A stretch of DNA of 64,000 nucleotides from the NCBI GenBank assembly GCA_020796225.1, contig CM036765.1, positions 34,748,066 through 34,812,065 of the forward strand. The letters run 5' to 3'. The position numbers and the translations under genes were made by a program. The notes beneath the pieces were generated by a model, which saw only the letters and a program-made list of their open reading frames with translations, did no database searches and had not been told where the DNA came from. The DNA is from Arion vulgaris (lineage: Eukaryota > Mollusca > Gastropoda > Stylommatophora > Arionidae). Shown in pieces: positions 1 through 64,000 of this stretch. Position 1 is the first letter of the stretch. Each line of letters begins with the position of its first letter.

Positions 1-1003
1 TCATCCCCAGCAACTATGGTAGATCAACTCATCTAGCAACTATGGTAAGACCAAATCATCTAGAACTAGGGAGACCAAGCTCATCTAGAATTGGTAGATC
101 AACTCATCTAGCAACTATGGTAGATCAAGCTCATCTAGCAACTATGGAAGACCAAGTATTAGCAACTTGGTAATCACTCATCTAGCAATATGGTAGATCA
201 CTCATCTACACTATGGTAGAACAACTCATCATAGCAACTATAGTAGACCACTCATCTAGCAACTATGTGTAATCAACTCATCTAGCAACTAGTAAGATAA
301 TCAGACTCATCCTGAACATAACTATGGTAATCAACTCATCTAGCAACTATGGTAGACCAACTCAACTAGCAACTATGGTAGACCAACTCATCTAGCAAGA
401 TGGTAGACCAGACTCATCTAGCAACTAGGTAGGGCCACTCATCTAGCAACTTGGTGAGAACCAACTCAATCTTTGCAACTAGATAGAACAACTCATCTAG
501 CAACTATGGTAGACCCACTCATCTAGCAACTATGGTAGATCAACTCATCTAAGAACTATGGCTAGATCACTCATCTAGCAACTATGTTAGAATCACTCAT
601 CTAGCAACATGGTAATCAACTCATCTAGCAACTATGGTCAACAACTCATTAGCAACTATGGAGAACAACTCATCAGCAACTATGGTGATCAAGCTCATCT
701 AGCAACTATAGTAGACCAACTCATCTAGCAACTATGGAGAAAAACCTAACTATCTAGCAACTATGGTATGACAATTCATCTAGCAACTATGGTGAACCAA
801 CTCATCTAGCAACTATGAGCAGACTATCTAGCAAATAGACAACTCATCTAGTAACCCAGGAGAACAACTCATCAGCAACTATGGTGAGAACAACTCATCC
901 TAGAAAACTATGGTAGATCAGACTCATCTTTGCAACTAGGTAATCAACTCATCAGCAACTATGGTGATCAACTCATCTAGCAACTATGGTAGATCAACTC
1001 ATT
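1..1003. repeat. Degenerate ~27-bp satellite array
   Basis: Roughly 37 imperfect copies of a unit of about 26-27 bp with core CATCTAGCAACTATGGTAGA followed by CCAACT. The array is cut by the window start, so its true length is unknown. Copies differ by many single-base insertions and deletions, which may be real divergence or uncorrected long-read errors. No coding capacity is seen. The array stops abruptly near 1003. Confidence 0.95.
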
Positions 1004-1724
1004 TATACATGAATAGTGATATTAACAAATACATCTTGGCATACCTGTGCTTTACAGGAAACAGATCAAAGGTTTACCTTACATATAATAGCATCATATG
1101 TAGACTGTCAGTATCTTTATGTGCTCATAAAAAGCGCAAAATGAAAACACGGCATATATTGCCAAGGAAACATTAAACAAACACAGTACACTCATGCACA
1201 GAAATGTATTTTAAAACATAAAAGTTCATGAAAAAAACCATGGCATTAATTGTCGAGTAAACACTACAAAAAATCCAGTACACACAAGCACAGAAGTACA
1301 TTTTCAATAACCTCAATTTTTTTTAAAAACCTACTTCTTAAAGAAGTTTGAACACTTCTATGTTTAGATTTCATGAAAAGACAATATTATTCAGTTCTTT
1401 CTTTGTTTAATGCTTTACTATCCACACAAAAGTGATCGGCATGTTTTAGATACTTGATGTTCATTTTGTTTGAGTCCTAGTGTCATAGAACATATATTAA
1501 GATGCTGGGTCACCATATTAGGCAGCCATAAGACAACGTGTAATCAAGACATTCCTTCAATAGAAAACTACCAGCAAGCAAACATTGGCACCAATCCTGA
1601 AACGATAGACTAATACTATCCAACTGTTGCTATCCAAGTCTATACATGCGCGTCAGTTATCAAAGCAAAAACCTGCGCTGACTGTGGTGTTCACTTGAAA
1701 TGTCCAGATGGGAATACCTATGAT
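1004..1724. other. AT-rich intergenic stretch, nothing recognised
   Basis: No domain, splice-bounded exon or repeat could be recognised on either strand. Short ORFs here have no family resemblance. Confidence 0.5.
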
Positions 1725-2040
1725 CAATTGACAGATAGATAGGATCATCATCATTGCACTTCGGTGAGTAACCATGTATACTCCAATCTCTTTCTTACAC
1801 AGGAAGATCTCAGCGGTAGTACATAAACTGTAGCACCGGCGAGGGTCCCAGGTGTAATTAAGAAGACGATATAATAATTGGTAGAATTTTATTTTTAAAA
1901 TCTTTCTAATGAATTTTGCTTGGGGAATGGCTTTAACGCCTGCTCTTCTCAATTTTGAACAGTCAATTGTTTTTTTACGTGCTCAGCTTGAACACGGTAT
2001 ATACGTTTTATCGTCAGTCTCTGATAACTGGTCCAATAAC
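1725..2040 (-). mobile_element. SINE family A fragment
   Basis: The left block (TGCACTTCGGTGAGTAACC, then AGGAAGATCTCAG, then GCGAGGGTCCC) and the following block (CTCAATTTTGAAC, then ACGTGCTCA) recur in the same order at 38498-38898 and 51285-51690, and inverted at 58680-58800. In the fuller copies the right end carries a tRNA-like head, so the element lies on the minus strand. This copy has lost the head. Confidence 0.7.
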
Positions 2041-3001
2041 CGCTCGAACTTGAAGAGACCGTCACCAGAGATGCAATATTCTCCCCTGATTCAAGATCAA
2101 TACTACAGACTTTAGAAGAACCAAACCAAATGGTATTAAGTGAAGAACAATCCCTGGCTTATGCTATCCACAACTTTCTCTCATTTTATGACATACATCT
2201 AACGCAACAGTGGATGTCAAGCCACATAGATGTTCTAAGGAATAAATGAGCAGACTATCTAGCAATAGAACAAGACTGATATTCTGAATTCTCTAAGGGA
2301 GAAAGGAAATGTAAATGATTCAAGTAAAAGTGGTGAATCTACAACCCTAAACAGACTGCAAGAATAATAAGCTAAATGTGGTGTAGATAGACAAGAGCAC
2401 TATACTAGTAGCCAAAGAAGAAAAGTAAACCAACAAAGAACTGGTGGCATTAGTGGTCCCACACTGAGAGACATATGAGGAGATAGGAGCACTTATGGAC
2501 TAATTGGTTTTATGTACAGTGATGATATTTTGAGAACTAAACTAAAACTAAATAATTTTTATATCTGCTCATTGTTTTGTTGGTAGTACTGGCTATAGAG
2601 TACCCCATAATTATTTTTGTTTCTGCTGTTAAACTGCGAGAACCATGACAATGTCTACTGTTGCTTTGTAGCCGTATGGTTCCCAGGATCAAAGTGCACT
2701 GTTGGAGTGGCATATTTTTGAACCACAGAGAATGTAAACCCAGCCTCAGGTTGGTAACAGAGAATACAATTGCCTACACCATTAGTAGAGAAATGTGCAC
2801 ACAGCTGCATCCTGCTACACAGACAATACAAATAATGTAGCTTCCAATAACATACAGCCCGCGGCTCAGGTAAAAATTAGAGGAAATAAGACCATAACTG
2901 TCCTGTGATCCTCGCATTCAAGTATTGTTGTATATAGACTAATTCATATTAAAAACAATACAACATGTTAAATCAAGGTTATATTATGTTACAAATTAAG
3001 T
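2041..3001. other. Intergenic, nothing recognised
   Basis: No exon or mobile-element family was recognised. A short piece near 2247 (GAGCAGACTATCTAGCAA) repeats a variant unit of the satellite found at about 827, the only link I can see. Confidence 0.45.
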
Positions 3002-4130
3002 TTAACTGATTCAGTCCGTGGAACACTGTAGTGCACATATTTCTTATCTGCGTAGCCCAAGCGTCGTTTAAAAGACGGCTACTATTGCGTTGAGTTTTTA
3101 TTAATTTTCACTCCGATTGTAGTTTTATATCAACCGGAAACTAAGTAGAAAGGAAGTACTAACGATAACCAAATCACAACATCGTGGTTTTGACTAGAAT
3201 CAGAAGTGAAACCAAGTTTAATTTTCGTTTCAAGTTACCCTGTGATTAAAAATAATGTCTAACAATTCAGAGTCTAGAAATGGTTTGTTATCAGCTCGTT
3301 CTGCACGTTTTACAGCTGCAGAAGCGCCAGATTGGTTGCATGAAGATGTAGATACTGATAGTGAAGATAGTGAAGCTTCTGATGACACAGAAGTTTGTGA
3401 TTTAAATACATCGATTATTAATAATTTAAATAATACTAGTAGTGTTTCCCAACCAGCTGCGAGAGGGCGTTGCCCCAGTCAGGTTCCAGTAGGATTGCAA
3501 CAAAAGAAGAAGGATTCAGACAGAACCTACACAGTCTACTTGGAGAGAAGTTATATAGTTGCTATGTTAGGACTATTATTCATATACTTTAGTTCTTTAT
3601 TCCTGTAAATATTGCTATAATTTCCACTGTATGTGATTATATATTATGAGACATGAATGTTTAGTATGTGAAATCTTCAATTTGACAATTTTTAATGGAA
3701 ATTTCTTCAAAGATGGTCGTGTTGCTAATTTGTGAACAGTTAGTAAACCATATATTCCGTCAATATTTTCTTAATTTTTGTGTATTCATAAATGGATTAC
3801 TTATATAAAGAGAGCAGTTACACTGACTTATTCACCATATTGTTCCTCAAGGCCCTTGGTAAGTTGGATTTTTGTTCTCACAATTTCAATTAATTTTTTA
3901 TTACATGCTAATATTTGTCATGCACAGTCAACACAACATTATATTTTCGCATACAATAAATATTTTATGAAAGTACAATCATTTATCTTTAATTTGATAT
4001 ATAATAAGTTCAACTTTAAATCATATTTAGAAACAATATTTTAATTTAACTAAAGTATGTGTGCAATATTTTTGAAGCTAAAAAATAATTCCGTCCAGAG
4101 GTGAAAAAAACCTGGTACTGAATCAGTTAA
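3002..4130 (+). mobile_element. Non-autonomous piggyBac-like element with TTAA target sites
   Basis: The element proper (3006-4126, 1121 bp) is flanked on both sides by TTAA. It begins CTGATTCAGTCC and ends GGTACTGAATCAG, so the ends form an inverted repeat of about 10 bp (CTGATTCAGT). TTAA duplication is diagnostic of the piggyBac superfamily. Its 5' part carries a 117-codon ORF resembling the acidic N-terminus of piggyBac transposases, but no DDE catalytic domain is present; the remainder is AT-rich. I infer an internally deleted copy of a larger autonomous element. Its end sequence differs from the complete piggyBac at 18358-20999, so it belongs to another family. Confidence 0.8.
3255..3608 (+). 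pseudogene. piggyBac-like transposase N-terminal remnant
   Basis: This 117-residue ORF starts with an ATG about 250 bp inside the left end of the TTAA-flanked element. Residues 25-45 are very acidic (WLHEDVDTDSEDSEASDD), as in the N-terminal leader of many piggyBac transposases. The last ~30 residues turn into a hydrophobic run and the reading frame stops without any catalytic motif. I read it as the truncated first part of a transposase joined to non-coding sequence by internal deletion; it is unlikely to be functional. The resemblance is compositional, so the assignment rests mainly on the TTAA-bounded element around it. Confidence 0.5.
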
Positions 4131-4344
4131 AGCTAAGGAATATCAGTATTATTAACATTTTTCATCAATAAATAACCATAAATGCATAGAATTGAGTAAA
4201 TTGCAAATGTGTAGTGTTCTATCAAACATATACAAAACCAGCCCCCAGTAAACACAATTTTCAATTTCCCATCTGAGCTAGTCAGCCTTCTGTTGTCGGG
4301 GGCCAATACAAATACCTACAAAGGTAGCTAGGAAAAAATATGCC

Positions 4345-6490
4345 TACAACATATGAGTGTGAAGATGAGCAAGGAAAATGTATCTCCATCTCTCCTATAA
4401 CTTGTGTGTGTGTGTGTGAAGATGAGCAAGGAAAATGTATCTCCATCTCTCCTATAACTTGTGTGTGTGTGTGTGTGTGAAGATGAGCAAGGAAAATGTA
4501 TCCCCATCTCTTCTATAACTTGTGTGTGTGTGTGTGTGAAGATGAGCAAGGAAAATGTATCCCCATCTCCCCTATAACTTGTGTGTGTGTGTGTATGTGA
4601 AGATGAGCAAGGAAAATGTATCTCCATCTCTACTATAACTTGTGTGTGTGTGTGTGTGTGAAGATGAGCAAGGAAAATGTATCTCCATCTCTCCTATAAC
4701 TTGTGTGTGTGTGTGTGTGAAGATGAGCAAGGAAAATGTATCCCCATCTCCCCTATAACTTGTGTGTGTGTGTGTGTGAAGATGAGCAAGGAAAATGTAT
4801 CTCCATCTCTCCTATAACTTGTGTGTGTGTGTGTGTGTGAAGATGAGCAAGGAAAATGTATCCCCATCTCTTCTATAACTTGTGTGTGTGTGTGTGAAGA
4901 TGAGCAAGGAAAATGTATCCCCATCTCCCCTATAACTTGTGTGTGTGTGTGTGTGTGAAGATGAGCAAGGAAAATGTATCCCCATCTCTTCTATAACTTG
5001 TGTGTGTGTGTGTGAAGATGAGCAAGGAAAATGTATCCCCATCTCCCCTATAACTTGTGTGTGTGTGTATGTGAAGAGCAAGGAAAATGTATCTCCATCT
5101 CTACTATAACTTGTGTGTGTGTGTGTGTGTGTGTGAAGATGAGCAAGGAAAATGTATCCCCATCTCTTCTATAACTTGTGTGTGTGTGTGTGTGTGAAGA
5201 TGAGCAAGGAAAATGTATCCCCATCTCCCCTATAACTTGTGTGTGTGTGTGTGTGTGTGTGAAGATGAGCAAGGAAAATGTATCCCCATCTCTTCTATAA
5301 CTTTGTGTGTGTGTGTGTGTGAAGATGAGCAAGGAAAATGTATCCCCATCTCCCCTATAACTTGTGTGTGTGTGTGTGTGTGTGAAGATGAGCAAGGAAA
5401 ATGTATCCCCATCTCTCCTATAACTTGTGTGTGTGTGTGTGTGAAGATGAGCAAGGAAAATGTATCTCCATCTCTTCTATAACTTGTGTGTGTGTGTGTG
5501 TGTGATGAGATAGAGCAAGGAAAATGTATTCCATCTCTCCTATAACTTGTGTGGTGTGTGTGTGTGAAGATGATAAAGGAAAATGTATCTCCATCTCTCC
5601 TATAACTTGTGTGTGTGTGTGTGTGTGAAGATGAGCAAGGAAAATGTATCCCCATCTCTTCTATAACTTGTGTGTGTGTGTGTGAAGATGAGCAAGGAAA
5701 ATGTATCCCATCTCTATAACTTGTGTGTGTGTGTGTGTGAAGATGAGCAAGGAAAATGTATCCCCATCTCTTCTATAACTTGTGTGTGTGTGTGTGAAGA
5801 TGAGCAAGGAAAATGTATCCCCATCTCTCCTATAACTTGTGTGTGTGTGTATGTGAAGATGAGCAAGGAAAATGTATCCCATCTCCCTATAACTGTGTGT
5901 GTGTGTGTGTATGTGAAGATGAGCAAGGAAAATGTATCTCCATCTCTCCTATAACTTGTGTGTGTGTGAAGATGAGCAAGGAAAATGTATCCCCATCTCT
6001 CCTATAACTTGTGTGTGTGTGTATGTGAAGATGAGCAAGGAAATGTATCCCATCTCCTATAACTTGTGTGTGTGTGTATGTGAAGATGAGCAAGGAAAAT
6101 GTATCTCCATCTCTCCTATAACTTGTGTGTGTGTGAAGATGAGCAAGGAAAATGTATCTCCATCTCTCCTATAACTTGTGTGTGTGTGTGTGAAGATGAG
6201 CAAGGAAAATGTATCCCCATCTCTTCTATAACTTGTGTGTGTGTGTATGTGAAGATGAGCAAGGAAAATGTATCCCCATCTCTTCTATAACTTGTGTGTG
6301 TGTGTGTGTGAAGATGAGCAAGGAAAATGTATCCCCATCTCTTCTATAACTTGTGTGTGTGTGTGTGTGAAGATGAGCAAGGAAAATGTATCCCCATCTC
6401 TTCTATAACTTGTGTGTGTGTGTGTGTGAAGATGAGCAAGGAAAATGTATCCCCATCTCCCCTATATTTTGTGTGTGTGTGAAGAGGTAG
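4345..6490. repeat. ~56-bp minisatellite with embedded (TG)n runs
   Basis: About 38 tandem copies of a compound unit: a (TG)n run of variable length, then GAAGATGAGCAAGGAAAATG, then TATCYCCATCTC, then a short variable step and TATAACT. Variation lies mainly in the TG run and in a few alternating positions, so neighbouring units form subtypes. Long ORFs on both strands are by-products of the periodicity. The final unit decays near 6470 and the array ends at a purine-rich segment. Confidence 0.97.
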
Positions 6491-6979
6491 AAGAAGTTTC
6501 AGATTGCCATCTCATTCGAAGTAATCTAAAAGATCACAGATAAGAGAAAGAATGAGGTAAAAATATTCCACGTAAACCTCACAAATGGAGAAAAAAAACC
6601 ACCACATGGGCTCAATTTGACCCAGTTTGAAAGGAACTTGGAACAAAGAAGAAACTATTTAAAAAAATCATGAGTAACAATTTCTAAGGAAATTGAGACA
6701 TTTGTGCAAAAAGGTAAAAATAAAAACAAGAGAACAGATGGAACATGATAGTAGACAGAAGAAACTAATAAAAAAAATGATTTCTCTTTGTTCAAATTTG
6801 TTAGGCTGTTTTTTTTCTTTCTCAGAAACTTTGTTTGCAGTAAAACTGTTTTAATAACATTACACTTGTCTTGAAAAGCATTGTTGACTCTACAAGATAC
6901 TTTTAAGCTTTAACTTAACATAGGAAGATCAAAGTCCAAAAAGAAGCTCATGGGTTCATGTATGGAAGTGACCTCTGAA
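6491..6979. other. A-rich stretch after the minisatellite, nothing recognised
   Basis: The sequence is A/T-rich with homopolymers. I see no exon, no transposon end and no domain. Confidence 0.45.
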
Positions 6980-7690
6980 GTCGGAGAAGGTATGCCTGTA
7001 TGGCGGAGGATACTGGTAATAAGGAAAGCAAGCCTTCAGACAAAAATCAGTCAGAAGTGCCATACCAGGCGCCCTGACTACCCCTGAACTCATAGCAGGC
7101 GAACTCAAGAAGAAGAAGAAGAATGTCTGGGAATATGACAAGTAAAATTGATGTAGACATAAACCCATGAACCTACAAAGTAAATCTGCTGTACTGGAAG
7201 CAAGAGAACCCAAGATCAAACATCTTGGGTTCCTGATCAAACAGAATACTGCTTGAGCTACAGACGCTCACAAAACATACAACTTCAAAATCACCCTTCA
7301 GTGGATACCCACAAATCGGCATACCAGGCAATGAAAACACAAACATATTGGAGCAAGTATGGAACAAATCAGCAATCTAATCAATATGCATGCAGACAGT
7401 TCAACAATGACTTCAGAATAACTTCAAAAATGAATAATGAAACCAATGGGTAAAAGGAATGTGTCGAGCACATCTTGTAACCAGAAACTAAAAAAATATG
7501 ATGATGGTAACAAAGCATACCCATTGTACAAGTCGAACTGGATGCCTGAGAGGCAGAGTGAAAGGTGTGTTTAATCAGCGAGCCACGGAACCATCAGTAT
7601 GCATACTCTTCGATATCTGGAGGGGGGACTGAGCACCTATGGGTCTGCCCAGAGTGCAATGATGTCAGTTTAGTAACCAATAACCAAGCA
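6980..7690 (+). pseudogene. LINE RNase H and C-terminal fragment
   Basis: Pieces of a LINE-encoded RNase H tail are readable in shifting frames on the plus strand. Around 7286-7325 the sequence encodes ITLQWIPT, then, after a shift, GIPGNE, the classic last RNase H block. Near 7627-7670 it encodes GTEHLWVCPECND, the cysteine-containing C-terminus that follows RNase H in several animal LINEs; very similar 3' pieces lie at 48705-48740 (minus) and 45640-45690. Several frameshifts show that it is decayed. The block (GAA)n at about 7105-7120 may mark an older insertion inside. Confidence 0.6.
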
Positions 7691-8214
7691 TAATCTTTCA
7701 TTTCAGAACAGACACACTAGACTCAATAAACACTGAAACAGAATAGACCCCAGACCCTCCACCCCCATTAAACTGTTGCCCCTCCCCCATTAAACTGTTG
7801 CAATTACATTTACCTACAGGAGACAGCAAAATATGTGCTGCACATATGACCAGGACTCCCCCCTCCCTATACAGCACCACAGAACAGCTACAAAACCCAT
7901 AAAATGTCCTAAACTTGGCATTGGCTGTGAAAAAGTAAACAGCTCTACTTCTCAACAACAACAACTCTTGAGTAGGATGGCTTCCTTTGTACATAATTTA
8001 TATTTATTTACTTGACTATTTTTTTGGTATATGAAGTAATAAAACTATTTCATGTTATAAATGATAATAAACTATTGAAACAGCTTCAATAAAGCCAATT
8101 TTGTCAGAAATCTTTAACTGATAGCAATTTTAACATATACTGAAACATATATCATGTACAATGTTTTCCAGTTATATAAACTTTGTTCTAAGCTAAACCA
8201 CAACAAATGCCTGA
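7691..8214. other. Intergenic, nothing firm
   Basis: A short tandem duplication (CCCCCATTAAACTGTTGC, twice near 7765-7803) is the only structure seen. No gene recognised. Confidence 0.4.
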
Positions 8215-8360
8215 GTGGTACGTGTCCAAATTAGAGCTGTAAAGAATAGAATCACGGTTACTGCAAGTGTCGTAAGAGGTGAATAAGGAGGTTGGGGGTG
8301 GAGCTAGCTACTCCACCCCGTAACAAAACACTGGATAGCTACAGAAACTACAACCAGATA
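8215..8360 (+). mobile_element. SINE family E copy
   Basis: The head (GTAAAGAATAGAATCACGG, then GTCGTAAGAGGTGA) matches the head of SINE D and C, but the downstream part (GGGGTGGAGCTAGCTACTCC, then CACTGGATAGCTACAGAAAC) matches only the inverted copy at 54800-54960. Head and body are therefore exchanged between families. Confidence 0.7.
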
Positions 8361-8544
8361 AATTCATAAAAGGTGGAGACTGCAGTAAAACTTGAAAAAT
8401 AGGTAACACGCAAACAAATGTCCTTATCAATATACAGTGACTAACAGACTTAAGAGTTTTTATCAAATCAACATATAGTAATTCACTACAAGATAGGTTT
8501 ATGTTTCCACAGTAATCGTCCATTTGTAGTTTTCCCTCAAATGT

Positions 8545-8665
8545 CATTCTTGTTGTATTGTTTGCTTGATAAAGGCCTTTTGGTCAACGTTGTGTTATCG
8601 TCACTGTTTATGTATTTTGTAACTGAGTATTTGTTTACTGTTTCGAAAATTCATGCTGTACCGAG
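8545..8665 (+). repeat. Penelope-type terminal motif, solo copy
   Basis: The string GCTTGATAAAGGCCTTTTGG followed by a GTCACTGTTTATGTATTTTG block recurs at 30052-30318 as two inverted arms. The TTGATAAAGGCC...GAAAC pattern is one I associate with terminal repeats of Penelope-like retroelements, some of which carry hammerhead ribozymes. This copy has lost GAAAC (it reads GGTCAACG). Confidence 0.4.
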
Positions 8666-8717
8666 GAAGAAGAAGGATCCTGCAAGGAAAGATTGTAAGT
8701 GATCAATTAAATCCTAA

Positions 8718-8936
8718 TTGAAATTGGCTGACTCACCTTCTAACAATTGGAGGTGGGAATTGGAGATGGAATGCAAGAAAATGGGGGGAAAGTGGAGAGA
8801 TCAGCAAAAGATGGACTTGGATAGGAGGGTTTGGAAAGCCTTGGTTGTGACATATGACTCTATGGGGCAAAAGGTAAAGAAGAAACCACAACAAATAAAA
8901 TTAGAAATGTTACAGACATATGCCAGTTTGGATTGA
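8718..8936 (+). pseudogene. Possible LINE C-terminal fragment
   Basis: A 72-codon ORF includes LDRRVWKALVVTYDSMG, similar in shape to the last DR..W+ block of LINE reverse transcriptase proteins seen elsewhere in this window. There is no other support. Treat as a probable LINE remnant rather than a gene. Confidence 0.3.
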
Positions 8937-9153
8937 TTGTTGGATTTTACCCAACAGTTTTCAGACTTTAAAGTGACAACTTGAAAACTGGTTAGAACTG
9001 ACATTACATCAAGTACCTTCCTATAGGTAGACAAGGAAAGTCAATAACATGTTTATATAACATGGGGTATATTGGAATGCAGTGTTAGGATCATATTTTC
9101 TTGCCAACGACACGATGGGTGATGCAGTCAATATATGCGACTGACAGCTCGAT

Positions 9154-9253
9154 TTATAAGTGTGTGCTTGTTTTATCCAACTGACGGTATGTTGCCTTGA
9201 CATGACATACTTTGCAAAATACTTCAGAAAATTCCTCAACTGGAGATTTTGAA
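9154..9253 (-). CDS. Candidate terminal exon of the Tudor gene (weak)
   Basis: An acceptor (TGATGTCTTTAG) precedes a short open stretch on the minus strand that ends in TAA at 9154-9156. It encodes about 32 residues including VFCKVCHV and ends TSTHL. It lies about 2 kb downstream of the last firmly placed Tudor exon (11275-11391), in the same direction. Its apparent phase (one leading base) does not fit the phase-1 end of that exon, so another exon would have to lie between, or the call is wrong. Confidence 0.2.
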
Positions 9254-9852
9254 CTAAAGACATCAACGATGGAAGTTCACTAAACCCTGTGCTATTGTGG
9301 CTCTCTTATAGATGCTCTGTCCCGATTACCATAACATATGAAAGTGTCTGCAACAGAAAACTTATAAAGTTGCCCCAGCAACGATTAAAAATGTGTCCCC
9401 CCATCACAGAATGTTCCTTATCCAATTTCAGCTAGACAGACTAGGATTCTTTATTAAATCAACATCATAGTAATCCAGACAAATAGGTTTCAACTTATGT
9501 CTTCAACATTTCATGTTAAAAGGTTATGCATGCTGATGATTCCTGTGACTCACTGGCTCAACATAATGTCTCAAGACTGTACAAGAGCAGAATCAAGATA
9601 AAATTGAATGCCATATTCTAGCTATTGTCTCATGTACCATTCCTTCAGTTTTTTAATGTAAAGTTCTAACACAACTAAACAATTCACATAAAAAGCAGAA
9701 AGATTTTGTATAATCAGGCTGCAATTCAGAAAAAAACTTCAACCTCACATTACAACAGATATGCCATTAATGATAATCCAAATTGATACCTGTTAACAAT
9801 TGTTTAACATTTCTTCCATGTACAATTAATTATCTTCAGACTAGTTTTCACA

Positions 9853-10318
9853 TGTACATAGTTTTCTACTTCTTACATAGTTTTACTACATGTCTTACAT
9901 AGTTTTACTACATGTTACATAGTTTTACTACATGTCTACATAGTTTTACTACATGTCTTACATAGTTTTACTACATGTCTTACATAGTTTTACTACATGT
10001 CTTACATAGTTTTACTACATGTCTTACATAGTTTTACTACATGTCTTACATAGTTTTACTACATGTCTTACATAGTTTTACTACATGTCTTACATAGTTT
10101 TGCTACATGTCTTACATAGTTTTACTACATGTCTTACATAGTTTTACTACATGTCTTACATAGTTTTACTACATGTCTTACATAGTTTTACTACATGTCT
10201 TACATAGTTTTACTGCATGTCTTACATAGTTTTGCTACATAGTTTTACTACATGTCTCATAGTTTTCTACATAGTTTTAACAGCAATGTTTACATAGTTT
10301 TACTACATAGTTTTACTG
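9853..10318. repeat. 22-bp tandem array
   Basis: About 20 near-identical copies of TACATAGTTTTACTACATGTCT. The central copies are almost perfect; the right end breaks into shorter ACATAGTTTTACT units. The low divergence suggests recent expansion. Confidence 0.95.
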
Positions 10319-10473
10319 CAGTCTTCCCCTTTATCGATATCTTTTGAAGCCTACTTTCAATTTCTATAAATAATTTTTATTCAGTTGGATCATGAACCAT
10401 GTTACGGCTTTCTACGAATCAAACAATACTACTGCATGCAACCAAGTCTTTGATATAGAAAGGTAAAAGGTCA

Positions 10474-10700
10474 TTAACCCTTTAGCTGCTAAGGACGTAT
10501 ATATACGTTTTTCTAATTCACTTCTAAAGACGCATTAACACGTCTATTATTATCTCTCCTCTGTGGGCTAAAGACGTGTTAGCACGTTAGACATTGCTAC
10601 TGTTCCTGCTATAGGCGTACATTCACGTTTGTGACCTAGAAACAAAGAGTAGCTATTTTTAGCTCAGCCTTCAGAAAGTATGTAGCAGCGAAAGGGTTAA
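10474..10700. mobile_element. piggyBac-type MITE with TTAA flanks
   Basis: A 219-bp element (10478-10696) is flanked by TTAA at 10474-10477 and 10697-10700. Its ends form an inverted repeat: CCCTTTAGCTGCTA on the left and CCCTTTCGCTGCTA as the reverse complement of the right end. It has no coding capacity. The interior holds four spaced, partly palindromic short motifs of the type GACGTnnnnnnACGT (near 10494, 10529, 10570 and 10615). Confidence 0.85.
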
Positions 10701-10994
10701 GACAATTACAGTTAATGTACATTAGTGAGTGCTGGAAAATTACCAACAATATCATAACAAGTTAGAGACATTCCAAAATAAATGTTTCAGAAGAATCCTG
10801 CAAATTTAATGGCTGAATATGATAGTAAATGATTAACTTTTAAAATGAACTGTACAACATATCTGTTTGTTTGCGTTCGTTATTATCAACCAAGTCAACC
10901 CCTATTTGTGATCTGTGTGGTTTGAACCAAAAACGTGAGTATATTGTGTACCCATTAGGATCCTACTGCATGTAAAATCTACAGCATCTGTTTA

Positions 10995-11215
10995 TGTGGT
11001 AGAACCATTTAATTTGTTGTTTCTTGATGAAGTTCAGTACTGATGTTGTACCCTCATTTTCCTGATGTCTTCATTTTTAAACCGGTCTCTTCTTGTTATT
11101 CCCATCATTCTACGTAAACACTCCATTTCTGTCGTGACTAGTTTTCTTCTATTCTTTGATGTCAGTGTCCAATACTTTATGACTTGCAATTTTACCAATG
11201 ACATATTTATGTTTG
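10995..11215 (-). pseudogene. LINE C-terminal fragment
   Basis: The plus strand reads like the reverse of a LINE end; the order of pieces (AACCATTTAATTTGTTGTT near 11005) is shared with the longer LINE at 55999-56590, where ACCATTTAATCTGTTGTTCT occurs. It is decayed, with no open frame longer than a few dozen codons. Confidence 0.45.
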
Positions 11216-11274
11216 TCCAATATTTTGACAGTGGCTGTTAATTACAAAATTTTTACATAGTGAAGATTACTTAC

Positions 11275-11391
11275 CATATCCCACTAAAGCAATGCCTGGC
11301 TCATCAGTGTCCACTTTGTAGCTGTTCCTTATCGATGTATACTCTTCATACATAGGGTCCCATTCATTCAAATTATTTTTATCAAAGGTAT
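11275..11391 (-). CDS. Tudor gene exon, end of second extended Tudor domain
   Basis: Acceptor TACTTCTGCAG and donor GTAAGT bound a 117-bp exon. It completes a split Asp codon from the previous exon and ends in phase 1. It encodes a stretch with NEWDPMYEEYTSIRN and ends DEPGIALVGY, the charged close of an extended Tudor domain. At least one more exon must follow. Confidence 0.75.
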
Positions 11392-14300
11392 CTGCAGAAG
11401 TAGAGGAATTATAAATATTAATGCAATCTGTTATGTATAAAGCTTAAGCTATTATCATTCATCTCATAAATTACATAGATAATCAAATGTTTCCTATGTT
11501 TAAATATAAAACTTATAAAAAGATACATCAAAATATCTGCTAGTGTCTCTGTTGGCTGGGTAAGCTCTCCGATGGACAGCAGATGAGAAAAGAAGGTCTG
11601 GATGCCCAAGGAAAATATGGAGAAGAACTGAGCAACAGGAAACCCATACGATTATCATATCAGACTCGATGAATATGCTTCAAAGGATTGAATCTGGAAG
11701 TCTGCATGTGGAATGGGTCGACATCATTTGGAGATCACATCTCAAGAAAATGACTTGGCTGTACACGCCTGGACATGCTGGAGTTCAGGGCAACGAGAAT
11801 GCTGACTCTCTTGCAAACAGTGCCCGACTCAAGTGGGCAGAAGTATGGACAGAGCCGATATCATCAATGCGGTACATTCTCATTTATGTGACATAGGCAA
11901 GTCTCAGACACTGGAACGAGTTAGAGAATTAGGCATTAAGTTTGGACATGCCAGACTGTGTTGTCTTTGTGGTAGAGAGAGAAGATATACTAATCAACTG
12001 CTCATGGGTACGGTGAGCAAGCGGACTTTCGGATGGCTGCTGCAGCGAAGGACAGAGCACGAATGGGAATGTCTAATGTGCCATGATGTCGATTGTATAA
12101 GATAACATAACATGGAGAAGAACTGTTGAAAGAGAGTTGAAAGATTGTGGCCTGACATGGGAAACAATTAGTAAAAAGGTGGCAGAACGGCAACAATGGA
12201 AATTTCTTTTGGAAGCCTTATAGAACGAGACACGAAGAAGATATCGACATGCTTCTTCTTTTGTCATCACACTGCTACCAGGTTGTTGCCCAGTGTCGAG
12301 GTTTTCTGTTGTTGTCTTGCGCTGATCTGATGGCTTGGGTGATTGTTATTTTTGCTCTTCGACACGATTCTGCTATGTCATCTAACCATCTTTTCGTGGT
12401 CTTCCTCTCGCCTTCTTTCCTGATGTTCTGTTGTAGATACAGTGGAGTTTGGATGCATTCTTATTAAGTGGCCAAACCACTTCATTCTTTGTTTCTCAAT
12501 GTAATTCATTCCTTCTTATGCTGATGTTGTTAGATTACCAATAGATCTGCTAATGCACACAAACATGTATAGATATTTGTGTTCCTATCTTGATGAAGAC
12601 TTTCTGTTGAAACATTGACTACATAATTGTCAATTGATCAACAGCACTGGGCGAGTGTTGAATTGTTTCATAGCTATCAGAAAAATATATGTAACAATCA
12701 CCTTGTTCTGATTCTGCTGGTTTCAATGAAGCTAGGTTCAGGCGGATAAGCTCATGATTGACACATACTTCTTCTCCATCTGTGTTTCTCTCCAATAAAA
12801 ACACAGGGACAGGCTGAGTAGGAAAGCTTGTGATACTGAAATGAAGGGTTTAAAAGGTTATAAAATAGGTACAGAGGAATGACACATGCAAAGAAACAAA
12901 AGTAAGTCTTCTGAGAACATGCATATCCCCTGTGGAAACATGGATGTGAATCGTGGACCATAACACAAACATTAAAGAAAAAAATTAGAGCTTTCTAAAC
13001 AACTTACTACAGAAAAGTTCTTTGAACACCCTGGACAAAGAAACGAAAAAATACGACATCCTACAAGACCTGCGTATCGAGGAGCAATGGCTCATAAATA
13101 ACATCATGCTTGGGAAAATTAAATATTTTGGCCACGTTAAACGTCACAGTGGTTTGGAGAGAACGTTAATGGAATGCATGGTTCCTGGAGTACGAGGCAG
13201 GGTATGACCAAGACAACGGTGGTAGCAGGCCATCAAAGAAACCTTGAACATGATGTTCGAGGAGGCGGAAGAACTTTCAAGGGACAGAGAGTTTTTCAAA
13301 CGGGCTGTAATGAGAGCGACATTCCGCAAGGGACATGCTACTACTTGAGATATGGGAATAAGAATTACAAGAAATCTGAAGACACAACAAATCCAGTAGA
13401 AGTATTATATAATAGGGAAACAACACTAAACATGTATATGTAGCTCTCTGGAAACACATACACCAAACAAAAGAGAAGAAAATTCAGAAAGAGGGAACTC
13501 TAAACTGTTTGAATGGCAGTAACACTTCGCCAAGAAAATAGTATGTGCCAGCTACTTCAGCGAACTGTGTCGTTATTGCCTGTAATACTGCTTTTTGGGC
13601 GGTGTAGGACAGGGGGGGACATGAGCCTGTGGAATTTAATGGCCGTATGGCTAGTGCAGCCGCTGTGAAACTGGAACCCATCGAACTGGATACCCTTCCA
13701 AAACAAGAACCATCGTAGCAGACACAGAAAATTTATAGTAATAGCCAGTTTACCATTGTCTGATCAGATTAAGCTGCATCTCCCAAAGACTGACTGCAAT
13801 CGATCTCAAAATGACCTGTCTCGCACCATGGTTGTGTACGCCATAAAACTGTTCTTTGTTCATTAATTAATGGTGAATTATAACACTATCTTCCTCTAGT
13901 AATATTTATCATCAATCTTTCCCCCGGTCTGGTTTTCAGCAGTGTCCTACTTCTTTCATGAACATCATTCAATAGCTTGTCCAGAGCAGAACTTGGCCAC
14001 CCTAACATTCCTTCAGTATTTCTCTCTCACATGCATGGGAGCACTTGGAAACACAACAATAATACTTAGATTTTTAATGTCAACAATTTATCAAAATATT
14101 ACTAGGTGTACAAATAATATAGGAAACAACAACAAACCAGACTTACTTACGACTTTGTTGAAGTGATGACTCTGGCATGACTACATAAAACACTTTTTTC
14201 TCACTGACCATTGACTGAAACTTGTTCATAACATCATGAGACCACACAAAAGGTAAAGTAGCTTCACTTTCTCCTCCAGTTGCAGTATGTGGTTCCACAC

Positions 14301-17300
14301 TCTTCAGAGTGCACCATACAAGGAAAGGTGGGATATTCTTTAATTCGCTGGGTAATGGAAATACTAGACTGCGAGGTACCCAATCAAAATCTCCATAATC
14401 AATGAAGAATATGAGCATCTGTGAATAGAAAATATGATTAAGTGGGTAGTGGGGATAAAATGTGTTGCTTTAAAGACACAAAATATCAACATTTTTCACT
14501 GATAGTATGCGCAAAAACGAAACAAATAATATTGAAGCAAGGAGTACTGTTATTAGAAATGGGAAGCCTATATGCAATCAGTACTCATCATCAAATAGTT
14601 TGTCCTGAGCAGAACTTTGTCTAATCCTGGTTGGGTCAGAGGCCCTCAACCAACTTATGCCAAGCCTTTTTAACTATCTCTTGCTTGCAGCTCCTTCCAT
14701 GTCTTCTGTATATCGTTAATCTCTGCCTCAAAATCTCTTCTTCAAGTATTTTAGGCCTGTTCTCTTTTGTTTTCCCTGTGGATTTCAAGAAAGGTCATTT
14801 TTAATATTCCCCTTGTGTTTTATCAAGCAACAGTGTCATTTCTTCCCCTTTTGGTTAACTGGGATGTCACATTATCTCCATAGGTTCCTCACTTGTAACT
14901 CTAACATATCATCTCAGCCTCCCCATCCTGTACAGATACCAGTTGATGAATGTTTGCAACTTATTACTTGTTATTGTTATTCTCCATGTTTCAGCAGTGC
15001 TTTACCGTTGGGAGTTAAATATTACAATTTTGGTTCTAAATTTCATTTCTTTCGAGCTCCACAATTTTCCAGTGTGATGAAAACTTCTCTTGCCTTTTGT
15101 ATTATTATTCTGACATTGCTATCCATCCTTTCTCTTGTCTACATTGCTACCGAAGTATGTGTATAATTCTATCTCTTGAAATGGTGTTTAAACCGGGGAG
15201 ATTGTGTTGTCATTTGCTTTGTTAATTCTCATCATTTTTGTCTTCCTCTATAAATGTTTAGCTGTCGTTGTTATGACCTCCAATATTGAAAATGTTACAA
15301 AATATTTGGAATATATATTTTAAATAGTTCTGTAATTACCAATAACAGAGAATATACATAAGAAATCAGAAAGTGACTGACCCTGTATTTCAGAGTTTAA
15401 ATAGTAAGAAGAATCTATGGTATAACATAGATAAGTTAACAAAAGTAAAACTTCAGAGAACATACATTTTTTAAGTGAATCATAGATAATAATAATACAG
15501 AAGAAAACTGAAAATTTTGAAAGCAAAGTGCTACAGAAATATTCTTAGAATGTCTTGGAGGAAAAAATCTGAATACTAAGAAACATTGGCTCATAAACAT
15601 TATGTCACATAAACTGGACATATCTTTTTTGTCACATTAAACGTCAGTGGTTTAAAGAGAACAATAATGGAGAGCATTGTTCCTGAAAAACGAGACAGAG
15701 GGTGACCTAGAAGATGAGACGAGATAACTGGTTAGAGATCAAGTCTTTCAGGTGGACTGTGATGAGAGCAATGTTCTGAGGACATCCCTACATAAAGAAA
15801 ATGCTAAAACATTGAAAGTGTACACCTCTCCTTTAGAACGTTACATGAAAGAAGTGACTAAACAGTAACATGGTTAAATGAAGTTTGCATATAGTTAATT
15901 ATGCAACAATGCCTACTTGTTTCCAGAGCTGTCTTATATATATAAATATGTCAAACAATGAACCGGCAACTCATCATTGCGGTCAACTGCTTCCAGTTGC
16001 CATTTTAAAATATTTTAGTCATTACAATACCATTTTATTTATTTCCATAATGGCTGAGAATAAAAATAGTTCAGTTATTAACACAAATTAATGTAAGGTT
16101 TAAGTAAGACATTTTGATGAAATCGATGCACATGTCCTACTGTAGAAGTTATGTTAGGGCTACAACCAATGTAACGATACAGTTCTTGACAAGATCAAAC
16201 ATATCACAAAGATGATTAAATTGTCAAAGAATGACAGAAGAAGAAGAAGTAAGACATTGAAAACAAAATTGCATACTTTTCACAATTTGATTTGACTACT
16301 GCAGAATCTTCATGCACATTTTCAGATTGTTCAATCTTCAATACCAAGCCTCTGTAGAAACGTTCATCTTTTGAACATGCTGCACACACCAAGGAATTTA
16401 TTGTAGGACTGAACGGGGCTGACAGATCTGCTGTTGTTGAAAATGAAAGTAGCTCATTCTCCAGTATTTTGAACTTGTTGACTAAATCACTGTCTATACA
16501 ATAAACAAAGAAACTGCTAGGGGAAATCACTGCACTTATCATAACCATAATCTCCACTTCTGTATCACTCAGGATTGGCGGAGAACTATCACAAGATTCA
16601 GGAGAAGATGAATGCATTGAATGATCGGTAGAGACATTAAATGTTCCGTTTTTCTTCAACTCCATTTGTGAAGATCTGATTACTTGGCCTAAAGAATGTA
16701 GTTGTTCATCAACAATAATGCCAAGCTTGCAGTGAGCTTCCACTCGCTCTGTTGTTCTTGTGTCTGACGTATTTGTTGAGTGCAGTGCTGAATGTGCTTC
16801 TGATGTGGGCAAAATGTTTTTTGCTGTAAGTGGCATACTGACTTGGATATTATGATCTTTTACATTTTGAAAAAATAAAGGATGTAAAGCTTTTGGTTTG
16901 AGATGTTTAGTTTCTGTTTGAGTTTTATCCTGTGAGCGAGTCTTGGTAATTGAAGATACATCTATCATTTTGTCTCTTGAATTGTGTTTGGAAGGTGAAT
17001 ACATATCCCAAAGAGCAGTTATTTGGTCTTCCTCTTTCATAACTTTAGCAAAGCCGGTTATAATTAAGTGTGTGCCATACACATCAGAGTGTTTGCTGCA
17101 TCTTTCTGGTGAATTTCAGCAACTTTTGACATTGTAAACATGATGTCAACAATATGAGGAAAAAAGGGTTGTGTCTCATTGTCACTAGGACTTGGATGTA
17201 TCACTCGAACTTGTACTTGTACATCCTTGGTTTGCTGTTGAAACTCAAGAATTGCTTCTTCTGTCCACATACAGTCTGCATTCTTTGGAGAGGCCTGAAA

Positions 17301-20300
17301 GACAAATGTTAACAAAATAAAGAGCTGCACATCTTCTTTCCAACATTAAACAAACAACATTCTTATCTGGACAATGACAAGTTAACATGGGGCTAGAAAG
17401 GACTTCGTGTAAGAATGAATATGTGAGTAACAGATGTGCTATGGGATCTATAAGCATTCATATCCTTCATACTTTGTTGAAAGAGACAGTGCAGTGATGT
17501 TAGTGTTGTAAACTAACTAATACTGTTAGTGTATTTTATTTGTTAATGTATTATTTTTTTATTTTTTTCGATCCAGAAGCACTTGAGCTTTTCAGCTCTT
17601 CGCTCGGTGCCATGGACATCGTGAATCTCTTCGGTTCGTGCCACGAACACCGTAAATCTGGGAAATCTGTGGCTTTTTCTGCCATCCCACGGAATTGAAC
17701 CCCACACACAGAGGGATAGTCAACCGAAGTCCAACGCGCTACGAACACGCTGGGCAGACGGGCATTAATGTATTATAAACAGTGTGGACATCTTTGACTT
17801 AGCAGTAGCGAGCTCGATCTCTCTCTCGCGATCGTTCTTAAGCCGTTTTATCATTCTATTGTGATATATAAACAGCCAAACATCAGAACGGGATGTACCA
17901 CGAGCTCGATCAAAAGCCAAGAGTACCTGGTTCAAACTCTGCGCGGCAGTTTGAAGCAAATTTGTTTCCGTGGATTTTTAGAAACAGTAAAAATAGAACC
18001 CACCATTCAGAAAGCAATGGTAAACTACTGAGCATATAAGTGGTGCCAAGAAAATCAACAACTCGTTTACTGTGGTTGTTTAGACGTCCTGTAAATGAAA
18101 TGCCATGAGTGTCATTTCATTATAAACAGTACTGAGCACACTTTTCACCACTTGTTTGAACTTGTGCAGAAGTTCTACATTGCAAAGATTAGTCTAAATT
18201 CAATCCCAGACTGGGGATTCAATCTAAATGAATCTAACTCTATATTGAAAACTGAAACAGAAGTCATTGGTTATACGCTGGACATCAACCATCATGACAC
18301 AAGACTTTATAAATCATGCAATCACCAATATTTCTAAAATTGCTAATATATATTTAACTCTTTCCGCGCTTTAAGCCGCACTCTGCGCCACAGCGACTTC
18401 TGTTGCACGCTTTGCGACCTGCGCCATTCAAGTTGTTTCGTCGCCATTCGCCATTGTGCTTCGAATTGTTCCGTTTATACGTCTTTCTAGTTTTACTTCT
18501 ACTAATTTTAGTTTTTAATAGTATTCTTCCGGTTCCTAACTTAAATAGCTACTTTCACTTTTGATTTCATCGCTCATTCACCCACGTTGCAATTTGTTTC
18601 AAGTTTATTTTTCGTTGCTACAGACGCATTTTTTGTAAACAAATCAATATGGAACCAGGCCCATCAGGTAACAAGCGATATGCGTGTTTCAAGGTAGCAG
18701 CGCTATTTTCTTAGAAAAATGTATGAATGATTCTGATAATAGTAGTATTAGTAGTATTAGTGATGATTCGGGTCCCAATATATCAAGAGATTCAGGCAAA
18801 TGAGAATCATTCAAACCATCAAAGCCCAACTGGAGCAGCTAGCTGCAGCCAGTATGATTCCGATGCTGAGCCGCCTGTGCCAAAATGTCCGAGATCTGCT
18901 GTAAATACTGGTACTGGAAACGGCAGAGGTAGAGGAAAATTTGCATCTCGAACTAACAGCACCCCAGTGCCAGTGGTAAGAGAGGAATGGCAGGAGATAA
19001 GAGAAGGCTCTACAAAAATGCTTTAGATTCCACCCAAAGCAACAGCCAGGTGTGTCTCCTGAGTCAGGGCTTACCTCAGATTCGACAGCACTTGGATGTT
19101 TTTCATTGCTGTTTGATGATGAGGTAAAGTCTTTACTTATGAAGACAATAAACTCTTATGCCAGGAGTAAAATTATTGTCAACACTCCATCTCTCCAACG
19201 GTCAGTGTTCTCTCGTTGGGTTGACATTACGTCCCACGAGGTTGACAAATTTCTGGCCGTAATGATTATGATTAGAATTGCCAGACGGCCTGAGATCCCT
19301 GATTACTGGTCTCTGGCACCTGAGTTTTATGCTCCATGGTTCCACGTAATGTTTACTCGTAAACGCTTCCAAGATATATACTTTACGATGCTCCATGCAG
19401 GCGAGGAACATTCTGAAGGAAAAGATAAAATTGAACCCTTCATGAATGTTCTCCTGAAAAAGTACTGAAGTGCGTTCTACCCGTATCAAGAACTCAGTAT
19501 TGATGAGATGGTGATCGGGTATAAAGGGAGGTGGAAGTTCAAGCAGTACAATGCCAGCAAGCCAAGCAAATACCATATAAAACCTTTGGCCTGTGCGACT
19601 CGCCACGGATATGTCCACAACATCTTATCATATTTTGGTGCTGACACATCTTATAATCCTGAAATTGATTATACATCAAGTCACGCAGTGAAAATATTTG
19701 ATACATTACTTGCTAATGTTGGAACGGGCATAAGATATATGCAGATCGTTTTTACACGACCCATGTCCTTGTTGATTACCTGCTTGAGCACAAGCAATAT
19801 TACACAGGCACGCTCAACATCAATCGCGTTGGCTTTCCTCTGCAACTGAAGTCCCTCAACCTTGCATACCGTGAAATGCGCTGGTTTCAAAATCAGGATG
19901 AAACCATGATGTGCGTTGGTTATAGGGATAAAAAGCAAAGAAGAGTGTCCTCATGGTGAGCACAGACGCGGTTGTTGAGACAACACGATGCAAGGATGTT
20001 GACAAGCCATCCATAATACACAAATACAACAAATACATGAATGGGTGTGACAAGTTAGACCAAAAAGTCACCTATTATTGTTCTTTTGAAAGGAAAACAA
20101 TAAAATGGTGGAAGAAGGTGTTTTATTGGCTACTTGAAGTCACCCAAGTCAACTCCTTCATTCTGTACACCTTGACGCGAGAAGCAGACACGACAGGATT
20201 GTCCCTGAAGAAGTTCAAACGAGAGCTTCTGACACAGCTAACACAGCGTGCCGCTGTGACATTTCCTGAAGAAGGTCTTGCTCCTCAAAGGCGCGGTCGA

Positions 20301-23300
20301 CAACCAGCTGCAAACCCCATGGCACCCCTCCAAGATAAGAAACACATCATTTCTTATATCAAACGGGATAGAAGTTGTGTTGTCTGTGCTACTCCCACGG
20401 AACGCAAGCGCACCCACTTTGTTTGCCTAGGATGCCCGAATCAGCCACATTTACATCCTAAGGATTGTTTTGAGGCCTTCCACAAAGTGTAGTCAGTTAT
20501 TCACTAACTGCATGGTCACAGTGTACAGTGTACAGTTTATTTTGTCATTTTTTCAATTTTTGTGTTTGCGCCAACATTTTCATCATCATAATTGTGTGTC
20601 AACTTTTCATCATATCTTCATTTCTATTGGATATATTGTTATAAAATTTTGCCTGGACTTCACAAATTGGATTACAAAATAATTTCTAGAAGCACATAGG
20701 GATACATTCTGAAGATGCTGTTATAATGTCAAGTAAGTGTTGCATATGTCACTAACAATTTATAATTTTTCTATTTATGTTGTCATATTTGTCCCAGTTT
20801 CTTCTAAAATATTCCATGTATTGCTATTTAACTTTGTTATTCTAATAGGTTGTCCAGTTTTCTTCAAATTAGTATATGATAAGATATATATATGTTTATT
20901 TATTGATGAGTAGTTATGATTTGAAAAAATAACCCATTGCATTTTTTACCTCCCTTAAATTAAATGTAAAACTGAGGAAATAAATGGGCGTGGAAAGAGT
21001 TAATATCCAGTTTAAATGTTAGACAAGAAAAATGACACTACATTTCCAAACAAGACAAACCCTGAGGTTGTGTTTTTCCCTACTAATGATGAGTAAAAAT
21101 GTAAACTTTCTGAAATATTAAATGTTTCTTTCAAGTGTTTTCAAACAAAATAATTAATACTTACTCTCTGTAATGCACAAAACATGGCCTGACAAGGATA
21201 TTTTGTCAACGATTCTGGAATGGAGTAGATATCTGTTGCAGACAACATTTTCCGAAGTCCATAGTCAATGAGAAACACTTTTACAACATCTTGTTCTAAC
21301 AGGAGTGAAAAGATGGTGAACATATTGGTAACTTACAAAATGGTTACATTTTATTATGAAACATACAGCCACTGCTACATTTGTTCAATAATATTAAGAT
21401 AAACTGTCCAAACACAAAATAGTTATATTTAAAAAAGTTAATTGCATATCCTTTACAGGACTTTGCCAATCAACCCCAGCTTTTAACGCTGTTTGTGATT
21501 TTCTAGGCATTATTACGTTCAGTAGTTTGCCATTGTTTTCTGAACGGGTGGTGCCATCGTTCTTTTGTTAAAATCCACGCAAACAATTTGCAACCAAACT
21601 GTCCGCAGCGTGATTCGAACTCAGGGGTTAATAGACCGAGTCACTAACTCCTAGGCCACAGACGCCACCAGTTATATTTTACAACTTCTAAATTTGAAAC
21701 ACTGAACATCACCCCCATGGAGTGTTATGATGTTGGTTAAATACTCAACCAATATTCTACATGTTGAACATGAGGTCAGTTATGAGAATTTTAAAAATGT
21801 GCAATCACCTTCGCTACAGATTAATATAATGTTATTATACATTGAATACAAAGCTTTGTAAGGATGAATTAAGCTGACCTTGTAATGATAATATCTTGGC
21901 TCTGTAATAATTATGTTCACCAATTTTGGTTAAACAATACATCCCTTCTTGTGGAGTGACAACTTTTGCTGATTTAGTTTCAATAGCATGTCTGCAAAAA
22001 CCAAAAAAATTTAAACTCATTAAAACAAGTCCATGACTATTTATCAACAATTTGCAGAACAAAAATGCTGATAAGTTAGGTAGACTTTGAAAGTGGTTAC
22101 AGTTTATGATGTTGGATTCTTCTTCTTCCTCATTGTTCTTACCAGTGATTAGTTAGAATAGTAAGCCTGAGGCCTCTATGAGAACTGGTCTGAACATGTC
22201 CTCCGACATATAGTATATTTTACCTGCTTTTGATGTGTGAACTGGTGCCTAAAGACTGTATAGGTGGGTCACGACTGCAATATATTTACAGTGTCTTGTG
22301 AAGTTTGACCACAGGAGCAGACTTCCATCTCATCGATCTTGAATTTCTTGCACATGTGAACCCAGAACCTGTTGTGACTGACATACAGAGTCTGGATATG
22401 ATACAGAATCTGTTGCTTTTGTAGAAGGTAGTTTATTTAATCAGGAGGGTTATTGTCTGGGTGACTTTTCAACAGTCTCATAATAACTGCCTTAATATGT
22501 GTGTGGATTCTTTGTGCGAGTAGCCTGATGTTGACTGTTCCAAGGGCATATGTATTTGGAACAGGAATGTGTTACTGACACATGGTGCTGCCAAGTCAGT
22601 CACAGGATTCCGGCACAACAGACTTTCATAACTAGTCCAAAACTCGTAGCAAATTTTTCAAATATATATAATCCAACTAAACACACCTCTCTCTTTAGCC
22701 TGTTACGCTTTTGGCGTTTAGGGCAGCAACAAACGTACACCATTCTTCCCTGTTCATGGCCTTCCTCTGTATTGTGTTCCAGCTATGATTCATTTCCTTC
22801 AGCTCTTGCTCTATCGTCTCCTCCAGGTCATCTTGGGTCTTCACGTTTCGCCTACCCTCTGGAGTCCATCTCAGTGCAGTTTTCGTGTCGGAGCCAGTCT
22901 CCATGCGCATCACATGTCCAATCCATCTCCAGCGTCGCCTTCGGATGATAGTGCCCATATTCTCTTGTTGGCATCGTGCAAGCAATTCTTGATTCGAGAT
23001 AGTAGTCGGCCAGTACACGCGTAAGATTTTTCACAGACAAGTTGTATGAAAGGCGGAGAGTCTGGACATATCCTGTTCTGTCATTCTCCAGCATTCCGAT
23101 CCATACAGCAAAGTTGACAGCACACAGCTGTTATAGATACTAGCCTTGGTTCTGATGCTGTATTGGGCAGATTTTCAGGCGGTCTGAAGGGTCATGAATG
23201 CACTTCGTGCTTTACTCAGTCTGTTTTTAATGTCAGATCCAGCGCCTCCTTCATTGCTAATAACACTTCCAAGGTATGTGAAGCGGTTGTATCTCGGAGG

Positions 23301-26300
23301 GTTTTACCTTCTAGTTTGACTGGTGCTGGGGTTGCTATGTTCAGAGTCATTACTTCAGTTTTCTTCTGATTTATTTTCAGCCCAACCATCTCACTATATT
23401 GGTTAAGGCGGCAGGTCTTTTCCTGGATATCTCTATGTGTATGAGATAGGAGTGTGATGTCATCTGCAAAATCTAGGTCTTCCAGAGTGGATGTGAGCGT
23501 CCATCTAATACCTCTTGCCTTATCTTCCGTTGTTTTACGCATCACCCAATCTATGACAGTGTTGAATAATAGGGCTGACATAACACATCCTTGTCGCACG
23601 CCTGTTTTTACTTCAAACTTTAGTTCTGAAGTTTCAACACTGCATGCAAACTTGCTGTAGCAGCTTTTATAATATTTATAAAACACAGTGGGATTCCATA
23701 CCATCTTAAGATACGCCATAGACTTTCGCGGTGTATGCTATCAAAAGCCTTTTCAAAATCTACAAAGTTGATATAGAGTTTGCTTTGCCATTCTGTGCAT
23801 TGCTCTATGATATTTCTAAGAGCAAATATTTGGCCTATACAGCTCGTCCTCTCGAAATCCTGCTTGTTCCTTTCTCAGTTTCTTATCCACAGCGTCAGTA
23901 ATACGTTGTATGATGATTTTGCTAAGATTTTACTTGGGACAGAAAGCAGTGTTATTCCACGCCAATTATTACAATCGGCAAGGAGCCCTTTTTGGTATCT
24001 TGATGATGATGACTCTGTTCCATGCATCAGGTATTATTTGGGTATTCCATATAGTAGTAAACAACTAAAACACACACACAGAGAATAATAAAATTGTAAT
24101 GCAAAAGGGTATCAAATTAGTCTAAATCAGCAGCTACCTCGACCGCCAACTTTTGGTGACATAACAACATATCTGTCCATTTTCTAATAACCACAGATCT
24201 TGTTTATGTAATGTCTATGACATGCTTCCATATGACAGTAATGGCATTATGTAGCAATGAATAACTCTTATGCATAGACTTGTTGCATATAATGTCTTTC
24301 ATTTTCCAGACTTGTGTATTCATTTGGTCTATTATATTCTTTATTACTAAAAAAACACTGATAGCCCAAGATTATTATTTGAAAAATTATCTCATTTAGA
24401 AAAGAAAAATTTGATGGAAAGAGTAATTATACAGAACCGATCCTTGCTGACATCATCATGACCATTAATGAAAATTCTCTAGCTTTTTTGGGTCACAGAG
24501 TATCCTAGAATGAATTGAAACTCTATTTCACTTCTATTTCTAGCATAAGAAAGGATGATATGTATTGGTTATAGTTCATACTCCACTCTTAAGTAGTTTT
24601 ATAAAGTTTTAATATTTCAGTTAATATAAAAGTCGATTAGGAATGGAAAGTCACGGAAAAGCATCCGAATATTTAAAATCTGTCAAAAGACGATACATCC
24701 CCATGATAATCTGAGCATCTTTAAAACGACAGTATTATTTACAGTGTCAGTTACGCTGTTTCCAACAGTTACAAAAGCAAGATTCAGACTGAGCAAATGT
24801 GAGTTACATAGAAAAGAGTTGCATACCTTATTAATCCAGACAGCTCTTGAATAAAACAAAGCGTTTGGACATAAAAAGACCAAGGATGAACCATGTTGCT
24901 AATTATAGCAGGAAAAACTGCATCTTTGTCAGGCTTTATCTGCTTAATATTTAAACCAGACATTTCTGTGATGAGAGAATGTCACACATTTCATAATCAG
25001 TTCATTGTATCAAGTATCAAACATAGCTATATACAATTTGTTTGAAAAACTATTTCTAAAGAATACTGATATAACAAATTTTGCTGATCATTAATGGTGT
25101 TAGCACATTCTTATTTTTCTTCTTTTGTCATCACACTGTTACCAGGTTGTTGCCCAGTGTTGTGGTTTTCTGCTTTTGTCTTGCGCTGCTCTAGTGGCTT
25201 GGGTGATAATTATTTTTGCTTTTTAAACAGGATTCTGCTATGTTATCTATTCATCTTTTTTGTGGTCTTCCTCTTGCCTTCTCTCCTGATGTTCTGTTGT
25301 AGAAGATTATACACAGTGGAGTTTGGTTGCATTCTTATTAAGTGGCCAAACCAATTCATTTTTTGTTTCTCAATGTAATTCAATCCCGATTCTGTTTCTA
25401 ATTTCTTTCTTATGCTAATGTTGGTGACTGTCTTTTATGGCGTTGTTTTCACGGGCACTGCACTTCACATGTAGTTATTAACACATTAAAGTAATTAAAG
25501 AACACATTTGTTTACATGTCATGTCCCACATGAAAAATTTGTTGATTTTCATGGTTATAATGACAAATGTGAAACATTACATCATTGGCAGAAACCTGTA
25601 TTTTATACATGAAGTGCTAGTATTACACTGAATATACAGGGTGTTCAAGATAATTGCAGCCCCATTGACAAATCGAAAGTTGCCAGTTACACATTGAGTT
25701 GTGTTTATTTACTATTTAAACCGGTTCTGACTAGCTCGTCCTACGTCACATTTGTTCATCGCCCCTTCCCTACTACAATTATATTGTCACACAACATTGA
25801 CCTATACTACGTCATAACTGAACCTTCTCATTTTCATACATTAATGCCAGATTAGCTCCATTCACAGGCTGCTTTTAGCGTGAACACCCTGTAGAAGTGG
25901 TGAGGAAAAGGAATTCTGTACACACAAAATGGAAAGAAAATGACTGATATAATAATGTGGCCTTTTCGTCTTTACAGTCAATTGGCAAGTGTTTTACTGG
26001 GAAAACTTCGAGTTTGAGTTTGTCTCTCTAGTTTTTCATCTCATTCCTAAGTCTCTTTTTAAAAGCTTCTACACCTTTGCGTAATAGATCATGTACATAA
26101 TAAGCACATAAGAGCAAGAATATAATAATAAAACTGGTCTATATGACAAATTGATAGTATATTCTTACCAATGTCTTTTAACTTTCTGTCCATCTTTATG
26201 TTTCTTTCACTAGATGGACATGTAGCCTGTAGTTTATTAGATGCAATTTTGGGACTATTTTCTTGTGACATTAATCTGGATGTTGGTGATTCAGACAGTG

Positions 26301-29300
26301 TAGGTGTTTGACAAGTTTTCATCCCTTGATCTGAAAATATTGTCATGAGAGCTTAGTTCTTGAAGTTTCACAACTTTAATATCACAGACATTTGTTATCT
26401 GCTATGTAGTAGACATGTTTAAATTTGAAGAAGAATCTATGGCACAACACAAGATAGCAAAAGTGAAACTTGTAAGGACATATCGTTTTTTTATGGCAAC
26501 ATATGGATGTGAATCATGGACACTTATACAAGTAGTAAAAAAGGGTCTAAATGCAAAGGATTGACTTCAGTGCACCAGGTTTCCTCGTATGGTTCCGCCC
26601 ATGTCGGCAAAAATGCCATCTGCCAAAAGTGTTGCACAAAATACAAACTAGGTAGCTCCAGCAAAAAATAGCACATGTGACTGAGTCCGGATTTGAACTC
26701 ACAACCTTCAGAATGACAAGCAAACGTCTTAACCACTTTGCCATAGAGATCCCCTACACAAGTAGTAAAGAAGAAATTCAATTCCTTTGAAACAAAGTGA
26801 TACAAAAATAATTAGAACACCCTGGTCAATGAAGAGAAAAATAGACATCCTACAAGATTTGAAAATAACAGCACATTGGTTTATAAACAATATCATGTCT
26901 GGAAAATTGAGTACTGTTCCTGGAAGGTGAGGCAGTGGATGATCAAAATCACGGTAGCAACAAGATATTAAGGAAACCTTGAACATGATGATAAAGGGGA
27001 ACGGGAGAACTGGCTAAAGATAAAGAGTCTTTCAGATGAACTGGTATGAGAGTACATTCTGCAAAGGACATGCTACATGAAGACATGTAAAAGTCCTTAA
27101 AATAAGTTGTCTCAAATATGTTTATGCCAATGGTGTGTTTTATATTTATATAAACTTATTTTACAATCACACTTGTACCTTCACCCCTTCCTTATTTTTA
27201 TTTGTTTTTTTAAAAAGGGTCTAAAGTCGAGGGATTGACTTCATTGCACCTGGTTTTATCCCATTAGGTTCGGCCCCTCTTAACAGAAATTAAAAAATGC
27301 AGTCATGAACAGAGCGGTGTGGTCTGGATTCGAACCCACGACCTTCGGAACGCAAAGCAAAGGTTTTAGCCACAGACACCCCTATCTTTATTTTATCTTC
27401 TAACATAACAATCTCTTCATGGTGTACCTCAGATAGGTATACATTTAAATTAAAAACTATTGTGATCATTAGCCCTTGTTCAAAGTCGTGTTCAGAATCA
27501 AACAGTCCTGACTCTGAATGGCCCTCCGCATTCCACCATTGCTGGCTAGATTTTGTTTCCACCATGTTTGGTCGGGTATTTTCCAGTTTCGCTTGCCGAG
27601 CTACTGAGTTAGTGCTTGAGCAACGCTGTGAGATATGACTGTTATGTGGAATGTTTTTTGCTGTGTCAACTGTGCGTTTGTTGTGTGTATTCAGAAAATG
27701 ACAGACAGCGGTTATGACGAACAAGCTCAATCTGCCGTATGCAGTTATATTGCGGGTGCAGAAAGCTGGATTTTGTCGTGATTGATGTTCCTTCGACAAG
27801 AATTGCAATTCAAGTGATGAACAGTTTTGTGTTGCTACATTAGCGACGGCCATATGCATTTTATGCGTGCAGGTTGCTTTTTGTATGGTACGCGCTGTTT
27901 CATTCTGGAATTAGTTCACACAGGAAACATTTCACAGTTGTTAGCATTTCGTGATTTTCATTGGCACAAGAACGGAGCAATTATGGGGTGACCCGTTGCA
28001 GTGAAGTTGGAACTGTACTTATGAACTAGCCCTAGTTCAGGCACTACATAACATTCTCTTCATGGTGTACCTCAGATAAGTATGCATTTAAATTAAAAAC
28101 TACTGTGATCACACTAGCCCTAGCTGAGGCACTACATTTATGACATACCTTGAAAATTATGTTCAATTTTTCTTCCAATGCTAGACTTTGTAGATTTCTC
28201 ATGAACATTCTTCTCCACTTCTTTGATCAACTCTTGTAAACTTCTAGTGTGTCCGGACAAACCTTTGGTATTTCTTTTTGTGGGAAGTGGCTGCTTTAGC
28301 CATTTTGGTAATGTTGAAGTAGTGGCTATAAGCTGTGACTGTGTACAGCTGCCATGACTGATCTCTTGCGGTGACTGCCTGAACTCTTCTCTGAATGAGT
28401 CTTGCAAATTGTTCTCTGGTACTGAAATAGATGAGTATATTGACACAACGGAAACTGGCACAGTCTCTTTCTTAGTTTGCAGATGTGACGACTGCTCGGA
28501 TTTGCTGCACTCCAAACTGGAATTGTTACCTCTGAGCACCGATTGACACAGTAGTGTCATATTGCTGGGTGTATCAAGGAGGAATGTACTGGAACTTACA
28601 AATAGATTACTTATTGTAGGTACTTGAGCTTGCAAATAGAGTACTTATTGTAGCTGGAGACCTTGAAGTTTGTAGATAGGATAATGTACTATCAAAAAAG
28701 CATACGGGAAAATTAAACTACCTCAGTGATGGAGGAGATAAATGTAACATCGCAAGGTGTGAAAGATCAATTTATTTCCTGATCTTGTGAGGTGGTATTA
28801 TATATAGGATAACAAGTGGAATATATTTTTTATATAGAGCAACAAGAATTAAGTCTATTTTCAATAATGTTCAAGTGAGTAGCTACAAGCTTGCAGAATA
28901 CCAAAAACTACGGTAGATGTAATACCAGTTAATGGTCTAACACAGCCGTTCCCAAACTGGGGTCCGTGAGGTACTCACAGGGGGTCCGTGAGGTACTCAC
29001 AGGGGGGTCCGTGAGGTACTCACAGGGGGGTCCGTGAGGTACTCACAGGGGGGTCCGTGAGGTACTCACAGGGGGTCCGTGAGGTACTCACAGGGGGGTC
29101 CGTGAGGTACTCACAGGGATCCTCAAGCGCTGGAAGAAATAATATGAATTTTGACTTTTCAAATAGAAAAATAAATTGTTTAAATATGTATAAAAACTGG
29201 TAAACTAGTTACGCTGCGAAATCAAAGGACCCAGACCAGACCGGAGTCTAAACGTCTGACAGGACAAAATGAAATATGAATTGAAGTTTCGCAGTCTGAG

Positions 29301-32300
29301 AACATTGTTTACTATTGTAACACAAAGATAATTCATTCCTGTCCATTTTTATATATAGAAACATTTGGGGTCCGCAGCAGCAAAATGTATTTAAAAGGGT
29401 GTCCGCAGTAATGCAAGTTTAGGAACCGTTGGTCTAACATCTAGAACCATGGGGATTATTCCTACATATTGGTGAAATAGGTGATATTTCTGGATATATC
29501 TGGTGGACCTAATAGAAATGGAGGGGAATCTCCATAGCAGACAGTACTCTCATAAACTGAAGGTTGATTTTACACAGACAAAATAGGTGGTGTCAGGGGT
29601 TGTATACTGAAAAGAGATTGCATACTTAAAAGAAACTAAAATACTTCTATTAGGCTGTGAAGTGTTTCTTGGAAGACTATTAAATTGCTTATGGTCCTGG
29701 CTGGCAACTAAAGACAGAACAATATAACCACAATGATACATGGTAGTGTTCTGATATCGCACGAGGAACTAGTTGTTGTACATGTAGATGAGAATGGTGA
29801 CACAGTGCAGTATAATGACACATTAATTATGATGGAGGTATCTCAGCTCTCTAATTGTTAGGACTAGAGGGTACAGAAATCAAATCAACTTGCTTGATTT
29901 ATTAACAAAGAAATAAGCAGAAATCATACAACACATTACATCCCAATCTGATCAACAATTGATAAGTCTTGACTTTCATCTTACTTGTGCTATTTAACTA
30001 TTGTCAAGTTATATACCTAATATGAAATAGGGGAAGACTGCAGAAAACTTTTAAATAGCTAAACGTACAAACAAAGTACTATAGTTTTACAAAATACAGA
30101 AACAGTGACAATAACAGCAACGTTTCGACCAAAGGCCTTTATCAAGCAAACGACACAACAGGAGTGACAATTGATATCTTATTTTTATACATATTTAAAC
30201 TATTTATATCTCACTCTGTTGTGTCGTTTGATAAAGGCCTTTGGTAAACATTGCTGTTTATTGTCACTGTTTCTGTATTTTGTAAAACTATATACTTTGT
30301 ACTGTTTCGCTACTAATATGTAGATAAGGACAAAACAAGTTATATATCTAAAATGTCTTAAGAAGGGATAAACAAGTTATATACCTAACTATGTAGAGAG
30401 GGACAAACAAGTTATATACTAATTTGTAGCTAAGGGCAAAACAAGTTATATAGGTAATTTGTAGTGAAGGGACAAAATAAGTATATATCTAATATGTAAA
30501 AAGGGACAAAACAAGTTATATATCTAATATGTAGCGAAGGGACAAAACAAGTGATATATCAATATGTACGAAGGGACAAACAAGTTCTATATCTAATATG
30601 TAGCAAAGGACAAAACAAGTTATATATCTAATATGTAAGGACAAACAAGTTCTATATCTAATATGTAGTGAAGGGACAAAAAATGCCTATCAGACAAAGC
30701 AAGTAGCATCAAACTACCTAAAAGAGTCAGACATATGCGAAAACAGTCATGTCACTAGACAAGAACAAGCTTGGAACCGAAGGAAATGGGACGCCTAAAC
30801 AGACCTGAGACATTCTTTTGAGGAACTAATGGATGCTGTACTATGTGGGAAGCCATAAAGAAAACAGGCAGAGACTGAAAAAAAATGGATAACAGCTGTT
30901 GAGGCCCTATGTTCCACAAGGTGCAGAGAGGAATAAGTCAAGTAAGTCATACATATTGCATAGCATAATATATTAGATCCAGCTTCTCAGTAATGAAGAC
31001 AATGGTTTGAATCCTTGCAAGGCAGTTTTTTTAAACTGTTAATTTTTATTTAGCAATACTTTTTTTAATGTGTTTTTTTCCCATTAGGTCATGCCACAGT
31101 GACTGGATAGTTTGGAAAAAGCAAATAAAATAATTTAAAAGTGAAAATACTTAATCTTTTTCTCTCTCTCTCATCCGCCTAGACCGATGAACCAAATTTC
31201 ATAAATTCACTGTTGTTTTTAGGACTCCGTCTCTCCGTACAACTACTTGCGAAGCTCTGTTATCGGGCCAGGTTTCGTCTCTGAAACCTGCCAACAACTG
31301 GCAGTCTTAATCTACTTTTAAAAGTCTACTACTCTATAAGGCATTTTATTAAGTGGGAAGTACATTATTAGAAGTAATTACTATTGGAATTAACATGCTG
31401 CATATGAATTTTACTTTTAATTGAATAATTATTCTAATTCAAGAGCTAATTATACATGTTTAACCGGTTGGCTCCTTTGCACTGACTATACGGAAATGTG
31501 TGGTTCACAAAATGTCCTAAAGCCAGTACGTCAGCTTAAGAGAATGTTACTAAAAATCAAATTATTTTACAGTCATCCCCTGCCAGTCATTGGTGCTGCC
31601 AGGGCTACAAGTGAGAAGAGAATAGTACCACTGTGACCTACAAGGCATGTTGTAAGAGGCGACTGATATAGTAAGCTAGGAAGCTACCTAGTAAATAAAA
31701 AGCGGCGGAGAAATCAGATGTGCTGGCCTACTAGTAGGCGCATTACTGGCACAATGTATGATCGCTCTCAGGCTCAGATCACATACACATCACAAAGAGT
31801 GGTTAAACACGTGGTCGATATAGAGTGCTCAAAGAAGAAGTCATTGCCGGCCCTGCTTTCTTCCACCTAGGCCGGATGTATCAATAAGTCAACGGTCTAC
31901 AAAATGTGTCCAGAGCCTAGCCCTGCACTCAGCAGGGTTGTGATCGCTAGTCTCTCTTAGGAGGGACAAAAGTGAAAATTAGTAACCTGCTGATGACCCT
32001 CAGAAACATGAAAGTCAATCACCCCCCAGCAGTGTAGACTGGAAAATTTGACCGTGAGGTCAAAGGCTAACGAGGCAATGGCTCGCTTAGGAGATGGACT
32101 CCCTAGGTCAGGATTTTAAAAAAAAATGTTCTTGGGGAGTTAACCCGACAAAAAATCTCGATGGACGTCTGAGGCTGTGATTGCGGGGGAATAATTCAAC
32201 ATCTTACAAGGATGTATACCGATACCACTATGCGACACTGAAGGTGATATTAGATCAAATACAGTATCTTGCAAGTGTATGTACTCAACTGTTATAACTG

Positions 32301-35300
32301 CAACCTAATGCTCTTACTTTCATATGTGAGCAAGTCATGGGTAACAAGTCTTCTGTCAGAACAGTTAACTTTTGGTTTCAATCTAACTACTCACATTTGG
32401 TGTGCTCTTTTTCTGAAGATGCTGTTCTTTTCTTAGATGTGTTCTTGTTATCTTTACATAAGGCTGTTCTTGTTCTCTTCTCAAGATGCTGTCTTGCTGC
32501 TTATCTTTCACTTCATAAGGCTGTTCTTGTTTCTCTTCTCAAGATGCTGTTCTTGTTCATCTTTACCATAAGGCTGTTCTGTTTCTTGAGATGCTGTTCT
32601 TTTTCTCTTCTGAGATGCTGTCTTGCTTTTCTTTATCAAAATGCTGTGTTGTTTCTTTTTACCATAATGCTGTTCTTGTTTCTTGAGATGCTTCTGTTTA
32701 CCTTTCTCAAAATACTGTTGTTGTTTCTCTTTACCATAATGTTGTTCTTGTTTCTCTTTCATAAGATGCTGTTGTTTCTTTTACCATAATGCTGTTCTTG
32801 TTTCTTTCATAAGGTGCTGTTCTTGTTTCTCTTCTTGAGATGCTGTTCTTGTTTACTCTTTCAAAAGTGTTGTTGTTTCTCTTTACCATAATGCTGTTCT
32901 TGTTTCTCTTTCATAAGATGATGTTGTTTCTTTACCATAATGCTGTCTTGTTTATCTTTTCAAGATGCTGTTCTTGTTTCTCTTTCTCAAAATGCTGTTC
33001 TTGTTTCTCTTTCTCAAGATGCTGTTCTTGTTTCTCTTTCTCAAGATGCTGTTCTTGTTTCTCTTTCTCAAGAAGCTTTTCTTGTTTCTCTTTCTCAAGA
33101 TGCTGTTCTTTTTCTTCAAGATGCTGTTCTTGTTTCTCTTTATAAAGATGCTGTTCTTGTTTCCTTTCTCAAGATTGTTCTTGTTTTCTTTCTCAAGATG
33201 CTGTTCTTGTTTCTCTTTCTCAAGATGCTGTTCTTGTTTCTCTTTATAAAGAGCTGTTCTTGTTTATTTTCTCAAGATACTGTTCTTGTTTACTTTCCAA
33301 AAGCTGTTGTTTTCTTTCTCAAGATGCTGTTCTTGTTTCTCTTTCTCAAGATGCTGTTTCTTGCTTTCTCTTTCTCAAGCTGTTCTTGTCTTTCTTTCTC
33401 AAGAAACTGTTCTTGTTTTTCTTTCTCAAGATGCTGTTCTTGTTTACCTTTCACAAAATGCTGTTGTTTCTCTTTACCATAATGTTGTTCTTGTATCTGT
33501 TTATGAGGACACTCTTCTTGCTTCTGTTTCTCATACTCATTCTGTCTTTCCTTCACATGCTCTTTTTGATTGCTATGTTTCTTATCTTCCAGCCCCCTAT
33601 GATGAACCCGATTGTGTTTGAATATTTGATGACTGTGGTGCTCTTCTTCAATCTGATCCTTTTCATAAAGCTGATCTTGACTGCTATCTTTAATCTGCTG
33701 TGTCTTACCATCACTTTGGCTTGAACATTTCAAACTGTATCCATGATCTTGACTTGCAGATGGATCATAGTCATCCTTCTTGAGAACATGTGTACTGTCA
33801 TGTGAAGAGTCTAAAGTCTCACTGTCATTATCATCTGAAAGGAAAAAAGACAGTCCTTTATTAAACAAATAAGAATGCCTAAATAATGTCATTATCATCA
33901 CCATCATCCAGCTTGTCCCTATCGGAACTTAGCTCCCATGACAGCAGATAAAAATGTCTCCATGTCCTGCGTGAGGTGTCTGGCATCTGCAGCAGTCATA
34001 CTTCTTCAGTAACACCAAGGCAGTCCCCAGAGCACATCCTGCAAGACTGCCCTAGTCTGAGTAGTGAGAGATTGAAGATCTGGCCAACAGAAACAACACT
34101 ACAAGACAAACTATGGGGAACCTGTGGAGACCTCAAGCGCACCGCACTGTTTATGACACATACCGGAGTAGTCGCACAGCAAAAGTTGATCGCAGAAGAA
34201 ACTTCTTCAGTGATCTCTGGTCATGCACTCAGTTTACTGTGGACCATAAACTTGACAGTCAGCTTTAGATCTGTCAGTTTTCCCCAAAACTTAGTTTTTA
34301 GGTCGACTGGGTGTGGCCAGATGTTGCTTCTCAGCTCAACCAAGAGAGGACTGTCTTGCAGGAAATGCTCCTCTGACATGCTCACAAATTGGGCAGTCAT
34401 ACTCTTCATGCTTCACTTCGATTTTCTTTTTCAATGATACAACAACACTTGGGCTATTGCTCTTCTGCCCAATGCTATGTAATAATATCAGCAGCATGTG
34501 TGTTTGTAAGTTCTTTTATTCACTATGGCCATTTGCATGGCCATTTGAGTTGTTCGTATGTGTCGATTCCTCCCGCCAATAATGGCTGACACATTCCGTT
34601 TCTGAGGACATCTTTTTTTGAGGTTGTTCTCTAGACAGTTGCAGTCCCCTGCTGACAAGATCTGTCTTCCCGGGTTTGTCTGGAGTCGTCCTACTCTAGA
34701 TGACTTCAGCCTTCTGTTGCCGGGCTCACCAACCCAGGCTTTTATGCAGGGTGTGTCCCTGGACACTGTAGTTTAATCGCTTATGCTTAAGGGAAAGTGT
34801 CATAGAAGTAGAAGACAAGACAAGAAAAGGATGTCCTCCTCAAGAGAGAGAGGACAAGTGCTATTTGTCCCATAGCTGGGGGATGGGTTGGTTGCAGCCA
34901 GAGCATTTACCACTTGCCGGTGGGTTCTGCACTGTCACCTTATGAGGCCCCATCCTGCTCCCCGCCTTTGGTCTGGCCTTTCACCTTCAGTCTGTTCGGC
35001 TTGGTTAGACCTGCCAGGAGTTAGACTCCGCCGACATAGCCTGAAGGATCCTAAAGGCACACAAACCCTCCAACCACGATAAGGTAGGCTAATATGGAGG
35101 GCTTTTGTTCACTATAATATGTTCCATTTCTCCTGCGTGTTGCCGGGACCCGCAAGGGCGGCAAAGAATGTTAACATTGCGATCTACAAGGCATGCCGTA
35201 AGAGGCGACTGAGGTAGGAGCCTAGGAAGCTACCCTAGTAAATAAAAAGCGTTGCAGAAATCGGATGTGCTGGCCTACTTGCAGGCGCATAACTGGCTTA

Positions 35301-38300
35301 ACATACAATCGCTCTTAGGCTCAGATCACATACAAATCACAAAGAGTGGCTGAACAAGTGGTCGATATGGAGTGTTCAAAGAAGAATATGTTCCATTTAT
35401 CTGGACTTGGGGAAGAAGGTCTTCCTGACATCAATTTTAAGCTGCTGAACAAATAGACAATATCTGTTCTGCTTTTTTGTGATATTATTCCAGTCTCAGT
35501 GCAGTACTTGTATTCTTCTTCTTCTTCAGCGATCTCTGGTCATGCGCTTAATTTACTGTGGACCACAACTGGGCAGACAGCTTCAGGTCTGTCAGGTTTC
35601 CAAAGCTTAGTTTTCAGGTCACTGGTGGCCACATGTTGCTTTCAGCTCAACAGAAGAGGACAGTCTTGCAGGATATGCTCTGGTGTCTGTTCTGCCTCTG
35701 ACACTGGCAGAGAGCTTGACTTATTCTAGTCTGTATAAGTGTTTGTTGAGTCTGCATGTCCGGAAAATGCGTAGTCGAAATATAATGACCTGGTCTGTTC
35801 TGCTTAGGTCTTTGAGGGAGTCTTTCCATAATCATATCCAGTGTTTGTCTTCCAGTCTACTGCCGATTTTCTGTATGAGGGTTTGACTGTATTCAAAAGC
35901 ATTAGATGATTTTTCAACTCTCATTAATAATCCATGTATAGATACTGTACAGATAATAATATCAATGATAGAAAGATCATCTTCTTCGCTGCGTCTCACT
36001 AGACTGGGATTTTGAATTCTCTAATAAAGACAGACGTCTAACTCAGATTATCTGCCATGCCATACAGTTTGTCTTGGACACTAGTGTAAGCAGGCCACCT
36101 CTTTCTGCTCAAGTCTGCAAACTGGGGGCAGTTCTGTAGGATATAATTCCTATGATTTCTGCTTCCCATTTGTGTCGACCTCTTCCTACAGTAAGTTTTG
36201 GCCAGCCTTGTGATGGTAGGTCTGACATTCTTACTTCGAGGCTAAATCTCCGAGGCAGATTGGCGACCATAGAATCCATTACCCCATTGTGAGGGGTCGT
36301 TGCACCATGTTATGCGCCTTACGGCCTGGTGCATCCGTTTTCTGCAAGCATTTGTTTCGGGTTAGCATTCCTAGCGGACACATGCATCCAATTTCAGGCA
36401 ACCTCCTTGGGCGTCTCTTACGACATGCATGGCAGGTAACAGTGGTTCTATTCTTTACACCCCAAATTTGGGCCCGGTAACCACTCGGGCGAGAAAGAAG
36501 ATAAAAATGGAGTAATGAGAAAAAGTGAGAGATTAATAATTAATGGGACAATCATGAAAGAGATAAAATACTGATGTAAATTAAACCATGACTAAATAAA
36601 AAAACATGATGAATAATAATTTCCTTTTCTTTGTTGCTCTCAGAAGTGAAAAATTGAGTAGCAAGAACAAGAGGCAGAGAATTGTGGAAGAACATGATAA
36701 TCTGCGCCTGTTGGCCAAATCTTACATCTAACTGAAACTAATCATCGTAAAACTTGTACTCTAAAATGTAGTATTACTTCTCTTTTAATTGGTCTAAAGC
36801 CGAAGGATTTACTTTATTGCATCTGGTTTTACTTCATATGCTTTGTTTCTCTCTGCAGAAATGGCACACCACCTGGCGAGAGTATTGTACAGTGCATATA
36901 CTCTGTAGTTCCAGCAACAATCATAGGGTCTCTGGAAAAATGCATTTGTGAACAGATCGGTGCTGTCCTGATTCAAACCTAGGATCTTCAGAATGCAAGA
37001 CAACAGCTTAACCACAGAGATCCCCCACTTTTCTTCTAATAAATGATGTCTCTTTATTCTAGAGCTCTCCTCAGATGCACTATTCTCATGAATTTTTTGT
37101 TTTGCACTTGCTGATGTGTTGCATTCATTTAAATCTTGAGTCAAAGGTGAGACTACGATATGTCAATGATTCACATACTTTGCATTTTTATGGAAAGTGA
37201 GATTTGCAGAGTACTATGTGGTTTTGTTTTTCAGAACTCTGTTGTGCCGTGTTCAAATTTGTTTCATTTTTATTAGCACATTTTTATTAAAGATATAGAA
37301 AGCAAGTTGAATGCATTTGAAAATCGATGTCTGCGAAAAATAATGAACATAAAATGGAACAAATTCAGGAGAAGTGATGAAATCAGAGAAGTGTCTGGTC
37401 AACTATAGTAACAACTTTATAAAAAGAGAAGATGAAGATATGTTAGACACAGATTGAGAAGAAATGATCAACGAATATCAAAGCAGGCATTGAAGTGAAA
37501 TGCAAAGGGTTCAAGAAAGAGAGGATAACCTTAGGAGACCCTGAAATGAACTTTGCTGAGAGAGGCAAGAAATATCGGTCTCAGTTCCATGGAGGAGATT
37601 GAGCGAGTTGCCCAGGATAGAGTGGTATGAAGAAATTGCTTGCAGGCCCTATGTAACATATAGCGGTACAAGAGGAATTTTTATTATTAGCACTATTTAG
37701 TAACAAAAACACGTTAAAAAACAATTTTAACTATGGATTACCAAGAACTGAGTCAAGTTTTATAGCCACATCACTTAAAACTTGTGATGTTTTGTCAAGT
37801 CTCTGAATGATGTTGTAGTAGTGACCTGAGTCTCGGATAAGTTCTTGCCCTGTAGTCAGCAGTTGAGTGACATCTGCCACAATCTGTGGAAAATGAAAGT
37901 GATTTAACAAACAAAATATTAATTGACCTGTTAAAATGAATATTCCTCTCAAGTCAAAAAGCCTGGAGAAATGTATTTTAATTTTTCATGTTGTGTCTTT
38001 GGAAAAAGCTGTGTTCTTGTACATTTCTGCCATACAGATTGTATAATCAAAGGTTTGTTTTTCCTATCTTTATATCAACTCTTAGTATCTCCGCTTCATC
38101 ATTGGTATTCACAGACACTTCACTACTTTGCATTTAATTTCTAGTAAGGGTGAGACATCTTTGTTTCCTTCTCCGTCACATAAGAAGGTCTGATATCCTC
38201 AGATGGAAAATCTGTGGTTGCTGTTGATATGTATTTTCTACCATGAAGCTCAACAACACTGCAGGAGAAGTAGAGCTTAAACTATGTAAAACTAAAAAGG

Positions 38301-39706
38301 ATGCCAAATAATCTGAATCATAAGATGGTGTATTTCATCAAATAGCTTTTGACAATTAAATAGCATCAAACATGTCAATATCCTCCTTCCTTTTCCAATG
38401 TAATATTAAAAACCCAGAATGGACACTACTATCACTACCTATAATACAAAACTGTACATGCAACTGATAAAGCAGATAATTGATTGGTAGAACCATCAGC
38501 ATTGCACTTCAGTGAATAACCATGTGTACTCCGATTTCTTTCTTGCACATGAAGATCTCACATCAGTGCATGAACTCTGTAGCACCGGTGAGTGCCCCCG
38601 AATGAAAATTTGTAGGAATTTGTGGGTATTTTAATATTTTTACTAAATTGTGCCACGGCAGCGGTTTTACAACCTCATCAATTTTGAACTGCCAAGGTTT
38701 CTTCTATGTGCTTATCTTGAACACTGCATCTATGTTTTATCCTCCCTCTCTGACAAGACTGGGAACTCGATCTCACCTACATTGAGATCAGGGATAGCTG
38801 GAAAATTATCCTGATCGCTTCATGCTGGAGAACAGTCTGCTGAGTACAATTTGGAGTGAGAGGCAAACATCTTACCTTCACATCACAGAGACATTCCACG
38901 CTCATTAAGTGAATTAAGATAAATGAAATTCAGTATATCATAGAAGTTGTTAAAATGTCCTTGGGGGCAATAGGAAATGAAAGAAGGATGTAGGTTCATT
39001 TGCAGCAGCTCAAAGTTCTTGATGCACCTTTCCGTTCAGCATATTTTGTGTATGTGTGCTGCCTAGTAGACTGTGTTCTTCAGTCCAGTATTCTTACATA
39101 CATTTGTTGGAGGTATTTCTTGACATTATGTTAATCTACTGCACCAATATAATAGACATAACCTCCAGGTAGTTGGTTCAGGATTATTATTTCTTCTTCA
39201 CTTATGACTAGATCACACCAATCACTCCTTCATGTGCAATCCATTCCACATTCTGCCCAAATTATCCTTCAGATTCTCTCTTATTATCCTTCTTGTATGC
39301 TCCAGAATAATACACTCCATATGATGTTGCATTGTTATCATCATATATATGTTAGTACAGTAATGTTTGACCCTTGGGCATCCTAACATGCCAAAATGAA
39401 ATTATTTAGTGTTATTTATTTAATTTTGTTTTCATTTCACACTGTGTTTCTGTATAATTTTAGTTAATGAATAACATTAAACTGGGGTACAAAAATATTC
39501 TATACTTGCTTTCATTAAATAAACTAAATGTGAGAGCCAGGACAGAAGTATCACAACCATAACAGATACTACAAACTGGTATATCTTACCAGGGAGGTAT
39601 AATCATCAATAGTTTCCTTAATGTACTCCTTCTGTTTCTCAAGTACAGAAAGCTTCATCTGAACTGTCTGCTGCAGTTGTTGTAAGCGTCGTTGACTTCG
39701 ATTCAT
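11275..39706 (-). CDS. Multi-exon extended-Tudor domain protein (gene overview)
   Basis: Thirteen exons are placed on the minus strand: 39590-39721, 37742-37883, ~37031-37128 (tentative), 32395-33834, 28149-~28628, 26169-26330, 24827-24965, 21879-21991, 21165-21295, 16277-17294, 14147-14418, 12702-12835 and 11275-11391. The start ATG is at 39704-39706, preceded by an in-frame TAA and an acceptor, so a non-coding 5' exon is implied. The protein has an N-terminal coiled-coil, a charged repeat region and two extended Tudor domains (cores with FLIDYG and FFIDYG). Proteins of this type bind symmetrically dimethylated arginine of Piwi proteins in germ granules. Exon phases agree except between 16277-17294 and 14147-14418 (one base off), and one frameshift lies near 17090. 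The last placed exon ends at a donor, so the 3' end is missing. The arrangement recalls TDRD/RNF17-like proteins, but I cannot name the orthologue. Confidence 0.8.
11600..12245 (+). pseudogene. LINE RNase H and C-terminal tail
   Basis: Plus-strand sequence encodes ISDSMNMLQRIESG followed by LYTPGHAGVQGNENADSLAN: the third catalytic Asp block and the final block of a LINE RNase H. After a frameshift near 11833-11896 the C-terminal extension continues (GRERRYTNQLLMGTVS, then RTEHEWECLMC), as in the RNase H LINE at 43240-45690. From about 12112 a separate LINE end follows (TVERELKDCGLTWETIS) in another frame, ending at a run of AGAAGA. It lies in an intron of the Tudor gene, opposite strand. Confidence 0.75.
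12250..12535 (-). pseudogene. LINE H 3' fragment
   Basis: This is the reverse complement of the LINE 3' end whose best copy is at 48882-49400 (plus). Shared blocks include TTGTCATCACACTGCTACC and AAGTGGCCAAACCACTTCAT. The encoded C-terminus (WFGHL..., then arginine-rich, stop next to a GAAGAA tail) is broken here. Other copies lie at 25115-25430 and 43005-43180. Confidence 0.7.
12590..12645 (+). repeat. Penelope-like terminal motif, diverged
   Basis: CTTGATGAAGACTTTCTGTT is followed by GAAACATTGAC. The spacing of TTGATGAAG and GAAAC is that of the motif at 30052-30318. It may form a short hairpin between the two halves. A weak call, made by pattern only. Confidence 0.25.
12702..12835 (-). 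CDS. Tudor gene exon, middle of second extended Tudor domain
   Basis: Acceptor CCTTCATTTCAG and donor GTGATT bound a 134-bp exon that starts with one base of a split codon and ends in phase 1. It encodes a strand-rich segment with PVPVFLLERNTDGEEVCVN and then the loop IRLNLASLKPAESEQ, typical of the part of an extended Tudor domain that follows the core barrel. Phases match both neighbours if the upstream exon uses the second of two overlapping donors. Confidence 0.75.
12990..13350 (+). pseudogene. LINE J C-terminal fragment
   Basis: The plus strand encodes, across frameshifts, DILQDLRIEEQWLINNIMLG then KIKYFGHVKRHSGLERTLME and an arginine/proline-rich step: the thumb and C-terminus of a LINE reverse transcriptase protein. 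Relatives lie at 15535-15800 (+), 26400-27060 (+) and 60400-60690 (-). Confidence 0.75.
13450..14146. other. Tudor intron with small repeat debris
   Basis: Apart from a fragment at about 13968-14030 (TAGCTTGTCCAGAGCAGAAC) that matches the LINE piece at 47740-47980, nothing is recognised. The GC-richer segment at 13550-13700 has no family resemblance I can name. Confidence 0.4.
14147..14418 (-). CDS. Tudor gene exon, core of second Tudor domain
   Basis: The exon opens with IFFIDYGDFDWV, the central barrel strands of a Tudor domain containing the aromatic/acidic binding positions (F, D, Y, D), then a linker with LPSELKNIPPFLVWCTLKSV. The acceptor is TCTATTCACAG. Two overlapping donors exist in GTAAGTAAGT; only the downstream one (exon end 14147, phase 2) keeps the frame into the 12702-12835 exon. 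The frame at the 5' side disagrees by one base with the previous exon, so a microexon or an indel is likely. Confidence 0.8.
14600..15130 (-). pseudogene. Decayed LINE fragment
   Basis: Blocks in the order seen in the LINE ends at 41170-41640 and 54530-54800 (TATCTCCATAGGTTCCTCAC, then GTTGATGAATGTTTGCAACT, then GGGAGTTAAATAT) are present in reverse orientation. The plus-strand 117-codon ORF here is a shadow. The piece at 14585-14640 belongs to the 47740-47980 type. Confidence 0.5.
15535..15810 (+). pseudogene. LINE J C-terminal fragment
   Basis: The order TTCTTAGAATGTCTTGG, GGCTCATAAACATTATGTC, CATTAAACGTCAGTGG, GAACAATAATGGAGAGC follows the LINE J end at 12990-13350 with many substitutions and deletions. 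No frame remains open. Confidence 0.65.
16095..16247 (+). mobile_element. SINE D 3' part
   Basis: The sequence contains GAAATCGATGCACATGTCC, GATCAAACATATCACAAAG and a GAAGAAGAAG tail, the 3' two thirds of SINE D. It lies about 30 bp downstream of the donor of the large Tudor exon, in the opposite direction to the gene. Confidence 0.8.
16277..17294 (-). CDS. Tudor gene large exon: end of eTud1, linker, start of eTud2
   Basis: Acceptor GTCTTTCAG and donor GTATGC bound 1018 bp. The first part encodes a Tudor-associated fold (WTEEAILEFQQQTKDVQVQV, then PHIVDIM). Near 17088-17093 the frame shifts by one base; the next frame continues sensibly (YGTHLIITGFAKV) and stays open for about 268 codons, through a Ser/Thr/Gln-rich linker into the second domain (EIMVMISAVISPSSFFVYC, then CAACSKDERFYRGLVLKIEQ, the first barrel strands). 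The shift could be a sequencing indel or a real lesion; I assume an indel because all flanking exons are intact. Confidence 0.75.
17557..17762 (-). mobile_element. tRNA-derived SINE L
   Basis: Read on the minus strand it has a tRNA-like head with box-A-like GTAGCGCGTTGG and box B GGTTCAATTCC spaced about 40 bp apart, then a body ending at a T-rich/A-rich border near 17557. Only one copy is seen in the window. It lies in the Tudor intron. Confidence 0.65.
17790..18105 (+). mobile_element. tRNA-derived SINE K copy
   Basis: This is homologous over about 200 bp to the copies at 21453-21667 (-) and 53615-53830 (+): GCAGTTTGAAGCAAATTTG, then CCCACCATTCAGAAAGCAAT, then GTAAACTACTGAGC and GTCCTGTAAA. 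The box-B-like GGTTCAAACTC lies at about 17930. An insertion of about 60 bp separates the two GAGCTCGATC strings near 17808 and 17903. Confidence 0.75.
18354..21003 (+). mobile_element. Complete piggyBac transposon copy
   Basis: The element proper (18358-20999, 2642 bp) is flanked by TTAA on both sides. Terminal inverted repeats are CTCTTTCCGCGC on the left and CTCTTTCCACGC as the reverse complement of the right end. The size fits autonomous piggyBac elements. It encodes one transposase, now broken, on the plus strand. It lies in the Tudor intron between exons 21165-21295 and 16277-17294, opposite to gene direction. Confidence 0.92.
18649..20492 (+). pseudogene. piggyBac transposase, broken by frameshifts and a stop
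   Basis: A start ATG lies at 18649 (MEPGPSGNKR). The N-terminal acidic region is scattered over frames. From 19052 the DDE domain is readable: FLAVMIMIRIARRPEIPDYW, then LSIDEMVIGYKGRWKF with the first catalytic Asp, then (after a shift near 19735) YADRFYTTHVL with the second Asp, then (after another shift near 19950) YNKYMNGCDKLDQ with the third. The C-terminus holds the cysteine-rich finger CVVCATPTERKRTHFVCLGC ending before the stop at 20490. Lesions seen: a stop near 19466 and at least three frame changes. The protein cannot be made from this copy, although its ends look usable in trans. Confidence 0.9.
21165..21295 (-). CDS. Tudor gene exon, core of first Tudor domain
   Basis: Acceptor CACTCCTGTTAG and donor GTAAGT bound 131 bp (two leading bases, ends in phase 0). 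The encoded core VVKVFLIDYGLRKML is followed by SIPESLTKYPCQAMFCAL; this contains the conserved aromatic and Asp residues of a methyl-arginine-binding Tudor barrel and the typical P.QA..C.L exit strand. Confidence 0.9.
21453..21667 (-). mobile_element. tRNA-derived SINE K copy, nearly complete
   Basis: On the minus strand the element begins with a tRNA-like head: box A TGTGGCCTAGGAGTTAG and box B GAGTTCGAATC, about 35 bp apart. The body (CGTTCAGAAAACAATGGC, then AAACTACTGAACG, then GTTGATTGGCAAAGTCC) matches 17790-18105 and 53615-53830. Length is about 215 bp. It lies in the intron between two Tudor core exons. Confidence 0.85.
21879..21991 (-). CDS. Tudor gene exon, first barrel strands of eTud1
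   Basis: Acceptor TTGGTTTTTGCAG and donor GTCAGC bound 113 bp, with one leading base and phase-1 end; both agree with the neighbours. It encodes EGMYCLTKIGEHNYYRAKIL, the G.YC......+YRA.+L entry of a Tudor domain. Confidence 0.88.
22690..24060 (-). pseudogene. LINE reverse transcriptase, C-terminal two thirds
   Basis: On the minus strand, pieces of a reverse transcriptase are readable in order: IPDAWNRVIIIKIPK, KKLRKEQAGFRE, then (frameshifted) the region coding FVDFEKAFDSI, GVRQGCVMSALLFNTVIDW, LDFADDITLLSHTH with the FADD active site, KINQKKTEVM, and the C-terminal RRRRWRWIGHVMRM and EEWCTFVAALNAKSVTG just before a stop at 22695-22697. At least four frame changes occur. It is 5'-truncated near 24060 and sits in a Tudor intron in the same orientation as the gene. 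The clade is uncertain (no apurinic endonuclease or RNase H is visible). Confidence 0.88.
24061..24826. other. Tudor intron, nothing recognised
   Basis: AT-rich intronic sequence with no recognisable repeat family beyond a short AACACACACACA tract at 24068. Confidence 0.4.
24827..24965 (-). CDS. Tudor gene exon, N-terminal part of eTud1
   Basis: Acceptor TCTCTCATCACAG and donor GTATGC bound 139 bp (two leading bases, phase-2 end). It encodes AIISNMVHPWSFYVQTLCFI then QELSGLI: the V.....P..FYVQ strand and following helix that start an extended (SN-like) Tudor domain. Both phases fit the adjacent exons. Confidence 0.85.
25115..25430 (-). pseudogene. LINE H 3' fragment
   Basis: It is the same 3' end as at 12250-12535, in the same orientation, with shared TTGTCATCACACTGTTACC and GTGGCCAAACCAATTCATT. 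It includes the C-terminal coding part and the tail. Confidence 0.7.
25635..25893. mobile_element. MITE with TA duplication (Tc1/mariner type)
   Basis: A 255-bp segment (25637-25891) starts CAGGGTGTTCA and ends TGAACACCCTG, a perfect 11-bp inverted repeat (13 bp including the TA on each side). TA target duplication and this end sequence fit Tc1/mariner-like MITEs. No coding capacity. Confidence 0.8.
25960..26095 (-). pseudogene. LINE 3' fragment, same family as 44623-44974
   Basis: TCTTTACAGTCAATTGGCAA and GTGTTTTACTGGG followed by CTCATTCCTAAGTCTC match the LINE inserted in the hAT element at 44623-44974. Only the last ~130 bp of the LINE are present. Confidence 0.7.
26169..26330 (-). CDS. 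Tudor gene exon, Ser/Lys-rich linker
   Basis: Acceptor GACAATATTTTCAG and donor GTAAGA bound 162 bp. It completes an Asp codon and ends in phase 1, so it joins directly to 28149-28628 upstream and 24827-24965 downstream. It encodes a polar linker (TPTLSESPTSRLMSQENSP) with no known domain, placed just before the first Tudor domain. Confidence 0.75.
26400..27060 (+). pseudogene. LINE J fragment interrupted by SINE B
   Basis: The left part (26400-26527) encodes MATYGCESWTLI, the Y(G)CE(S/T)W motif of LINE reverse transcriptase thumbs; the right part (26770-27060) continues with the LINE J C-terminus (AATTTGAAAATAACAGCAC, then CATGTCTGGAAAATTGAG). A SINE B sits between them with a 12-bp duplication. 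Frames are broken. Confidence 0.75.
26540..26757 (-). mobile_element. tRNA-derived SINE B, full length with TSD
   Basis: The element is bounded by the 12-bp direct repeat ACAAGTAGTAAA (26528-26539 and 26758-26769). On the minus strand it starts with a tRNA-like head (box A TATGGCAAAGTGG, box B GAGTTCAAATCC) and runs about 218 bp to a GGGTCTAAATG/GACCC end. Copies lie at 27210-27390, 36790-37030 and 58360-58595. Confidence 0.88.
27210..27390 (-). mobile_element. tRNA-derived SINE B copy
   Basis: The minus strand begins with a tRNA-like head whose box B is a perfect GGTTCGAATCC (about 27333) and ends at the GACTTTAGACCC end followed by a T run. An A-rich near-repeat (AAATAAAGATAG versus AAATAAAAATAAGG) on the two sides is a possible target duplication. 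Confidence 0.82.
27400..28122. repeat. ~75-bp direct duplication around the 550-bp element
   Basis: CTCTTCATGGTGTACCTCAG then ACATTTAAATTAAAAACTA occurs at 27412-27470 and again at 28055-28112 with a few differences. The flanking CTAGGGCTAGT string is also doubled on the minus strand (at about 28026 and 28113). I read this as a local tandem duplication of ~85 bp, one copy of which later received the 550-bp element. Confidence 0.65.
27470..28033. mobile_element. 550-bp non-autonomous DNA element
   Basis: The segment 27477-28026 is flanked by TAGCCCT on both sides (27470-27476 and 28027-28033). Its ends are imperfect inverted repeats (TGTTCAAAGTCG on the left; GTTCATAAGTAC as the reverse complement of the right end). 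A second copy, inverted, starts at about 63755 and runs off the window end. The interior is non-coding as far as I see; the 189-codon minus-strand ORF crossing it has no family resemblance. A 7-8 bp duplication suggests hAT or a related superfamily. Confidence 0.7.
28149..28628 (-). CDS. Tudor gene exon, Ser/Gln/Lys-rich linker
   Basis: A donor GTATGT closes the exon at 28149 in phase 1, which joins in frame with the 26169-26330 exon. The 5' boundary lies near 28628, where two acceptor-like AG positions sit inside a 34-bp tandem duplication (CTACAATAAGTA... repeated), so the exact start is uncertain. The encoded part includes FLLDTPSNMTLLCQSVLRGN and RSLQELIKEVEKNVHEKSTK, polar with one likely helix. 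No domain is recognised. Confidence 0.65.
28935..29439. mobile_element. hAT MITE with 8-bp TSD and internal tandem repeat
   Basis: Element 28943-29431 (489 bp) is flanked by GTCTAACA on both sides (28935-28942, 29432-29439), an 8-bp duplication typical of hAT. Ends: CAGCCGTTCCCAAACTGG on the left and CAACGGTTCCTAAACTTGC as the reverse complement on the right. The block GGGGTCCGTGAGGTACTCAC just inside the left end is tandemly repeated about seven times (28961-29117, period 22-23 bp). The internal part is non-coding. Confidence 0.92.
29440..30051. other. Tudor intron, nothing recognised
   Basis: No repeat family or exon recognised; sequence is AT-rich. Confidence 0.4.
30052..30318. repeat. 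Inverted pair of Penelope-like terminal motifs
   Basis: Two arms of about 105 bp (30052-30161 and 30216-30318) are reverse complements with around 90% identity, separated by about 54 bp of AT-rich spacer. Each arm contains the TTGATAAAGGCCTTTGGT motif and the block GTGACAATAACAGCAA or its complement. The left arm (minus strand) retains TTTGGTCGAAACGTTG; the right arm has lost bases there. A single copy exists at 8545-8665. I associate this motif with Penelope-like element termini, where tandem or inverted pseudo-LTRs are known. Confidence 0.55.
30319..30690. repeat. ~36-bp tandem array
   Basis: About ten copies of GGGACAAAACAAGTTATATA followed by TCTAATATGTAGCGAA, with small indels. It starts directly after the inverted pair and ends at the LINE fragment at 30690. 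Confidence 0.9.
30691..30945 (+). pseudogene. LINE C-terminal fragment
   Basis: The sequence reads like the C-terminal end of a LINE protein in mixed frames (CTTGGAACCGAAGGAAATGG, then TGGGAAGCCATAAAGAAAAC, then GTTGAGGCCCTATGTTCCAC and a stop). The same blocks occur at 40440-40770. Confidence 0.72.
31590..31840 (+). mobile_element. SINE C copy
   Basis: Head AATAGTACCACTGTGACC, core ACAAGGCATGTTGTAAGAGG, body CTAGTAAATAAAAAGC, then GTGCTGGCCTACTAGTAGG and tail GTGGTCGATATAGAGTGC plus AAGAAGAAG. It lies in a Tudor intron on the opposite strand. Confidence 0.88.
31850..32200 (+). mobile_element. LINE 5' leader-like segment
   Basis: It contains AACCCGACAAAAAATCTCG, which appears reverse-complemented at about 48445-48468 next to a similar GAGGTCTGG segment, and GC-richer sequence with CCCTAGGTCAGG. 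I take it as the 5' untranslated leader of a retroelement; no ORF is intact. Confidence 0.4.
32395..33834 (-). CDS. Tudor gene large exon with coding minisatellite
   Basis: Acceptor TTTTTCCTTTCAG (completing an Asp codon) and donor GTGAGT bound 1440 bp. The 5' part encodes an acidic, His- and Gln-rich segment (SETLDSSHDSTHVLKKDDYD, then EEEHHSHQIFKHNRVHHRGL). From about 33480 downward the exon is a tandem array whose minus-strand translation is HLEKEKQEQ, about 9 residues per unit, predicted to form a long charged coiled-coil or single alpha-helix. The frame is lost several times within the array (first stop at 33290) through one-base differences between units. Since the exon length is a multiple of three and the donor is good, I suspect assembly errors in the repeat rather than a dead gene. 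Confidence 0.65.
32420..33480 (-). repeat. 27-bp coding minisatellite in the Tudor exon
   Basis: About 39 units of TTCTCAAGATGCTGTTCTTG plus TTTCTCT on the plus strand. Regular 27-bp units dominate 32960-33130 and 33180-33460; the left half is more irregular with shortened units. Read in the gene direction each unit gives a Lys/Glu/Gln/His-rich nonapeptide. Confidence 0.93.
33985..34205 (+). pseudogene. RNase H LINE 3' end
   Basis: The plus strand encodes SPEHILQDCPSLSSERLKIW then TLQDKLWGTCGDLKRTALF and a tail GATCGCAGAAGAA: the zinc-binding-like C-terminus (HILQDCP...) that follows RNase H in a LINE family also present at 59640-60360, 34206-34410 and 35515-35700. Confidence 0.8.
34206..34410 (-). 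pseudogene. RNase H LINE 3' end, inverted copy
   Basis: The minus strand encodes EEHFLQDSPLLVELRSNIWP then DLKTKFWGKLTDLKLTVKFM and ends with the same GATCACTGAAGAAG tail. It abuts the plus-strand copy directly, tail to tail. Confidence 0.8.
34850..35095 (+). mobile_element. LINE 5' leader-like segment
   Basis: It contains CCCATAGCTGGGGGATGGG (shared with about 48372) and GGAGTTAGACTCCGCCGAC followed by ATAGCCTGAAGGATCC and CACACAAACCCTCCAACCAC, a GC-rich leader pattern I recognise from invertebrate LINE insertions. No intact ORF. Confidence 0.45.
35130..35390 (+). mobile_element. SINE C copy
   Basis: Head GTTGCCGGGACCCGCAAGGG, core GCATGCCGTAAGAGGCGACT, body CCCTAGTAAATAAAAAGCG and tail GTGGTCGATATGGAGTGTTC with an AAGAAGAA end. 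Nearly full length. Confidence 0.9.
35515..35700 (-). pseudogene. RNase H LINE 3' end
   Basis: Minus-strand sequence corresponds to the same LINE end as 34206-34410 (GAGCATATCCTGCAAGACTG on the minus strand), starting at a TTCTTCTTCTTC border that is the GAAGAA tail. One or more frameshifts. Confidence 0.75.
35990..36135 (-). pseudogene. LINE 3' end fragment
   Basis: On the minus strand an ATCCTACAGAACTGCCCCC string precedes a region like the HILQ(D/N)CP LINE end, closing with a GAAGAAG tail at the left. Short and decayed. Confidence 0.5.
36340..36490 (-). mobile_element. SINE D head fragment
   Basis: The reverse complement reads GAGTGGTTACCGGGCCCAAA, then GTAAAGAATAGAACCACTG, GCCATGCATGTCGTAAGAG and GAAATTGGATGCATGTGTCC: the 5' part of SINE D. 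The 3' tail is missing. Confidence 0.8.
36790..37030 (-). mobile_element. tRNA-derived SINE B copy
   Basis: It has the order of other B copies: left GGTCTAAAGCCGAAGGATTT, middle AGGGTCTCTGGAAAAATGC, right tRNA-like head with box-B-like GGTTTGAATCAGG on the minus strand and GTGGTTAAGC. It may abut or truncate a Tudor exon at its right border. Confidence 0.8.
37031..37128 (-). CDS. Tentative Tudor gene exon
   Basis: An acceptor-like TTGACTCAAG precedes an open stretch that would complete an Asp codon from the 37742-37883 exon and encode ECNTSASAKQKIHENSASEE then SSRIKRHH. No good donor is visible: the right-hand border runs into SINE B. Since 37742-37883 also joins in phase directly to 32395-33834, this may be a skipped or dead exon. 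Confidence 0.35.
37290..37675 (+). pseudogene. LINE C-terminal fragment
   Basis: The plus strand encodes KLNAFENRCLRKIMNIKWN, then KQALK, GSRKRG, and SSMEEIERVAQDRVV near the end: the FE.RCLR+I thumb and DR..W C-terminus of LINE reverse transcriptases. Stops and frameshifts interrupt it. Confidence 0.8.
37742..37883 (-). CDS. Tudor gene exon 2 (coiled-coil)
   Basis: Acceptor ATTTTCCACAG and donor GTAATC bound 142 bp, phase 0 to phase 1. It encodes VADVTQLLTTGQELIRDSGH followed by YYNIIQRLDKTSQVLSDVAI, heptad-like and probably helical. It joins in frame with the first coding exon. Confidence 0.8.
37990..38497. other. Tudor intron, nothing recognised
   Basis: No family recognised. Confidence 0.4.
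38498..38898 (-). mobile_element. tRNA-derived SINE A copy, nearly complete
   Basis: Left TTGCACTTCAGTGAATAACC, then CACCGGTGAGTGCCCCCG, then CTCATCAATTTTGAACTGCC, ACTCGATCTCACCTACATTG and the right-hand tRNA-like head near 38870-38895 (CATCACAGAGACATTCC). About 400 bp, in the first Tudor introns. Confidence 0.75.
38899..39589. other. Tudor intron 1, nothing firm
   Basis: No repeat family or exon recognised. Confidence 0.4.
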
Positions 39707-39721
39707 GATTTATGGGATGGT
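39590..39721 (-). CDS. Tudor gene first coding exon
   Basis: The acceptor AGTATTTTTTTCAG at the right and donor GTAAGA at the left bound 132 bp. The ATG is at 39704-39706, with TAA in frame six bases upstream, so translation starts here and the upstream exon is untranslated. It encodes 39 residues beginning MNRSQRRLQQLQQTVQMKLS then EKQKEYIKETIDDY, a basic then coiled-coil-like N-terminus. It ends in phase 0. Confidence 0.8.
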
Positions 39722-40069
39722 CTGAAAAAAATACTAATATATAATTTTTTTGCTGCAATGTTATAAGAATAAATATTGTTAATTGTTCATTTTAGGATCA
39801 TCTTCATCCTCGCTTCAGTTTCCTCATAAGAATGTTGCTCAGTGTGTCGAAACTAACAACTAGACTAAAGCCTCCTGTTCTGTGCTGGTTTATGTATCTA
39901 CTCAGGTTTCTCACATGAATTTCTCATCTTGCCCCGCCAACCGGTGGGGACACATCCTCAAATAGCAAATAGTGGCATTGGTGGAAACACTGTTCACTAC
40001 ATTGGAAGACCGGACTTCAAAACTAAAAACTAGACTAAACTTTGCAAGAGATATAGGACTTAAATAAAT

Positions 40070-40312
40070 ACAAGTCGCCCGTGTGTTGCCGGGGACCGCA
40101 AGGGCAGCAAAGAATGATAACACTGTGACCTACAAGGTGACTACGGTAGGAGCCTAGGGAAGCTAACCTAGTAAATAAAACACGGATGTGCTGGCCTACT
40201 TGTAGGCGCACAACTTGCACAACGTACAATCGCTCTTAGGCTTAGATCAAATACAAATCATAAATAGTGGTTTAACAAGTGGTCGATATGGAGTGTTTGA
40301 AGAAGAAGAATA
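40070..40312 (+). mobile_element. SINE C copy
   Basis: Head CGTGTGTTGCCGGGGACCGC, then GATAACACTGTGACC, with the core GTAAGAGGCGACT partly deleted (CAAGGTGACTACGGTAGG), body and tail GTGGTCGATATGGAGTG and GAAGAAGAAGAA. Confidence 0.88.
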
Positions 40313-40439
40313 AATACAAGTAAAACTAAAGTTTGAGGGTGGAACAGAGAAAGATGAAATAGTATGTTCGTGTAAGGCCAGACCTGCCTTTGCAAGGATG
40401 TAACCAATCTGAAAATCCAAGGTAGATAGAAACAAAACA

Positions 40440-40775
40440 AAGATTACAGCTAAGCATTATCTTGCCAGTTTTGTTGTATGGATCCCAATTCTGGAGAATT
40501 ATTAAAAGATATTTCCAGACTGTACACATTTCATCACTAATCTGCATAGAATGCACACAGTCGAGTATCACTAGACAAGCACTTGAGTGGAACCCACAAG
40601 GAAAATGAAAAAGAGAACATCCTAAACAGACTTGGAGACAAGTCTTCTTGGGAAACTGAAGGGTGCTCGACTATCCTGGGAGACCATAAAGAAAACAGCC
40701 AGAGACAGGGAAGAGTAGCGAACAACTGTTGAGGTCCTATGCTCCACAAGGAGCAGAGAGGAATAAGTGTGTATA
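40440..40775 (+). pseudogene. LINE C-terminal fragment
   Basis: The plus strand carries a LINE end (TATGGATCCCAATTCTGGAG, then GCACTTGAGTGGAACCCACA, TGGGAGACCATAAAGAAAAC, GTTGAGGTCCTATGCTCC and a stop), a sister of 30691-30945. Several frame breaks. Confidence 0.75.
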
Positions 40776-41169
40776 GAATGCATAAAATGATCTAGCCAAG
40801 CAAAGTATCAAACAGTAGACTTCTCATAGGGCTAGTTTAAAAGCATAGGTAATATCCTTAAAAAACATGGGAATAGCATGGAGAATGGCTAGATCCAGAA
40901 TATTTTGTATGGAGAACTGGCTACTGGCAACAGAACTGTGAGATGGACCTTTCTTAACTACAAGACCTAGGCACACAAGACTTGAAGATGATGGACATGA
41001 ATACACCAAACAGGGAAGAGTTTGCAAGGAACCCATCTGGAAGCAGTCTCTGAACACTGGTCTGAGAACTGGTAAAGTCACGCTAAGGCAGTTTGATGAT
41101 ATAAACCATGCCACAAAAAAGCAGCAATCACCTTCATCTTACTTCACATCATAATTATATAAATTTCAA

Positions 41170-41640
41170 TACTGAACATACTTCTTCACCCTTCATCCGT
41201 AGGGAGGCATAGGTCGACAAATAAGGTTTTCCAAGCCCTCCTATGCAAGGAATTCATTTCCAGATCTCTCCACTCTCTCCCCATTCTCTTGCATTCTGCT
41301 TCCAACTCCCACCTGCAGGTGTTCCTCGATCTTCCCTTACCTATATTACCCTGGGGTTCCATCAGAGGGCCTGTCGTGTGATGCTGTCAGGTTTTCTCAG
41401 TGTATCCTATCCATCTCCACCTTCTGTCCCTTGTTCCACCTGCCGTTGCAACACTCTATTCCACAGTTCTCTGTTTGTGGTCCTGTCATACCATCTTAGG
41501 TGGAGTATCCTGTGCAAGCATCTATTGATGAATATCTGCAACTTTTTTGGTGTTCCCTTTAGTTATTCTCCATGTCTCCGCTCCATACAGACGGACAGCA
41601 TTGACATTTGAGTTAAATATCATGATCTTAGTTTTATTCC
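41170..41640 (-). pseudogene. LINE C-terminal fragment
   Basis: The minus strand encodes, in pieces, AETWRITKGTPKKLQIFINR then CLHRILHLRWYDRTTNRELW: a LINE thumb region with Y/A-E-T-W and CLR+IL motifs. It continues to a GLEMNSLHRRAWKTLFVDL-like end with a run of prolines and glycines. The relatives are 14600-15130 and 54530-54800. Confidence 0.8.
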
Positions 41641-41724
41641 TGATCATTCTTAGCACCATATACTGAACATACTACTGGTTAACAAATGATAATAGTGTAA
41701 AATAATTGCACCTATAAACACAAA

Positions 41725-41978
41725 CCGTCCATGTGGTGTCGGGGCCCGCAAGGAAGCAAAGAATAGTACCACTGCAACCTACAATGTATGTCGTAAGAGG
41801 CGACTGATGTAGGCCCTAGGGATGCTGCCCTAGTAAATAAAAAGCAGCGCAGAAATCAGATGTCTGGCCTACTTGTAGGTGCATAACTGGCATAAAGTAC
41901 AATCGCGCTTAGGCTCAGATCATATACAAATCTAATCACACAGAGTGGTCGATATGGAGCATTTGAAGAAGAGGAAGA
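41725..41978 (+). mobile_element. SINE C copy
   Basis: Head GTGGTGTCGGGGCCCGCAAG, core GTATGTCGTAAGAGGCGACT, body CCCTAGTAAATAAAAAGC and tail GTGGTCGATATGGAGC with AAGAAGAGGAAGAAC. Confidence 0.9.
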
Positions 41979-43004
41979 ACACAAACAACTGGAAGAACAA
42001 ACAAAGCAAATAATGAAAAGTATGTAAAATCAATGTTTTGAGTAAAGTCAAAACAACTAAACATGAATGAATACTGAGCTCAGTTAGCCACTAAGAGGTA
42101 ATATAATCAATAATAATGCAATGAAATTGAATACCAATTATAGAATACTTTAAAATAGGGATAGTGACCAGCTGATATTCCTTAATTGTCAAAGCGTATT
42201 ACTATTACTTGGCCAGCACAAGTATACAATCAACAAGAACTAACACTAACACACTAACTGACTAAAAGGACTATATAGAGGATTATTATTATAAACTAAA
42301 ACTAAGTGATGAAATTCTCAAAGACAAATGTTAATGTTATGATGGTCAACCACTGGCAACACTTACACACACTGACTCTGACGACACAGCTATTATAGTT
42401 TTAAGTATAAGAAAGAGAAGTTAGAGATATGTTGGGCTTACTCTGAGAATAACACCAAATAATCCCTAAGCAGTCATTTAATTAAGTGGAAGGCAAAGGA
42501 TTTAGGATTGTTATTGATTTTGAAGATCTGATTCATTATTATCTGATGGATCGTTAAACTAAACAATTACACAACAAAGCTAACTAACATCACATAATAA
42601 TAATTAATAAAGTTTAAAGGATGGTTCAGAATGCTTACAAATAAGGAAAATAAAATACATTTTGTTAACAAACCTGTCCGATGATTTTATTATTAAATTC
42701 CGATTATTTACTATAAAACAGATATATGTGAATATAGACACCGTGAAAGCGAAACTTTGAATTTCAAACTCATGCCGTCTTAGAATTATAGTGTGAAAAA
42801 ACGGAAAACGAAATAAATGTTCAAAAACTAGAAGTCGAACAAAAACTAAACAAAATAGATACATTTAATACATTTAAGTAGGCCAGGGACCATGACAAGA
42901 GGTAGCATTAATAATTTGATAAGCATATGAACGTAACGGGTTGTGTCCAAGAGGTCGCAAGGTACCAATAAAGATATAAACTGGTTTTCAAGAAAACATG
43001 TATT
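41979..43004. other. AT-rich intergenic stretch, nothing recognised
   Basis: About 1 kb with no exon, domain or repeat family that I can identify. It lies upstream of the Tudor gene start, so promoter sequence of that gene may lie between here and 39.7 kb, but no motif stands out. Confidence 0.4.
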
Positions 43005-43180
43005 CTTCTTCTTCTTTTGTCGTCACACTGCTACCGGGTTGTTGCCCAGTGTCGTGGTTTTCTGTTTTTGTCTTGCGCTGCTCTGGTGGCTTGTGTGATT
43101 GTTATCTTTGCTCTTTCACAGGATTCTGCTACGCCATCTAACCATCGTTTCAGTGGTCTTCCTATTGCCTTCTTTCTATA
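43005..43180 (-). pseudogene. LINE H 3' end fragment
   Basis: TTGTCGTCACACTGCTACCG, then GTTGTTGCCCAGTGTCGTGG and TCTGCTACGCCATCTAACC are the 3' end of LINE H in reverse (best copy 48882-49400). The left border is a TTCTTCTTCTTTTG tail. Confidence 0.75.
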
Positions 43181-43933
43181 ATATATTTATGTAACATATA
43201 AGTTACATATTACTTTCATGTATTACTTTCACGAAAGGAACACAGTTGGATGGTTATAACATAGATGTCACGAACTCGAAAATAGTCTGCATATATGATA
43301 CAATGATGGATGTGGATACAATGTCATTACAAGTGAATTCGACAATGGAGAATAGTTTATTACCAATACCCACCGAACACAGACAATCCTTCGTAGCAGT
43401 CACCACGATAAACAAACCAAGTCGAGGTTCGCTGACCACAACAGTCAAAGCAGAAGTCCAAGCAGTAATAAATAACTACACATTGGAGGAAGATGCTGTT
43501 GTCTTCACTGATGGTTCTATAATTCGACACAGTTGGAGTGCATGGGCCTTTACGGCTAGAGCGAAAGGAAAAGTCATCAAAGAGGCAAGTGGCCCGTATG
43601 CGACAACTACCAGCAGCATGACGTGGAGGTCATGGCGGTGACAAAATCCCTGGAGTGGCTACAGGCGTATACATTCACTCACGCATGCATGCTCAGCGAC
43701 TCTGTGAGCATGATACAGAAGATCAAGGCCGGTTATGTACAAAGGCAGTGGATGCAATTAATACAAAACTCGACAACCCAGACACTTTCCTTCATCTTTG
43801 TCCCAGGTCATGCTGGGGTGAAGGGCAATGAGCAGAGCCGGATTAGCCTAGTAGCAGAAGTAGCAAATGCTACGGGCCCCGCGCTTCTGGGGGCCCGCGC
43901 CTATGTGACAGATGAAAATGGAAAAATAACCAG

Positions 43934-45225
43934 ATGTTATATCAAAAAACACGCAAGCTGTCTGAATTTTTAGATGTCGTTTGTGATGGTGCTGAATCCA
44001 ACGAAATCGAAGCAGAAAATACAGAAGACGTGTACCACTGTGTAGTAGATGAAAGCAGTGCCTTAGAAGAATCATCATTACCAATACTACCATTAAGATC
44101 AGCAACTCTTCACGATTTAGCCACATTTTCCACCAGACAAACTGAAATCGAATGTACAGCAAGTCCTTCCAATTTAGCCATATCATCTTCAAGCCAAAGA
44201 GAGGCAGAAAGCACAGCAAATGCTTCTAATGTAGCAACATCATCTACAAACTAAAAACACAACGAAAGTAAAATGTACTCCAACGATATTGGTGAATGGC
44301 CAAACAACTTCAAACAATCCATGATTTTGTCGAACGTCGTTTTTCACATACACACATACACCAACAAACAAAACTCACGTGAGAGATTGGTTGTGTTATA
44401 CAGAAACTAAAGGACAACTGTTCTGTTTTGTTTGCAAAGTTATTGATTTAGGCTGTACCATAGAGTGACTGGTGTATTTGGAATACTCCGGCAGTTAAAA
44501 TCTATTACAGAGGAAGAGATCTTGAAAAGAACTCCAAATATTGTCAGCTCTTACCAAGAGGATTTGGAAGAAAGCCTAAGCGACTAACTTATGCAGTTCA
44601 TTGAACTTCTTAAAACTAATGTCTATGGCCTTTTTCATCTTTACAGACGGTCAATTGGCAAGTGTTTTACTGTGACAACTTCTGAGTTTTCGCTTTTCTC
44701 TTGTCGTTCAGCTCATACATAAGTCTCTTCTCAAAAGACTCTGCGCCCTTTCGTAATTTGGCTTTCCACACAACTCTGTCATCAGCTAGTCCTTCCCATG
44801 TGCTGGGATCTATAGAAACGTTTTTCATTGAGGCTTTGCAGACATCTTTATATCTGAGCAGTGGTCTGCCCTGGTGCCTCTTCCTCCGAAAGTTCACAGA
44901 ACAACATTTGTTTTGGTATGCGGCAAGTTTCCATTCTTCTCACATGTCCCAACCATCTTAGTCGTCTACTGCTGTAAAACTAATGTAGCTGCTGCTATTA
45001 GCAACGAAAAGCATGAGGCTCTTGAACTGCAATTTAATAAACTTGTAATGGAAAATTCATTAGAGTCGTGTTTCCCAAATGTAGAAATAGTCTTACGAAT
45101 TTACTTGTCTTTAATGATTACTAACTGCAGCGGAGAACGTTCTTTTCGACATTAAAGCGTATAAAAAGTGAGTTAAGAAACACGATGGGACAAGATCGTC
45201 TAAATAACCTCACCCTATGTCGTTG
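43934..45225 (+). pseudogene. hAT (ZMYM1-type) transposase remnant
   Basis: An N-terminal ORF (43934-44254) begins KTRKLSEFLD and is Ser/Glu-rich. At about 44370-44460 the TTF-type zinc finger is readable (RDWLCYTETKGQLFCFVCKV). After a large internal deletion the C-terminal region follows (LKRTPNIVSSYQEDL, a stop near 44586, then the nested LINE, then KHEALELQFNKLVME and PNVEIVLRIYLSL, ITNCSGERSF), which is the hAT dimerisation domain. A one-base loss after GERSF shifts the frame (DRLNNLTLCR continues in the next frame). The copy cannot encode active transposase. Confidence 0.88.
44611..44986 (-). mobile_element. 5'-truncated LINE nested in the hAT element
   Basis: The insert 44623-44974 is flanked by a 12-bp direct repeat TAAAACTAATGT (44611-44622, 44975-44986). 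On the minus strand it encodes a LINE C-terminus (QGRPLLRYKDVCKASMKNVS, then WEGLADDRVVW, then LMYELNDKRKAKTQKLSQ) in a single open frame (44667-44897). Removing it rejoins the hAT reading frame in register, which confirms it landed later. A sister piece is at 25960-26095. Confidence 0.93.
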
Positions 45226-45690
45226 AACATTGAATTTACTTAGAGAAATTGATTTGTTTAGTATTATCTCTAAATTTGCTCACATTAAATCGAGACAAGT
45301 TTGTTTGTAAAAGTTGTGTTTTATTTTATTATCATACAAAACCTAGGGCCCCGCGCTAAAATTTGCTATGGGCCCCGCGCTAGCCTAATCCGGCACTGGC
45401 AATGAGAGAGCAGATGCACTGGCGGGCAATGCTACGATTGTCTTCTATGGACAAAAGCTACATCATCAACGCCATCAAAGAAAACATACGCTCTGAAGAT
45501 TTCAACGACGAAGATAAAGGGTATTCTCTATCTCGGTTGCACAAGTTGTGCATACCGATAGGTGCGGCAAGACCACGAGAGAATACCCAGTAGATACATC
45601 AATCAACACAGAACGGGAATTGTTATCCTAAACACACTAAGATACATGCTTGGGAGGAGAACGGAGCAATTATGGACATGTCCGATGTGC

Positions 45691-46000
45691 GATGCTCCTA
45701 AAATGAACAATATTTAGGTGAACAATTTTTGTTTGTTTGTTTGACACTTTGTCATTTAAAAAAAAGAACGATGTTAATAATATCGCGATTTTATACAAAA
45801 CACACAAATCATCCGATAACAGCAAAGTAGACATTTGTGTTGAGCAATACCCATTGGCGGTTCGTGGTCATTTTTGGTGGTGGGGACCAGACAAAAATGT
45901 CGGGAAAATCATGGTTTTTGGGCTCGGTTTATGTTTTAGTATTTACTATTATTTGTCTATTCCGCGAAGTTATTCCCCCTTTACTATAATGATTTGCGCC
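45691..46000. other. Intergenic, nothing recognised
   Basis: AT-rich, T-runs; no family or exon recognised. Confidence 0.35.
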
Positions 46001-46260
46001 GCATGCGCAAATAACAAACGGGACAACGTTGCGCCAGGGTAAGTGAGCTGGCACTGATAAAGACCCTACTCCACCTCCTCGTGGTGACCCTGGAAATAGA
46101 CAAAAGATCATGTCTGGCTAAGTGGGTAAGGATCGAGAGAGAGCTACTCTGGTATAGGTAATAAAGCAAACGCAGACACGCCTCTTGGGTCCTAAATACT
46201 AGTGAATGCACGCATCTTCTTCCGATGTCTAATGAAAAAGTTGCATAAATGCAAAGCAAA
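46000..46260 (-). mobile_element. Relative of the 18S-headed element body
   Basis: GCCAGGGTAAGTGAG, AAGACCCTACTCCACCTCC and GTGGTGACCCTGGAAATAG line up with the minus strand of 62640-62540 (GCCAGGGTTAGCGAG, AAGACCCTGCCCCAACCTCC, AGGTGACCCTGGAAACAG). In reverse orientation both encode FPGSPRGG. Together they define a repeat family of unknown type. Strand orientation relative to that body is inverted (this copy runs on the plus strand if the 61383-63314 element runs on the minus strand); the strand given follows the shared FPGSPRGG ORF. Confidence 0.6.
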
Positions 46261-46399
46261 TGTAAGAAGTAACAACGTACGAGTCGTGTGTAAGCGTATA
46301 CTCTCCTCCTGAATCAATGGTCAACCATAATTGCCAGCTCGCATTGCAAGAAAGCCGGGCACTCTCCTCCACGCACTATATGTAAAATGGTGAAAACTC

Positions 46400-46737
46400 A
46401 TAATTCCTGGGGTTCAACAACAACTAAAATATATACCATATAACTAAGGTACAAAAGAGATCACTACAATCTACCGTTGACCACAGTACTTCACCATAAA
46501 ATAGCAAACAATTAAAAAAACACTGCTTTTCTTCACTGACAGTTAACCACGATTTTTACTAAACCACTTATTATTGAAAGTCCTCTTTTTCTTACCATCT
46601 TGTTGCACATATACAAAGCTATTTGGCTGATGTGCACCTAGCCGTTTAATTTCAAGCTTTTCTTCTATCTTTAACAAAGGAAACGGATTTCGTAATAAAT
46701 AATCCACTTGATTCATTTTGAATTTCGAGTAAGCCAC
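46400..46737 (-). pseudogene. TTF-type zinc finger (ZMYM/hAT-like) 5' fragment
   Basis: On the minus strand an ORF starting at an ATG near 46716 (MNQVDYLLRNPFPLLKIEEK) continues IKRLGAHQPNSFV and KRTFNNKWFSKNRG before a stop; reading past the stop gives LSVKKSSVF. The pattern IK.LG.HQPN...F...W...+ is the lead-in of TTF-type zinc fingers in ZMYM and hAT proteins. A good splice donor (GATG|GTAAGA) also lies inside. It could be the first exon of a host gene, but the stop, the missing cysteines and the lack of downstream exons favour a transposase remnant. Confidence 0.45.
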
Positions 46738-46739
46738 AA

Positions 46740-47735
46740 CTTTAAAAGTAGGTCACAGCTTGTCAATCGCAAACGAGTGTGCGTTGCAGAAGACATATGT
46801 GTATTGAATACGAAACGGACGATTACCGTTAACGATTATAATAATAGTTAGTTGCATATTTCTATTAATACATATCCTTTTCTACTATTTTATATATAAT
46901 TTGTGATTCAATCTATAATTATACAAAGTACTATTTAATCAAGAGTCGTCGTTTAACTGTTAATTGGTTGATCAAATAGGAACTTAGCTTCCGGTGAATA
47001 AAATGGCATAAATTGTTTTGGCAATTATTATTAAAGGTAGCGGTCAAAGGTCATAGGTCGTAATGTTACATCGTCAGTAGATAATTTTAAAACGACCCGA
47101 TAAAACATAGTGCGCTGATATATATGTCAAGCGTTATAGAGAGAAGCTGAATTGGAGACCGTATATAATAGTTTTTAAATAATAATGTTTATATATTATT
47201 ATGATTGTTATATTATTATGATATAACATTTATATATTAGTGTTAAATATTCAACTTTCAAAGCTAATCAGTGTCAAGTTAGCTATAATAATTACGAACA
47301 AATTTTTTTTTAAAATAATAAATACACGTTAATTATTTTTGGTTTGGTAGGCCTGTTCTTACTGGCCCCTAATGACCATGGGTGTATACTAATTGGAGGG
47401 AAAATATGTTGACTTTTAGATTTCAGAATTCAGTGTGTGATATTTTAGCGCTATATATCAGCTTTCAAAGCTAATCAGTATCCTGTTGAAAGTAATAATT
47501 ATAAACAAATAATGTCTGAAATAATAAGTACACGTTACTCAATATGTTTGGTGGGGTCTGGCCCCACTGGCCCTTAATAACGAGGCGATCCTGGCAATAC
47601 CCAATAATGGTAATATTGCATATGATAAACAAACATTGTTGTGACTGAAAGATCACATGTTCAGCTAGCCATTGAATAACGGTATTCGCTTTCTACCAGT
47701 TATTCGATCCGTTTCAGTTATTTGGTTTGTTTTAA
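46740..47735. other. AT-rich intergenic stretch with a two-copy direct repeat
   Basis: Blocks with CTTTCAAAGCTAATCAGT, AATAATTA...AAACAAA and TACACGTTA...GTTTGGT...ACTGGCCC occur twice, at about 47258-47375 and 47462-47580. No gene recognised. Confidence 0.55.
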
Positions 47736-47739
47736 TTAC

Positions 47740-47985
47740 TATAAGCTCATCATCTAATAGCTTGTCATGAGCAGAACTTTGCCACCCTAACAGTCCTTTG
47801 GAATTTCTCTCGCTCTCATAGGCCAGATGTTCCGCTTCTGCTGCCATTCTGATTAAATCATCAGTCACTTTCTGAATCCATTTTCTCTGTGATCTTTCTC
47901 GTCTCTTCTTTGCCGTGATGTCTCCTTCCATAATGATTTTCTCCAACCTTGTCTGGTCTTTTCATATGACCAACATACGCCAATG
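47740..47985 (-). pseudogene. LINE C-terminal fragment
   Basis: An open frame on the minus strand encodes RRERSQRKWIQKVTDDLIRM then HLAYESERN and GLLGWQSSAHDKLLDDELI: a LINE end with the (R)xRWxxDxxD step and DR/ER..W block. Fragments of the same family sit at 13968-14030 and 14585-14640. Confidence 0.7.
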
Positions 47986-48139
47986 TTCTCACTATTATTT
48001 AAAGCGTCAACTAGTTTTATTTAATTTTGAGTTATGTATTTGTTCTCTTCTTTTTCGGTGGTATAAGTAAGATTCTTCTGTAACATTTATATTCAAAAGC
48101 ATACATATGCTTTCCTCTCCGTGACGCATGCCTGGGCGA

Positions 48140-48475
48140 ATTTTATGGAGTAGCTCAGTTGCCCAAGCGTCAACTACCCCTCTCGACCTCGCTGATAGAA
48201 TCCAGAGGAGTACAAGCACGGCATCTGGTATCAGTTCGGTTGCAGAAGCTGCCGGTAGGACATCACTTGATGCTTGTCCGCCTTAGGGGCTCCGCTCCGG
48301 ATTTTCTGTTTGAGTTTACTCCCATAGCCTTTGCCTCTCCGAGGCTCCCACAAGGCAGTGGGGCTATTTGACCATAGCTGGGGGTCTGGATCTTGGACAT
48401 CAGGGTAAATCCACTGATATCACAAGTCTGGGGGCCAGACCTCCACCGAGATTTTTTGTCGGGTTAACTTTTTTT
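48140..48475 (+). mobile_element. LINE 5' leader-like segment
   Basis: GC-richer sequence with GGCTCCGCTCCGGATTTTC, GAGGCTCCCACAAGGCAGTG, CCATAGCTGGGGGTCTGG and GAGATTTTTTGTCGGGTTAA. The last two are shared with 34870 and (inverted) 32145-32165. Probably the 5' region of a retroelement. Confidence 0.45.
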
Positions 48476-48867
48476 TTTGGCATGCTTTCCACTATCTTGT
48501 TAAATGTCCATATCTCACACCTTTTATAAACATGAAGCTCCATTGAGTCTCTGAAGGTAAGTCCTGGTCCAGATGATCGATTAAGCGAAATATAGAAGAA
48601 ACGAAATACAGATGTTGTGCTTATACAACGTATATTATTATATAGACACAAAGACAGAAACGATAAACTCCAAAAGTATTTTTACTTTGAACCGATATTG
48701 GTTACTAAACTGACGCCATTGCACTCCGGACAGACCCATAGGAGCATTTGAATCGATAATGTATGCCGAATATACTGAATAAATTATACATTCGCAACTC
48801 TATTTGAAGTTATCGGTACTATCGACGTTAATCTTTCTATATGTTATGACAGAAATATAACTGGGAA

Positions 48868-48895
48868 GTAGGTTACAGCAAATGCTGTAACCTAC
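48868..48895. repeat. Perfect 13-bp palindrome with 2-bp spacer
   Basis: GTAGGTTACAGCA, AA, TGCTGTAACCTAC. The right arm belongs to the LINE that begins here; the left arm is its inverted copy. Confidence 0.95.
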
Positions 48896-49400
48896 CAGCT
48901 AACCCCATTGTTAAGGCACCCAAAAATTTCACTGACAGCTAAACAGCAGATGATCAACAGCATTTTCATACCTACTTTGTGTTACCAGAGCCAAACATGG
49001 ACAATGAACAAAGCGCAGTCACAAAAAAATAACTATACGTGAAAGGCGCTGCCTCCGAAAAGTTACCAACAATACCAGAAAAGACACCAACATCAGCATA
49101 AGAAAGAAAGTTGGCACAGAACCTTGCTTGAATTACATTGAGAAACAAAGAATGAAGTGGTTTGGCCACTTAATAAGAATGTATCCAAACTCCACAGTAT
49201 ACAGAGTCTTCTACAACAGAACATCAGGAAAGAAGGCGAGAGGAAGACCACGAAAAAGATGTTTAGACGGCATAGCAGAATCCTGCCAAAGAGCAAAAAT
49301 AACAATCACCCAAGCCACCAGAACAGCGCACGACAGAAATAGAAAACCACAACTCTGGGCAACAACCCGGTAGCAGTGTGACGACAAAAGAAGAAGATAA
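48882..49400 (+). pseudogene. LINE H 3' end, best copy
   Basis: The plus strand encodes a LINE end; the clear part is 49128-49373: YIEKQRMKWFGHLIRMYPNS, then GRPRKRCLDGIAESCQ and a stop directly followed by GTGTGACGACAAAAGAAGAAG. WFGHL.RM is the hallmark C-terminal motif. Upstream, CTGTAACCTACCAGCTAACC matches the region around 50055 of the LINE at 49692-50528, so both belong to one family. 5'-truncated at the palindrome. Confidence 0.85.
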
Positions 49401-49522
49401 TTGAGAAGTAAACGCAAAGAATGCGAATGCCATTAGGGCAAGGAATAAATTTGATTGGCAGTTCGTTGCAGCCACCATTTAATGTGGGGATGGCTCAAGA
49501 AGTTGATAAAATAGTACGTACC

Positions 49523-50630
49523 TTCTTCTTCTTCCTCGAACGCTCCATATCGACCACTTCTTAACCACACTGTGTGATTTGTATGGGATCTGAGCCTAGA
49601 GCGATTGTACGTTGTGCCAGTGATGTGCCTACAACTAGGTCAGCACATCCGATTTCTGCGATGCTTTTTATTTACTAGGGTAACTTCCTAGTGAAAGAGA
49701 CACAGTGCGGAAAAGACCTTATTGATATAGACAATGATCACTACGACCAATTAAACAACCAAATCAACGAATTGCTTTTTTGCGGACGACCAAAGTTTAA
49801 TCTATGAAGATGAAGATCAGCTACAACATCACATGAATTCATTGCTAATAGCATGTAGGAAATACAACATGAAAATAAACAAACAAAAGACCGATACCAT
49901 GAAAATCAGCAGAACACCAAGTCAAGCAAACATACAAATAGACAACACCAGAATAAAGCAAGTTTCTGAATTCAAATATTTAGGCAGCATTTTTACACAG
50001 GACGGAAAACTAGATAGAGAAATAGAGACAAGGTGTCAAAAAGCAAACGCAGTGACCTACCAGCTGGCACCATTACTACAACACCCAAAGATCAAGATGG
50101 AAGTGAAAAGACAGATGATAAAAAGTATTTTCCTACCAACACTTTGTTACCAGTGCCAAATTTGGTTTCTTACAGCAACACACCACAGAAAGCTCACCTC
50201 GTGTGAAATGAAATGCTTGAGGAAGGCAGTGGGAGTCACCAGGAAAGACAGACTACCAAATGAGGACATCAGAAGCAGAGTGGGCATAGCTTCATGCACC
50301 GAATACATCGAAAGGCAACAAGGGCTTGTGCATTTAATGAGAATGAAATACAACCAACCACAGCATACAATAAAAAGAGATCGGGTACTAGAGAAAAATA
50401 AACACGGATATAACACAACAAGGGCGACTCATCTGGCCCTAGAACGCAAATTAAAACCCCCATCCCAACGTTTGACGGCAGAAGTGGACAGCCAACTACA
50501 TCTTCCACCTGGGAATAGACAATAGGTTTTCCTAGGTTCTACATCAGACGGCTCTTACGACATGCCTTGTAGGTCGCAGTGGTACTATTCTTTCCTTCCC
50601 TTGTGGGCACCGGTGCCACACGGGCGAGGC
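49523..50630 (-). mobile_element. SINE C interrupted by a LINE fragment
   Basis: 49523-49691 is the reverse complement of the 3' half of SINE C (CGAACGCTCCATATCGACCA, then ACTAGGGTAACTTCCTAG) and 50529-50630 is its 5' half (GGTTCTACATCAGACGGCTC, then TTGTAGGTCGCAGTGGTAC). Together they make one SINE split by the LINE at 49692-50528, with TTCCTAG on both sides of the insertion. Confidence 0.88.
49692..50528 (+). pseudogene. LINE reverse transcriptase fragment nested in SINE C
   Basis: The plus strand encodes FADDQSLIYEDEDQLQHHMN with the catalytic FADD box, continuing in one long open frame (49833-50525) through KINKQKTDTMKISRTPS, EFKYLGSIFTQDGKLDREIE, LPTLCYQCQIWFLT and LTSCEMKCLRKAVGVTRKDR to a stop. 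Just before FADD a run of six T (49776-49781) puts the upstream codons out of frame; five T would restore NELLFADD. The fragment is truncated on both sides (no 3' tail) and flanked by a 7-bp repeat TTCCTAG (49685-49691, 50529-50535). Confidence 0.9.
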
Positions 50631-50654
50631 CAACGGTTATTAGTAGTTGCCGTT

Positions 50655-50745
50655 GGCATAGACGCGGGCGAGTAAGTAACGAATACTTTTAAAAAAGTAT
50701 TTGTTACTTCCTGTTCGGTATTCAAGTATCGAATACTTACTATTC
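50655..50745. repeat. Hairpin of nested inverted repeats
   Basis: GTAACGAATACTTTTAAAAA then AGTATTTGTTAC forms a 15-bp stem with one mismatch (about 50676-50708), followed by AGTATCGAATACT, another short palindrome sharing CGAATACT. Could be the end of a MITE; no partner end identified. Confidence 0.6.
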
Positions 50746-51284
50746 GCATATTATACTACCTTGGCTTGTGTAAAAGTTATATTGCATGAGCTATAGGAGC
50801 GCCAAACAACATGCTTCGAAGTTGTTGTATCAACACAGTAGACTGTACTAACAGTATGAGTATACAACATATAATTTAGTTACCCCTGTTAGAATTGTAT
50901 CACTCTTGACTGTTTGTGTTATCAAACACTAACAGCTTTGACCGGTGATCAGAGGTAGTTAATTTGATTTTCAACATGATACACTCACCACAGAGTGACA
51001 TACAGTGAGTGTTGAATGAACTTGACGCCGACGATACTAAACTTTAACTTCCGACTTATTCACTTATGTTAACTTAGTGTAAAGCTTACTACTAATTAAT
51101 TACGAATAAATTAAATAGTATGACAGAGTATGTGTATAACTCTGTATACTAGTATACTACCAATTAAATAGACTTCTCAGTGACCCAGACTACTCAGTGT
51201 GTACTCACTACTGTGTGAGTGGGACAATAATGAGATTCGGATTAGTGTGATATCCAAACTCTTTTATGATTGATAGACCATCAA

Positions 51285-51690
51285 TCGTCATATATTGCAC
51301 TTCGGTGAGTAACCATTAGGTGCCAGTAACCATTACCATCTATGTGTTCCGATCTCTTTCCTACACAGGAAGATCTCAGTTGCAGTGCAAAACTCCATAG
51401 CACCAGCGAGGGTCCCCAAATGTAATTTTGAAGATGGTGAAGTGATTTTTGACTCTTCTCAATTTTGAACTGCCAAGGGTTCTTGTACGTGCTCAAATTG
51501 AATACGGGACCTATGATTTATCGCTCGTCTCCGAGTAGGACTAGGAACTCGATCTCACTTACACTGAGATCAGGGATCTCTGGAAAAATATCCAGCTGGC
51601 TCCATGAAGGGGCGAACCTGTTACCTTCGCACGAGAGACAAAACCTAACCTCTATGCCACAGAGACCCCTTCCACTCATTTAATCACGAT
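51285..51690 (-). mobile_element. tRNA-derived SINE A copy, complete
   Basis: From left TTGCACTTCGGTGAGTAACC to the right-hand tRNA-like head. On the minus strand the head reads box A TGGCATAGAGGTTAGG and box B AGGTTCGCCCC about 35 bp apart. Right after it CATTTAATCACGATTTTCATG is repeated 2.5 times (51676-51728). Confidence 0.85.
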
Positions 51691-51892
51691 TTTCATGATC
51701 ATTTAATCACGATTTTCATGATCATTTAATAAGAAAGAAGGAATTTTAAAATGTTTTGTTCATATTATTCTAGTTTAATAATAACATTAAATATCACCGT
51801 TCTAGTTAGTAATATTAGTTAAATTATTACTAACATATATTGACAGATTAATTATGATATATCATAAAAAAATGTCACTATGAATAATAATC

Positions 51893-51975
51893 TAGGGCCT
51901 ACCAAACCATGTGCAAATACATGTTCTTGGCAAATCAAACATATCACAAAGATGATTAAAATGACAAAGAAGAAG
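51893..51975 (+). mobile_element. SINE D tail fragment
   Basis: GGGCCTACCAAACCATGTGC, then TTGGCAAATCAAACATATCA and AAGAAGAAG: the last third of SINE D only. Confidence 0.8.
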
Positions 51976-52379
51976 TATGTTAATCAACCACATGCTCACA
52001 GGTGACATTTGAGTATGACTATGAGCATCATGTATTCAGAGTATTCTCATTCAGTTATTATGTGTTATAATAATAATAAGCCATAACTCATTAGTAGGGG
52101 TGTCACTGTGGAGACAAAAGCACAAAAGCACGCCATGAATTTTTGTCTGCAACTCCTTGAATAGTGAGAAACTGCACAGACCAGCTCTTGATGTTGTCAA
52201 ATCAGGATTTTCATGCCCTCCTTTCTTTCTTCCACCCTCAACTGTTCCTGTGGATAGTCTTAGAGAGTGAGCTATGTCTATCACATCCCAACCACTGAAG
52301 TTGCCGTTCAGATTGTCAAGAGTGGTACTTGCACCTGCAAGGTTATTTATTTGGTCTCTACATAAATATTGCGATGTTC

Positions 52380-53140
52380 TATGTAACTAATACATAGTCT
52401 CTGTAACACTTATATTCGAAAGCGTTCTTCGCTCCAGTTCTGCTTTGATCATCCAACTCTCACAACCGTATAAAAGAATGGATAGCACCAGCGATCTGTA
52501 TTACTGATTTTGCCATGGTACTGTTTGCTTTTCCACATCACTTTAGCTGAGACCTACTGAACCCATCTCAAGTCTTGACTTGATCCCTGTACAGAGTTAC
52601 CATCAATGCATATGTAGGACCGAGGTATTTAAAGGTTTCCACTTCTCCAGCTTTTGTCCGTTTAGCAGATATTGGTGTGCTCATGTTGTTGTCCTATTCA
52701 CCAGTATCTACTTTTTCTGTGTTAATTTCATTCCATATTTTCTGCTCACTGTCTCTAATTTTGAGGTTAATTTTGTAATTCTTCTTCAGTGCCTGCATAA
52801 GGTCAATATCATCGGCAAATCGTAGTATCACAAAGAGTCGACCGTGGTTATTGATGTTTGATAGTCTTCAGTGTCTCCTGCATAATTGTTCTAGGTTATA
52901 TTTGAAAAACACTGGTGATATATGCACCTGACAGACTCACATTTGTTCTAAAAATTCTCCAATGTCAGTATTTCAGATACTGCACTGCTGCCTGCAAAAG
53001 TGCTTTGATTGTATCTATTATGTCAGTATCAAAATTTAATTTTCTCATTATGTTCCCAGCCCTCTGCAAACAGGTCAACACCTTGGAAAATCAATGAAAT
53101 TGTAACAGGTCCGTTGATATTGTAGATGTTTTTCAGTTTG
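52380..53140 (-). pseudogene. LINE reverse transcriptase C-terminal half
   Basis: On the minus strand LRFADDIDLMQALKK (FADD active site, about 52795-52840), EINTEKVDT, TFKYLG and a thumb region (FIRLCELDDQSRTGAK) are readable in mixed frames. It lies upstream of the first visible POLR1G exon, opposite strand. Confidence 0.8.
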
Positions 53141-53614
53141 TTCCGTAGTGCTTCTGTGTTATAGTATGATGACTCATTTTATTCTTTAGAAAAATGTCAA
53201 AATTGAGCTATACCATAAAAAATACTTCACAGTGCTTGATTTGACTTTGTAGTTTTAAAAAACAGTTAAACACTCCGCTAATTATTAATTGAAATCTTTG
53301 ATTTTCTCTCAGATTATTGAGTATTTTTGCAAGCTGCAGAAAACTTATCTATCAAAAACGGTAGAATCATAAGAATGAGGTAAGATTAGGTTGACAGTTG
53401 CTATTGAACATATTTTACTCTGAGATTTATGTGCTATTTTTATTGCCTCTGTAGTTTGTCAAAGCAATTTGAAACTACTTATTAAGAAAGTAGTCAATAT
53501 TCTATAAATGATTTAAAAGGTCTTATGTTTTTCATCATGTTGAGTCCTTTTAAGCAAGCATATCCATTCTCATTTATTTTGGTCATATTTTGTGTGTATA
53601 ATATAATGTGTAAG
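53141..53614. other. Intergenic, nothing recognised
   Basis: AT-rich; no exon or family recognised. Confidence 0.35.
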
Positions 53615-53830
53615 CATCTGTAGCTTAAGCAGTAGTGAGCTCAATCACAACCCAAGTGTACCTGGTTGAAACTCCGCAACAAGCAGTTTGGAAGCAAATT
53701 TTTCAATTGGAATTTTAGGACGTAAAATAGACCCCACCGTTCAGAAAGCTACTGAATGTTTAAGTGATGCCTAGAAAATTGAAGACTTGTTTACTGTGGT
53801 TGATGGCGAAGTCCTGTAAAGGATATGCTA
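53615..53830 (+). mobile_element. tRNA-derived SINE K copy
   Basis: Box-A-like GTAGCTTAAGCAGTAGTG, box-B-like GGTTGAAACTCC, body GCAGTTTGGAAGCAAATTT, CCCACCGTTCAGAAAGCTAC and AGTCCTGTAAAGGATATGC. Confidence 0.82.
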
Positions 53831-53844
53831 GGATTTTCATTTTC

Positions 53845-54065
53845 AATATATTCTGTATTAAAGCATCCAATGTTGAACTGCAGTTAAGCTCTGACTAGAC
53901 AATATATTCTGTATTAAAGCATCCAATGTTGAACTGCAGTTAGCCTGACTAGACAATATATTCTGTATTAAAGCATCCAATGTTGAACTGCAGTTAGCTC
54001 TGACTAGACAATATATTCTGTATTAAGCATCAATGTTGAACTGCAGTTAACTCTGACTGACAAAT
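53845..54065. repeat. Four-copy ~56-bp tandem repeat
   Basis: Four units of ATATTCTGTATTAAAGCATC plus CAATGTTGAACTGCAGTTA and CTCTGACTAGACA. Units differ by a few deletions. Confidence 0.95.
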
Positions 54066-54529
54066 ATATGACGACACAAGTAATGCAGATATCACTGCCT
54101 GTAAATTATACCAAAAAAGAGATTTGACCGTTTTCCATACAACTTGCTCGGCCTAGTTCTCTCAGGATGCTCTGTACAATCAAAGCGCACATGAAAGAAT
54201 AATAATTATGAGCTATGGCGATGCCGCCTAATTTTACTCTAACTGAAAACTGCTGGGTGTTCATTGCCATCTGAGTAGATTATGGAACTATTTGTACTGG
54301 AAATTAAAACCCTGTAAGTTGGTGATTAAATTAAATTTACTGCCACTGTGATGCTATACTGACTTTAGATATGTTTTACATGCACTTGTTTTTATACAAG
54401 TTTATCTAGATTGTTTAATTTGAATGTGAAAAAAAATGTGTCTATGTTTGTTAGTTATTGTTTTTCATGATTTTATTGACTAAAGCAAGCAATGACTGCT
54501 GGTTTTATAGCGGCATATGATTTACTGTA

Positions 54530-54800
54530 TTATACTTCTTCCATTCACCCTTTGTCACTAGGGAGGCATAGGTCTGCAACCAAGGCCTTCCAAGCCTGCC
54601 TATCCAAGGCCATATTTTACCAGATCCCTCCATTCTCTCCCCATTTTCTTGAATTCTGCCTCCAACTCCCGTCTCCAGGTGTTCCTGGGTCTTTCCTTAC
54701 CTCTGTTGCCCTGGGGTTCCATCAGAGAGCCTGTCTCGTATTGCTGTCAGGGAGTTTCTTCCGGTCACTTCAGAAGTCCCTCCTTGTGGGGTCCTTCTTC
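54530..54800 (-). pseudogene. LINE end fragment
   Basis: The same LINE end as 41170-41640 (CATTCTCTCCCCATTTTCTT, then GGGTTCCATCAGAGAGCCTG), in the same orientation. It ends where SINE E begins. Confidence 0.72.
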
Positions 54801-54960
54801 TTCGGTTGTAGTTTCTGTAGCTATCTAGTGTTTTTTTTACGGGGTGGGGTAGCTAGCCCCACGTCCAACCTCCTTTGTCGCCTCTTACGACATGCATGGC
54901 AGTTAACAGTGGTTCTATTCTTTATGCCCCTAATTTAGGCCCCAGGTAACCACTCAGACA
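54800..54960 (-). mobile_element. SINE E copy
   Basis: The reverse complement has the D/C-type head (GGTTACCTGGGGCCTAAATT, ATGCATGTCGTAAGAGGCGA) joined to GGACGTGGGGCTAGCTACC, CACTAGATAGCTACAGAAAC and a GAAGAAGGA tail. It lies just upstream of the 54998 exon acceptor. Confidence 0.85.
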
Positions 54961-54997
54961 TGTATTATGCTATAATTTAATCATTAATTCTTTTCAG

Positions 54998-55097
54998 CTG
55001 TGAAATTCCAGCAGACTTCAAAGAAGAAAATCAGCTGCTGCTTGACTTGTCTGAGTCAGATAATGCTGATGTGTATCTTATTAGAGTACCGAAAGGG
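54998..55097 (+). CDS. POLR1G: POLR1G-like exon (first visible)
   Basis: Acceptor ATTCTTTTCAG, donor GTCAGT. 100 bp; encodes CEIPADFKEENQLLLDLS, then DVYLIRVPKG. Ends in phase 0. Confidence 0.65.
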
Positions 55098-58000
55098 GTC
55101 AGTAGCTTTTGGTATTATTGTAAAAATGTATTATTTTCACAATATCCTAAGTTTAAATTTGACAGAACAATTAGTTTACTGAAACAATATCTAAGTAGTT
55201 TTAATTAATTAAGTAGAATAAATACAAGATGCTTACGACCAGTATTGGATTGTAAGATGTGAACATGGGGTACTCTAGACAAAAGTAACATTCACAAGAT
55301 ATTTTGGAGAGAACTCTAGAGTTTTAGAAATATAACAAGAATGAGAACAAACCAATATAATCGACAACGGTGAAAAGAACAGTATGCAATGTATGATGGT
55401 CACTCTGTTTCCTTAATGAAGAATACATACACGATACAATGTGTAGGTATACACAAATGGAGCAGTAGAGAATGGAGGAGCAGGAGTTTACATGGAATAC
55501 CCAAACAACATTAGAGATACGATCAAAGCACCAATGTGGAAATTCTGTCATAACTAAAATTGATATTGAATGCTCGCGATCACCGCCCAGAACGATGTAC
55601 CAGATTTCCCCATAAATTCTATTCATGTGGAAATCTGATTCATGCAGTCTTAGCATTGGGGAGACGTAGTGATCTTGTGTGTGCTTGTTTTAAGGCACTT
55701 TGTAAGCTGATATTCATTTTCATAAGGCTGTGCGCCAGAGTGGTTACGGGGCCCAAATTTGGGGTGTAAAGAATAGAACCACTGTTACCTGCCACACATG
55801 TCGTAAGAGGCGACTAAGGGGGTTTGGATGAAATCGGATGCATGTGTCCTAAATGTGCAGAAGTCTATGCATTTAGGGGCCTACTAAACCAATGTGCAAC
55901 ATATACACATTCTTGGCAAGATCAAACATATCACAAAGAGTGATTAAAGTTGGTCGTAAGAACGAACGCAAAGAAGAAGAAGAAGAAGATAAGGCTGTAC
56001 TTGATGCAGTCGCTCCATCTTTGTGTGGTCTTCCTCTTGCTTTGTACTCGTTATACTTTTTCTATGTGGCTCTCTGTGGTAGGCGATACTAGGGCATTCT
56101 TGTCAGGTGTCCAAACCATTTAATCTGTTGTTCTGTTATGAATTGCAAGACTGGTTTCACATCCAGTCTTCTTCTGATTTTTAATTATGTCTCTTGTCAC
56201 TCCTACAGCTCTCCTAAGACGCCTCATCTCCTTTGTTATGATTTTCCACTCATTAGCTGCTGTTATTGGCTATGTTTGACACTGGTAACATAGTGTTGGC
56301 CAGAAAATCATTCTTATAAGATTTGCTTTAGTTTTTAGCTGTATCTCTTTATGTGACAACAGTGGTGATAACTGCGGCAGTTCCTGGCTAGCTTTTGGGC
56401 ATCAATTGCTGATTTCGCTATAGATACTTCCGTGAAAATTGCCTCATTGGTTTTGTTTCTGCGTTCTGGAGTTTTATTGTAAGGTTTTCTGGTTGTCTAC
56501 TTATTGCAATTGTCTCTGACCTTATATTTATTTTCATGTTGTAACTACGTTCAAATGGTTCTGGAGAGTTTCTTCGTTTTCTGCAACCAATAATTAAGCT
56601 GTCATAATTGTGATGCAGAAATTCAGACTATAAAGGTGACAACTGAGAAATTGTTGAACACCAAACCAGTTGTATTTTTGATAAATAGAAATCAGTAAGT
56701 ATTTCACGCAAGTGGTTACCGGGCCCAAATTTTGGGTGTAAAGAATAGAACCACTGTTACCTGCCATGCATGTCATAAGAGGCGACTAAGCAGGTTTGGC
56801 TGAAATCGGATGCATTTGTCCTGAACTTGTAGAAGTCTATGCATTTTGGGGCCTACCAAACCAACGTGCAACGTATACACGTTCTTGGCAAAGATCAAAC
56901 ATATCACAAAGCGATTAAGAACGGAGGCAAAGAATCAAATTAAGTACTTCAGTTCGGAATGCCATGTCTACAAGCAAATTGTCTCAAATTAAAAGAGGAA
57001 CACTATTGGATAGCTATGATCTAGACATCAGGAGCTCCAAAATGGCCTGTGCCATTGAAGATTCAATTACAGGAGTCACAGAGCATTAGCATAGATAACA
57101 TAGACGTTGGCGTGCAATAAAAACATGATTAAAATAATTTTTGTGTTATCATTCATGAATATTTGTCAAGCAGATAAGGCAATGTTTATATTCACTTCTT
57201 ACTTTCTCTTTTCTTTCAAGTTTGACATTTCAAAGTTGCATGGAAATGAATTTTCTGCCGGTGAAATTAAAGAAATAAAGGTAAGTAACAATGCAAGATT
57301 TATGTGTGACACATTAGTTACTCATGGCTTTCATTTTTAGCAAGCAATAATTGATTGTTGGAAGTTTTACTATATTTCTCTGCTGCTGATGGCTTCTGCA
57401 AGTGTCAGAAATTGTAGTATTAAGTATATACCCAAATGTTGTCAAAGCCGTCCGAGTGGTTACCGGGGCCCAAATTTGGGGTGTAAAGAATAGAACCACA
57501 TAGAACCATAGGAGGTTTGGATGAAATCGGATGCATGTGTCCTAAATGTATAGAAGTCTTATGTGTTTAGGAGCCTACCAAACCAATGTGCAACGTATAC
57601 ACGTTCTTGGCAAAGATCAAACATATCACAAAGCGTGATTAAAATTGGTCGTAAAGAACGAATGCAAAGAAGAAGAGTTGTCAAAGCTGAGATTTGAGTT
57701 GAGGATAAGCTTTCAGCTCCAGCTAAATTCTTTTGAGACATGTTCTCAAATAGCCTCAGACAGCATAGTTCAACTATTGGCGCTCTGTCGTGTAATGAAA
57801 AACAGTTTTAGGCAATATGTGTCACTAGGTTTTGCCCGTGACAATGCAGGAGAGATGATCACTTTCCTGCACCCTGAGGACATTCTATAGAGCAAAAGTA
57901 AAGTCTGTAGTAGAGATGTGAGCCAAGTCATTGTATGAAAATTGATGCTAACAATATATCATCATGTTTCTGTCCTTCTGCGGAAAGAGGCGTTGCATTT

Positions 58001-60940
58001 TATCATGTATTATTGTCTCCCTTTATACCTCACATGCTATCATTTATGTTATAAGTTTTTGCTTTGTCATCAACACTTCTTCTATTCCTTAACTTTCTGA
58101 GTAGGGGAGGTTCATTGCTGCAGATATCACCAGCTCCAGTCATCTCTGCTCTTAGCTGTCTCTTCCTAATTGTTGACTTAAGTACTTCTGGGTCTACTGT
58201 AATGTTATCTTTCCATTGCTTTCTTGCTCTTTCTCGTGGTCTCTTGTCCATCTTTTTTGTATATGCAATTTTAAGCTCTCTATTCTATGGCATTCTTTCA
58301 GTATGCCCAGTCATCGTATTCTATTAAGCTACATGGTGGTGGTAATTTGAAATAAAAAGGGTCTAAAGTCAAAGAATTGACTTCATTGCACAGGGTTTTA
58401 CCCCATATAGCTCAGCTCCTCTCCACAGAAGTGGCTTGCCACCTGCCGAAAGCATTGCATGAACTCCGTAGCTCCATCAACAATCCTAAGGGTCTCTGGA
58501 AAAAATGTACTTGTGAACAGAACCATGCAGTTCGAATTCAAACCCACGACCTTCGGAACATATGTCAAAGACTTAGCCTCAGAGACCCCTGTTATCTACT
58601 AATTACTGCTATTTTCTGAGGAACTAGTAATATGGATCATTTGTCTGATGTTCTACTTCTCCATTTATTGTGCATTTTCCTCTCATTTGGGACCCTCGCT
58701 GGTGCTATGGAGTTCGTGCACTGCAGCAGAGATCTTCCTGTGTAAGAAAGAGATCGGAGCACACATGGTTACTCACCGAAGTACAATGATGATGGTCCAA
58801 TCAATCAGTCATTTTACTCTGATAAATCTGCCTCTTCATAGTTTATGCTGGTATCAGATTGTCATAGTTTATTATTTGATATTTCAACTGTTTACATTGA
58901 TTGGTTTTAATTGCTTTTCCTATATTTCACAAAATGTTTTAAAACTGTCTGTATTTTAACCAGGCTGAAGTAGGGACAAACCAGCTAACTTCTGTCTATG
59001 AATTGAGTGCATTCGATGGAGAGGTGTGTATAAGTGAATTTTATTTATTAATATATATTTTTTTCATGAACTGTTTGAGTGAAGTAGCGTAACTTCGTTC
59101 TCATAATGGTTTAACTATTGCTAGATGAATTTTCAGAATATTTTATGTACTTTATTATATTAATGTTTGTATTTGATCAACAACTTGTTGACTATATTGT
59201 CTACATAAAGAAATTTAGTATCAAAATGTTCAGAAATAGACGGGTAAATGAATCGAGAAGTGTAGTTTTTACATATATGTACTTGCTTCTTATCTAATAA
59301 GAACTGAGAGGACAAAAATAAAAAGAATGTAAAAATGTATTAACTTTATCACGTAGACCATAAATTTTGAATTATAATCCACTTAGTTTAAAATACAACA
59401 CATCTGTATATATTTACAAGATTACTGTACTTGATAGCACATATTGAATTATTCGTACAAGTGAAAAATATAAACACTTTTTATGACGGAAGGCTGTTAA
59501 AAAAACACCATTACTCGAAAATGATCTTGTGGATAGATAAACCGCTTTCATTTTTGATGGCCCTGTGATAAACTGCTGATAATAGGGAAGTTTATGTCAT
59601 ATTTTCTGAAATCTTATTAGACTTAACACAGACACTCCATAAAGTTGGTCAAGTAGTAGCATGTACCTTGTGGAATGTCACTTTCATCACAGACTGCGTA
59701 AATGAAACAGCAGACCAACTGGTCAAGGAAGGTGCTGCAGGATAGCAACCGGATGTGCCAGTTACCTACCACCAAAAGAAAAGGATGATTAAATCAATCA
59801 GAAAGCTTCAAATACCAACACGAGATGATTACTATATTAGCAGATTGGAACATGTTGTCATTCTGCGCCTTAGAACAGGACACAATCGGCTCACAACCAC
59901 ATGTATACAAAATTCAGGATTGGCAATTCAGCCATGTGGACAGGCATATCAGACTGCAGAGTACATACGTCTTCTTCTTGCGTTGTTCTTTACGACCAAT
60001 TTTAATCACTCTTTGTGATATGTTTGATCTTTGCCAAGAACGTGTATACGTTGCACATTGGTTTGGTAGGCCCCTAAACGCATATATTTCGACACGTTTA
60101 GGACATGTGCATCCGATTTCAGCCAAACCTCCTTAGTCGCCTCTTCGACATGCGTGGCAGGTAACAGTGGTTCTATTCTTTACACCCCAAATTTGGGCCC
60201 GGTAACCACTCGGTCGAGTACATACTTCAAGACTGCCCCAAATATGATATACTGAGGCAAACTCACTGGCCTAATGAAACAACACTCGACATAAAACTAC
60301 ACAGACCTCTGTGTGAGCTACAAAAGACAAAGTTTATACAAGAGACAATGTTAAATATATAGACACTATTTCAAGCAAATGAAAGGAAGGATTACAAACT
60401 GCCTAAAAAACTCTGTCACTTGCTAGTTCTCTTGCCTCCTCCAGCATCATGTTAACAGTTTCTTTGATGTTCTGCTGCCACCTTCATCTTGGTTGTCCCC
60501 TGCCTCGTACTTCAGAAATCATGTCTTCCATTACCGTTCTCTCCAAACCACTGTGACGTTTAAAGTCGCCAAAATATTTCATCTTTCTGGGACATGATGT
60601 TATTTATGAGCCCCTCGATATGCAGGTCTTTTTTTCTTTCTTTTCTCTGTTCAGGATGTTCTAAGAACTTTTTTGTAACACTGTGTTTCAAAATAAAGTT
60701 GGTATCGGTCACTTAATGACACATGCATATACGCTCTGAGCCATTACCAGTGACCTACTGGGCAAGAAGAGTGAAGACATCTGTAGATGTGTGTGTTTTG
60801 TAAGAGGACAATGTTTGGGGATATATAACAATTAGTGTAAATTTTGAAGATTGCACAAATTTGTACAAACGTTTGTTTTTTTCCTCAGGGACTTGATGTC
60901 TCACCACTAATTAAGTCAAGAGAAACATCTGCCACATTAG
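54998..60940 (+). CDS. POLR1G: RNA polymerase I subunit RPA34/POLR1G-like gene (4 exons seen)
   Basis: Exons 54998-55097, 57221-57280, 58964-59023 and 60889-60940 have good acceptors and donors and compatible phases (first starts after one base, the next joins are phase 0). The joined translation runs F-rich start CEIPADFKEENQ, then DVYLIRVPKG | FDISKLHGNEFSAGEIKEIK | AEVGTNQL...YELSAFDGE | GLDVSPLI...ATL. It aligns without gaps to the conserved core of RPA34 proteins (E.WLI.AP..F.....NG......G.QI..G). RPA34 with RPA49 forms a TFIIF-like dimer on RNA polymerase I in the nucleolus. The first coding exon and the Lys-rich C-terminus are not found here. Introns hold three SINE D copies, LINE and SINE B debris. 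Confidence 0.65.
55732..55988 (+). mobile_element. SINE D, full length with 10-bp TSD
   Basis: Flanked by ATAAGGCTGT (55722-55731, 55989-55998). 5' end GCGCCAGAGTGGTTACGGGG; core CATGTCGTAAGAGGCGACTA; tail CGAACGCAAAGAAGAAGAAG. The GAGTGGTTAC head resembles a tRNA-Ser/Leu box A; no clear box B. Confidence 0.93.
55999..56590 (-). pseudogene. LINE C-terminal region
   Basis: On the minus strand, pieces of a LINE thumb/C-terminus follow each other: a block with MKINIRSETIAI near 56510-56540, a K..L.W..+..C.P.L..L segment, and an arginine-rich end near 56030-56200. The SINE D at 55732-55988 inserted just beside it. Frames are broken. Confidence 0.55.
56705..56935 (+). mobile_element. SINE D copy
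   Basis: Head AAGTGGTTACCGGGCCCAAA, core GCATGTCATAAGAGGCGACT, body GGGCCTACCAAACCAACGTG and tail CACAAAGCGATTAAGAACGG without the GAA run. Confidence 0.9.
57221..57280 (+). CDS. POLR1G: POLR1G-like exon
   Basis: Acceptor TTTCTTTCAAG and donor GTAAGT; 60 bp, phase 0 to 0; encodes FDISKLHGNEFSAGEIKEIK. Confidence 0.65.
57449..57676 (+). mobile_element. SINE D with 11-bp TSD
   Basis: Flanked by GTTGTCAAAGC (57438-57448, 57677-57687). Head CGTCCGAGTGGTTACCGGGG. An internal deletion removed most of the CGTAAGAGG core. Tail AATGCAAAGAAGAA. Confidence 0.93.
58030..58320 (-). pseudogene. LINE C-terminal fragment
   Basis: Open frame on the minus strand: KMDKRPRERARKQWKDNITV, then EVLKSTIRKRQLRAEM and GAGDICSNEPPLLRKLRNRR. 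The GRP.KRW.D-type step is that of LINE C-termini. Confidence 0.6.
58360..58595 (-). mobile_element. tRNA-derived SINE B copy
   Basis: Left GGGTCTAAAGTCAAAGAATT, middle GGGTCTCTGGAAAAAATG, right head with box B GGTTTGAATTCG on the minus strand. Nearly full length. Confidence 0.85.
58680..58800 (+). mobile_element. SINE A 3' fragment
   Basis: GGGACCCTCGCTGGTGC, GAGATCTTCCTGTGTAAGAA and GGTTACTCACCGAAGTACAA are the reverse complement of the left part of other A copies, so this 3' part lies on the plus strand. Confidence 0.8.
58801..58963 (+). other. POLR1G-like intron, nothing recognised
   Basis: Pyrimidine-rich toward the acceptor at 58963; no repeat recognised. Confidence 0.4.
58964..59023 (+). 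CDS. POLR1G: POLR1G-like exon
   Basis: Acceptor TTTTAACCAG and donor GTGTGT; 60 bp, phase 0 to 0; encodes AEVGTNQLTSVYELSAFDGE. Confidence 0.65.
59024..59639. other. POLR1G-like intron, nothing recognised
   Basis: AT-rich, no family recognised. Confidence 0.4.
59640..60365 (+). pseudogene. RNase H LINE 3' end interrupted by SINE D
   Basis: Encodes NETADQLVKEGAAG (last RNase H block), then KKRMIKSIRKLQIPTRDDYY, VVILRLRTGHNRLTTTCIQ, CGQAYQTAEYI; after the SINE it continues LQDCPKYDILRQTHWPNETT, LDIKLHRPLCELQKTKFIQE and a stop. This is the C-terminal zinc-binding-like region (C..A.QT.EHILQDCP) of a LINE family also at 33985-34205. Removal of the SINE restores an almost continuous frame. Confidence 0.88.
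59969..60215 (-). mobile_element. SINE D, full length with 10-bp TSD
   Basis: Flanked by GAGTACATAC (59959-59968, 60216-60225). 247 bp; on the minus strand it starts GACCGAGTGGTTACCGGGCC and ends CGCAAGAAGAAGACG. This copy defines both ends of the family. Confidence 0.95.
60400..60695 (-). pseudogene. LINE J C-terminal fragment
   Basis: Reverse complement of the LINE J end (TTATTTATGAGCCCCTCGAT, CAAACCACTGTGACGTTTAA, CTCTTGCCTCCTCCAGCATC). Stops and deletions present. Confidence 0.75.
60889..60940 (+). CDS. POLR1G: POLR1G-like exon (last visible)
   Basis: Acceptor TTTTTTCCTCAG and donor GTATGA; 52 bp, phase 0 to 1; encodes GLDVSPLIKSRETSATL. The remaining exons lie beyond or were not recognised. 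Confidence 0.6.
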
Positions 60941-61370
60941 GTATGATAACAGTTGTAGAATGTGGAAGATATTAGTTATTTGTCAGTTTCTCCATTTACT
61001 TTCAAATTTCCACATTAATGGTTAACACAGGAAGCAGTCAGTTCTGACATTGTGTAAAGCTTTTAGGAAAGAGTGATGTGTTGCTTCATTCACTTTATGT
61101 TAGTCACATCTTTATCAGCTGTAAGGCTGTCATAGGACTGGTGCCACAGATCTGGTGTTCCAGTGTTTGTGTGTTATAGATCGTGTCTTAGCCGGTTGTA
61201 TGCTGTGCAGAACTGATAGTGTTTTTAGTATTTTCTTTTTTTGAAACCTCTTTAGTTCTTCTGCTTCAATGATACAGTGTCCTTGTCCTTCAGCCCAGTG
61301 TATTAAGTGCATTGAAGAACAGGGGTGTCAGCCACAGACACCAGTAAGTTTCCATAATTTCTGTGTATTC
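60941..61370. other. Presumed POLR1G-like intron, nothing firm
   Basis: No repeat recognised. The minus-strand ORF at 61130-61312 has no family resemblance. Confidence 0.35.
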
Positions 61371-61382
61371 ATGCAGGCATTC

Positions 61383-61560
61383 TTCTTCTGCGATCGTTCT
61401 TCACGGCCAATTTGATCATTCTTATTGTGATGTATAATTGGTCCACTGGCAAGAACGGAGTGATCTACGTCGGGACGATTGTGTGCCCATGGTGACTAGG
61501 CCCGCCCGTCCGGTTTCAGCCAGCTTTTGATTTACTAGGGTGAACTTCCCTAGGTACGAT
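61383..61560 (-). mobile_element. SINE C/D-like 3' module of the 18S-headed element
   Basis: The reverse complement contains CCTAGGGAAGTTCACCCTAG (like SINE C CCTAGGGAAGCTACCCTAG), TAAATCAAAAGC, GTTCTTGCC and GTGAAGAACGATCGCAGAAG (like SINE D CGTAAAGAACGAACGCAAAG). It combines the middle of C with the tail of D. Confidence 0.72.
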
Positions 61561-61600
61561 CCTTTCGGATCTACGCCTTTCGATCAACTTTGCCGTATAT

Positions 61601-61945
61601 TTGGGCTTTGTGATCTACGCCAGGACAGTGAGTTACGCTGCTTTACCCGTTCTGACTGAGAATATTTCTCGGGCTTGTCCTCGGACGGCGTCTTACTCGT
61701 ATAAAACACCGTGTAAAGTATCTGCCTTCGTCAATGTTCAGGACCCGGACTTCCTGTCTGATCCGTACATCGTCTGCCTTGCTTTACCGCACATTTTTGA
61801 GTTTGATCCGGAGAAGGAACATTCTCAGCCTTTTCTAGAGCGCGTTGATCGTGGCAATTTGCAATTAACCTCGAAAGGCACCGGCATGGGACCTAGTACA
61901 AACAATGTAGAGGGTCGTTTCAGTCGGCGCTATCAACGCAACTGA
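61601..61945 (+). other. Unassigned ORF inside the GC-rich body
   Basis: A 114-codon ORF on the plus strand (DPDFLSDPYIVCLALPHIFE, then EKEHSQPFLERVDRGNLQL) runs against the direction of the element. No family recognised. On the minus strand a shorter ORF (61996-62187) reads LVHNETTRPGKTVQGTVRLK, faintly like an arrestin-fold strand pattern; this is not enough for a call. Confidence 0.25.
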
Positions 61946-62666
61946 GGATTTTGCGCCGCCACCATCACCCGCTCCAGTTATTCCGGGGATGTTAGTTACA
62001 GCTGCAATCGAACCTTGCCCGGTTGCCCCAAGGCTGGCATTTCCTTAGGTATTTCCAACCTCAGTTCTTCGGGGGTGTTAATTTTTAATCGCACAGTACC
62101 TTGCACGGTTTTCCCAGGGCGGGTAGTTTCGTTATGCACTAAAACGCAACTTGTTCTTTTGCGCTCGGCAAACCTTGCCCAGTACATGTATCTGCACTAG
62201 GCCACCGATGCGGGGTCAGCCGTAATCTTCTCTCGTACCGACACGAGGGTAGACTTTTATTCATTACGGTCCTGTTTTATTTATTCTTGCCGACGGGCTG
62301 GCAATGTTTGCCCCTCCTCGGGCTTCGAGCTTTGCCCTACGTGGGCATACGTTTGGTCACTGGATGCACCTCTCAACCATGTCAGAGACGTTTCGTTGCT
62401 GTTTCTTTGCGTTCAGGGACTTGAGCAATATCTTGTTGGACATTGGTCAGGAGATTTGTGCATTTTGTTTATATGTATCTTTATTGCATTTCCTACTTGC
62501 ACTGCTACCACTACCAGTAGTTCTCCCCGATCCCTGCCCCTCTTTGCCAGACCGGAACCAGAGTCTGTTTCCAGGGTCACCTCGTGGAGGTTGGGGCAGG
62601 GTCTTGTAGCGCTCCCCTCGCTAACCCTGGCTCATGTTACCACCATAACCTCATGAGCCTTTGACC

Positions 62667-62801
62667 CCGATCGTGTCATCAATTGAACCTCGACTGATTT
62701 AATGAGCCATTCGCGGTTTCACCGTGAGACAGTGTGAACTTAGACATGCATGGCTTAATCTTTGAGACAAGCATATGACTACTGGCAGGATCAACCAGAT
62801 A
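62667..62801 (-). rRNA. 18S rRNA 5' end fragment (about 135 nt)
   Basis: The reverse complement starts TATCTGGTTGATCCTGCCAG, continues TAGTCATATGCTTGTCTCAA, AGATTAAGCCATGCATGTCT, AAGTTCACACTGTCTCACGG, TGAAACCGCGAATGGCTCAT and TAAATCAGTCGAGGTTC. These are the invariant first helices of eukaryotic 18S rRNA. After GAGGTTC agreement fades; GATGACACGATC may still be 18S. It is a fragment embedded in a retroposon, not a functional gene. Short ORFs predicted across it are spurious. Confidence 0.95.
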
Positions 62802-63314
62802 GCTGTCATGGACGAGACTGGGCCGACAATGCTCGGGGTAGGGAGACAGCGTTCTGTGCAGAGCGGATCCCGACGTCCCCTGCAAAAATGCGAAATTGAA
62901 GCGAAACGACAGAGCACTCGCTTCCCACAGATTTGCCGGCAAGACTTGCGCCTCGCCAAGCAAAGAACGACACGATGTTTCTACCTGCGGACCCACAAGC
63001 TCGTTGCAGGCCGGGCCTTTAACGAGACCCCGTCGAGCGCTTAAAATTTTAGACTGACTGTATCACATCGCGACCGAGAAACTCCGATATACGGACACAC
63101 ACACACCACCACCAATAAGGCCGCGAGCAGTCTTAATAGCAGACGCTACCATGTCCCTTATTCGCTGGGAGCCTCGTTCGCGTGAAAAAGCGAAGAGGCA
63201 CGCGCAGCCGTTAGAGACTATGCACGCAATTGGTTATCGACACTGGGGAACCGCGTTCGCTGACTGGCTCGCCCGTCCGGTTATTTTCAAAACGGGGAGG
63301 CACAGCCCAGAGAT
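62802..63314 (-). other. Probable 5' external transcribed spacer of rDNA
   Basis: This GC-rich, unique-looking sequence lies immediately upstream of the 18S start on the same strand and ends exactly at the target duplication. If the insert derives from a polymerase I transcript, its outer end (63314) marks the transcription start and this is the complete 5' ETS (~513 nt). The assignment is positional; I cannot compare it with the species' rDNA. Confidence 0.6.
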
Positions 63315-63326
63315 ATGCAGGCATTC

Positions 63327-63529
63327 ATTGCCCTCTGTATTGGAAGGACTGTCTTATTAACCCTTATTGCTCTGTACTACAGTTAATAAATATGATTGCA
63401 AAATATGTTAATTGATTAAACATAAAATAGTTTTTATAATTATCAACATGGTCATATAATAAAATTACCTATGATAAATTTTGACAGATGAAAATAGAAT
63501 GAAAGTTAGAATATGAAATACATAACGTT
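63327..63529. other. AT-rich stretch, nothing recognised
   Basis: Sharp return to AT-rich sequence after the insertion. No exon or repeat recognised. Confidence 0.35.
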
Positions 63530-63760
63530 CAGGTTGGTTTCAGACTTGGCAGATGTAGATGGGTTACATCTTTGAGAAAGGTAGAGAATACAATGTGAAT
63601 CTCCACAACTGTTTTATAGATTATACCAAGACCGTTGACTATGTACAACATCAGAAATTGTTTAATAACATGAGTTACAACTGTTTTCCATCACATTTGT
63701 TCCGACTAATAGAAAAATTAGTTGATGAACATGTAGCAGTTAGAGTAGCTGGTTCATAGT
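63530..63760 (+). pseudogene. LINE reverse transcriptase fragment
   Basis: QVGFRLGRCRW-type start (the QAGFR.GR finger motif) is followed, after a shift, by an open frame coding EKGREYNVNLHNCFIDYTKT then VDYVQHQKLFNNMSYNCFPS and LIEKLVDEHVAVRVAGS: reverse transcriptase blocks A to B (C/F-I/V-D-Y/F.K..D with the catalytic Asp). Confidence 0.82.
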
Positions 63761-64000
63761 TCATAATCGGTTCCAACTTCACTGCAACGGGTCACCCCAT
63801 AATTGCTCCGTTCCTGTGCCAATGAAAATCACACGAAATGCTAACAACTGTGAAATGTTTCCTGTGTGAACTAATTCCAGAATGAAACAGCCGCGTACCA
63901 CCACAAAAAGCAACCTGCTCCGCATAAAATGCATATGAGCCGTCGCTAATGTAGCAACATCAAACTGTTCATCACTTGAATTGCAATTCTTGTCGAAGGA
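63755..64000. mobile_element. Second copy of the 550-bp element, cut by window end
   Basis: GGTTCCAACTTCACTGCAAC, then GGGTCACCCCATAATTGCTC, GCTAACAACTGTGAAATG and CACTTGAATTGCAATTCTTG are the reverse complement of 27785-28025 at about 90% identity. It begins right after the LINE fragment and continues past 64000. Confidence 0.9.

Follow-up and report, generated by a model that had tools for sequence, protein, structure and literature searches.

Dispersed retroposons of Arion vulgaris with a predicted ribozyme and a head probably copied from RNA polymerase I transcripts

SINEs are RNA polymerase III (Pol III) units that inherit their head, and SINE heads derived from 28S rRNA exist. In Drosophila, R2 SIDEs as well as R2/R1 hybrid SIDEs are found in 28S genes (PMC3414825, cited throughout from an excerpt), and R8 of Hydra is a LINE of the R2 superclade that is inserted in 18S genes (PMC5035012, likewise from an excerpt). 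The ribozyme of R2 cuts up to 36 nt upstream of the insertion junction, and tandem copies of upstream rRNA occur at some R2 junctions (PMC3774820, also from an excerpt). In the literature that we searched, no report of dispersed retroposons starting at an RNA polymerase I (Pol I) start was seen. In this paper, we describe an insert in a stretch of 64 kb of the Arion vulgaris genome (hereafter the window), together with its relatives in the same genome, and we argue, with a probability of about 0.72, that it stems from a ribozyme-led retroposon that sits in 18S genes and is transcribed by Pol I, the uncut transcripts of which were retroposed elsewhere, the window copy included.

The insert of 1932 bp is enclosed by a perfect 12-bp direct repeat, ATGCAGGCATTC, found at both ends just as a first-pass annotation of the sequence had described it, and its parts follow one another on the minus strand (Table 1). 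The same annotation had put the 18S portion at about 135 nt; the 5' end of 18S is indeed present, but its length is 133 nt, with the border at 62669|62668. This portion matches the Rfam model SSU_rRNA_eukarya from model position 4 with 45.1 bits (E 1.9e-10; gathering score 50), and the start of the body matches drz-agam-1 at 62611-62533 with 24.8 bits (E 0.039; gathering score 37); both scores are below gathering, and the scan of the whole window at gathering scores returned no match. The longest minus-strand ORF of the copy, 105 aa, lies inside the head, and no reverse transcriptase was seen in the element as judged by the lengths of its minus-strand ORFs. The duplication and the 3' tail are the hallmarks of target-primed retrotransposition by non-LTR elements, as had been proposed for the insert. 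Its 3' end resembles short repeats of the Arion vulgaris genome, and repeats that have a GAA- or GA-rich tail and match the element in parts of its 3' domain occur in the window at 17828-17871, 35221-35277, 41815-41855, 49634-49688, 57625-57674 and 59970-60019. By eye, the window also contains an ORF resembling a piggyBac-type transposase (19001-20492), and ORFs resembling fragments of LINE reverse transcriptase (22695-23737 and 49755-50525).

Table 1. Features of the insert and of a related stretch in the 64-kb window.
Feature	Position	Strand	Basis or content
Target-site duplication ATGCAGGCATTC, copy at the 3' tail side	61371..61382	.	direct repeat; duplication script
Target-site duplication ATGCAGGCATTC, copy at the 5' end side	63315..63326	.	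direct repeat; duplication script
Whole insert	61383-63314	minus	5' ETS, 18S, ribozyme fold, body, SINE-like 3' domain, GAAGAA
5' external transcribed spacer (ETS) from the transcript start	62802..63314	-	matches rDNA units L074 and L075; start common to 45 of 51 headed loci
18S rRNA nt 1-133, ending ..GATGACACGATC(C), the putative 18S insertion point	62669..62801	-	Rfam RF01960 below gathering; rDNA goes on GATCC|TACTTGG
Predicted R2-type HDV-like ribozyme fold, 5' end of the body	62524..62668	-	drz-agam-1 below gathering; 33-pair fold; starts of body-only copies
Predicted ribozyme cut	between 62669 and 62668	-	coincides with the 18S/body border
Body, apparently non-coding	61555..62523	-	longest minus-strand ORF inside is 63 aa
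SINE-like 3' domain and GAAGAA tail	61383..61554	-	kin to short repeats, seen both in the window and in the flanks fetched
Second, related ribozyme-like stretch, part of another element	46018..46150	+	sequence and fold comparison

A genome search with the whole insert gave at least 44 matching places (40 of 7016 candidates scored), with tens of relatives at 88-96% identity, and a search with the head gave at least 52 (40 of 1132 candidates scored); together, the matches are spread over 24 contigs. The loci fetched from the first search (L001-L040) contain copies with two kinds of 5' end. Twenty-seven loci carry headed copies, 25 of which start at base 1 of the ETS, intact or slightly altered, while the other two (L004 and L025) are 5'-truncated; the 14 body-only copies all start at the body start of the window copy, 12 with GGGGTC and 2 with GGGTC. 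Reading of 24 extra headed loci, mostly without their 3' end, raised the number of headed loci to 51. A script identified target-site duplications of 10-21 nt for 35 copies (23 headed and 12 body-only), of which eight contain one mismatch and 28 begin with GA or AGA; it found none for L015 and L030, scored L004 improperly, and left L008, L025 and L040 unscored, the duplication of L008 being visible by reading. The copies are thus dispersed, with varied duplications, rather than confined to rDNA, and their insertion sites have no evident sequence in common with 18S. Because of these tens of relatives at 88-96% identity and of the duplications around 35 copies, the existence of the family is, on sequence grounds, far beyond chance.

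Comparison with rDNA shows where the heads begin. The 18S pattern spanning the putative insertion site, GATGACACGATCCTACTTGGATAACTG, occurs 26 times exactly in the genome, and two of these places were read upstream as rDNA units (L074 and L075). In both units, a shared upstream (promoter) region ending in ..TTAATCCACTCCCGGAACATACTAT is followed by ATCTGGGTTG.., the border between upstream region and transcript reading ..GGAACATACTAT|ATCTGGGTTG..; the ETS is 532 nt long in L074 and 529 nt in L075, longer than in the window copy, and 18S continues through GATCC|TACTTGG. Alignment of the window head to the two units, from which it differs at 40 of 623 and 40 of 622 positions, respectively, confirmed the earlier assignment of 62802-63314 to the 5' ETS; together with that of L009, this head is the most distant from present rDNA (6.4%). 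Headed copies begin with ATCTGGG, directly adjoined by the duplication, at the border where, in rDNA, the shared upstream region gives way to the transcript, as had been expected for a 5' end at the start of the ETS. The exact start ATCTGGGTTGT stands at the genomic flank in 45 of the 51 headed loci, in which the match to the promoter side is at most 3 nt and none runs into the promoter; among the other six, L001 is altered, L004 and L025 are truncated, bases are changed in L036 and L064, and a piece of head stands at the start of L052. In addition, the 29-mer of the start has 336 exact matches in the genome, and the upstream 12-mer joined to the first 14 nt has 9, with 0 for the reversed-pattern controls. 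Further copies with the same 5' end, for which the first-pass annotation had recommended a search, therefore exist in such numbers that its description of the event as rare no longer holds. Its placing of the Pol I start at 63314 stands in part: relative to rDNA, the window copy lacks 15 nt, TTGTGCGTCTGCAAA, and reads ATCTCTGGG instead, and since its first ~20 nt are altered in this way, it cannot fix the start alone, though the other copies point to the base. Taken together, a Pol I transcript very probably templated the window copy and hundreds of others.

The ribozyme at the start of the body was evaluated with an alignment of nine sequences, three from the family of the window element and six from related elements, and the structure was drawn from these nine sequences themselves, which favours the fold in the scores that follow. 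With 33 pairs and an HDV-type pseudoknot, the fold has 90.9% of its cells paired, versus 28.5-46.8% for slid versions; eight pairs are changed on both sides, as many as in 16 of 500 shuffles, and the covariation score is reached by 0 of 500. The number of pair types is not above that of the shuffles (277 of 500 reach it), no pair of P1 is changed on both sides in the nine sequences, and free folding of the region, by a program that cannot form the pseudoknot, is unremarkable (z -1.08). The fold and its compensatory changes support a 5' HDV-like ribozyme as a model. P1, as we read it, pairs GGGGTC with GACCCT and has a G-U pair at the predicted cut, which therefore falls on the head/body border, while the Rfam alignment of drz-agam-1 puts P1 elsewhere. 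All 14 body-only copies start at this predicted cut, 12 of them with a scripted duplication. Fewer than five of the six P1 pairs are present in 16 of 45 scored headed copies versus none of the 14 body-only ones (Fisher p 0.007), in counts that are not all independent, as several copies have one junction in common; the 45 exclude L048, L049, L052 and L053, which were left out, and L056 and L068, which have no body start. A broken P1 does not always account for an uncut RNA, since all six pairs are kept in 21 of the 45 and L048/L055 also retains GGGGTC. In three headed copies (L049, L056 and L068), the truncation of the body extends beyond the ribozyme.

Relatives of the second ribozyme-like stretch of the window were seen at L025:1229, L035:3690 (= L045:116) and L044, and twice in L041. 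At L045:116-1560 lies a related element of ~1.45 kb with a ribozyme-like start and a similar SINE-like 3' end, an indication that ribozyme-led retroposons form a wider class in this genome; no reverse transcriptase was recognised by eye among six ORFs of at least 150 aa, and the idea of an autonomous LINE behind it was dropped. An old element in L041 (from position 7356, reverse complement) has a piece of ETS, 71% identical, downstream of a piece of ribozyme and body.

These observations would fit the following course of events. A non-coding retroposon of ~1.3 kb, with an HDV-like ribozyme, a body, a 3' end of LINE/SINE type and a GAA tail, would enter 18S genes, mostly after nt 133 (GATCC|TACTTGG), and Pol I, starting at its normal site, would transcribe the interrupted unit. 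In most cases, the RNA would then be cut by the ribozyme where 18S meets the body, and the liberated body RNA, taken up by the reverse transcriptase of a LINE, would give body-only copies at sites without evident likeness to 18S. Where the cut failed, often because the junction lacked the first strand of the ribozyme, the whole primary transcript would be copied from the Pol I start. On this sequence evidence, the donor is probably a ribozyme-led element in 18S, which agrees with the earlier suggestion of a body element residing in 18S, with the site now put at nt 133.

A donor of this kind might be expected in the assembly as 18S units interrupted near nt 135 by the body, and the assembly was searched for them; among its nine promoter-bearing rDNA units, no interrupted 18S gene was seen. 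The four that were read (L074, L075, L077 and L078) are uninterrupted, L077 being much altered; four others have the exact uninterrupted site, and the one at C7:66597957 has the downstream 18S 23-mer. A pattern for the 3' junction between element and 18S, tail-N{0-25}-TACTTGG.., had 0 matches in the genome. The missing interrupted gene weakens the model without refuting it, because rDNA is usually under-represented in genome assemblies. Contig C59 was considered as an rDNA contig and discarded, as its first 20 kb shows elements and no rDNA. Three further places (C1:43294857, C2:21327924 and C3:24906902) have transcript starts without the exact promoter pattern and an uninterrupted 18S site ~630-660 nt on; they are possibly longer retrocopies of pre-rRNA, as in L048/L055.

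By eye, there are ~20 different joins between 18S and body, which are exact, or have small deletions or one or more extra bases; in L051 the join includes a 73-nt repeat of the ETS/18S border, and in L056 and L068 truncated bodies are joined with microhomology. Position 133 is not exclusive, as two joins (L048/L055 and L076) lie at other 18S positions: L048/L055 runs ~1 kb into 18S before a body of family B (see below), and the unit in front of the array at C4:14918 ends near 18S nt 345 by our own count. Heads are also joined to one another: the head-to-head join GATCC|ATCTGGG occurs 27 times exactly in the genome, L053 has six heads in a row with three of five joins exact and units that differ from each other, and L010 has two heads and a body within one duplication (one mismatch). 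Since the units of one array differ, repeated copying of a single circular head RNA is disfavoured; such arrays may have arisen either by the enzyme jumping to cut-off heads or by headed RNAs re-entering 18S and undergoing a new round of transcription.

In 12 ETS columns, the two rDNA units are alike and four or more heads deviate from them; eight of these columns were used, and columns 34, 88, 215 and 507 were left out. By reading, the states form one series, 00000000, 11000000, 11001000, 11111000, 11111100 and 11111111, the last being that of today's rDNA. This series accommodates 44 of 48 heads, with L062, L064 and L066 counted as intermediates and gaps passed over, and leaves L007, L009, L036 and L065 outside. 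The filler junction GTTCAATAGA|GAATTC|AAAAGG is found at stage 11000000 in six copies (L015, L016, L023, L024, L025 and L072), and a junction of the same type, one base different, stands in L014 at stage 11111000. The GAATTC junction thus seems, from these stages, to have outlived a replacement of the ETS, as expected in a homogenising rDNA array, and we take this, through the single copy L014, as the best single sign of residence in rDNA.

The rival that keeps most weight dispenses with residence in 18S. The reverse transcriptase, on reaching the 5' end of the free body RNA or earlier, would jump to a pre-rRNA fragment ending at 18S nt 133 and copy on to the transcript start. Jumps to cellular RNAs are described for R2 in the excerpt of PMC3414825, and they would suit heads that mostly end in GATCC while the body end varies, even to the truncated body of L049, as well as the 27 exact head-to-head joins, the three exact ones among the five of the six-head array, and the lack of an interrupted 18S gene in the assembly. 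On the other hand, such jumps presuppose that RNA ending at nt 133 is abundant, and the ribozyme would produce this RNA only with the element there; several heads stop ~8-18 nt before GATCC; and one filler junction in seven copies, at two ETS stages, is unexpected from one-off jumps. We consider this explanation unlikely, and prefer a ribozyme-led donor within 18S genes.

Under the alternative that the first-pass annotation had offered, a stable dispersed family would inherit its rRNA head, for example as a promoter. It is true that hundreds of copies have one 5' end, and that sibling copies have junctions of the GAATTC type in common, but the trees of heads and bodies differ. The tree of bodies, built from 39 rows and with strong support for 11 of its 36 inner branches, splits families A and B at 100/100, which differ in their 3' ends, and family A mixes headed and body-only copies. 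In the head tree (27 rows), 0 of 24 inner branches is strongly supported, and one group of six comes near (94/98), partly owing to junction bases in the rows. By eye, a different ribozyme variant marks out a third family of bodies, C, which has the same head at the same 18S position. As far as these sequences can tell, there are at least three families of bodies, with heads drawn from one pool of ETS alleles. L006 and L022, for instance, differ at 2 of 534 ETS, 0 of 113 18S and 64 of 1128 body sites; on average, A and B are 0.064 apart in the body and 0.030 in the ETS, a contrast of only about twofold, because old copies have private changes. Moreover, stage 00000000 contains copies of A and B, stage 11000000 of B and C, stage 11111000 of all three families, and stage 11111100 of A and B, so that the ETS alleles of the different body families follow a single order that ends at today's rDNA. 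Copies also begin at the transcript start, and hence without the upstream region. Neither the trees nor the order of ETS alleles shows the head passing down with the body as in a SINE; an inherited head is accordingly very improbable, and we have rejected it. Since at least three body families share one ETS pool, and one filler junction has two ETS stages, the heads appear to have been taken repeatedly from rDNA. Least probable of all is that the copies are ordinary chimeric pseudogenes of rRNA or stem from faulty assembly; rDNA is hard to assemble and rRNA retrocopies are known, but matches lie on 24 contigs, 35 copies have a duplication in their own flank, and divergence varies.

The donor in 18S may also be part of a larger circuit. 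Tentatively, and with the odds against it, we suggest that Pol I-powered retroposons cycle between 18S and the rest of the genome, their uncut transcripts re-entering 18S and each passage adding an ETS and 18S part in front; head-to-head arrays would then count passages, and dispersed copies would store successive states of the ribosomal spacer. R2-like elements were already known to ride Pol I transcripts, but within rDNA. If the preferred reading is correct, hundreds of insertions outside rDNA also go back to Pol I transcripts, uncut co-transcripts serve as templates, and genome sequence by itself suffices to locate the Pol I start and the ribozyme cut through the copies. The copies would likewise preserve former ETS sequences in their order of succession, a record usually wiped out by concerted evolution, so that the tempo of rDNA homogenisation becomes directly testable.

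Among the described systems, the window element would, on the preferred reading, work like an R2 SIDE: like the SIDEs (PMC3414825), it is short and has variable 5' junctions, a predicted HDV-like ribozyme at its 5' end and a putatively borrowed 3' end, and it would need co-transcription with rRNA and the enzyme of another element. However, in contrast to these inhabitants of 28S, it is dispersed, linked to 18S, ~1.3 kb long, and in many copies preceded by the whole 5' transcript (PMC3414825); because it is dispersed, and its residence in rDNA was not seen in the assembly, we do not file it as one. With R8 it has in common the association with an 18S gene, but R8 is a LINE (PMC5035012), whereas the window element has no visible reverse transcriptase, and the window copy does not encode the one that marks R7 and R8 as 18S-specific LINEs. 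The predicted cut at its 5' end and its variable junctions recall the R2 ribozyme, and the variety of its 18S/body joins resembles the 5' junction variation of R2 where the RNA is cut at the element end; the rRNA retained here, though, is the whole 5' part from the transcript start (PMC3774820). Finally, SINEs with rRNA-derived heads (5S type) are likewise dispersed retroposons that begin with rRNA sequence, but the head of the window element appears to be re-acquired from rDNA, and to start at the putative Pol I start.
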